Source: Gammaproteobacteria bacterium (GTDB taxonomy: Bacteria; Pseudomonadota; Gammaproteobacteria; Ga0077554; Ga007554). Taken from it: a stretch of DNA of 44,553 nt. The stretch spans positions 1 to 44,553 of the forward strand of contig JAGVME010000028.1 of the NCBI GenBank assembly GCA_020053945.1. Reading direction: 5' to 3'. Under the pieces are notes generated by a model. The model was given only the letters and a program-made list of their open reading frames with translations, was not told the DNA's origin and ran no database searches. Every line of letters begins with the position of its first letter. Position 1 is the stretch's first letter. Below are positions 1 through 44,553 of the stretch, in pieces. A program made the position numbers and the translations under genes.

Positions 1-10
1 CTTCCGATCT
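1..10. other. Residual Illumina adapter sequence at contig edge
   Basis: CTTCCGATCT is the 3' end of the standard Illumina adapter (reverse complement AGATCGGAAG); it breaks the rimO reading after DADL. Confidence 0.85.
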
Positions 11-145
11 GAGATCAGCATCCTGGTAAGTGGATGACGCTTCGTATCCTTCAGCGCGTAGTTGCGTGAGAATCTGTTCAGAGTCGACCAATGCTTTAGG
101 GCAGCCGAGGCTGATGAAGCCAACTTTAGGTGCGGATTGCGTCAT
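11..145 (-). CDS. rimO: Ribosomal protein S12 methylthiotransferase RimO, N-terminal fragment (truncated at contig edge)
   Basis: Reverse complement from ATG at 145 reads [45 protein letters not shown], the typical RimO N-terminus including the SLGCPKxLVDSE motif. Not in the supplied ORF list. Confidence 0.88.
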
Positions 146-216
146 GGAAAGTCCTGGATGCGGGGTAAAATTAACACGCTATTGTAGCGTAATTTGTAGA
201 GGACGGAGCGGGTTGG

Positions 217-1542
217 TTAGCTATTGATGCTTTGGGCGCTTTCCACCGTATCTATTTCGAGGCGGTTGCGTCCCAGGTTTTTGGCGCGGTACAGCGCCGC
301 GTCAGCGCGTTCGATTAATGAAGTAAAGGTTTCTCCGGCGCTATACAAAGCCATCCCCGCCGAGAATGTGGGCATGGGCAGTGCCGTGCCATTATGCAAA
401 TAATGGCTTTCGGTAATACGTTTTTGGATTTTCTTCAAGGCGTACATTACCCCTTGGATATCCGTGTTGGGCAATAGAACGGCAAATTCTTCGCCCCCAT
501 AACGCGCCACCATGTCATGGTGGCGGAAAGTGGATAATATGTTTGTCGCAAAGCAGCGCAATACTTCATCACCTGTAGGGTGCCCGTATTGGTCATTCAC
601 CGCCTTGAATTCATCCAGATCCAATAATGCCAAGGTTAAAGGGCTGCCATAACGCTGTACGCGCCCCACTTCATCTTCGAGGCGGCGCATAAAAGCGCGT
701 CGGTTGGGCAAGCCCGTCAGGTCATCGGTGAGGCTTAGCAGGTGTACCCGCGTCAATTCTTCATTTAGTTGCTGGGTGTCGGTTTTCACGGCCTGCAAAT
801 GGGTATGCGTGCTTTCAAGCCTGATGGCCAGTTGGCGATTGGATTCCAACAATCCTTGCGTGGCTTTAACGAGCGCGAGCCGGGCAGCGTCCATATTTTT
901 CATTTTTTCGGCGCGGTAGAGCCGACCCAGCTCAATTTCCAAGTGCATCCTGAACTCTTCGCTCTGGCGTATGGCTTGAGTTATCTCTTCATCAAGCGTC
1001 TCTTGGATGCCCTGCATGTTTTTGCGTTTTTCATCGAGGTGTTGGCGATATGCCAGGTCAACGCGGTGATCCACGTGCGGTGGGGTGTTTTCGTGCGCTG
1101 TATCGTGTGCGCTGGCTTGGGGAAGAGGCAGGGGAGGCGCGCCAAAAATCTCCAATAAGGGCGCCAGCGCGCCCTCTAGAAGGGTATTTCCCCCCGCCCC
1201 GGTTTGGCTAAAGTCATGACCTTGAAGTTCGATGTAACGGCGCAAGCCGCTAATTTCAGCGGCGGAGAGGGGTGGCGTCAAGCGCAATTGGATGAGTTTG
1301 AGATGGGTGCGCAACGCAGAATGCGGGGGAAGCTGCCGCTCATAAGCATGTAACATCACACCGAGCAAGCGAATATAGGCCTGCTCAATATCACTGTGTA
1401 AGGTGTCGCCATCGGCGAGGATGTGCGTGACATGCTGATGGATAATTGTGCCGGTTTCAGTCTGCTTGAGGCTTTCCAGCAGACGAAGCACTTTGAGTGA
1501 GACGCTACATTCGGATGAGGCTTGTTTTGATTCCGCTACCAT
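217..1542 (-). CDS. Diguanylate cyclase (GGDEF domain) with N-terminal helical region
   Basis: C-terminal LTGLPNRRAF...RYGGEEFAVLLP: intact GGEEF active site. Confidence 0.92.
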   Translation of the reverse strand: MVAESKQASSECSVSLKVLRLLESLKQTETGTIIHQHVTHILADGDTLHSDIEQAYIRLLGVMLHAYERQLPPHSALRTHLKLIQLRLTPPLSAAEISGLRRYIELQGHDFSQTGAGGNTLLEGALAPLLEIFGAPPLPLPQASAHDTAHENTPPHVDHRVDLAYRQHLDEKRKNMQGIQETLDEEITQAIRQSEEFRMHLEIELGRLYRAEKMKNMDAARLALVKATQGLLESNRQLAIRLESTHTHLQAVKTDTQQLNEELTRVHLLSLTDDLTGLPNRRAFMRRLEDEVGRVQRYGSPLTLALLDLDEFKAVNDQYGHPTGDEVLRCFATNILSTFRHHDMVARYGGEEFAVLLPNTDIQGVMYALKKIQKRITESHYLHNGTALPMPTFSAGMALYSAGETFTSLIERADAALYRAKNLGRNRLEIDTVESAQSINS

Positions 1543-1716
1543 AATTATGCCGTAAGTACTTCTTCGGGTAGCGGGGTATATCGGCTACCTGTGTTGGTGT
1601 GTCCACCCTCCTTAGTCATGGAACTTTATTAAAAGTTGTAGAAAATTATAGCATGGGGAAGGGGTTTTGCCATGTTAAATTGGCTTTAAATTCGCAGCGC
1701 TTACCTTTTTGGTGTG

Positions 1717-1757
1717 GATTTTCCATCAGGCCGTTACTTGCGGGGGTATGGAAAATC
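1717..1757. repeat. Degenerate copy of palindromic repeat (10-bp arms GATTTTCCAT/ATGGAAAATC)
   Basis: Arms 1717-1726 and 1748-1757; right side ATGGAAAATCTGGATTTAAA closely matches ATGGAAAATCTGGGTTAAA at 9862-9880. Confidence 0.6.
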
Positions 1758-1911
1758 TGGATTTAAAGGGGAGGCAAAGTAATGATAGCATGATGCTTTT
1801 TCATGATTTTTTGAGGAGATTCGGCTATTTTAAGGCTGGTCAGTCCATGCATGTTGAGCTTGAATCGGTTATCCTATTGCCTTTCCTAATAAAGATTTAC
1901 AGGGTGGTGTG

Positions 1912-3180
1912 ATGTTTTCGCAAAAGATGACAATTGCCGGTTTTGATGACGAATTGTGGGCAGCCATGCAGGAAGAGGTGGTGCGTCAAGAGCAGCATAT
2001 TGAGCTGATCGCCTCCGAAAATTATGCCAGCCCGCGCGTGATGCAGGCGCAAGGTTCTGTTTTAACTAATAAATATGCTGAAGGCTATCCTGGCAAGCGT
2101 TATTATGGTGGGTGCGAGTATGTGGACAAGGCCGAGCAGTTGGCGATTGATCGCGTCAAACAGTTGTTTGGCGCTGATTATGCCAATGTGCAGCCGCACT
2201 CCGGGTCTCAGGCCAATGCCGCCGTGTACATGGCGTTGCTTAACCCTGGCGACACTATTCTGGGCATGAGCCTGGCGCACGGTGGGCATTTAACGCACGG
2301 CGCCAAGGTGAGTTTTTCGGGTAAGATTTATAACGCTGTGCAATACGGTGTAGACCCGGTGACAGGCTTGATTGACTACGCGCAAGTTGAGGCGCTGGCG
2401 CTGGAGCATAAACCGAAAATGGTAGTGGCCGGGTTCAGTGCCTATTCGCGGGTGGTGGACTGGCAGCGTTTTCGTGAGATTGCCGACAAGATCGGCGCGT
2501 ATCTGTTTGTGGACATGGCGCATGTAGCGGGTCTGGTGGCGGCGGGTGTGTATCCCAGCCCAGTGCAGATTGCGGATGTCACGACCTCGACCACGCACAA
2601 GACGTTGCGCGGGCCACGCGGCGGTATTATTTTGGCCAAGTCGAATCCCGAGATTGAGAAAAAGCTCAATTCGATGATCTTTCCCGGTATTCAGGGCGGC
2701 CCGCTGATGCATGTTATCGCGGCCAAGGCGGTGGCCTTCAAGGAGGCGCTGCAGCCCGAGTTCAAGATTTATCAGCAGCAAGTGGTGGTGAACGCGCGTG
2801 CTATGGCGCAGGTGTTGATGGAGCGGGGCTACAAAATATTTTCCGGCGGTACGGATAATCATTTGTTCCTGTTGGATCTGATCGACAAGAACCTTAGCGG
2901 TAAAGAGGCCGAGGAGGCATTGGGCGCGGCGTTTATTACCGTGAACAAGAACAGCGTGCCGAATGATCCACGCTCACCCTTTGTGACCAGCGGCATTCGC
3001 ATTGGCACGCCAGCGGTGACCACGCGCGGCTTTAAAGAGGCTGAGGTGCGTGCTCTGGCAGGTTGGATTTGCGATGTGCTCGATGCCATATTGGATAATG
3101 GGCGTGACACCGCCACGATTGAGCGCGTGAAGCGCCAGGTGCTGGAAATTTGTGGGCGGTTCCCGGTGTACGGTAAATAA
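1912..3180 (+). CDS. glyA: Serine hydroxymethyltransferase
   Basis: [16 protein letters not shown]...[23 protein letters not shown]...[15 protein letters not shown] (PLP lysine motif). Confidence 0.97.
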
Positions 3181-3206
3181 GGCATGGTAAATAAGGCACG
3201 ATAAAT

Positions 3207-3692
3207 ATGCGTTGCCCCTTTTGCGGTGCTGAAGACACCAAAGTCATCGACTCGCGTCTGGCGAATGAGGGTGATGCGGTGCGTCGGCGCCGCGAATGTT
3301 TGACGTGCGCGGAGCGTTTTACCACCTTTGAAACCGCCGAACTGGTGATGCCGCGCATCGTGAAACGTGACGGCAGCCGTGTGCCGTTTGATGAAGATAA
3401 ATTGCGTTCGGGCATGTTGCGCGCGCTGGAAAAACGTCCAGTGCCTACTGAGCGGGTCGATGCGGCGATTAACCATATCAAGCACCGCCTGGCCACGGCG
3501 GGTGACCGCGAAGTGAAATCGCGGGGACTGGGGGAATGGGTGATGGACGAATTGCGCCAACTCGACCAAGTCGCCTATGTGCGCTTTGCCTCGGTATACC
3601 GCAGCTTTCAGGATGTGAATGCCTTCCGTGAGGAAATTGACCGGTTGGAGCAAGGTCAGGTGCCCACCATCCCCAGTGACAGCGCAAAATAA
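3207..3692 (+). CDS. nrdR: Transcriptional repressor NrdR (zinc ribbon, ATP-cone)
   Basis: [42 protein letters not shown], typical NrdR. Confidence 0.97.
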
Positions 3693-3744
3693 CCGGATTT
3701 CTGCTTCCATTGCGACTGGCAGTATTTAAAGCGTATGTCCGGTA

Positions 3745-4863
3745 ATGTATAACGTGACCAGCCTCGATCATCAATACATGGCGCGCGCATTGCAACTTGC
3801 CGCGCAGGGTCTTTACACCACGCACCCTAATCCACGGGTGGGTTGCGTGATCGTGCGTGCCGGGGAAAATACTGGCGAGGTTGTCGGCGAAGGTTGGCAC
3901 GTGCGTGCGGGTGAGCCGCATGCCGAAGTGTACGCTTTGGCGCAGGCGGGTGCGCACGCACGGGGCGCGACGGCGTATGTAACGCTGGAGCCGTGTTGCC
4001 ATCAGGGCCGTACCGCGCCGTGTGTGGACGCCTTGATTGAGGCGGGTGTAAAGCGGGTGGTGGCGGCGATGATCGACCCTAATCTAAAGGTGGCGGGGCA
4101 AGGATTGGCGCGCTTGGCCGCCGCCGGCATCGTCACTGAAAGTGGTGTGTTGCAAGCGCAGGCTGAAGCATTGAATGCGGGATTCATGATGCGTATGCGC
4201 GAGCGTCGTCCCTATGTGCGCTGCAAATTGGCGATGAGCGTGGACGGCCGCACTGCGATGGCGAGTGGTGAGAGCAAATGGATTACGTCAGACGCTGCAC
4301 GTGAAGATGTGCAGCGTCTGCGTGCCAGCAGCGCTGCAATTTTAACGGGCATCGGCACGGCATTGGCCGATGATCCGGCGTTGACGGTGCGTATGGGAGG
4401 CGCCGCCCGGCAACCGTTACGGGTGGTGGTAGACAGCCGGTTGCGCCTGTCGCCCCAGGCGCGTTTGCTGAACGCGCCTGGCAGCGCGCTGATTGTTACC
4501 ACTGCGCAAGACCGTGCGCGGAGTGCCAGGTTGGTGCGTGAAAATGTGGCGGTCAGCGCGCTGCCTGCCGTGCAGGGCGGTGTTGATCTCACGGCATTGA
4601 TGCAGATGTTGGCCGTTGAGCATGAGATCAATGAAGTGTTGGTGGAAGCGGGGCCGACCTTGAATGGCGCGCTGCTGAATGCCGGTTTGATTGACGAAGT
4701 GATTATTTATATGGCGCCGCACTTGATGGGCGATGCCGCGCGTGGTTTGTTTAACTTGCCAGGATTGCAGCACATGAGCCAGCGTATTGCATTGGATATT
4801 CAGGACATCCGCGCGGTAGGGCAGGATTGGCGGATTACCGCGAAGATTGTGGGAAATAATTAG
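3745..4863 (+). CDS. ribD: Bifunctional diaminohydroxyphosphoribosylaminopyrimidine deaminase/5-amino-6-(5-phosphoribosylamino)uracil reductase
   Basis: HPNPRVGCVIV, HAEVYAL, TLEPCCHQGRTAPC deaminase motifs plus C-terminal reductase. Confidence 0.96.
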   Translation: MYNVTSLDHQYMARALQLAAQGLYTTHPNPRVGCVIVRAGENTGEVVGEGWHVRAGEPHAEVYALAQAGAHARGATAYVTLEPCCHQGRTAPCVDALIEAGVKRVVAAMIDPNLKVAGQGLARLAAAGIVTESGVLQAQAEALNAGFMMRMRERRPYVRCKLAMSVDGRTAMASGESKWITSDAAREDVQRLRASSAAILTGIGTALADDPALTVRMGGAARQPLRVVVDSRLRLSPQARLLNAPGSALIVTTAQDRARSARLVRENVAVSALPAVQGGVDLTALMQMLAVEHEINEVLVEAGPTLNGALLNAGLIDEVIIYMAPHLMGDAARGLFNLPGLQHMSQRIALDIQDIRAVGQDWRITAKIVGNN

Positions 4864-4866
4864 CGC

Positions 4867-5592
4867 GTGTTTACAGGCATTATACAATCCATCGGCAACA
4901 TCACTGCGCTTGAATCGCAGAGTGCCGACGCGCGCGTGCATATCGCCGCCGGTAAACTGGATTTTACGTATGCACACGTGGGTGACAGCATTGCGGTTAA
5001 TGGCGTCTGCCTGACCGCGACATCGTTCGCTGATGATGGTTTTTGGGTGGATGTGTCGGGTGAGACCCTGGCGCGTACTACCTTTGGCGAGATAGCCGTG
5101 GGCCGCAAGGTTAATCTGGAGCAATCCCTCACGCCCACCACGCGTTTGGGTGGGCACTTGGTGAGTGGGCATGTCGACGGCATCGGTACCGTGGTGAGTT
5201 GCTGGGACCAAGGCCGTTCGCTGCGCTTTGTGATCCAGGCGCCGCCCACGTTAGCCAAATACATTGCCGAAAAAGGATCGATTTGCGTGGATGGCGTGAG
5301 TTTGACTGTGAATAAAGTAAATGGCGCCTATTTTGACCTGAATATTGTGCCGCATACCTTGCAGGAAACCACGCTGGGTACATGGGTGGCGGGCAGCCGT
5401 GTGAATCTTGAAGTGGATATTCTGGCGCGTTATCTGGAACGCTTGCTATTAGGTGAGCGCGCCGCACATGGATGTTCAAGTGCAGCGCTAGGCAGGACGC
5501 TGGAAGCTGCTGCCGCGCAGCCCGCCACACCGTTGCAGGGTGCGGGTATCACACAGGGCTTTTTGGTGGAACATGGATTTATCAAAATTTAA
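4867..5592 (+). CDS. ribE: Riboflavin synthase alpha subunit (GTG-type start likely at 4867)
   Basis: MFTGIIQSIGNITALE...VNGVCLTAT...GHLVSGHVDGIG...SICVDGVSLTVN: duplicated lumazine-binding domains. Confidence 0.95.
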   Translation: MFTGIIQSIGNITALESQSADARVHIAAGKLDFTYAHVGDSIAVNGVCLTATSFADDGFWVDVSGETLARTTFGEIAVGRKVNLEQSLTPTTRLGGHLVSGHVDGIGTVVSCWDQGRSLRFVIQAPPTLAKYIAEKGSICVDGVSLTVNKVNGAYFDLNIVPHTLQETTLGTWVAGSRVNLEVDILARYLERLLLGERAAHGCSSAALGRTLEAAAAQPATPLQGAGITQGFLVEHGFIKI

Positions 5593-5597
5593 GCAAT

Positions 5598-6716
5598 ATG
5601 CCACTTAGCCCGATTCCCGAAATTCTTGAAGAGATTCGCCATGGCAGGATGGTCATCATTGTTGATGATGAAGACCGCGAAAACGAAGGTGACTTGTTAA
5701 TGGCGGCGCAATGCGTGCGCGCCGAAGATATCAATTTTATGGCGCGTTATGGACGTGGCCTGGTGTGCCTTACGCTCACGCGCGAACGCTGTGAACAATT
5801 GCGTTTACCGCTCATGGTCAGCAATACTAACGATAAGCACTTGACCAATTTTACGGTGTCTATCGAAGCGGCGAGCGGCGTTACCACGGGCATCTCGGCA
5901 GCGGATCGCGCGGTGACGGTGCAGGCGGCGGTTGCTGTGGACGCCAAACCTGAAGATGTCGTGCAGCCGGGCCATATTTTCCCGCTCATGGCGCAGCCGG
6001 GTGGGGTGCTGGCGCGCGCCGGCCATACCGAAGCGGGGTGTGATCTGGCGCGGCTGGCGGGCATGGCGCCGGCCAGCGTGATTGTGGAAATTCTGAATGA
6101 AGATGGCAGCATGGCGCGCCGCCCTGACCTGGAAAAGTTTGCGCAGCAGCATGGTTTGAAAATCGGCGCGATTGCGGATCTGATCCGTTATCGCCGTGAA
6201 AATGAAAAAACCGTGGAACGGGTTGCCGAGTGTGATTTTCCGTCAGAATACGGAAAATTCCGCCTCATTGCCTATCAAGATAGCATTGATGGTGGCCTGC
6301 ATCTGGCTATGGTGATGGGGAAAATAACGCCGGGGCAGCCGACGTTGGTGCGCGTGCATTTGCAGGATACCTTGTGTGATGTGCTGGGTTCGCAGCGTGA
6401 AGATTCTGGCTGGCCGCTGCGCGATACCCTGCGCCGTATTGCTGGGGCAGGCGCGGGCGTCGCCGTAGTGTTGCGTAAAGCCGAAGACACCGGCGATCTG
6501 GTGCGGCGCATCAGGGATTACCAATTGAAGGATAAAGGCATCAACCTGCCAAAACCGGCAGCGAATATTGATCTGCGCACCTACGGTGCAGGCGCGCAGA
6601 TTCTGGCCGATATAGGCGTAGGTAAGATGCGCGTGTTAGGCGCGCCGAAAAAAGTACATGGGCTGGCAGGGTTTGGCCTGGAAGTGGTCGAATACGTCAG
6701 CAATAAATCCGAGTGA
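5598..6716 (+). CDS. ribBA: 3,4-dihydroxy-2-butanone-4-phosphate synthase with degenerate GTP cyclohydrolase II-like C-terminal domain (RibBX-type)
   Basis: RibB motifs [11 protein letters not shown] and [13 protein letters not shown] intact; C-terminal RibA-like domain lacks the SRRCDCG zinc motif. Start at internal ATG 5598 ([32 protein letters not shown]). Confidence 0.92.
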
Positions 6717-7207
6717 GTAATATCAAAATGAGCGACATCAAAAAAATTGAAGGTGATTGTGTGGTGCGGGGCGCGCGTTTTGCCATTGTGGCGGGCCGCT
6801 TTAACAGCTTTATTGTTGACCATCTGGTGAGTGGCGCGGTGGATGCCTTGCTGCGCCATGGTGCCGCAGCGCAAGACATCAGCATCACCTATGCGCCCGG
6901 TGCGTATGAATTACCACTGGTGGCGCAACGCTTGGCCGCCAGTAAGCGCTACGATGCGATTATCGCCGTGGGCGCCGTGATCCGTGGCAGCACGCCGCAT
7001 TTTGATTATGTGGCAGGGGAATGCAGCAAAGGTTTGGCGCATGTTGCATTACACCATGATTTACCGGTCGCATTTGGCGTGCTCACGGTGGATACCATCG
7101 AGCAGGCCATTGAGCGTGCGGGCACCAAAGCGGGGAACAAGGGCGTTGACGCGGCCCTGTCGGCGATTGAAATGGTGAATCTGCTGCAACAGATTAGCAA
7201 GCCATGA
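6713..7207 (+). CDS. ribH: 6,7-dimethyl-8-ribityllumazine synthase
   Basis: [24 protein letters not shown]...VPGAYELP-like [27 protein letters not shown]. Confidence 0.96.
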
Positions 7208-7719
7208 GCTTGCCCCCCACAGAAAAAAATGATGGAAAAACTGTCTCTGCAACGCGCGCGCCAAACAGAACCAGTTTGAGCAAGGGTCGCAACCTGGCGC
7301 GCCGTTGCGCCGTGCAGGCGCTATATCAGTGGCATATCACCCAGCAAAATGTCGGCGATATTGATGCGCAGTTTGTCACGGAGCATGATGTCAAAAAAGT
7401 GGACATCGCTTATTTTCAGGAGCTCTTGCACCAAGTACCCGCGCATGTCACCGAGTTGGATGCGCACTATGCCAAGTTTCTTGATCGCCCCGTACACGAA
7501 CTTGATCCGGTGGAGTGCGCCATTCTCCGCATGAGTGTTTACGAACTCGCGTATCGTCTGGATATTCCGTATCGTGTGGTGATCAATGAAGGCGTCGATA
7601 TGGCCAAGGTGTTTGGTGCCGAGCAGAGCCACAAATATGTCAATGGCGTGCTGGATAAAGTGGCGCACAAGCTGCGTGCGGCTGAAATACAAATGCGATC
7701 CAGAAAACCCACGGAGTAG
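7204..7719 (+). CDS. nusB: Transcription antitermination factor NusB
   Basis: [15 protein letters not shown]...[17 protein letters not shown]...[29 protein letters not shown]. Confidence 0.94.
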
Positions 7720-7753
7720 CGCCCTCCAGGAAGTTTTTGATATGTGATGTGCT

Positions 7754-7878
7754 GTCATTTCGAACGAAGAGAGAAATCCTGCTCATTATTAATAAGAACA
7801 AGCATTAAAGAATATTAACAATATAAAAGATTTCTCACTCTGTTCGAAACAAGGATTTCTCCCTACGGTCGAAATGAC
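7754..7878. repeat. Palindromic intergenic repeat (imperfect 25-bp terminal arms, GTCATTTCGA...TCGAAATGAC)
   Basis: Left arm GTCATTTCGAACGAAGAGAGAAATC (7754-7778) vs reverse complement of right arm GTCATTTCGACCGTAGGGAGAAATC (7854-7878): 22/25 identical; an internal third half-arm lies at about 7829-7850. Confidence 0.75.
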
Positions 7879-7907
7879 AAACCCTAAGGTTCACCGAAGA
7901 AAAAACC

Positions 7908-8891
7908 ATGCCGCTGTCAGAGTTTGATCTCATTCAACGTTACTTCACGCCCACAACACCGACCCGTGAGGATGTCATCCACGGCGTAGGTGATGATGGC
8001 GCGGTGTTGCATGTGCCGATTGGCATGGATCTGGTAGCGTCTGTCGATACGCTGGTGTCGGGCGTGCATTTTTTTGCGGATGTTGATCCCGCTGCGCTGG
8101 GTTACAAGGCCTTGGCCGTGAACCTCAGTGATATGGCCGCCATGGGTGCAGAGCCTGCCTGGGCCACGCTTGCATTAACTTTGCCGACGCTGGATGAAAC
8201 CTGGTTGGCAGCGTTCAGTCGCGGTTTTTTTGAGCTGGCAGAGCGTTATGGTGTGCAGTTGGTGGGCGGAGACACCTGTCGTGGCCCGCTCACCATATCG
8301 GTACAAATGCACGGCTTTATTCCCCAAGGCGCTGCGCTGCGTCGCTCCGGCGCCATGCCCGGCGATTTGATTTATGTAACAGGCGCTCTCGGCGATGCCG
8401 GTTTGGCGTTGCAAGCCTTGCAGCAGCATCAGGTATTGTCTGAGCCCCAGGCCCATTATCTGAAAGATCGTCTGGAGCGCCCCTCACCGCGCGTGTTTGA
8501 AGGCCTGGCATTGCGCGGCATTGCATCGGCCGCCATTGATATTTCCGACGGACTCGCCGCTGACCTGGGGCACATCCTCGCCGCCAGTGGGACAGGCGCC
8601 ACACTGGAAGTCGAGCGTTTGCCAGTGTCATCTGCCTTTGTTGCCGCCGTGCAGGAAACAGCGTTGAGCGCTGATCAGTATTGGCAATTACCGCTGTCTG
8701 CAGGTGATGATTATGAATTATGTTTTACCGTGCCCGCAGAAAAGCAGGCCAAAGTCGAACAGGTTTTTGCACGCTTTGGTTGCGGCGCAGCCCGCATCGG
8801 CGTCATCGAAATGCAACTCGGCTTGCGCTGCAAGCTTGCCAGCGGCGAGATGTTAAGGCCAGCCAGTAGTGGCTATCAACATTTCACATGA
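7908..8891 (+). CDS. thiL: Thiamine-monophosphate kinase
   Basis: MPLSEFDLIQRYF...VGDDGAVL...SVDTLVSGVHFF...GGDTCRGPLTISV. Confidence 0.95.
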   Translation: MPLSEFDLIQRYFTPTTPTREDVIHGVGDDGAVLHVPIGMDLVASVDTLVSGVHFFADVDPAALGYKALAVNLSDMAAMGAEPAWATLALTLPTLDETWLAAFSRGFFELAERYGVQLVGGDTCRGPLTISVQMHGFIPQGAALRRSGAMPGDLIYVTGALGDAGLALQALQQHQVLSEPQAHYLKDRLERPSPRVFEGLALRGIASAAIDISDGLAADLGHILAASGTGATLEVERLPVSSAFVAAVQETALSADQYWQLPLSAGDDYELCFTVPAEKQAKVEQVFARFGCGAARIGVIEMQLGLRCKLASGEMLRPASSGYQHFT

Positions 8892-9382
8892 CTAACCCCA
8901 TGAAAGGGCGCGCCAACACCCCTCCTAGCGTATGGCGTAACCCCATTCATTTTGCCGCGTTTGGATTTGGCGCGGGCGCCATCAAAATCGCGCCCGGTAC
9001 TTTCGGCACTGTAGCCGCCATTCCCCTTTATATACTCTTGCAAGACCTGCCGTTGTTGATGTATATATCCATCACTGCCGCGCTGTTCCTGTTGGGCATC
9101 TGGTTGTGCCAAATCACCACGCGTGACTTGGGCGTACATGACCATTCCGGCATCGTGTGGGATGAAATCGTCGGCTATCTCATCACCATGGCCGCCGCTC
9201 CCTCAGGCGGGCTGTGGATAGTGCTGGGTTTTGTCCTGTTCCGCTTATTTGATATATGGAAACCGTGGCCGATTAACCTGCTCGATCAACATGTCAAAGG
9301 TGGCTTTGGGGTGATGATTGATGATGTCATGGCGGGAATCTATGCGTGGCTGGTGATGCAGGGAATTTACCTGGGCCTGTAA
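8888..9382 (+). CDS. pgpA: Phosphatidylglycerophosphatase A
   Basis: FGFGAGAIKIAPGTFGTVAAIPLY...HDHSGIVWDEIVGYL; overlaps thiL stop. Confidence 0.95.
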   Translation: MTNPMKGRANTPPSVWRNPIHFAAFGFGAGAIKIAPGTFGTVAAIPLYILLQDLPLLMYISITAALFLLGIWLCQITTRDLGVHDHSGIVWDEIVGYLITMAAAPSGGLWIVLGFVLFRLFDIWKPWPINLLDQHVKGGFGVMIDDVMAGIYAWLVMQGIYLGL

Positions 9383-9447
9383 TACCGGAGTGTCCCAGAA
9401 AGTTTTGGAATAACGACAACTATTTTAAATCACGAGGAGAAAAAACC

Positions 9448-9549
9448 ATGGGTAAAGGTATGGACAGCAAAAAAGACAGCAAAAAGGCCCCGGCCAAGAG
9501 CATGAAAGAAAAGAAAGCCGCAAAGAAAGCCAAAAAAGATTCCAAGTAA
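9448..9549 (+). CDS. Small lysine-rich protein (33 aa, MGKGMDSKKDSKKAPAKSMKEKKAAKKAKKDSK)
   Basis: ATG at 9448 preceded by CACGAGGAGAAAAAACC (strong Shine-Dalgarno); not separated in the supplied ORF track, where it is the C-terminal part of a 67-aa ORF. Confidence 0.7.
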   Translation: MGKGMDSKKDSKKAPAKSMKEKKAAKKAKKDSK

Positions 9550-9649
9550 ATACAGTATTTCTGCGTTTCAAGCCAAGTGAAGGGATACCACATTCTTTCG
9601 CTGGCTGCTTTCACCCGCTGGAAAAACCCTCCGAGCACAATATAAATCC

Positions 9650-9679
9650 AAAAAAAACCCGGGGCAAGGATGCCCCGGG
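9650..9679 (-). terminator. Rho-independent terminator-like hairpin, functional orientation on minus strand
   Basis: CCCGGGGCA-AGGA-TGCCCCGGG (perfect 9-bp stem, 9658-9679); on the minus strand followed by eight T residues (A-run 9650-9657 on plus). Confidence 0.7.
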
Positions 9680-9800
9680 CTAAAGTTAGGATTACATTTG
9701 GCGGCGGGGGAGGGGGAGGGGGGTGCCGCCAAGTGTTACCTTGGAGTCCATTATCCTCATTTTCAAGATTAATTCTGTGCGTTACATCACACAACAGGCA

Positions 9801-9880
9801 TTTAACCCAGATTTTCCATTAGCCATCTTCAGCGCCTTATACGCCCTCGCTACGAGCGCTAATGGAAAATCTGGGTTAAA
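9801..9880. repeat. 80-bp palindromic element with perfect 22-bp inverted repeats (MITE-like)
   Basis: TTTAACCCAGATTTTCCATTAG (9801-9822) and its exact reverse complement CTAATGGAAAATCTGGGTTAAA (9859-9880). Confidence 0.88.
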
Positions 9881-9941
9881 TTGGAATTACAGAGGTTGGC
9901 CAAAGCGGTTTTCAAAGGTTATGCAATGCTGTGGTAAAATT

Positions 9942-9979
9942 AATTAAGGAAACGCGAGTAAATCCGCGTTGTCTTAATT
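9942..9979. repeat. Hairpin AATTAAG-ga-AACGCG...CGCGTT-gt-CTTAATT followed by T-run
   Basis: Two-segment stem 7+6 bp, loop AGTAAATC; shares AAGGAAACGCG with the hairpin after hslU. Confidence 0.6.
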
Positions 9980-10090
9980 TTTTAAAGGAATGGATCCCGG
10001 ATAGGTTAAGGAATAAACTATCAAAATCCATTTATTGGTTGTGTTTTGCACAAAGCAATGAATGGCAACGGGCATATCAAGGAGTAGACT

Positions 10091-10705
10091 ATGCTTGCTA
10101 CGTCAACATTACAGCCACACCATATCCCCCAAAACTTTTCCGACCGCTTCGCCCTGGTTATAACTAAGTTATTACGGTTTTTTGCTGATACGGTTTTTTC
10201 CCGGCGTTATGGGCATCGTGCCGTGGTTTTAGAGACTGTCGCGGCTGTACCCGGCATGGTGGGGGGCGCATTACAACATTTGCGCGCTTTGCGCCGCATT
10301 GAAAGCGATGGGGGGAGGATTCGGATGCTGCTCGACGAAGCGGAAAATGAACGGATGCACTTGATGACTTTTATCCACATTGCGCAGCCGACTAAATTTG
10401 AGCGATTCCTGATTTTGATCGCCCAAGGCATTTTCTTTAATCTGTTCTTTCTGCTTTATTTGTTGTCACCCAAAACCGCGCATCGGCTAGTGGGTTATTT
10501 TGAAGAAGAGGCCATTTATAGTTATACAGAGTATCTGGCAGGGGTGGAGAGCGGCAGTTACGCTAATATTGCCGCCCCCCGGATCGCGATTGATTATTGG
10601 AATTTAGGCCCTGACGCACGCTTGCGCGAAGTCATCATCGCCATTCGCGCCGATGAAACCCATCATCGGGATGTCAACCATCGTTTGAGTGACGAATTCC
10701 CATGA
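10091..10705 (+). CDS. aox: Alternative oxidase (cyanide-insensitive ubiquinol oxidase, di-iron carboxylate)
   Basis: All AOX signature motifs: [53 protein letters not shown], between predicted membrane segments. Confidence 0.94.
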
Positions 10706-10897
10706 TCCCAAATAAAATCCATGGCAGCGTCTCACCGCATCAATGCTTAATGTCAGTAAATCTGTGCTTTTTGCAGCCCAAGCAGTATCATAAGGGGGTG
10801 TGATAACTGCCATAAACCACAATATAATTATGGCTTACGGCGGCGCATCCTGATACACACATGCTGTGTTCCCCAACTACTAATTCCTGGTTTACCC

Positions 10898-11824
10898 ATG
10901 TCTAATATCCTGCGTATCGCCACCCGTAAAAGTCCCTTGGCCCTGTGGCAGGCCGAACATGTGCGTGACGCGTTGCTTGCGGCGCATCCCGGCTTGCAGA
11001 TTGAACTGCTGAAAATGACCACGCAAGGCGATAAGATACTCGACAGCCCACTCGCCAAAATCGGCGGCAAAGGCTTGTTTGTCAAAGAGCTGGAGCAAGG
11101 TTTGCTGGAAGGGCGCGCTGACATCGCGGTGCATTCCATGAAAGATGTGCCTGCGGAATTTCCTGCCGGATTGCATCTGGCGGTGATCCTGGCGCGCGAA
11201 GATGAACGTGATGCTTTTGTGTCGAATACCTATGACACGTTGGAGTCGTTGCCGCATGCCGCGCGGGTGGGCACCTCCAGCTTGCGCCGCCAGTGCCAGT
11301 TGAGCGCGCGGCGCCCTGATTTGCGGATTCTCACCCTGCGTGGCAACGTGAATACGCGGCTGGCGAAACTGGATGCTGGCGAATACGATGCCATCATCCT
11401 CGCCAGCGCCGGGTTGCTGCGTCTCAATATGGCGGATCGCATTACGCAATATCTGGATCCCGGCATCAGTTTGCCGGCGGTGGGCCAAGGCGCGATTGGC
11501 ATTGAGTGCCGCGAGGGCGATGCGCGCATCCACGCGTTGCTGGCGGTGCTGAATGATGGGCCTACCGCTATCCGCATCACGGCAGAGCGGGCCATGAACC
11601 GGCGCCTGGAAGGCGGCTGTCAGGTACCGATCGCCGGGCATGCCGTGCTTGATGACGGTACTCTGACATTGCGTGGGCTGGTCGGCAGCCCCGATGGCCG
11701 CGAGATGGTGCGGGGTGAAGTCAGCGGCCCGCAGCGCGATGCCGAGGCGCTGGGCATCAAGCTGGCAGAGGATCTGCTGGCACGCGGCGCGGCGGCGATT
11801 TTGAGGGATGTATATGCGGACTAA
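10898..11824 (+). CDS. hemC: Porphobilinogen deaminase (hydroxymethylbilane synthase)
   Basis: [18 protein letters not shown]...[14 protein letters not shown]...[15 protein letters not shown]. Confidence 0.97.
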
Positions 11825-11827
11825 TTT

Positions 11828-12625
11828 ATGAAATCAGTATTTCCGCTCGCGGATACCGTCGTGCTGGTGACACGCCCGGCGCACCAGGCGCAACCCTTAT
11901 GCGCTTTGATTGAGGCCGAGGGCGGGCGGGCGATCGCTTTTCCGGTGCTCGAAATCCAGGACCTGCCGGACAACAGCGCGGTGGTGCGTTTGGTGGAGCG
12001 GCTCGACGAATTTGATATCGCTATTTTTATCAGCGCCAATGCGGTGACAAAAGCCATGGACCTGATCCTGCCACGGCGTGACTGGCCATCCCACTTGCAA
12101 ATCGCCGTGGTGGGCGCACGCACCGCCGGCGCACTACAGGAATACGGCGTAATGGTCGATATCTGTCCAGAGGAAAAATTTAACAGCGAAGCGTTGCTGG
12201 CCCTGCCAGAAATGTGCGCCATAAAAAATAAAAAAGTGGTCATTTTCCGCGGTGAGGGCGGGCGGGAATTGCTGGCGGACACGTTACGTCAACGCGGGGC
12301 GGATATTGAATACGCCGAAGTTTACCGGCGCAGTAAACCGGTCGACATGCCCGGATACACTTCGTTGAACTTTGCGGAGCTGCTGGCGGCAGGTAAAATC
12401 AATATCATTGTTGTCACCAGCAATGAAAGTTTGCGTAATTTGTGGGAGTTGGCGGGGAGTGCCGGGCAAGAAATGTTAAAGCACATGCCATTAGCCGTGA
12501 TGAGTGCGCGCATCGCCGCCACGGCGCAAGGGTTAGGCGTCACATCCCCCGTATCGGTCGCCCCCGAAGCCAACGATGATGGATTGCTTGCCGCTATCAA
12601 GGCATGGCGCATCACGCAGGAATAA
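11828..12625 (+). CDS. hemD: Uroporphyrinogen-III synthase
   Basis: VLVTRPAHQAQPLCALIEAEGGRAIAFPVLEI...FISANAV; follows hemC. Confidence 0.92.
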   Translation: MKSVFPLADTVVLVTRPAHQAQPLCALIEAEGGRAIAFPVLEIQDLPDNSAVVRLVERLDEFDIAIFISANAVTKAMDLILPRRDWPSHLQIAVVGARTAGALQEYGVMVDICPEEKFNSEALLALPEMCAIKNKKVVIFRGEGGRELLADTLRQRGADIEYAEVYRRSKPVDMPGYTSLNFAELLAAGKINIIVVTSNESLRNLWELAGSAGQEMLKHMPLAVMSARIAATAQGLGVTSPVSVAPEANDDGLLAAIKAWRITQE

Positions 12626-12634
12626 GTAGACGCC

Positions 12635-13792
12635 ATGCAGCCGAATAGCCCAGTAATACCCACATCAACCCCGGCATCCCCATCGCCAGCGGCGGGAGCC
12701 GCGCCGGAACCCCTCGTGAACGCCGCCGCCCCTACGGAGGAGCCGCCCCAGGAAAATCGGGTGCCCCCTCCCGTTTATTCCCGGGCATTGTATATCGGGA
12801 TTTCAGCGATGTTGCTGACCTTAGGCATCGGCGCTTTTAGCGTCTATACCTGGAATGGCCAACGTGGCCTCACGCATCAAATTGAGCAAACCGTGATGGC
12901 GTTGCGCGACCTTGATACCTCGCTTAAGGGTGAGCTGGACCAAGGGCTCAAAGAAATGCGCGCCGAGCAGCAGGTATTGCGCGATGTCACCCAGGAAATA
13001 CGCAATACCCTGGCGCGCAGCCATGACTACACCGTTGCCACCGAAGCGGAATATCTGATGCGCATCGCCCTGCACCGTTTGCAACTGGAGCAGGACATCG
13101 CCAGCGCCATCGCCGCATTGGAGGAAGCTGACCGGCGCCTGCAACAAATAGACGATCCCATCCTGTTTGAAACCCGCCGGCAGCTCATCAACGAAATTAC
13201 TGCTTTGAAGCTTACCCCCCAGGCGGATATTACCGGCGCGTCAATGACATTGCGCAGCCTCGAAAGCCAGATTGACCAACTCGTGCTGCCCACCGCGCCG
13301 CAAGCTTCATCTGACATCACGCCCTCAGCGCGTGATGAAGGTTTCTGGACCGCGGCATGGCGTGAACTGAAAAGCCTGGTGGTGATCCGCCGCACCGATC
13401 AAACCACGCCGCCGCTGGCACAGCCCGAGCAACGTTTTTTCCTGCGCCACAATCTGCGCCTGACACTTGAAACCGCGCAGATCGCCCTGCTCCGTCGTGA
13501 TAACCAGGCGTTCCGCGCCAATGTATCCATGGCGCGCAACTGGCTAGGGCGTTATTTCGAGCAAAACGCCACGACACAGCTTGCCCAGGAATCCCTGGCT
13601 AAAATTGAAAAAATAAATCTTGCCCCAGCTCTGCCCGACACCACAGGATCGTTCAAAACCCTACAAGCCTGGCTGGCGCGTAACCGCAGCGCTTTGCCAC
13701 TGCCGCCGGCCTTGCCTGACGCCTCCGCACCCGCCAACCCTGTCCCGCCGCCGATCACGCCCATTACGCCATCCGGAGCCGCGACACCATGA
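12635..13792 (+). CDS. hemX: HemX family protein (uroporphyrinogen-III C-methyltransferase-like)
   Basis: N-terminal Pro/Ala-rich segment, one TM helix, long coiled region; position between hemD and hemY. Confidence 0.85.
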   Translation: MQPNSPVIPTSTPASPSPAAGAAPEPLVNAAAPTEEPPQENRVPPPVYSRALYIGISAMLLTLGIGAFSVYTWNGQRGLTHQIEQTVMALRDLDTSLKGELDQGLKEMRAEQQVLRDVTQEIRNTLARSHDYTVATEAEYLMRIALHRLQLEQDIASAIAALEEADRRLQQIDDPILFETRRQLINEITALKLTPQADITGASMTLRSLESQIDQLVLPTAPQASSDITPSARDEGFWTAAWRELKSLVVIRRTDQTTPPLAQPEQRFFLRHNLRLTLETAQIALLRRDNQAFRANVSMARNWLGRYFEQNATTQLAQESLAKIEKINLAPALPDTTGSFKTLQAWLARNRSALPLPPALPDASAPANPVPPPITPITPSGAATP

Positions 13793-15090
13793 AATTGGCG
13801 GCCGTTATACTGCTCGCCTTGTTCGTGGTGACAGGTGTTATCTGGGTTTTGCCTGGGGGCACAGGGACAGGCGCAAACACCGCCGCCGGGCCGGGATACA
13901 TACAAATCATCTATGGGGATTGGACCATTGAAACCAGCTTGATCGTGTTCGTCACGCTCCTGCTGGCGGTATTCGCCGCCTGTTACGCCCTGTTACGCGT
14001 GTGGAGCAAGGCACGCCGCTTTCCAAAACGCTGGCGCGAATTGCAGGAACAACGGCAACTCAACAAGGCGCGCCATGGGCTCACCCAAGGTTTGACGCGG
14101 CTCGCTGAAGGCGCGTGGCACAACGCTGAACAACTGCTCATCCAGCATGTTGAGCATAGCGACGCGCCCATCCTCAACTATCTTGCGGCGGCACGCGCCG
14201 CACAAGAACTCGGGTCAGAAACGCGCCGCGACGTTTACCTGAACCGTGCCCAGCAAGCCAAACCGGAAAATACCTTTGCGGTGGAATTAAGCCAGGCACG
14301 CTTACAGTTTGACTACAAACAACCGCAGCAAGCGTTAGCCACATTGCGCAAACTCGACACCGCCGCGCGCCGTCAGGCTCCGGTATTAAAACTATTCATG
14401 AAGATCTATGGTGAATTGCAGCAATGGGAGGCATTGATTGATTTATTGCCGGATTTACGCAAAGCCCATATCATTGATGGCGCGCACAGCGATGTTGTGG
14501 AATGTAATGCCTATACCCACCTGTTGGCACGCGCCGCGACCAATCAGGATGCCACCGTATTGCTTAAAGCCTGGCAACAAATGCCGCAAAAAATCCGCGC
14601 CTATGAAAGCGTAATCGCCGGATACGCGCGCGGCCTGATCAGCAAAGGCATGAGTGAGCAAGCCGAACTGGCGCTGTATGAGGCCATCAATAAAGAGTGG
14701 AATGAAAACCTGGTGCACCTATATGGCTTGGCCGCGGGCGTAGATTCCGCCAAACAGCTCACCCGTGCCGAAGCCTGGCTCGACAAACATGAAAATAATG
14801 CCCTATTGTTGCTGACACTGGGTCGCCTGTGCCTGCGCACCCGGCTCTGGGGCAAAGCGCGCCGCTATCTTGAAGCCAGCGTCATGGCCGCCCCCCACCC
14901 CGAAGCCTACCACACCCTGGCGCAACTGTTGGAACGCCTCGGCGAACAGGAAAAAGCCCTCGACTGCTACCGTAAAGGCCTGGCGCTGATCACCGACAAA
15001 ATCGTCGGCCAACCCCCGCTGCCGGCCCATCTGCCGACGACCCCAAGAGAAACCGCGTTTGCGCAACCGGCGGTATTGCCGGTACGTTAG
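13789..15090 (+). CDS. hemY: HemY protein (TPR-containing, inner membrane)
   Basis: Two N-terminal TM segments, HemY-N then TPR-like repeats; overlaps hemX by ATGA. Confidence 0.9.
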   Translation: MKLAAVILLALFVVTGVIWVLPGGTGTGANTAAGPGYIQIIYGDWTIETSLIVFVTLLLAVFAACYALLRVWSKARRFPKRWRELQEQRQLNKARHGLTQGLTRLAEGAWHNAEQLLIQHVEHSDAPILNYLAAARAAQELGSETRRDVYLNRAQQAKPENTFAVELSQARLQFDYKQPQQALATLRKLDTAARRQAPVLKLFMKIYGELQQWEALIDLLPDLRKAHIIDGAHSDVVECNAYTHLLARAATNQDATVLLKAWQQMPQKIRAYESVIAGYARGLISKGMSEQAELALYEAINKEWNENLVHLYGLAAGVDSAKQLTRAEAWLDKHENNALLLLTLGRLCLRTRLWGKARRYLEASVMAAPHPEAYHTLAQLLERLGEQEKALDCYRKGLALITDKIVGQPPLPAHLPTTPRETAFAQPAVLPVR

Positions 15091-15207
15091 CGGGCTAACA
15101 GGTAAAGAACTTGGTGAAGTTGCGGCGGTTGCTTCGTGAAATGAAGGCGGGTAATGCGGTTCGCGCCACGCGGATTGCTTCTAAATGAAAAGGTGGCCTC
15201 CGCATTT

Positions 15208-15236
15208 TTGCGAAAACCTGTTCCCTATCGTACAAT
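15208..15236 (+). promoter_or_regulatory. Sigma-70-type promoter TTGCGA-N17-TACAAT
   Basis: ttgcga aaacctgttccctatcg tacaat, optimal 17-nt spacing, ~195 bp before pepP ATG. Confidence 0.6.
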
Positions 15237-15242
15237 GATCCC

Positions 15243-15425
15243 AGATTCCCCTTTACCTCCCCGTCGGGCAGGGTATCTTATGCAGTCGCAGCCGAGGGCT
15301 CGTAGAGAAGCTGGGAGATGCTCCCCGGCTGTGTACACAAGACGCGCCGCCATTTTTTACCTTAAGGGTAGGCTGCGGCGCGACGGCTCCGTGGTTAAAA
15401 TTAAGTTCAATAAGCACAACAGGTT
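15243..15425 (+). ncRNA. Candidate structured RNA / leader upstream of pepP (6S-RNA-like position and size, unverified)
   Basis: Promoter immediately upstream; several strong stems (CGCGCCGC...GCGGCGCG with inner TACC-TTAA-GGGTA; GGGAG-ATG-CTCCC); about 180 nt with no convincing ORF. Confidence 0.35.
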
Positions 15426-15430
15426 CTGTC

Positions 15431-16738
15431 ATGGATAAACAAGAGTTTGCCAAGCGCCGCGCGCATCTGGTGCGCCACATTGGCAAAGATGGTGTGGCGA
15501 TTCTTCCCTCTGCGCCGCAGGCGTTGCGCAACCGTGACAGTGAATATCCCTACCGTCCCGACAGTGATTTTTATTACCTCACCGGTTTTGCTGAGTCCGA
15601 CGCGGTGGCGGTACTGGTGCCTGGCCGAAAAGAGGGCGCTTATATATTATTTTGCCGTGAGCGTGATCCTAAAATGGAAATCTGGAACGGCCCGCGTGCA
15701 GGACAGGAGGGCGCCCGCGCCCTGTATGGCGCAGACGAAGCTTATCCCATTAGCGAGCTTGATAACATCCTGCCGACCCTGCTGGAGAATCGCCGCACGG
15801 TATTTTATGACATGGGCCGCCAACCGGCGTTTGATCAGCAGCTATTGGGCTGGATTAACCGGGTGCGCGCCAAGTCGCGCAGTGGTGTACGCGCGCCCGT
15901 GGTTTTTTCCTCACTGAGCGAGCCGGTGCATGAAATGCGCTTGTTCAAAAGCACTGCTGAAGTGGCGGCGATGCGGCGCGCGGCGGTGGTGTCCGCCGCC
16001 GCCCATCGCCGTGCCATGCAGGCCTGCAAACCCGGCATGATGGAATACCAGGTCGAGGCCGAATTACTGCATGAGTTTGTGCGCGAAGGCTGCCGGTTTC
16101 CGGCCTATAATCCTATCGTCGGCGGCGGCGCCAACGCCTGCACGCTGCACTATAACGATAATAACGCGCGCCTCAATGACGGGGAGCTGCTGTTGATTGA
16201 TGCCGGTGCGGAGTTTAATTACTACGCCGCTGACATCACCCGCACCTTTCCGGTGAATGGCCGGTTCAGCCCGGAACAAAAAGCGCTTTACGAGTTGGTG
16301 CTCGCCGCGCAATCTGCGGCCATCGACAAAGTGCGCCCCGGCAACCACTGGAACGAGCCACACCAAGCGGCCGTGCGCGTGCTCACCGCCGGTCTGGTGA
16401 AGTTGGGCTTGCTGAGCGGTAAGCCCGCACAGCTCATTAAAGATGAAAGCTACCGCCCGTTTTACATGCACCGCACTGGCCATTGGCTGGGCATGGATGT
16501 GCATGACGTGGGCGATTACAAAGCCGGAAAGGATTGGCGCGCGCTCGAACCCGGCATGGTGCTCACGGTGGAGCCGGGTTTATATATCCCCGCAGGCAGC
16601 GCCAACGTGCCAAAAAAGTGGTGGAACATCGGCATCCGTATTGAAGACGACGTGCTGGTAACTAAACACGGCAATGACGTGCTCACCCGTGGCGCACCTA
16701 AAACCGTGGCGGAGATCGAGGCGTTGATGGTCTCGTGA
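15431..16738 (+). CDS. pepP: Xaa-Pro aminopeptidase P
   Basis: RRAHLVRHIGKDGVAILPSAP...YPYRPDSDFYYLTGF...HRTGHWLGMDVHDVGDY...LEPGMVLTVEPGLYI. Confidence 0.96.
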   Translation: MDKQEFAKRRAHLVRHIGKDGVAILPSAPQALRNRDSEYPYRPDSDFYYLTGFAESDAVAVLVPGRKEGAYILFCRERDPKMEIWNGPRAGQEGARALYGADEAYPISELDNILPTLLENRRTVFYDMGRQPAFDQQLLGWINRVRAKSRSGVRAPVVFSSLSEPVHEMRLFKSTAEVAAMRRAAVVSAAAHRRAMQACKPGMMEYQVEAELLHEFVREGCRFPAYNPIVGGGANACTLHYNDNNARLNDGELLLIDAGAEFNYYAADITRTFPVNGRFSPEQKALYELVLAAQSAAIDKVRPGNHWNEPHQAAVRVLTAGLVKLGLLSGKPAQLIKDESYRPFYMHRTGHWLGMDVHDVGDYKAGKDWRALEPGMVLTVEPGLYIPAGSANVPKKWWNIGIRIEDDVLVTKHGNDVLTRGAPKTVAEIEALMVS

Positions 16739-16745
16739 CACAGCA

Positions 16746-18095
16746 ATGACCTCAAACGATTACGACATCTTGATTATCGGTGGTGGCTTGGTTGGCGCCA
16801 GCTTGGCGTGCGCGCTCGGCAATCAGCCGGGTTTGCGCATCGGCTTGATTGAAGCGGCGCCGTGGGCGGCAGCGGCCCCATCAATGCCAGTCACGGCATC
16901 AGCGGCGTGTATGGCTGCTCTCCAGCTTCCCGCCACTGCGGCGCTTGTGCATCCTGGCACGGCGCAGGATGATGGATGCCCTGAGCCGCCAGCATCTATT
17001 CCTTCCAGCTATGATGACCGCTCCATTGCCTTGGCCTATGGCACGCGCCGCATTTTTGAAGGCATGGGTTTATGGCCGCTGCTGGCTGACAGTACCTCGC
17101 CGATTAAAAAGATTCACGTCTCAGATCGCGGCCACGCCGGGGTCACGCGCCTGGATTGCGCCGATGAAGGCGTAGATGCGATGGGCTATGTGGTGGTGAG
17201 CCGCGTGTTGGGTCAGATGTTGGCGCGCGCGCTGAGAAACGTGCCAAATGTTGATTTGATCTGCCCGGCCTTGCTCACCGACATTGCCATTAACAGTAGC
17301 GGCGCCCAGATTGTCATTGATCAAGCTGGCACACAACGCACGCTCACCGCGCAACTGGTGGTTGCGGCAGACGGCGGCAAATCATCAGTGCGCGAACGCC
17401 TCGGCATCGCCTCAACCACTTGGGACTACCACCAGACCGCCATCATCACCAACATCACCCCGCAATACCACCACAATCAGACGGCCTACGAACGCTTCAC
17501 CGAAAATGGCCCCCTCGCCATGCTGCCCATGAATGACAGCCGCTGCGCCGTCGTCTGGACAGTGGCCAGCGGCCAAGCAGCCAACATCATGCGCATGGAT
17601 GACGACGAATTCCGCCACGGCCTGCAAACCGCGTTTGGTTATCGCCTCGGTAAACTGCAGAAGGTCGGCATGCGCCACGCCTATCCGCTCGCGCTCACCG
17701 CTGCCCGCGAACATGTGCGCCCGCACCTTGCCATCATCGGCAATGCCGCGCATACCTTGCACCCCATCGCGGGGCAAGGCTTTAATCTCGGTCTGCGCGA
17801 TGTCGCCGCCCTCGCGCAAATCGTGGTAGACGCCCGCCGCACCGGGCGCGGCATTGGCAGTATGGATGTCCTGGCGGATTATGCAGATTGGCGCCGCCAC
17901 GATCAGCGCCGCGCCATCGCCTTCACCGATAGCCTGATACGTATCTTCACTAACCCACTGGCGCCTTTTGTGGTGGGGCGTAATCTTGGATTAGTGGCTG
18001 TGGATTTATTGCCGCCACTTAAACATATCTTGGCGCGCCAGACCATGGGCTTGGTGGGAAAGCTGCCGAGACTGGCGCGTGGGTTGGGACTCTAG
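16746..18095 (+). CDS. ubiH: FAD-dependent 2-octaprenyl-6-methoxyphenol hydroxylase (UbiH) with ~45-aa N-terminal insertion
   Basis: DILIIGGGLVGASLACAL...SYDDRSIALAYGTRRI...VVAADGGKSSVRERLGI...IIGNAAHTLHPIAGQGFNLGLRDVA. Confidence 0.93.
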   Translation: MTSNDYDILIIGGGLVGASLACALGNQPGLRIGLIEAAPWAAAAPSMPVTASAACMAALQLPATAALVHPGTAQDDGCPEPPASIPSSYDDRSIALAYGTRRIFEGMGLWPLLADSTSPIKKIHVSDRGHAGVTRLDCADEGVDAMGYVVVSRVLGQMLARALRNVPNVDLICPALLTDIAINSSGAQIVIDQAGTQRTLTAQLVVAADGGKSSVRERLGIASTTWDYHQTAIITNITPQYHHNQTAYERFTENGPLAMLPMNDSRCAVVWTVASGQAANIMRMDDDEFRHGLQTAFGYRLGKLQKVGMRHAYPLALTAAREHVRPHLAIIGNAAHTLHPIAGQGFNLGLRDVAALAQIVVDARRTGRGIGSMDVLADYADWRRHDQRRAIAFTDSLIRIFTNPLAPFVVGRNLGLVAVDLLPPLKHILARQTMGLVGKLPRLARGLGL

Positions 18096-18169
18096 TCCCG
18101 CGATCTAATCAATGTAACGCCGGTCATCTTCGTCATACGTCCCACCCACACAATCTGACACCCCATTCT

Positions 18170-19579
<1,410 letters not shown>

Positions 19580-19651
19580 TCAAGGCATGCGAAAAAGCCG
19601 GATTGTTGTACAATGGGATGACAATAATGAAATGCAGGAAGGATTTTAGAC

Positions 19652-20917
19652 GTGCAACCCCATCTTAGCCAGATCGGACAGAAAATGTCCCAGCTCACCG
19701 GTGTCCGCGCCATCATGAAGGACATCATCGAAACCCTCCGGTCAGAACCCGGCAAGTGGGTTAATCTGAGTGCCGGAAACCCGTTGATCTTGCCTGAAGT
19801 CGAAGCCATGTGGCGCGACTACACGCAGCAGCTCCTGGCGGGTCCGCACTTTGGTGAAGTGGTGGGGCGTTATGGCGCAAGCCAGGGCTATGAACCGCTC
19901 ATCGAAGCGGTGGTGGACTGGTTCAATAGTCATTATGGCTGGGGCATTACGCGGCGCAATGTGTTGATTACGCCCGGCAGCCAGTCATTGTATTTTTACG
20001 CCGCGAATTGCCTGGGCGGTGTTGATGCTGATGGTGCATTGCGCAAGATCGTGCTGCCGCTGAGCCCTGACTACACCGGCTACGGCGGCGTGACGCTCAA
20101 TGCCGAAACCTTGCGGGCGTATAAGCCGACTATCGACATCATTGCCCCGCACCGTTTCAAATACCGCCCCGACTTTGCGCAAATGCAGATTGATGGCACC
20201 ACTGGCGCGGTGCTGTTTTCGCGGCCATGCAATCCCACTGGCAATGTGATCAGCGATGCCGAGACGCAACAGATTGTCGACCTTGCGGCACAGCACAACG
20301 TGCCGGTGTTTATTGATTCTGCGTATGCCTTGCCTTTCCCTAATCTGGTATTCACTGAGATGACGCCAGTGTTCGGTGAAAACGTGGTGCATTGCCTCAG
20401 TCTGTCCAAAGTGGGTTTGCCGGGCGAGCGCGTCGGCATTGCGATTGGTGATGAGCGCAACATTCACGCGCTGGAATGTTTTCAGGCCAATGCCAGCATT
20501 CATTCATCACGTTATGGCCAGGCGCTGGCGGCGCAGGCGATTTCATCTGGCGAACTGGCGCGTCTTTCACTGAGCGTGATCAAACCCCATTACCAGCGCA
20601 AAGCCGCGTTGCTCACTGCCGCATTCGACCGCGAAATGCCGCATGATGTGCCGTGGTATTTGCATAAAGCCGAGGGTGCGATTTTTGCCTGGTTGTGGCT
20701 GAAAGACCTGCCCATGACAGATTGGGATGTGTATCGAAAAATCAAGCAGGAGCACGTCATCGTTGTGCCCGGCTCGCCGTTCTTTCCCGGCCTCAATGAA
20801 GATTGGCCGCACAAGCAGCAATGTCTGCGCATCAGCCTTACCGCCAGTGAAGAAGATCTGGAAGCGGGCGCAGCGGCTATTGCGCGGGTGGTGAAAAAGG
20901 TTTACGAACGGGCATGA
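19652..20917 (+). CDS. avtA: Valine--pyruvate aminotransferase (class I/II PLP)
   Basis: QPHLSQIGQKMSQLTGVRAIMKDIIETLR...FSRPCNPTGNV...SLSKVGLPGERVGIAIG. Confidence 0.9.
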   Translation: MQPHLSQIGQKMSQLTGVRAIMKDIIETLRSEPGKWVNLSAGNPLILPEVEAMWRDYTQQLLAGPHFGEVVGRYGASQGYEPLIEAVVDWFNSHYGWGITRRNVLITPGSQSLYFYAANCLGGVDADGALRKIVLPLSPDYTGYGGVTLNAETLRAYKPTIDIIAPHRFKYRPDFAQMQIDGTTGAVLFSRPCNPTGNVISDAETQQIVDLAAQHNVPVFIDSAYALPFPNLVFTEMTPVFGENVVHCLSLSKVGLPGERVGIAIGDERNIHALECFQANASIHSSRYGQALAAQAISSGELARLSLSVIKPHYQRKAALLTAAFDREMPHDVPWYLHKAEGAIFAWLWLKDLPMTDWDVYRKIKQEHVIVVPGSPFFPGLNEDWPHKQQCLRISLTASEEDLEAGAAAIARVVKKVYERA

Positions 20918-21792
20918 CCTTGTACAAGTTCAAGCAAGTTGATGTTTTTACCACACGGCCATTTTACGGTAACCCTGTTGCCGTGGTGTTAGATGCCAAC
21001 GGCCTTGATACTGAGGATATGCAGCGCATTGCTGCGTGGACCAATCTTTCTGAAACGACGTTTGTATTGCCTGAGACGGTGGCCGGTGCAGATTATTGTT
21101 TGCGGATTTTTACGCCCAGGCAAGAACTCCCGTTTGCCGGACATCCTACCATTGGCAGTGCGCATGCCATTCTGGAAAGCGGATTGGTAAAACCTGTTGC
21201 GGGGCGTTTAGTGCAGGAATGTGGCGCGGGTTTGCTAGGCTTGCGCGTCGAAGGTGATGGCGCCGACCGACGCATTTTCGTGAAAGTCCCACAACCCAAG
21301 GTACAGCAGATTGATGCAGCTTTTTATGCGGTGATTAATGCAGCGCTGGGCGCGCAAGCGGTTGCCGACGCACCGCCATTGTTAGTGAATGTAGGGCCGG
21401 TATGGCTGGTGGTGGATTTAGGTAATGCGGAAACTGTAAATAATTTACGGCCAGATTTGACCGCCATTGCCCAGCTCAGCGCGCAATTACATATCGCAGG
21501 TATCACAGTGTTTGGCCGCACCCTGGCAACAGATCCCGCGCTATGCGTCAGATCATTTGCGCCCGCATGCGGTGTGCCGGAAGACCCGGTGTGCGGCAGT
21601 GGCAATGCCAGTGTCGCAGCCTTTCTTGCGCACGCGGGCATGCTTGATGCTATCGGCTACCACTATGTGGCAAGCCAGGGCAGGGCGTTAGGACGTGATG
21701 GGCGGGTGTGGGTGCATGTCAACAGGGCGGATTTTTCCGTTGAGATTGGTGGTGCATCGGTGACGTGCATCGATGGTACTTTGAAAAAGTAA
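20914..21792 (+). CDS. PhzF family phenazine biosynthesis-like isomerase
   Basis: QVDVFTTRPFYGNPVAVVLDA...NLSETTFVLP...FTPRQELPFAGHPTIGSAHAI...EDPVCGSGNASVAAFL. Confidence 0.93.
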   Translation: MTLYKFKQVDVFTTRPFYGNPVAVVLDANGLDTEDMQRIAAWTNLSETTFVLPETVAGADYCLRIFTPRQELPFAGHPTIGSAHAILESGLVKPVAGRLVQECGAGLLGLRVEGDGADRRIFVKVPQPKVQQIDAAFYAVINAALGAQAVADAPPLLVNVGPVWLVVDLGNAETVNNLRPDLTAIAQLSAQLHIAGITVFGRTLATDPALCVRSFAPACGVPEDPVCGSGNASVAAFLAHAGMLDAIGYHYVASQGRALGRDGRVWVHVNRADFSVEIGGASVTCIDGTLKK

Positions 21793-21794
21793 TA

Positions 21795-24140
21795 CTACTG
21801 TATATGCCAGTATTTACCTCCGGACTGACGGTATGTATCAGGTTTTGTGAGCCCCGTAGGAGCAAGCTTGAAAGTAATGGCTCCATGTTGTGCTGAATCA
21901 AACATCTGCGCATTTAAGGCTTGATAGCGCGCCACTACATCGGCCTTAGGATGGCCGTAGCGATTACGGTAGCCCACCGGAAATAATACATACTGAGGAT
22001 GCACCGCGTCGACAAAATCCTGTGAGGATGAAGTCTTGCTGCCGTGATGTGGCGCCACCAGAATGCGCGCGGATAATGCTTCTGGCTGCGTGTCGAGCAG
22101 CATGCGTTCCGCGCCTTTTTCTATGTCGGCGGGGAGTAAAATGCTGCCCGCGGCAGTGGTGATGCGCAGCACACACGAGCCATCATTTTTATCGCTAATG
22201 GCATCAGCCAATGGATTGATGATAAGAAATTCCACACTATCCCATTGCCATGTTTGGCCGCTGACGCACTGTTCTGCCTGTGGCGTGGACCGTGCCGCAG
22301 GTATTTTCTGCGGCACGCCAGAGAGCGTGCGTTTCACGCTTATTTCCTGGAGTAGCGATTGCGCGCCGCCGATGTGGTCATTGTCGCCATGGCTGATAAT
22401 CAAGGTATCCAGGCGTGTGGCGCCAACACTGCGTAAAAACGGCGCCACCACGGCTTCGCCAGTGTCAAAACTTTCGCTGAAGCGCGGGCCGGTATCGAAT
22501 ACCAATGCATGATTACGGGTGCGCGCCACGGCGGACAAGCCTTGCCCTACATCCAGCAATGTAAACCATACTTCGCCGATGGCAGGTTGCGGAATCGGTT
22601 TAAAAAACATCGGCAGCAGCCACACCCCGCCCAGCCAGCGTACCGGCAAACCTTTGGGTGCCAGTAGCAACGCAACGCCGACCAGTGCTGGGAATAGCGC
22701 CCACCACGGTGGTGTGTGTTGCGTCCATTGTGCCAGTTCGATGCCGGACATCCACTGCAACACAAACCACAAGGCAGCCACACTGTATTCGGCCAGTGAC
22801 AAGAAGACATCACCCAGCGGCGGAACGATCAATACGGTTAATGTACCAAGCAAGGTGAGCGGCACTGACAACACATTCATCCATGGCACAGCAATGAAAT
22901 TAGCCAGCGGTGAAATCAATGAAACCTGTTGAAACATCATGAGCATCACCGGCGCCAGGCCAATCGCAATCAACCAATGCAAACGCCCCCACTGCCACCA
23001 CAATCCACTACCAGTGGTTAATTTACTGATGGCGAGGCGATTGCTCATGGCGAATAAAATCATCGCCACCGTGCCGAACGACAACCAGAACCCTGCTTCC
23101 ATCACCGCCAACGGATCATAGAGCAGCACCAGTAGCAACGCCACCGCCAGGGTATGGCTTAACTGGCGATTGCGTTGCCACAAAATGCCCATCATCACCA
23201 CTATCACCATGATGAGCGCGCGTTGCACCGGCACGGAAAATCCCGCCAGCGCAGCGTAATAAATGGCTCCCGCCAACGCAATCACGGCGGCGGCTTTGGG
23301 CGCGGGAAAACGCAATGGAAACGATCCGGCGCGCGCCCAGCCCCAGCGCGCCAAGAAGAACAGCAGACCCGCAATGAGCGTAATATGCGAGCCGGAAATG
23401 GCGACGAGATGGGTGGTGCCGGTCAGGGCAAATACGTCCCATTGCGTATTGGAGATGGCGCGTTGCTCGCCTATCGCCAGCGCCGTAATCACCCCCGTGT
23501 AGGGGCTGCCGGGCAGCGCGGCCTTGATGCCGTCCGCGAGTTTCTGGCGCAGCCTGTCAATCGCATAGCCGTTTGCATCGCCGCTAATGCGCTGGTTCAC
23601 ACCCTCCGCCCGTACATATCCCGTGGCGCGCAGATGGTGACGAAACAGCCATCCTTCATAATCAAATCCGCCGGGGTTCATCAGGCCGCGCGCCCGTTTC
23701 AGACGTGCTTGCAATTGCCAGGTGTCGCCCACGCGCAGTTCGGGCGGCGGCTGATTTACAGGCTGTGCTTGATACCAATTCAGCAGAATCCGCCCTGGCG
23801 TTGGCTGCGGCATGGCGCCCAAGGTCAGTGACGACACCTCAAATTCAAAGCGCACACCCCGTTCGCGCACGCTGGGAATCGAGGCTATTACGCCAGTGAT
23901 GATCACATCTTCGCCTTCCAGCGCTGGCGCGATGCTGTCCAGGCGGGCGAATGGCCCGTTAATATTCAGTAACGCCCAGAGGAATCCGCATCCCACCAAC
24001 GCGGGTAGACGCAGCCATTTGGCGAACACCACCAACAATACCAATGGAACCAGCAACGCCCCCCAGCGCACGTCTGGCAGTGTTGTAAGTTCCTGCAGAG
24101 CAAGTATGCCCGCCAGAAATGCCAGCGTCCCCAAGCGCAT
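21795..24140 (-). CDS. comEC: DNA internalization-related competence protein ComEC/Rec2
   Basis: ALAIGEQRAISNTQWDVFALTGTTHLVAISGSHI (competence domain) and C-terminal metallo-beta-lactamase SHGDNDHIGG. Confidence 0.95.
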   Translation of the reverse strand: MRLGTLAFLAGILALQELTTLPDVRWGALLVPLVLLVVFAKWLRLPALVGCGFLWALLNINGPFARLDSIAPALEGEDVIITGVIASIPSVRERGVRFEFEVSSLTLGAMPQPTPGRILLNWYQAQPVNQPPPELRVGDTWQLQARLKRARGLMNPGGFDYEGWLFRHHLRATGYVRAEGVNQRISGDANGYAIDRLRQKLADGIKAALPGSPYTGVITALAIGEQRAISNTQWDVFALTGTTHLVAISGSHITLIAGLLFFLARWGWARAGSFPLRFPAPKAAAVIALAGAIYYAALAGFSVPVQRALIMVIVVMMGILWQRNRQLSHTLAVALLLVLLYDPLAVMEAGFWLSFGTVAMILFAMSNRLAISKLTTGSGLWWQWGRLHWLIAIGLAPVMLMMFQQVSLISPLANFIAVPWMNVLSVPLTLLGTLTVLIVPPLGDVFLSLAEYSVAALWFVLQWMSGIELAQWTQHTPPWWALFPALVGVALLLAPKGLPVRWLGGVWLLPMFFKPIPQPAIGEVWFTLLDVGQGLSAVARTRNHALVFDTGPRFSESFDTGEAVVAPFLRSVGATRLDTLIISHGDNDHIGGAQSLLQEISVKRTLSGVPQKIPAARSTPQAEQCVSGQTWQWDSVEFLIINPLADAISDKNDGSCVLRITTAAGSILLPADIEKGAERMLLDTQPEALSARILVAPHHGSKTSSSQDFVDAVHPQYVLFPVGYRNRYGHPKADVVARYQALNAQMFDSAQHGAITFKLAPTGLTKPDTYRQSGGKYWHIQ

Positions 24141-24217
24141 GTTTTTGTTGTATCCTGTATCGTCGGTTGAGCAACTGAACTATCGCCAGTCTCGTACACA
24201 CACAAAACTATAACTTA

Positions 24218-24754
24218 ATGCCCAAGAAATTTATCAAGCGTTACATCCCTGATCACAAAACCATCCGTGATCATAAACACCTGAAATTTTTAGGCAAGTT
24301 GCTGCACGACCCGCGTTTATGGCATCTCAGCCGGCATTCGGTGCCGGGCGCGGTTTCAGTGGGGCTGTTTGCGGCGTTTATTCCAGGCCCGGTGCAAATG
24401 TTGCTGGCGGCGCTGGGTTCCATCATTTTTCGCGTCAACCTGCCACTGGCAATCGCGCTGACGTTCATCACTAACCCCTTTACCGTCCCGCCGATAGCCT
24501 ATTTTTCATATAAAATCGGCACCTGGATCCTGCGCATGCCCGAGCATGAATTTGAAGTTCAAATGTCGATACAATGGTTGTGGGATGAGTTAGGTACGAT
24601 TGGGGGGCCATTTCTGCTCGGCACATTGGTGTTATCACTCACCAGCGCTGTGTTGGGCAACCTGATCATGCGTGGCATGTGGCGGTGGCATATCATGCAA
24701 TATCTGAAAAAAAGAAAGCGGCGAACAGCGCCCCCGCAAAATCCTGCGGAGTAA
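24218..24754 (+). CDS. DUF2062 domain membrane protein
   Basis: FLGKLLHDPRLWHLSRHSVPGAVSVGLFAAFIPGPVQMLLAA, characteristic DUF2062 N-terminus. Confidence 0.88.
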   Translation: MPKKFIKRYIPDHKTIRDHKHLKFLGKLLHDPRLWHLSRHSVPGAVSVGLFAAFIPGPVQMLLAALGSIIFRVNLPLAIALTFITNPFTVPPIAYFSYKIGTWILRMPEHEFEVQMSIQWLWDELGTIGGPFLLGTLVLSLTSAVLGNLIMRGMWRWHIMQYLKKRKRRTAPPQNPAE

Positions 24755-25435
24755 TTAGCCCCGCAACATCCCGTCATCCAGCCGTAAGGTACGGTCCATC
24801 TTTGCCGCCAACGCCATGTCATGGGTTACCACAATAAAGCTCGTTCGCAGCTCGCGGTTCAGTTCCAGCATTAACCCGTACACATGATCCGCCGTTTTGT
24901 GGTCGAGATTGCCGGTAGGCTCATCGGCCAGCACACACTGCGGTTGTGTGACCAGCGCCCGCGCCACCGCCGCGCGCTGCCGTTCACCCCCTGACAGTTC
25001 GCCGGGTTTATGCGCAAGGCGCGCGCCCAGGCCGACATTTCCCAGCAACGCACGCGCTTTGGCAGATGCTTCGGCCGGGGACGTACCGCGTATCAATAAC
25101 GGCATGGCGACATTTTCCAGCGCCGTAAATTCCGGCAGCAAGTGATGAAACTGGTAAATAAACCCCAGCGACTGATTGCGCAAGCGGCCGCGCTGTATTT
25201 CATTTAACTGCGCCATATTCTGGTTGTTTACCCACACCTCACCCTGGCTCGGCGTATCCAACCCGCCCAGCAAATGCAGCAAGGTGCTCTTGCCCGCGCC
25301 CGAGGTGCCCACAATCGCCACACGCTCGCCGCGCGCCACCGATAAATTAATATCCTTGAGCACATCAACCGCCAAGCCGCCTTCATTAAAAGTCTTGCCC
25401 AGTTGCTGGCACCATAAAACGGCATTGCTATTCAT
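24755..25435 (-). CDS. lolD: Lipoprotein-releasing system ATP-binding protein LolD
   Basis: [40 protein letters not shown]; overlaps lolC. Confidence 0.95.
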
Positions 25436-26678
25436 AACGCAGCGCCTCCGCCGGTTGCGTGCGCGCCGCCTGCCAGGCCGGGTAAAGCGTGGCCAGCAAG
25501 CTCAGCACAAACGACACGCCGCTGATTTTGGCAACATCCAGCCAGCTCATTTCGGAAGGTACCTCTGTAATGTAATAAACCTCTGCCGACAGGAATTTCA
25601 TGCCCAGCAATTGCTCAATCGCCGGCACCACGGTGCCGATATTCAGCGCCAGCGCCACGCCCCCTACGGTGCCGAGCAACGTACCAATCATGCCAATCAC
25701 CAAACCTTGTATCATGAATATCGCCATAATGCTGCGTGGGGAAGAACCCAGCGTGCGTAATATGGCAATATCCGCCTTCTTGTCGGCCACCACCATCACC
25801 AGTGTCGATACAATATTGAACGCTGCTACTGTCACTACCAGCAGCAGGATAATAAACATCGCCGTCTTTTCCATTTGCACCGCGCGAAAATAATTCACAT
25901 TCTCGGTTGTCCAGTTGCTAATCATGTAGCCGATGGGTAATTCCTCAGATAATTGGCGAGTCAGGCGCGGCGCCGCATACAGGTCATCCAATTTCAGGCG
26001 TACACCGCTCACCGCGCCTTCCGTACGCATCAACTTGGCGGCATCATCGAGATGCATCAGCGCCAGCGCACTGTCGTATTCATTCATCCCCGCCTCGAAC
26101 ACCCCTACCACGGTAAAGCGCTTGAAGCGGGGCATGATACCGGCGGGCGTGACATTCGCCTGCGGGGTAAGCAGCGACACCTTCTCACCCATCCCCACGC
26201 CCAAGGCGTTCGCCAGCCCTTTACCCAAAATAATGCCGAATTCCCCGGATTTCAGGTCGCCCAGGCGACCGGCAACCATGTGCGATCCCAAGTCAGACAC
26301 CTTGGGCTCCTCCTCGGGTAAAATCCCGCGAATCAATGTGCCGCTCACCTCCGAACCATTGGCAAGCATCCCCTGGCCATGGATATAAGGTGCCAATCCC
26401 ACCACCTGCGGATAGTGTCCCAACAGGCTCGCCAGCGTCCGCCAGTCTCGCAGCCCCTCATTTCCCACCCCCGTGATAGTGGCATGCGCCACCACCCCCA
26501 GGATGCGATTCCGCACTTCCTTCGAAAACCCATTCATCACTGACAGCACCGTAATCAGCGCCATCACCCCCAGCGCAATGCCCAGCATCGAAATCAGCGA
26601 AATAAACGAAATAAAGTGATTACGCCGCTTGGCGCGCGTGTAGCGCAGGGCAATGAAGAGTTCCAGGGGTTTAATCAT
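25428..26678 (-). CDS. lolC: Lipoprotein-releasing ABC transporter permease LolC/LolE
   Basis: [46 protein letters not shown] typical N-terminus; FtsX-like C-terminus. Confidence 0.94.
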
Positions 26679-26855
26679 AGGGATGAGTCGCGAAGGTATC
26701 CAGAGTGAAAGATTTTTCCAAATTTATCAGTCTATTATACACTTAATAATAGTTATATAAACAACGCGGGGGAGTTATACATGGCCGTCTCCACCACGGG
26801 CGTTTTCACCGCATTTTAAAACATTAAGGAGCGCTCCCCTGGAGTCCTTCATAGG

Positions 26856-26872
26856 TGTCGGAAAATTTTACA
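26856..26872 (+). promoter_or_regulatory. Upstream regulatory motif copy 1: TGTCGGAAAATTTTACA
   Basis: 16/17 identical to 27000-27016; upstream of a sigma-54-like promoter. Confidence 0.6.
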
Positions 26873-26999
26873 CAAGCAGACACGATGTTTGTGTAATATT
26901 CAACCTGTTTATTTCTTTACCTGTACACCGATGTCCTGTAAAATACTGATTATTAAATGAATGGCATGTTAGCCCTGAGATGGAATTCCAAGTGCAGAA

Positions 27000-27016
27000 T
27001 GTCGGTAAATTTTACA
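27000..27016 (+). promoter_or_regulatory. Upstream regulatory motif copy 2: TGTCGGTAAATTTTACA
   Basis: 16/17 identical to 26856-26872. Confidence 0.6.
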
Positions 27017-27070
27017 ATCAGATTTAAGGGATTGTAGGAATATCAAATCTATTCAATAGATTGGCTAAGT

Positions 27071-27086
27071 TGGCCTATTTTTTGCA
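27071..27086 (+). promoter_or_regulatory. Sigma-54 (-24/-12)-type promoter: tGGcctattttttGCa
   Basis: GG at 27072-27073 and GC at 27084-27085 with exactly 10 nt between; 47 bp before ATG of the PEP-CTERM gene. Confidence 0.65.
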
Positions 27087-27132
27087 TATATATTGTGCAG
27101 AATTTTAATGTTTTAACTGAGGCTTTTTAAGT

Positions 27133-27954
27133 ATGAAATCAACTTTTCCCTTGGTTTTAGGCGCCTTGTTTGGGTGGGTCGCCAATGCCTATGCTGTTCC
27201 GACCTTGCAGGTCGGTGCGCCCGCAGGCGCAGGTGATTCAGGAGTGTATGCGGACTATGATTCTTCTTCGTCATCCCCTACCGAAACCAATACGGCCATT
27301 ACACTTGGTAATCAGCTCTTGGTTGGAGGCGCTTATGCCAATTCCAATAATGAGTTGTTGCTTGGTGGCCAGTATATTGGATCGCAGGGGACTGGCTTGG
27401 ATTGGGCAACGGTGTTGAGCGCCGAATTTGGCGGGTCTTCGAGTGATTATAGTGTGTTTAATGGCAAAGGCGCCATATTGGTGGCTTCCATTCCGGGTGA
27501 TAGCACGGGAGGCTTGACCATCAATGGCATGATGCCGTTCTTTACGTCACCTACGTCGCTTTTCCCTAATAAACATGATCCGGTAAAGTCCGATACTTCA
27601 GATTTTCTCTTTTTTGACATTGGAAATTTTGCCAAAAACACTCCCGCCATACCGAATTTTGTAGATGAGTTACCGGGTTCTGCAGGTTCTATGGGAGAGA
27701 TCAAGAATCTGTTAATTGCTACTAGTGGTTTTCAGTGGATTCACTTCGATGTAATGGCGCTAGCGACATACGATAAGAAAGATAGCAAAACAGGCTTGCT
27801 TGACACAGGTTTGGTATTTAACCCTGGTTCTAAAGACGTAACCTGGAAAGATCCAGGCCCCTCGCCATTTGGTGTGCCTGAACCTGCTACCCCCCTCTTG
27901 CTGGGTCTGGGTTTGATGGGTCTGTTGATGGTGCGCCGCCGCCGTATTTCATAA
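27133..27954 (+). CDS. PEP-CTERM sorting-domain secreted protein (possibly choice-of-anchor family)
   Basis: Signal peptide MKSTFPLVLGALFGWVANAYA; C-terminus VPEPATPLLLGLGLMGLLMVRRRRIS = PEP motif, TM helix, Arg cluster. Confidence 0.9.
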   Translation: MKSTFPLVLGALFGWVANAYAVPTLQVGAPAGAGDSGVYADYDSSSSSPTETNTAITLGNQLLVGGAYANSNNELLLGGQYIGSQGTGLDWATVLSAEFGGSSSDYSVFNGKGAILVASIPGDSTGGLTINGMMPFFTSPTSLFPNKHDPVKSDTSDFLFFDIGNFAKNTPAIPNFVDELPGSAGSMGEIKNLLIATSGFQWIHFDVMALATYDKKDSKTGLLDTGLVFNPGSKDVTWKDPGPSPFGVPEPATPLLLGLGLMGLLMVRRRRIS

Positions 27955-28211
27955 GTAAGGAACGAGCTTTGTTCTTGGTCTTCACTCATCAACGCTCGCT
28001 CAAAAATTTTGCCAGGGGATATTTTTAGGGCGCTCCTAAAAATTTGTATGCCCGCGAAGCTTGCCCCCTAGAGGGGGGCGGGCATCGAGTCCCTTGATTT
28101 TTCTGGGTTCCTGCTTGCGCTTGAACGGCAAAAAACAAATTTATAAAGGCGCCCTTTAATTTTGGGGCGAGGTAGTTGCTATTAAATTAGCCATGCTAAA
28201 GTATCAACAGG

Positions 28212-29087
28212 CTAATTTATGATGCCGCGCCCAGGTTCCTGCGCCCCCGCGCAAGGAATGCTGATCCGTTCCCCTTGCTTACCATCAAGCCGCAGCGAAG
28301 TCAATGTTCCGCCCCATACACAGCCGGTATCAATAGGGTGTACGCCTTGCATGAGGCGTGCGTCCAGTTTGGCATGATGGAGGGTTGACCAATGGCCAAA
28401 TACAATCTCCAGGTTGGCGCTGGCGCGATTCGGCACGGCAAACCAGGGGAGAAGGCTGGAGGCTTGCGTGCCAGGAGCGCCTTTGTTCGTGAGCGCCAGC
28501 CGCCCTTGCTCATCGCAATAGCGTAGCCGGGTAAAACAATTGGTGATGAAGCGCCAACGTTCGTTGCCAGTCAGGGTGTTTGACCATTGGAAGGGGCCGT
28601 TACCATAAATGGCGGCAAGATAATGATGGTAATGCGCCCCGCGTAGCGCATTTTCTATTTCGACGGCACAGGCTTGTGCGGTGGCGAGATCCCATTGTGG
28701 AGGAAGGCCGGCATGAACCATAGTAATACCGTGGGCCGCAACGCCCAGGTGGTTATCATGGTGTAACAAGGGTTGGTGGCGTAACCAATCCAGCAATTCG
28801 TCGCGGTCGGGTGCATTGAGTACGTCATGAAAGGTATCGTCATGGCGCGTAGCGGTATGCCCGCCCGCAACCGCCAGGAGATGAAGGTCATGGTTGCCCA
28901 GTACGGTCACTGCGCTTGTTCCCAGGCTGCGCACGTAGCGCAGCACCTCTAGTGATTGTGGACCGCGATTCACCAGATCTCCCACCAGCCATAACTGGTC
29001 GCGGTTGGGTTCAAACTGAATGCGCGCTAACAGCGTCATCAGTTCGCCAAAACAGCCTTGTATATCACCAATGGCATAGACCGCCAT
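28212..29087 (-). CDS. apaH: Symmetrical bis(5'-nucleosyl)-tetraphosphatase
   Basis: MAVYAIGDIQGCFGELMTLL...LVGDLVNRGPQSLEVLRYV...VLGNHDLHLLAVA. Confidence 0.95.
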   Translation of the reverse strand: MAVYAIGDIQGCFGELMTLLARIQFEPNRDQLWLVGDLVNRGPQSLEVLRYVRSLGTSAVTVLGNHDLHLLAVAGGHTATRHDDTFHDVLNAPDRDELLDWLRHQPLLHHDNHLGVAAHGITMVHAGLPPQWDLATAQACAVEIENALRGAHYHHYLAAIYGNGPFQWSNTLTGNERWRFITNCFTRLRYCDEQGRLALTNKGAPGTQASSLLPWFAVPNRASANLEIVFGHWSTLHHAKLDARLMQGVHPIDTGCVWGGTLTSLRLDGKQGERISIPCAGAQEPGRGIIN

Positions 29088-29339
29088 GTGTTTTTCCTTA
29101 TTGTCTGTTAAGTGATCAATTGAATTGAGTCACGTTTATGTGAGTCAGATTCTCCCGCGGCAGTCAACGGATGATAAAGTTGCTATTGCAGAAGCGCCTC
29201 CCATTACCTCATAAAATCAGTTGGTATGGCAAATCATCCGGTTTTTATTGACATGACCCCCTCCAAATGGGTATCCTGACAGGCTTTTATTAATGCAGCT
29301 ACACCCCTTTATTTAGCCCTTATTTGGATTAGTATAGCC

Positions 29340-29474
29340 ATGAAAAGAACATTTCAACCCAGCGTAATCAAATGCAAGCGTACCCACGGGTTTCGTGCCC
29401 GTATGAAAACCCCGGGTGGACGCTTGGTCATTAAGCGTCGCCGCGCCAAAGGCCGCGCGCGTCTCTCAGCTTGA
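29340..29474 (+). CDS. rpmH: 50S ribosomal protein L34
   Basis: [44 protein letters not shown]; below the ORF-track length cut-off. Confidence 0.97.
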
Positions 29475-29625
29475 GCTTCGCCTGGCTCTTGATCTGAATT
29501 GGAAGGTTCTCCCCCCGATTTTGCGCTCTACTTCAAACTTATCCCCGACCGGGCAGCATGATCATAATCGGAGGAGCCTGGTTGGAGATGAAAGCGAGGG
29601 ACTCGGTGGTGCGGATAAAAAAGTA

Positions 29626-30051
29626 GTGGGGGTGGTTTGCTTGTCCCGACGCTTTACCGTGCATCACCGCTTGCTTAAGTCTCATGAATATGAGCAGGTG
29701 TTTAATGCGACTGCTGCCCAGCGTGGGGGTGCCGGATTGGCGCCGCTGGTTCGGGGTTACCAGTTCTCCCACGGTGGGGTGATGGTGCGGGCCAGAAGAA
29801 ATGGCGGTGATTTGCCGCGTCTTGGCTTGATCATCTCCAAGAAAAGTATTAAACGCGCCATTGATCGTAATCTTGTTAAACGCATTGCCCGCGAAAGCTT
29901 CAGGCTCTGTCAGGCGCGTTTGGGCGGCTTGGATGTGGTGGTCATGAGTCGTGCCGGCCTGGGGGAGCTATCCCGCCCGGCATTGCGCGCCGTCCTTGAT
30001 AAACATTGGGATGGGCTGGCGCGATGGAGGGAGCGAGGGAAGGAGGCCTGA
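29626..30051 (+). CDS. rnpA: Ribonuclease P protein component (start uncertain; GTG near 29626 preferred over the ATG inside rpmH)
   Basis: SRRFTVHHRLLKSHEYEQVFN...RLGLIISKKSIKRAIDRNLVKRIARESFR. Confidence 0.9.
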   Translation: MGVVCLSRRFTVHHRLLKSHEYEQVFNATAAQRGGAGLAPLVRGYQFSHGGVMVRARRNGGDLPRLGLIISKKSIKRAIDRNLVKRIARESFRLCQARLGGLDVVVMSRAGLGELSRPALRAVLDKHWDGLARWRERGKEA

Positions 30052-30215
30052 ATCTTGACCGGACCAGAAGATTTCATAAATTACCTGCGGCCACGCGGGT
30101 CTTTTGATAGCCATAGCAACATTGTTCGGTCGGCTGTATGAATAACTACGGGGTTCTCCTTGCAAAAATCCTCCCCCGCTCAATCAAAGGGCCTGCGGGA
30201 TTTTTGTGTGAATTT

Positions 30216-30473
30216 ATGAGATCGTCGGGTGAAAAAACTGTGGTTTTGGCGATACGCATTTATCGTGGTTTAATCAGCCCGTTTTTGGGTAATAACTGCC
30301 GGTTTTATCCCAGTTGCTCATGTTATGCCGAAACAGCCATAAAAAATCATGGTGTCATCACCGGTAGCTGGATGGCCGCACGCCGACTCGCGCGTTGCCA
30401 TCCCTGGCATCCCGGTGGCATTGACCTCGTACCTGATTCTCTACCTGTAAAGAAAGTGGATAAAACTTCCTGA
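30216..30473 (+). CDS. yidD: Membrane protein insertion efficiency factor YidD
   Basis: AIRIYRGLISPFLGNNCRFYPSCSCYAETAIKNHG...RLARCHPWHPGGIDLVP. Confidence 0.94.
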   Translation: MRSSGEKTVVLAIRIYRGLISPFLGNNCRFYPSCSCYAETAIKNHGVITGSWMAARRLARCHPWHPGGIDLVPDSLPVKKVDKTS

Positions 30474-32161
30474 TGGATAATTATAGAATTCTTATTTTTG
30501 CGGCATTGTCCGTAGTGATCATTTTCCTCTGGCAAGCCTGGCAACAGGAGCAGGTGGCGCCGCCCACGGCGGCGACGGCTCCCGCTTCCGCACAGGCGCA
30601 AAGCGGGATAGCGCAAACACCCGCGGAGCCTGCTGCTACCAGTGGTTCGCCCGCAACCCCTGCGGCGGCAGGCGGCGCATCTACTGCCGTGCCCAGCGTC
30701 GCGCCGGTGGCTGGGAAACCAGGGTTGGCTGTAGGCCAGCGGGTTCATATAAAAACTGACGTGCTGGATGTCATTATTGACACCCATGGCGGTGATATGC
30801 GCCAAGCCGATCTTAGCGCGTATCCCGTCAAGGTAACCGAGCCGGAAAAACCGGTGCGCTTGCTGGATGAGGCGCCCTCCACATTGTTTATCGCGCAGTC
30901 GGGTCTGCTCGCCAATCGCCCCGCCCCCGATCACCATGCGCAATTTTCGGTGGAAAAAACCGAATATACCCTGAATACCGCCGATGAAATCAAGGTGCCG
31001 CTGTTGTGGACCAGTCCTGAGGGTGTGACGGTCACCAAGACCTACACTTTCCGTCGGGGGAGCTATGTGGTCGAGGTGGACCATACGGTAAACAACGCTT
31101 CCGCCACCGAATGGAAGGGCCGTCAATACCGCCAGTTGCAACGCCGTGATTCGTCCGATGGCGGCCTGTCACTGATTTACACCTACACGGGCGGCGTGAT
31201 TTACAGCGAAGCCAAAAAATACGAAAAAATCACATTTGATGACATGAAAGAAGAAAATCTCAGCCGCGATTTTGATGGCGGCTGGGCGGCCATGATTCAG
31301 CATTATTTTGTCAGCGCCTGGATACCCAAGGCCGACGAAAATAATCATTATTACAGCAAGGCGCTGGATGACAAGCATTACGTGCTGGGGATGGCCTCGC
31401 CGGAAGTCGCTATCGCTCCCGGCCAGAGCAATACGTTCACCAGCCGCCTGTATGTGGGCCCCAAGCTGCAGGATATGCTGGAAAAAATCGCGCCGGGTTT
31501 AGAGTTGACCGTTGATTATGGCCCGTTGACGATTATCGCAAAGCCGCTGTTCTGGTTGCTGGAATGGTTTCACAAAGCAGTGAATAATTGGGGTTGGGCG
31601 ATTGTGCTGCTGACGCTGACGATCAAGCTGGTGTTTTTCAAGCTGTCTGAAACCAGCTACCGTTCCATGGCGAACATGCGTCGCTTGCAACCGAAAATGG
31701 TAGCGCTGAAAGAACGCTATGGCGATGACCGCCAGAAATTCAGCCAGGCAATGATGGAGTTGTACAAGAAGGAAAAAGTTAATCCGGTGGGTGGCTGCTT
31801 ACCCGTACTGGTGCAGATTCCGGTGTTCATTGCTTTATACTGGGTGTTGCTGGAAAGCGTGGAGTTGCGCCAAGCGCCGTTCATCCTGTGGTTGCAAGAT
31901 CTTTCAACCCGCGACCCCTATTACGTGCTGCCGCTGATTATGGGTATCACCATGGTGATACAGCAACGCTTGAATCCGCCGCCGCCCGATCCGGTAATGG
32001 CGAAAGTAGTGAAGTATATGCCGTATATCTTCACGCCGTTTTTCGCCTTCTTCCCGTCGGGTTTGGTGTTGTATTGGGTAGTGAATAATACCCTGTCAAT
32101 TGCGCAACAGTGGTTTATTACCCACCGCATTGACAAGCTGGCAGCCAAGCAAACGAGTTAA
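30473..32161 (+). CDS. yidC: Membrane protein insertase YidC
   Basis: MDNYRILIFAALSVVIIFLWQAWQQ...NWGWAIVLLTLTIKLVFFKLSETSYRSMANMRRLQPKM...VGGCLPVLVQIPVFIALYWVL. Confidence 0.97.
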   Translation: MDNYRILIFAALSVVIIFLWQAWQQEQVAPPTAATAPASAQAQSGIAQTPAEPAATSGSPATPAAAGGASTAVPSVAPVAGKPGLAVGQRVHIKTDVLDVIIDTHGGDMRQADLSAYPVKVTEPEKPVRLLDEAPSTLFIAQSGLLANRPAPDHHAQFSVEKTEYTLNTADEIKVPLLWTSPEGVTVTKTYTFRRGSYVVEVDHTVNNASATEWKGRQYRQLQRRDSSDGGLSLIYTYTGGVIYSEAKKYEKITFDDMKEENLSRDFDGGWAAMIQHYFVSAWIPKADENNHYYSKALDDKHYVLGMASPEVAIAPGQSNTFTSRLYVGPKLQDMLEKIAPGLELTVDYGPLTIIAKPLFWLLEWFHKAVNNWGWAIVLLTLTIKLVFFKLSETSYRSMANMRRLQPKMVALKERYGDDRQKFSQAMMELYKKEKVNPVGGCLPVLVQIPVFIALYWVLLESVELRQAPFILWLQDLSTRDPYYVLPLIMGITMVIQQRLNPPPPDPVMAKVVKYMPYIFTPFFAFFPSGLVLYWVVNNTLSIAQQWFITHRIDKLAAKQTS

Positions 32162-32166
32162 AATAG

Positions 32167-32193
32167 CGGGCCGCAAGGCCCGTTTCTCTTTTT
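32167..32193 (+). terminator. Rho-independent terminator after yidC
   Basis: CGGGCC-GCAA-GGCCCG then TTTCTCTTTTT. Confidence 0.8.
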
Positions 32194-32213
32194 GTACCCT
32201 GGATTCAACATAG

Positions 32214-32329
32214 AAGTGCGATTCTCCCGTAAGCTGACCCGGCCGAATGAACGGTGCTGAAGGGTGGCACCGGGTCGGGGCTGTGCCGTAACGCGGGCCG
32301 CTCCCGCACTTGCTGGTCCAAGAGAATCG
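32214..32329. ncRNA. Candidate structured RNA/leader between yidC and gltX
   Basis: Closing stem CGATTCTC (32219-32226)/GAGAATCG (32322-32329); inner CGGTGC...GCACCG and GACCC...GGGTC; competing AAGTGCG (32214-32220)/CGCACTT (32305-32311). Confidence 0.4.
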
Positions 32330-32440
32330 GTCAGTTATGCTGACTGCCCCAAGGCCGATTTTCTGCCTATCCATTTTTCGTTACAATGGTGCTTATCCTG
32401 CGGCATCATGCCCATCTTATTTTCAGCCAAGGAATTGTTC

Positions 32441-33850
32441 ATGACCGTTCGTACCCGCTTTGCTCCCAGCCCCACCGGTTATCTCCATATTGGGGGCGCC
32501 CGTACGGCTTTGTTTTCCTGGTTGTATGCGCGCAGGCATGGCGGTACGTTTATTCTGCGCATTGAAGATACCGATCTCGAGCGTTCTACCCTGGAGTCGG
32601 TAAATGCGATCCTAGAGGGCATGACGTGGCTGGGGCTGGAATATGATGAAGGCCCTTTTTCGCAGAGTGACCGCTTGGGACGTTACCGCGAGGTGGCCCA
32701 GCAATTATTGAGTGCGGGTAAAGCCTATCGTTGCTATTGTTCCAAAGAGCGTCTGGAGACGTTACGCAACGCGCAGATGGCGAATAAGGAAAAGCCGCGT
32801 TATGACGGCCATTGCCGGAATTTACCCCAAAGTAATCATGGCGCTGCTGATGCGCCGCATGTGATTCGTTTCAAAAACCCCATCGAAGGCGCGGTGGTGG
32901 TCGAGGATCAGGTACGTGGCCGGGTGGTGTTTGCCAACAGCGAGCTGGACGATCTGGTTATTGTGCGTACCGATGGTATGCCCACTTATAATTTTGCCGT
33001 GGTGGTGGACGATAGTGATATGCGGGTGACGCATGTGGTGCGTGGTGATGACCATTTGAATAATACGCCGCGCCAGATCAATATTTTGCAGGCATTGGGC
33101 GCGACGCCGCCGGTGTATGCGCATGTGCCGATGATCTTGGGTGAAGATGGCGCGCGCCTGTCGAAGCGTCATGGCGCCGTGAGCGTGATGCAATATCGGG
33201 AAGAGGGATATTTACCGGAGGCGCTGCTGAATTACCTGGTGCGGTTGGGCTGGTCGCACGGTGACAAGGAAATATTTTCGCTGGATGAAATGATTGCGTT
33301 GTTTGATAGCAGTGACGTGAATAATTCGGCATCGACTTTTAATCCCGGTAAATTGATATGGCTGAACCAGCATTACATCAAAACCAGTGATGCGGCGCAT
33401 GTCGCGCATCATTTGAGCTGGCATATGGGGCGTCTGGGGGTAGATCCATCGACGGGCCCCGCATTGGTGGAGGTGGTGCAGGCGCAGCGCGAACGTGCCA
33501 AGACGCTGGTGGAGATGGCGCAGAACAGCGTGATTTTTTATCGTGAATTTGAGGCGTATGATGAAAAAGCGGCGGCGAAACATTTGAAGCAGGACATTGC
33601 GCCGGCCTTGACGGATTTGCGCGGGCGTTTTGCGGCGTTACCGGAGTGGAGCAGTGAAGCGATTCACCAGGCGGTGATGGATGTTGCGCAGGCGCGTGAC
33701 ATGAAGATGGGTAAGCTGGCGCAGCCATTGCGTGTGGCATTGTGTGGCACGGACGTGTCTCCGCCGATTGATGTGACGGTGCGTTTGATTGGCCGCGAGC
33801 GTACTTTGCGGCGCATGGATCGGGCGCTGAAATATATTTTTGGGGGTTGA
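32441..33850 (+). CDS. gltX: Glutamyl-tRNA synthetase
   Basis: [31 protein letters not shown]...[13 protein letters not shown]; start at internal ATG 32441. Confidence 0.96.
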
Positions 33851-33851
33851 T

Positions 33852-33879
33852 TCCTGCTGACATCATGCTGTCAGCAGGA
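33852..33879 (+). terminator. Terminator-like hairpin after gltX
   Basis: TCCTGCTGACA-TCATGC-TGTCAGCAGGA, perfect 11-bp stem, followed by TTGTTGT. Confidence 0.6.
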
Positions 33880-33936
33880 TTGTTGTAGAGTGGTTGTGCC
33901 GTTTAATCATTTTTCACATTAACTGAGGATAAGCAT

Positions 33937-34335
33937 ATGGACAAAGTGCAGCATTTTGAGATTCCGGTTGACGATATTGCCCGTGCAAAAAAATTCTATG
34001 CGGGCGTGTTTGGGTGGGGAACCATGGATTTTCCGATGCCGGGGATGCAGTATGTCGGCCTTCATACCGGCCCGGTAGACGAAAAAAACATGCCGAAGGA
34101 CTCCGGTTTTATTAACGGCGGCATGTTTCAGCGTAGCCCTAAATTCCCCCTGACGGGACCGACTATTGCCATGACGGTGGATGATATTGATGCGTCGCTC
34201 AAGAAGGTCAAGGCCGCAGGTGGCGAGGTGATGATGGAGAAAATGCAGATCGCCGATATGGGACTTTATGCCTATATTAAGGATACTGAGGGGAATGTGA
34301 TCGGCATATGGCAGAACCTGAAGCCGTCGCACTAA
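33937..34335 (+). CDS. VOC family (glyoxalase/bleomycin-resistance fold) protein
   Basis: VQHFEIPVDDIARAKKFYAGVFGW...AYIKDTEGNVIGIWQ. Confidence 0.9.
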   Translation: MDKVQHFEIPVDDIARAKKFYAGVFGWGTMDFPMPGMQYVGLHTGPVDEKNMPKDSGFINGGMFQRSPKFPLTGPTIAMTVDDIDASLKKVKAAGGEVMMEKMQIADMGLYAYIKDTEGNVIGIWQNLKPSH

Positions 34336-34356
34336 AGTGTAGATTCAAGGTTGATG

Positions 34357-34385
34357 CCCTCTCCCATGCCACGCGTGGGAGAGGG
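34357..34385. repeat. Palindromic hairpin CCCTCTCCCA...TGGGAGAGGG
   Basis: Perfect 10-bp arms 34357-34366 / 34376-34385 in the gap between two VOC genes. Confidence 0.75.
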
Positions 34386-34414
34386 ATGTGGGTACTGAGG
34401 GGGAGGGATTCTTT

Positions 34415-34780
34415 ATGCTGGATCATATCGGGCTTGAGGTCGGTGATTACGAAAAGAGCAAGGCCTTTTACACGGTTGCCATGGCGCCGCTGGGTTATAA
34501 GTTGATCATGGAGGTGCATGGGTTCGCAGGTTTTGGTGCAGAGGGAAAACCCGACTTCTGGATTAAGGGCGGCAAGATGACGGCGCCACAAGTCCATGTG
34601 GCGTTCGCGGCTCCCAACCGCGCCAAGGTCAGGGGGTTTTACGCGGCGGCGATGGCGGCGGGCGGTAAGGATAACGGCCCGCCCGGGATACGGGCCATAT
34701 ACCATCCTCATTATTACGGCGCTTTTGTGCTTGACCCGGACGGTCACAATATCGAGGCGGTGTGCCACATGCCTGAGTGA
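34415..34780 (+). CDS. VOC family (glyoxalase-like) protein
   Basis: MLDHIGLEVGDYEKSKAFYTVAMAPLGYKL...FVLDPDGHNIEAVCH. Confidence 0.9.
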   Translation: MLDHIGLEVGDYEKSKAFYTVAMAPLGYKLIMEVHGFAGFGAEGKPDFWIKGGKMTAPQVHVAFAAPNRAKVRGFYAAAMAAGGKDNGPPGIRAIYHPHYYGAFVLDPDGHNIEAVCHMPE

Positions 34781-34789
34781 CCAAGACCC

Positions 34790-35482
34790 ATGCGCCGCGC
34801 TGACCGCCTGTTCCAGATTATCCAGATTCTGCGCCGCCGCAAGTTGACGACGGCGCAGCGTTTGGCCGAGGAGCTGGAGGTATCGGGACGCACTATCTAT
34901 CGCGATATTCAAGATTTGATGTGCGCGGGTGTGCCAATTGAGGGCGAGGCGGGTGTGGGGTATGTGTTGCGGCGCGGGTTTGATTTGCCGCCGTTGATGT
35001 TTACCCATGAAGAGCTTGAGGCGTTGGTGTTGGGTTCGCGCATTGTGAGTAGTTGGGCTGACGCCGCTCTGGCGCGGGCAGCGCAAGATGTGTTGATGAA
35101 AGTTGATGCGGTACTGCCGCCACAGTTGAAAAACCGTTTTGCTGATTCACCGCTCCATGTGCCGGATTTTCATGTGCCCGGCGGGATGAAGATTGCATTG
35201 GCGCCATTGCGTAGCGCGATCGCGCTGCGGTCCAAGGTGTTTTTGGAATATGTGCGTGCGGATGAGCAGCCCTCGGAAAGGGTGGTTTTGCCGTTGGGTC
35301 TTTTTTATTGGGGCGCCACATGGACGCTTGCGGCGTGGTGTGAGTTGCGTGATGATTTCCGTAATTTTCGTTTGGACCGCATTCAGCAATTGGCGGTGTT
35401 GAAACAGACATTTACAGATGAGTCGGGGCGGACACTGGCTGATTTTTTTCAGCGTATGGCACATGAAGGGAGGTGCGAATGA
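34790..35482 (+). CDS. YafY-type HTH/WYL-domain transcriptional regulator
   Basis: MRRADRLFQIIQILRRRKLTTAQRLAEELEVSGRTIYRDIQDLMCAGVPIEGEAGVGYVLRRGFDLPPL. Confidence 0.93.
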   Translation: MRRADRLFQIIQILRRRKLTTAQRLAEELEVSGRTIYRDIQDLMCAGVPIEGEAGVGYVLRRGFDLPPLMFTHEELEALVLGSRIVSSWADAALARAAQDVLMKVDAVLPPQLKNRFADSPLHVPDFHVPGGMKIALAPLRSAIALRSKVFLEYVRADEQPSERVVLPLGLFYWGATWTLAAWCELRDDFRNFRLDRIQQLAVLKQTFTDESGRTLADFFQRMAHEGRCE

Positions 35483-36048
35483 TCCCGCGTTGCGGATGGG
35501 CAGATGCAAACCATGCGGAGTATATTACGTACCATGATACGGAATGGGGCGTACCGGTGCATGATGATCGCGTGTTGTTTGAGTTTTTGATCCTGGAAGG
35601 TGCGCAGGCAGGATTGAGTTGGTTGACGATATTGAAGAAGCGCGAAAATTACCGCAAGGCGTTTGATGGTTTTGACGCACAGAAAATTGCCCGTTATAAC
35701 GATAAGAAAATTGCGGCATTGCTTGCCGACGCGGGGATTGTGCGAAACCGCTTGAAGGTGGCGGCGGCAGTGCAAAATGCCAAGGCATTTTTGGCGGTGC
35801 AGCAGGAGTTTGGGAGTTTTGATGTTTATATTTGGGGTTTTGTAGATGGCGCGCCCATTAAAAATTCATGGGCATCGCTCAAGGATATCCCGGCCAAAAC
35901 GGCACAATCAGATGCGATGAGCAAAGATTTGGTGAGGCGTGGATTCAAGTTTGTGGGCTCTACCATTTGCTATGCTTTTATGCAGGCGGTGGGGATGGTG
36001 GATGACCATACGGTGGAATGTTTTTGCTACGATGCCAGTCAGCGCTAG
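35479..36048 (+). CDS. tag: DNA-3-methyladenine glycosylase I
   Basis: RCGWADANHAEYITYHDTEWGVPVHDDRVLFEFLILEGAQAGLSW. Confidence 0.95.
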   Translation: MIPRCGWADANHAEYITYHDTEWGVPVHDDRVLFEFLILEGAQAGLSWLTILKKRENYRKAFDGFDAQKIARYNDKKIAALLADAGIVRNRLKVAAAVQNAKAFLAVQQEFGSFDVYIWGFVDGAPIKNSWASLKDIPAKTAQSDAMSKDLVRRGFKFVGSTICYAFMQAVGMVDDHTVECFCYDASQR

Positions 36049-36406
36049 TTATCAGGAGTATGTGCTGGAACAACTGGCGGAGGCGGGCTCCGTTACCGCC
36101 AAGAAAATGTTCGGTGGCGTGGGTTTGTATTTGAACAGCCTGTTTTTCGCGCTCATTGCCGATGACCGTCTATACTTTAAAGTGGATGACACGACCCGGC
36201 CCGACTATGAAGCGGTCGGCATGGGGCCTTTCCAGCCCTATGATGACAGGCCATATACCATGCAATATTACGAAGTGCCAGTAGAAATCCTGGAAGACAG
36301 GACCGAACTGTGTATTTGGACGAAAAAAGCGCTGGCCGTGGCGGCTCGCCAGTCCACCGCAGCCGCCCAGCCGAGAAAAAAGCGCGTAAAATCAAATCCT
36401 CAATAA
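36032..36406 (+). CDS. TfoX N-terminal domain family protein
   Basis: YQEYVLEQLAEAGSVTAKKMFGGVGLYLNSLFFALIADDRLYFKVDD; start ATG 36032 overlaps tag. Confidence 0.88.
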   Translation: MPVSASYQEYVLEQLAEAGSVTAKKMFGGVGLYLNSLFFALIADDRLYFKVDDTTRPDYEAVGMGPFQPYDDRPYTMQYYEVPVEILEDRTELCIWTKKALAVAARQSTAAAQPRKKRVKSNPQ

Positions 36407-36479
36407 TGCCTCCGGGTGTATTATTTTAACCCTTTCCCCTCGATGCGCTGGCCGCGCGGCACAGCAAAAATATCAAGGC

Positions 36480-36664
36480 CACCTCTAAAAATTCGCTGAA
36501 GCCACGATGGCGGCGTTGCAAATGGGCTCAAAATACTCATGTACTCCGTGTACACTGTGCTGTACATGGACGTACGAATGCCGTGGGCGCAGGATGCGCA
36601 GAAGCGGCCGCTTTTTCGCCCATTTGCGCCTTGCCCTCGTGTCTTGATCGAATTTTTAGAGGTG
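36480..36664. repeat. ~185-bp nested palindromic element (MITE-like) upstream of hslV
   Basis: Perfect 16-bp terminal repeats CACCTCTAAAAATTCG/CGAATTTTTAGAGGTG, inner repeats GCAAATGGGC/GCCCATTTGC and CATGTA.../...TACATG. Confidence 0.82.
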
Positions 36665-36716
36665 CCCTCAAGATGGTGTACAATCAATGTTTTCTTGAAT
36701 AAAGGCGAGGGTTTCC

Positions 36717-37268
36717 TTGGAGCAATTTCGTGGTACGACTATTTTGTCGGTACGGCGCGATAATCGCGTAGTGATCGGTGGCGATGGGCAGGTGTCGCTG
36801 GGTAATACGGTGATGAAGGGTAATGCCCGCAAGGTGCGGCGTTTGTATAACGGTTTGGTGATCGCAGGTTTTGCTGGCGGTACGGCCGATGCTTTTACGC
36901 TGTTTGAGCGGTTTGAAGGTAAGCTTGAGAAGTATTCGGGCAACTTGCAGCGCGCGGCGGTGGAACTGGCTAAAGACTGGCGCACTGACCGTATGTTGCG
37001 GCGCCTGGAGGCAATGCTGACGGTGGCAGACAAGCACGTCTCGCTGATTATTTCTGGTAATGGGGATGTGATTGAGCCGGAAAATAGTTTGATGGCGATT
37101 GGTTCTGGCGGTGCGTTTGCCCAAGCGGCCGCGCGGGCATTGCTGGAAAATACGGCGCTGGATGCGCGTACTATTGTCGAAAAGGCGCTGGGTATCGCAG
37201 CCGATATTTGTGTTTATACTAACCATAATTTGACCCTGGAGGAGTTGGAGTCGGTCAGCGCCAGTTGA
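36717..37268 (+). CDS. hslV: ATP-dependent protease subunit HslV (TTG start, short propeptide)
   Basis: [37 protein letters not shown] start at 36717. Confidence 0.95.
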
Positions 37269-37290
37269 TGCGATTCTTTGCCGAAATATT

Positions 37291-38622
37291 ATGTCTGCAA
37301 TGACCCCGAGAGAGATTGTCCAGGAGCTGGACAAATATATTGTTGGCCAGGCTGCCGCAAAGCGCGCCGTGGCGATTGCGTTGCGTAACCGCTGGCGCCG
37401 CAGCCAGATCGCAGAGCCGCTGCGCAATGAAATTACGCCGAAAAATATTTTGATGATTGGCCCGACCGGCGTTGGCAAAACCGAGATCGCCCGGCGTTTG
37501 GCCAAGTTGGCCAAAGCCCCGTTTATCAAAGTGGAAGCGACCAAATTCACCGAGGTGGGCTATGTGGGCCGCGACGTGGAGTCTATCATTCGTGACTTGA
37601 TGGATGTCTCGATCAAGCTGACGCGTGAAGAGGAAATGCGTAAGGTGCGCCATCGTGCGGAAGATGCCGCTGAAGAACGTATTCTCGATATCCTGTTGCC
37701 GCCGCCACGCGGTGTTGGCGCGGGGGTTGGGCAGGCGGGTGTTGATACCTCTACGCGCCAAAAATTCCGCAAAAAATTGCGTGAGGGAGAATTGGACGAA
37801 CGCGAGATCGAGATTGAGGTGAGCGTAGCGCCGCTGGGCGTGGAGATTATGGCGCCGCCGGGCATGGAGGACATGAGCAGTCAATTACAAAACCTGTTCC
37901 AGAACATGGGTACTGGGCGTACGCGTTCGCGCAAGGTACCTATCAAAGAGGGTTTTAAATTACTGGTGGACGAAGAGGCCGCCAAGTTGCTTAATGAAGA
38001 AGAAATCAAGATCCGTGCCGTGCACAATGTTGAGCAAAACGGCATTGTGTTTATTGATGAGATAGACAAAATAGCCAAGCGTGGCGAACACAGCGGGCCA
38101 GATGTGTCGCGCGAAGGCGTGCAGCGTGATTTATTGCCGTTGGTGGAAGGTTGTACCGTATCAACAAAGTTTGGCACGGTGCGTACTGACCATATCCTAT
38201 TTATTGCATCAGGCGCATTTCATTTGTCGCGGCCGTCGGACCTGGTGCCTGAGTTGCAGGGGCGTTTGCCGATCCGCGTAGAGCTGGATGCGCTGACGGT
38301 CGGTGATTTTGTGCGCATCCTCACGGAGCCGAGCGCCTCGCTTACCGAACAATATCGTGCACTGTTAGGCGCTGAAGGCGTAACTGTCACGTTCTCAAAA
38401 AATGCGATCGCGCGGATTGCTGAAGTGGCGTGGCAAGTGAACGAGCGTACTGAAAATATCGGTGCGCGCCGTTTACATACGGTGTTGGAGCGGTTGCTGG
38501 AAAACATTTCTTTTGGCGCATCCGACCAGAGTGGCCAGGCGCTGGAAATTGACGAGGCGTATGTGGATGAACATCTTGCCCCGTTGGCGAAAGACGAAGA
38601 TTTGAGCCGGTATATTCTTTAA
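37291..38622 (+). CDS. hslU: ATP-dependent protease ATPase subunit HslU
   Basis: [34 protein letters not shown]...[20 protein letters not shown]. Confidence 0.97.
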
Positions 38623-38648
38623 GGAAACGCGGATTTATTAGCGTTTCC
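38623..38648. repeat. Hairpin GGAAACGC-N10-GCGTTTCC after hslU
   Basis: Perfect 8-bp arms 38623-38630 / 38641-38648; overlaps in sequence (AAGGAAACGCG) with hairpin at 9942-9979. Confidence 0.6.
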
Positions 38649-38725
38649 GCTGGCACACGGTGTGCGCCGGGAATTTCAGGATGGGATTATTCGGTGTTTC
38701 TCTAAACTTAAAAAGCGACGATGAC

Positions 38726-39115
38726 ATGGCAATGGATGATAAGGTACGGCCGACTGATATTCGCCTGCACCAGCAATCGCGGATACTGGAAATCTTCTTT
38801 GATGATGGCGAACATTTTCGCTTGCCCTGTGAATACCTGCGCGTGTATTCGCCTTCTGCCGAAGTGCGTGGGCATGGCCCAGGCCAGGAAGTGTTACAGA
38901 TAGGTAAAGAGAATGTGAATATTACCGCCATTGAACCGATAGGAAATTATGCCGTGCGCCTGGTGTTTGATGATGGACATAACAGTGGGCTTTATTCGTG
39001 GAGCGTGCTCTACCGGCTGGGCGCGAACTATGCGGATTTATGGCAGGAATATCTGGCACGGCTTGAGAAGGCCGGGTACAGGCGGCAAGAATCTTCCGCA
39101 GTAGGTTCCAACTGA
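38726..39115 (+). CDS. DUF971 (gamma-butyrobetaine hydroxylase-like N-terminal) protein
   Basis: [44 protein letters not shown]...[19 protein letters not shown]; start approximate. Confidence 0.9.
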
Positions 39116-39143
39116 TGTTTTTAAGATTAGTGGCAGAAATGGT

Positions 39144-39935
39144 TTGATGGGGACAGTTATGGCTAATCCTGAATCGCCTGGTTTTGAAGATGGCGCTGGC
39201 ACGACCCATTTTGGGTATGAGCGCGTACCTGTCACGGAAAAAGCACGCAAGGTCGCTAAAGTGTTTGATTCCGTCGCATCGAAATATGATGTGATGAATG
39301 ACGTCATGTCATTTGGCGTACACCGTTTATGGAAACGTTTTGCCATTGGGCTGAGTGGAGTGCGTGCGGGCCAGCGCGTGCTGGACCTGGCGTCGGGCAC
39401 GGGCGACCTGGCCGTTGAGTTTTCGCGCAACGTGGGCGCTACCGGTGAAGTCGTCGCGTCGGACATCAATGCCAGCATGCTGACTACCGGACGCAGCCGC
39501 TTGGTTGATAAAGGCATTGTCGGCAATGTGCGCTATGTGCAGGCCAACGCGGAACGGTTGCCTTTCCCCGATAATTATTTTGATTGCATTACCATCGCGT
39601 TTGGTTTGCGGAATGTCACGGATAAAGACGCCGCGCTACGTTCGATGGGCCGTGTGTTGCGGCCGGGTGGTAAGTTATTGGTGCTGGAGTTTTCCCGGCC
39701 GGTAGTGCCAGGGCTTAAGCCCGTGTATGACGCCTACTCCTTCAAGCTTTTGCCAGCCATGGGCAAGATGATCGCGGGCGATGCGGATAGTTATCGTTAT
39801 CTGGCGGAGTCGATACGTATGCATCCAGACCAGGGAACATTACAGGCTATGATGGAGCGTGCCGGTTTGGAACGGTGTGAATATTTCAATTTAGCGGGGG
39901 GGATTGTTGCCCTGCATCGTGGCTATAAGCTATGA
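39144..39935 (+). CDS. ubiE: Ubiquinone/menaquinone biosynthesis C-methyltransferase
   Basis: [30 protein letters not shown]...[12 protein letters not shown]; start approximate. Confidence 0.97.
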
Positions 39936-39952
39936 GGTTGTGAGGTTAAATT

Positions 39953-40588
39953 ATGAAACCCCCGGCACTGTTCTTTTCAGCATTAGGCTTGGCGCTAAAC
40001 AGTTATTTGCGCCTTGATGCCGATACCTTGCGGCGTTTGGGCGCATTGGCGGGAAAGGTAATTGCTATCGAGTTGCGTGGCCTTGATTTGACTTTTTATT
40101 TGTTGCCGCATGCGGAAGGCATACGCATTGAGGGTGCTTGTGACCCTGGCGTGCCGGACGCATTGTTGAGCGGCGCGCCGTTTGCGCTGGCGCGCTTAGG
40201 TATTGCCAAGCATGAAAAAGGCGCGTTATTTGGTGGGGACGTGGAAATTCGTGGCGATATTGAATTGGGGCAACGCTTCAAGGCGATCCTTGATGGTATT
40301 GAGATTGACTGGGAAGAACATTTGTCGCGAGTTACCGGGGACGTGATTGCGCATCAGGCAGGTAATGCGGCGCGTGGCATGTTAGCGTGGGGGCGCTCCA
40401 CGCTTGATACCGTAAGCCGCGATGTTGCGGAATACCTGCATGAAGAAAGCCGCGACTTGCCCACACGCGGTGAAGTTGATGAATTTCTTTCCGGTATTGA
40501 TAAGCTGCGTTCGGACACGGATCGGCTGGAGGCGCGCGCGCAACGTCTGAAGGGGTGGCTTGCAGAGCGCGGTGCCGGGGGTGTGTAA
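39953..40588 (+). CDS. ubiJ: Ubiquinone biosynthesis accessory factor UbiJ (SCP2 domain)
   Basis: SCP2-like N-terminus and C-terminal coiled coil, between ubiE and ubiB. Confidence 0.88.
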   Translation: MKPPALFFSALGLALNSYLRLDADTLRRLGALAGKVIAIELRGLDLTFYLLPHAEGIRIEGACDPGVPDALLSGAPFALARLGIAKHEKGALFGGDVEIRGDIELGQRFKAILDGIEIDWEEHLSRVTGDVIAHQAGNAARGMLAWGRSTLDTVSRDVAEYLHEESRDLPTRGEVDEFLSGIDKLRSDTDRLEARAQRLKGWLAERGAGGV

Positions 40589-40600
40589 AGTGAGCGGCAC

Positions 40601-42259
40601 GTGATAAACGTCGGCCAAGTATTACGCCTGCTGCATATTAACCGGATTCTGGTGAGGCACGGCCTGGATGAGATTATTCTCGCCACGCATTTGTTCCGGC
40701 CATTTCGTTTTGTGCTGTACTTGTTGCCGTGGCATTGGCTGCGTGCCCAGCAACGGCCGCGCGCCGTCCGCATCCGCCGTGCCCTTGAGGATTTGGGGCC
40801 GATCTTTGTGAAGTTTGGCCAGGCGCTTTCTACCCGTCCCGACTTATTGCCGCCGGACATTGCCGAAGAACTGGCGCGGTTGCAAGATAACGTGCCACCT
40901 TTTCCGGGGCTGGAAGCGCGCATGATCATTGAGCGCGCTTACGGTAAGCCGTTCAACGAAATATTCGAAGAATTTAACGACGCTCCCTTGGGTTCCGCCT
41001 CCATCGCGCAGGTGCATGTTGCGCGGTTGTGCGGTGGCCAGGAAGTAGTGGTGAAGGTGGTGCGCCCAACCATTGAAAAAACCATCCAGCGGGATTTGGG
41101 TTTGCTGTATGCGTTGGCAGACCTTGCGGGACGTTATTGGAAAGAAGCGCGCCGTTTCCGGCCGCATGAAGTCGTCGCCGAATATGAAAAAACCATACTC
41201 GGCGAGCTTGACCTGATGCGTGAAGCAGCCAATGCCTCGCAGTTGCGGCGCAATTTTTCCGGATCTGACATGCTCTACGTGCCGGAAATTTATTGGCAGC
41301 ATGCGCGGCGCAATGTCATGGTCATGGAGCGTATTTCAGGTGTGCCGATCAGCGATATTGGGGCATTGCGTGGGCAGGGTGTTGATTTGGAACGCCTTGC
41401 CGAACTCGGTGTGGAAATATTTTTTACGCAGGTATTCCGCGATAATTTTTTTCATGCCGATATGCATCCGGGAAATATTTTTGTTTCACCGCAGGGGAAA
41501 TACATCGCCGTGGATTTTGGCATTATGGGCACGCTGAGCAGTGATGACCAACGTTACCTTGCCGAAAACCTGTTGGCTTTTTTTAATCGTGATTATCAGC
41601 GCGTGGCGGAATTGCACGTGCAATCAGGATGGGTGCCTGCCGAAACCCGCGTTGATGAATTTGAGTCTGCCGTAAGGGCGGTGTGCGAGCCGATTTTTGA
41701 GCGCCCGCTCAAGGATATTTCATTCGGTTATTTATTGTTGCGGCTGTTCCAGACGGCGCGGCATTTTAATATGGAAGTGCAACCGCAACTGGTGTTGCTG
41801 CAAAAAACCTTGTTGAACATTGAAGGCTTGGGGCGGGAACTCTATCCTGACCTGGATTTGTGGACAACCGCCAAACCGTTCCTGGAGCGCTGGATGCGCG
41901 AGCAGGTAGGGGCACGGGCTTTCTTCAAAAAGTTGCGTGGGCAGGTGCCCCAGTGGGCAGAGAAATTGCCGTATTTGCCCGCGCTCGTGCATGATGTGCT
42001 CAAGCAAGCGCATGACGGCAAGCTGCGTATTGAATGGAAAGCGGATGAGCTGGAAAAAATCCGTAGGGAGATCAAACGCTCAGTTCAGCGCACGTTTGCG
42101 GCCGTGGTGGGCGCCGCATTCATCGTCAGCGCGGCGGTTATCAAAGGTTTGGATGATAGCCCGCCCGTGATGTTGGCGAACGCGCCCCTGCTCACTTGGC
42201 TTTTGGGCGGTATGGGCCTGCTTATCGTGCTTTTGGCCTGGCCGGACGACAGAGGTTAG
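40601..42259 (+). CDS. ubiB: Ubiquinone biosynthesis regulatory protein kinase UbiB
   Basis: [37 protein letters not shown] (KxGQ motif), [13 protein letters not shown]. Confidence 0.96.
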
Positions 42260-42330
42260 CGCCTGGGACCAAGCAATCAAGAGTGTATGCAAAGAGCGAT
42301 ATTTATTTCCCTGGAAGGTACGGAGCGCTT

Positions 42331-43515
42331 ATGTTGACGCAAGCTGAGATAATGTCGCTGTTAGCTGATATTGAGTCAGACCGGATTGAACGTACAGAGT
42401 CGACAAAAGATACCGACAAGTTTTGCCAGGCGATTTGCGCGTTTGCCAATGATTTACCGAATCATCGGCAGCCTGGATATCTGCTGGTTGGTGTCAAGGA
42501 CAATGGCGCGCTATCGGGCTTGAAGGTAAGCGATAAATTATTGCAGAATCTCGGCGCAATAAGGTCTGATGGCAATGTTTTGCCGCAGCCTGTGCTGAGT
42601 GTTAACAAATATGCTTTCGAAGGTGGTGAGGTGGCGGTCATGGAAGTTCTGCCTTCCGATCTTCCTCCAGTACGTTACAAAGGCCGGGTATACGTCAGAG
42701 TAGGCCCACGTAAAGCTGTAGCCAGCGAGCAGGAAGAGCGGATTCTCTCCGAGCGTCGGGTAGCGCTCGCGCGCTCATTCGATGCGCGTCCTTGTATTGG
42801 AGCGGTGATTGACGATCTGGCATTGGGCCAATTCGACGCCTATCGTCGGGAGGCCATTGATGCAGAAACGATCGCCGCTAACCATCGGCCGCTTGGGCAG
42901 CAATTGGCATCTTTGCGCTTGTATGATCCCGATCGCGAATATCCCACGTATGCGGGCATTTTGCTTTTTGGCAAGAACCCACGCTTTTTTCTGCCGGGCG
43001 GCTATGTTCAGTACTTAAAGCTCCCTGGCACCGATTTGACGGACATGCCAGAAGATCAGGCTGAAATATCAGGCGACCTTTTTTCAGTTCTGCATGAATT
43101 GGATATGCGCTTAAAGGTGCTTATCCAGACCACTCTTCGGTCAGTCAGCAGCCTGCAGGAAAAATTATTACCGGACTATCCGGAAAAAGCACTACGCGAA
43201 CTGCTGATGAATGCGGTTATGCACCGTAACTATGACAGCAATACGCCTATCCGGTTTTATGTATTCAGCGACCACATTGAAATCCAGAGCCCAGGTGGAT
43301 TATATGGTGAGGCAACCCGTGAAAACTTCCCCACCCGCAACAGCTATCGTAACCCGGTCATTGCGGAGGCGATGAAGTCCTTGGGATTTGTTAACCGGTT
43401 TGGCTATGGGGTACAACGGGCTCAAGCCCTACTATCGGAAAATGGCAATCCACCTGCTGAATTTGAATTCGATGAACATGCTGTGCTTGTTAAGGTTTAT
43501 CGGAGGCCGGAATGA
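42331..43515 (+). CDS. Schlafen AlbA_2 domain protein with C-terminal GHKL (HATPase_c_4) ATP-binding domain
   Basis: AICAFANDLPNHRQPGYLLVGVKDNGALSGL (AlbA_2), VRYKGRVYVRVG, ALRELLMNAVMHRNYDSNTPIRFYVFSDHIEIQSPGGL (HATPase_c_4). Confidence 0.88.
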   Translation: MLTQAEIMSLLADIESDRIERTESTKDTDKFCQAICAFANDLPNHRQPGYLLVGVKDNGALSGLKVSDKLLQNLGAIRSDGNVLPQPVLSVNKYAFEGGEVAVMEVLPSDLPPVRYKGRVYVRVGPRKAVASEQEERILSERRVALARSFDARPCIGAVIDDLALGQFDAYRREAIDAETIAANHRPLGQQLASLRLYDPDREYPTYAGILLFGKNPRFFLPGGYVQYLKLPGTDLTDMPEDQAEISGDLFSVLHELDMRLKVLIQTTLRSVSSLQEKLLPDYPEKALRELLMNAVMHRNYDSNTPIRFYVFSDHIEIQSPGGLYGEATRENFPTRNSYRNPVIAEAMKSLGFVNRFGYGVQRAQALLSENGNPPAEFEFDEHAVLVKVYRRPE

Positions 43516-44504
43516 AGACCATTGCATTTTTCAATAATAAAGGCGGCGTAGGCAAAACTTCACTTGTCTATCATCTTGCCTGGATGTTCGCTGATCGTGG
43601 GTTGCGTGTCGTTGCCGTCGACCTTGACCCCCAAGCTAACCTGTCGGCAATGTTTCTGAACGAAGCTCGCCTGGAGCAACTATGGCCGGATGACCAGCAT
43701 TCGAACACCATTTTTGGTGCTATTCAACCTATTCTCCGTGGAACCGGTGATATCGCGGAGCCCCACTTGGAGCAGATTACCCAACATTTGGGGCTGGTTG
43801 TTGGCGACCTTGGTCTTTCCCGATTCGAGGACAAGCTGTCTGACGCCTGGCCGCGTTGCCACAATCGGGACGAGGCTGCGTTCCGTGTGATGACCGCTTT
43901 CCATCGCGTGATCGAGCGTGCTGTGGAAATCCAGCAGGCCGATTTGGTGTTAATTGATGTCGGCCCGAACTTGGGTGCCCTCAACCGTGCTGCGATCATC
44001 GCGTCCGAACATGTGGTTTTGCCGCTTGCCTCCGATCTTTTTTCCTTACAAGGATTGAAGAACCTTGGTCCGGCATTGCGTGAGTGGCGGTCCGGGTGGA
44101 AGGAATTGCTGGGCAAGGCTCCCAAAGACAGTAGCCTGTCTTTACCATCCGGAGATATCGAGCCCTCCGGGTATGTCATCATGCAGCACGGTATGCGGGA
44201 CAGTCGGCCTGTTCAGGCATATCAGCGCTGGATGGACAAGATTCCCAGAGTCTATCGTGAATCGGTGCTCGATAAGCCCTTCACCTCATTACCTCCCGTG
44301 TCTTCCGACCCTTTTTGTCTGGCAACGCTCAGGCACTACCGTAGTTTGATGCCGATGGCGATGGAAGCGCGCAAGCCCATGTTCTTTCTCAAGCCGGCCG
44401 ATGGCGCGATTGGCTCTCATATGGGAGCGGTGCGGGGTTGCCACAAGGATTTCATGCAGCTGGCAACCAAAATTGCCGCTGGCTGCGGAATTGCGCTGAC
44501 ATAG
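43512..44504 (+). CDS. ParA/Soj-like P-loop ATPase (AAA_31 type), orphan
   Basis: MKTIAFFNNKGGVGKTSLVYHLAWMFADRGLRVVAVDLDPQANLSAMF; ATGA overlap with upstream gene; no ParB in window. Confidence 0.92.
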   Translation: MKTIAFFNNKGGVGKTSLVYHLAWMFADRGLRVVAVDLDPQANLSAMFLNEARLEQLWPDDQHSNTIFGAIQPILRGTGDIAEPHLEQITQHLGLVVGDLGLSRFEDKLSDAWPRCHNRDEAAFRVMTAFHRVIERAVEIQQADLVLIDVGPNLGALNRAAIIASEHVVLPLASDLFSLQGLKNLGPALREWRSGWKELLGKAPKDSSLSLPSGDIEPSGYVIMQHGMRDSRPVQAYQRWMDKIPRVYRESVLDKPFTSLPPVSSDPFCLATLRHYRSLMPMAMEARKPMFFLKPADGAIGSHMGAVRGCHKDFMQLATKIAAGCGIALT

Positions 44505-44553
44505 GCGCAATGCTTCATGCGTGCTAATGCGTCATAAATACGGGGCGGGCGCA

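Follow-up and report, generated by a model that had tools for sequence, protein, structure and literature searches.

A putative PrsK/PrsR-type sigma-54 promoter with a phased enhancer box and candidate IHF sites upstream of a PEP-CTERM gene

An open reading frame for a 273-amino-acid protein with an exosortase-type tail lies behind two copies of a 17-nucleotide sequence and a GG-N10-GC motif in the window (the whole stretch of 44,553 nucleotides analysed herein). The locus raises the question of what these elements are, and whether their spacing follows a rule. Sigma-54 promoters of the NifA, NtrC, and XylR type possess an upstream activator site, a loop that is often bent by IHF, and a -24/-12 promoter. 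A previous study on PEP-CTERM genes (Haft et al. 2006, PMC1569441) described a 17-nucleotide motif 1 ending in TTTACA, sometimes repeated, which is followed by a sigma-54 motif 2; the spacer between motif 1 and the -24/-12 site was 62.8 +/- 10.6 nucleotides (range 32-92). The same study described PrsR and PrsK, inferred that PrsR is the binder of motif 1, and found that the motif precedes some of the PEP-CTERM genes as well as genes of other kinds (99/167). Judging from its sequence, the present locus is very probably (we put it at about 0.86) a sigma-54-dependent promoter of the PrsK/PrsR type that serves a PEP-CTERM gene whose product is sorted by an exosortase, with a phased box and an IHF-bent loop. 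The parts of the locus are as follows.

26856..26872, + strand: distal PEP-CTERM box, a putative PrsR site (TGTCGGAAAATTTTACA), matching motif 1 of Haft et al. 2006 and kept in the orthologous promoters of two relatives, G002 and G004
26939..26951, - strand: candidate IHF site between the two boxes, a perfect match to the consensus (AATCAGTATTTTA = WATCARNNNNTTR), kept in G002 and G004
27000..27016, + strand: proximal PEP-CTERM box, a putative PrsR site (TGTCGGTAAATTTTACA), 54 nucleotides before the TGG of the -24 element
27051..27063, + strand: IHF-like site, one letter off the consensus (ATTCAATAGATTG); its position relative to the TGG, -20, falls in a range (-18 to -20, plus strand) that recurs in other species
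27071..27086, + strand: putative sigma-54 -24/-12 promoter (TGGCCTATTTTTTGCA, GG-N10-GC), whose distance from the box agrees with the phased series
27133..27954, + strand: gene for a choice-of-anchor N PEP-CTERM protein of 273 amino acids, from the translation of the reading frame, profile matches, and orthologues
27133..27195, + strand: predicted signal peptide (MKSTFPLVLGALFGWVANAYA), recognized by eye in the translation
27874..27945, + strand: PEP-CTERM sorting signal (VPEPATPLLLGLGLMGLLMVRRRR), TIGR02595, 30.3 bits

The protein bears the marks of an exosortase substrate, namely a signal peptide (by eye), a PEP motif, a hydrophobic helix, and a basic C-terminus. In profile searches its C-terminal tail matched both PF07589 (E 6e-6) and TIGR02595 above their curated cut-offs, and its body matched NF038141, "choice-of-anchor N" (E 2.4e-26). 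The signal peptide and exosortase-type tail that a preliminary description of this DNA assigned to the gene are thus borne out, the former by eye only. Orthologues occur in G002 (73% identity), G001 (67%), and G004 (60%). Elsewhere in the window, yidD and yidC (30138-33850) are directly followed by a gltX-like gene, as read by eye from the translations; mnmE is the usual gene after yidC.

The two boxes lie 144 bp apart, as the preliminary description had reported, and the pair is beyond chance, since the 17-mer with up to three mismatches occurs twice in the window against 0.23 expected. That description was also right in where it placed the 17-mers, the GG-N10-GC motif, the gene, and an element between the boxes (CTGTAAAATAC at 26936-26946). 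Its sigma-54 reading stands insofar as the motif is present at 27071-27086 and the genome encodes RpoN (508.7 bits in a profile search), but the match alone is at chance level, with 38 sites of equal quality in the window versus 39 expected. The site is imperfect (TGGCCT where the consensus has TGGCAC), and it is significant only because of its position behind the box. The gap of 54 nucleotides from the proximal box to the TGG is the same in the G002 orthologue. When the promoter is aligned with its G002 and G004 orthologues, both boxes and the middle element prove to be conserved; upstream of the G001 orthologue (L097, G001:C25) no recognizable box was found, though G001 has PrsR and eight boxes elsewhere. 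The middle element had been described as a partial inverted copy of the 17-mer near 26936. Only its TTTACA half fits an inverted third box, and an IHF-consensus site (26939-26951) is the better explanation; the element is located at -61 from the second box in the window, at -60 in G002, and at -59 in G004.

The box is not confined to this promoter. The pattern TGTCGG-N5-TTTACA occurs 10 times in this 2.14-Mb genome, versus 0 times for the reversed pattern. PEP-CTERM genes follow boxes on three contigs, C67 (the window), C26, and C114; the other positions are a PilZ-domain gene (C56), an SpvB-domain reading frame (C104), and a pair of boxes near a contig end (C151). Eleven genes exceed the TIGR02595 cut-off in this genome, and within the DNA examined only three of them carry a box. 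The 17-mer therefore marks a subset of the PEP-CTERM genes together with genes of other kinds. The suggestion that it marks further PEP-CTERM genes proved correct for those on C26 and C114 and in relatives, with GG-N10-GC behind, and did not extend to the set as a whole. The place of the window gene in a PrsR regulon is a prediction from cis-sequence only. The box pairs of C104 (L025:2204-3104, in the host genome, G000) and C151 (L026:136-347) are similar, with boxes 180 and 195 bp apart, and one of the two precedes a seemingly interrupted reading frame with an SpvB-domain start; the short C104 and the contig-end C151 pair suggest a repeated locus.

All seven other genomes of the host family contain 7-19 boxes apiece (control 0), and genomes outside the family contain 0-3. 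Over the stretches examined, a weight matrix at 12 bits or more found 134 boxes, versus 1 in reversed sequence. Promoters of the family mostly have two or three boxes, with GG-N10-GC behind nearly every box group. This multiplicity is mostly a host-family trait, as a second box within 450 bp was present in only 12 of 82 promoters of a wider set (described below) among the matches listed. Some family targets lack a PEP-CTERM tail: PilZ, alpha-amylase, SNase, GSDH-CHRD, DUF3135, and Ig-like/P-domain proteins. The PilZ-domain gene (L024:7681-8272; counterparts L111, L105, L114, L132, L148, and L128) is kept in at least seven family genomes, where a single box precedes a sigma-54 site 96-109 nucleotides behind it; a link of PrsR to cyclic-di-GMP signalling is possible. 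In three genomes (L104, L123, and L140), boxes precede a Gln/Asn-rich repeat protein of 473-497 amino acids that ends in ISQVAQNxGHNSLVQQNFTIQGNVSP; the member scanned had no Pfam match, and by eye its repeats bear some resemblance to curlin.

To extend the comparison beyond the family, GTDB genomes were scanned for a box, 41-101 nucleotides, and TGGY-N8-TGC. The pattern occurred in at least 119 stretches, and 80 loci, mostly from alpha-, beta-, and gammaproteobacteria, were taken from among the matches listed. Perfect IHF-consensus sites are far more frequent near the boxes of both collections than in dinucleotide shuffles of the same DNA: 11 of the 41 intervals that separate two boxes (1.0 expected), 14 of the family's 53 spacers between the last box and the promoter (1.1 expected), and 21 of the 90 spacers in the wider set (0.9 expected; among the matches listed). 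Among those matches, fewer than a quarter of the wider-set spacers contain a perfect consensus, and about half contain a site within one mismatch. The sites occupy fixed positions relative to the TGG, at -31 to -33 on the minus strand and at -18 to -20 and -35 on the plus strand. At -31 to -33, 25 of 90 box promoters (among the matches listed) have a site with no more than one mismatch, versus 0 of 13 sigma-54-like sites that have no box. The window has the one-mismatch site at 27051-27063 between the putative activator site and the promoter, and the perfect one at 26939-26951 between the boxes.

Conceivably, these sites are mere A+T-rich curved DNA of the sort usual upstream of promoters, to which no IHF is bound; the upstream DNA is indeed A+T-rich, and chance alone would put a relaxed IHF consensus in about 12 of the 90 spacers. 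We regard this explanation as unlikely, though it is the strongest of those that compete with ours. The perfect consensus is enriched 10- to 20-fold over dinucleotide shuffles and falls within position windows of 2-3 bp. Moreover, the middle element of G004 has diverged to different letters and yet fits the IHF consensus. Binding of IHF at these sites is the reading that we favor.

The identity of the activator is a separate matter. Neither PrsR (TIGR02915) and PrsK (TIGR02916) nor an exosortase (TIGR02602, PF09721) was found above cut-off in this 85.6%-complete bin. The preliminary description would have counted the absence of PrsR or an exosortase from the genome against its proposal, and in a formal sense that is what this bin presents. 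Missing contigs are the likelier cause, though all of these genes would have to have been missed, because both congeners and four more complete confamilials (G001-G006) have both proteins, with PrsR at 545-734 bits and strong PF09721 exosortase matches. Another confamilial that is PrsR-negative like the host bin (G007) is 78% complete and yielded a fragmentary exosortase match only. Among relatives at least 90% complete (n = 24), boxes occur in 9 of 10 that are PrsR-positive versus 2 of 14 that are PrsR-negative (Fisher p ~4e-4, calculated by hand).

Alternatively, PrsR may have been lost in this lineage and the boxes taken over by another NtrC-like activator, for which a full-length NtrC-family protein is available on C106, C135, or C143. 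Their matches to the PrsR profile score 280-357 bits against a cut-off of 502.6, and two of the three share contigs with PEP-CTERM genes (C106 and C143). However, NtrC-family matches of 280-400 bits are present in most relatives, boxes or not, and both congeners and the four more complete family members combine PrsR with the same boxes. Such a replacement appears improbable, and PrsR is retained as the putative activator.

The distance between box and promoter is quantised. In 81 promoters among the matches listed, the gap from the end of the box to the TGG clusters at 43, 52, 63, 74, and 84 nucleotides, and none has a gap of 44-48 or 54-60. The best period is 10.7 bp (R 0.74), a value reached in 0 of 5000 smoothed nulls. 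The pattern was replicated in a separate, evenly drawn sample of 399 genomes, of which 22 contained a total of 36 sites (reversed control 0). After removal of the four sites of this genome, the remaining 32 gaps had a period of 10.75 bp (R 0.67; 0 of 20000 nulls), and their mean phase was about 0.9 bp from that of the first set, with which they had no identical promoter in common. For non-redundant promoters with spacers less than 65% identical (n = 90, among the matches listed), the period is about 10.7 bp and R is 0.69; the nulls and E-values treat promoters as independent, and this filter lessens shared ancestry and does not remove it. Within the host family, medians per downstream gene family still gave R 0.50 over 36 families. 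The orientation of the box is likewise fixed, the inverted-box pattern having 1 match in the 399 genomes versus 36 forward. The gap in the window (54 nucleotides) deviates by about 1.5 bp from the helical phase shared across the wider series. That the quantised gaps merely reflect shared ancestry or a repeated element, and not contact on one face of the helix, is very hard to credit, for although some family promoters are clearly related (e.g., the 78-79-nucleotide lineage below), the period holds in 90 promoters among the matches listed that come from alpha-, beta-, and gammaproteobacteria, have spacers less than 65% identical, and fall into several gap classes, and inheritance by itself gives no 10.7-bp steps.

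Not every lineage keeps to this phase. One promoter lineage (L118, L121, L137, L144, and L149, in G003, G005, and G006) has its last box 78-79 nucleotides from the -24 element, about half a turn off; its boxes are 169-191 bp apart, and the genes behind them encode secreted proteins that lack a PEP-CTERM tail (GSDH-CHRD, Ig-like/P-domain). In sphingomonads (L169, L280, and L302), the 43-nucleotide gap class precedes a conserved membrane protein of 76-85 amino acids (...EAxLIIYALALGAxxRGxxYLxxYP...), two members of which were scanned and had no Pfam match. Spacings between one box and the next also seemed periodic (near 101, 111, 122, 133, and 144 bp). Once grouped by downstream gene family, the 19 values gave R 0.44-0.48 at 10.5-10.7 bp and a best period of 11.7; because the signal is weak after this grouping, phasing between boxes is not claimed. 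A count of decoy spacings, with N7 or N9 replacing N8, was biased by the choice of loci and is unused as evidence.

It seems likely, at somewhat lower confidence than the reading of the locus itself, that a common geometry applies across the Proteobacteria, in which a one-way PrsR box stands at whole helical turns from the promoter (43, 52, 63, 74, 84 ... bp) with an IHF bend fixed between them, and in which activation needs helical alignment and not mere proximity. Phosphorylated PrsR, an NtrC-like AAA+ activator, would bind the 17-nucleotide boxes in one fixed orientation, and the nearest box would be on the side of the helix from which the PrsR oligomer can contact sigma-54 polymerase at 27071-27086. 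IHF would bend the DNA both between box and promoter (at the weak site 27051-27063) and between the boxes (at 26939-26951), so that the distal box would also reach the complex. ATP hydrolysis by PrsR would then open the promoter. Over evolution, the box would shift by whole helical turns only, half-turn insertions and deletions being removed by selection. After its export, the C-terminal helix would hold the protein, which an XrtA-type exosortase would process into the extracellular matrix. Of this account, the sequence itself shows the boxes with their orientation and phase, the IHF consensus, the regulon, and the sorting tail, whereas the binding of PrsR and IHF, sigma-54 transcription, and exosortase processing are inferred.

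Part of this picture is not new. The 17-mer, put forward in the preliminary description as a candidate PrsR-type site, is the motif 1 that Haft et al. described in 2006 with PrsR as its proposed binder, and is thus a rediscovery. The likeness extends to the 3' TTTACA, the repetition, a spacer within the published range (54 nucleotides here), and a position mostly before single-gene PEP-CTERM operons. The difference is that Haft et al. gave only the mean, SD, and range of the spacer, in a text without helical steps, a fixed orientation, or IHF sites. The pepA promoter of Aquincola tertiaricarbonis RN12 (PMC9850573) likewise belongs to a PEP-CTERM gene and has a -24/-12 site and a predicted upstream enhancer; there, RpoN was tested experimentally, transcription was RpoN1-dependent, and a start was mapped behind TGGCAC/CTGCTT, while PrsR binding, phasing, and IHF are not addressed in the accessible portion of that report. 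Promoters of the NifA, NtrC, and XylR type (reviewed in PMC7057263) share the upstream activator site, an IHF-type site, and the -24/-12 promoter; the present ones differ in that the putative activator is PrsR and that the box is close (43-110 bp), mostly at whole-turn steps, and in many species. In the literature searched, which covered few subscription journals, phasing or IHF was not found for PEP-CTERM-box promoters; general sigma-54 reviews were found, with nothing on PrsR. The element has been known since 2006, and the helical steps and IHF sites are, as far as we could find, apparently undescribed.

The window locus adds a further PEP-CTERM gene to those with a regulatory element that was predicted in 2006 and has hardly been tested since. 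With the spacing taken into account, that prediction becomes a geometric rule: the promoter should go silent when 5 bp are inserted, recover when the insertion is 10-11 bp, and be weaker when IHF is missing. The combination of an oriented box, a phased gap, and an IHF site would provide a cleaner signature for mapping the regulon, including targets that have no sorting tail, such as the conserved PilZ protein. These promoters also provide a large, naturally occurring sample in which a sigma-54 enhancer is helically phased with its promoter.
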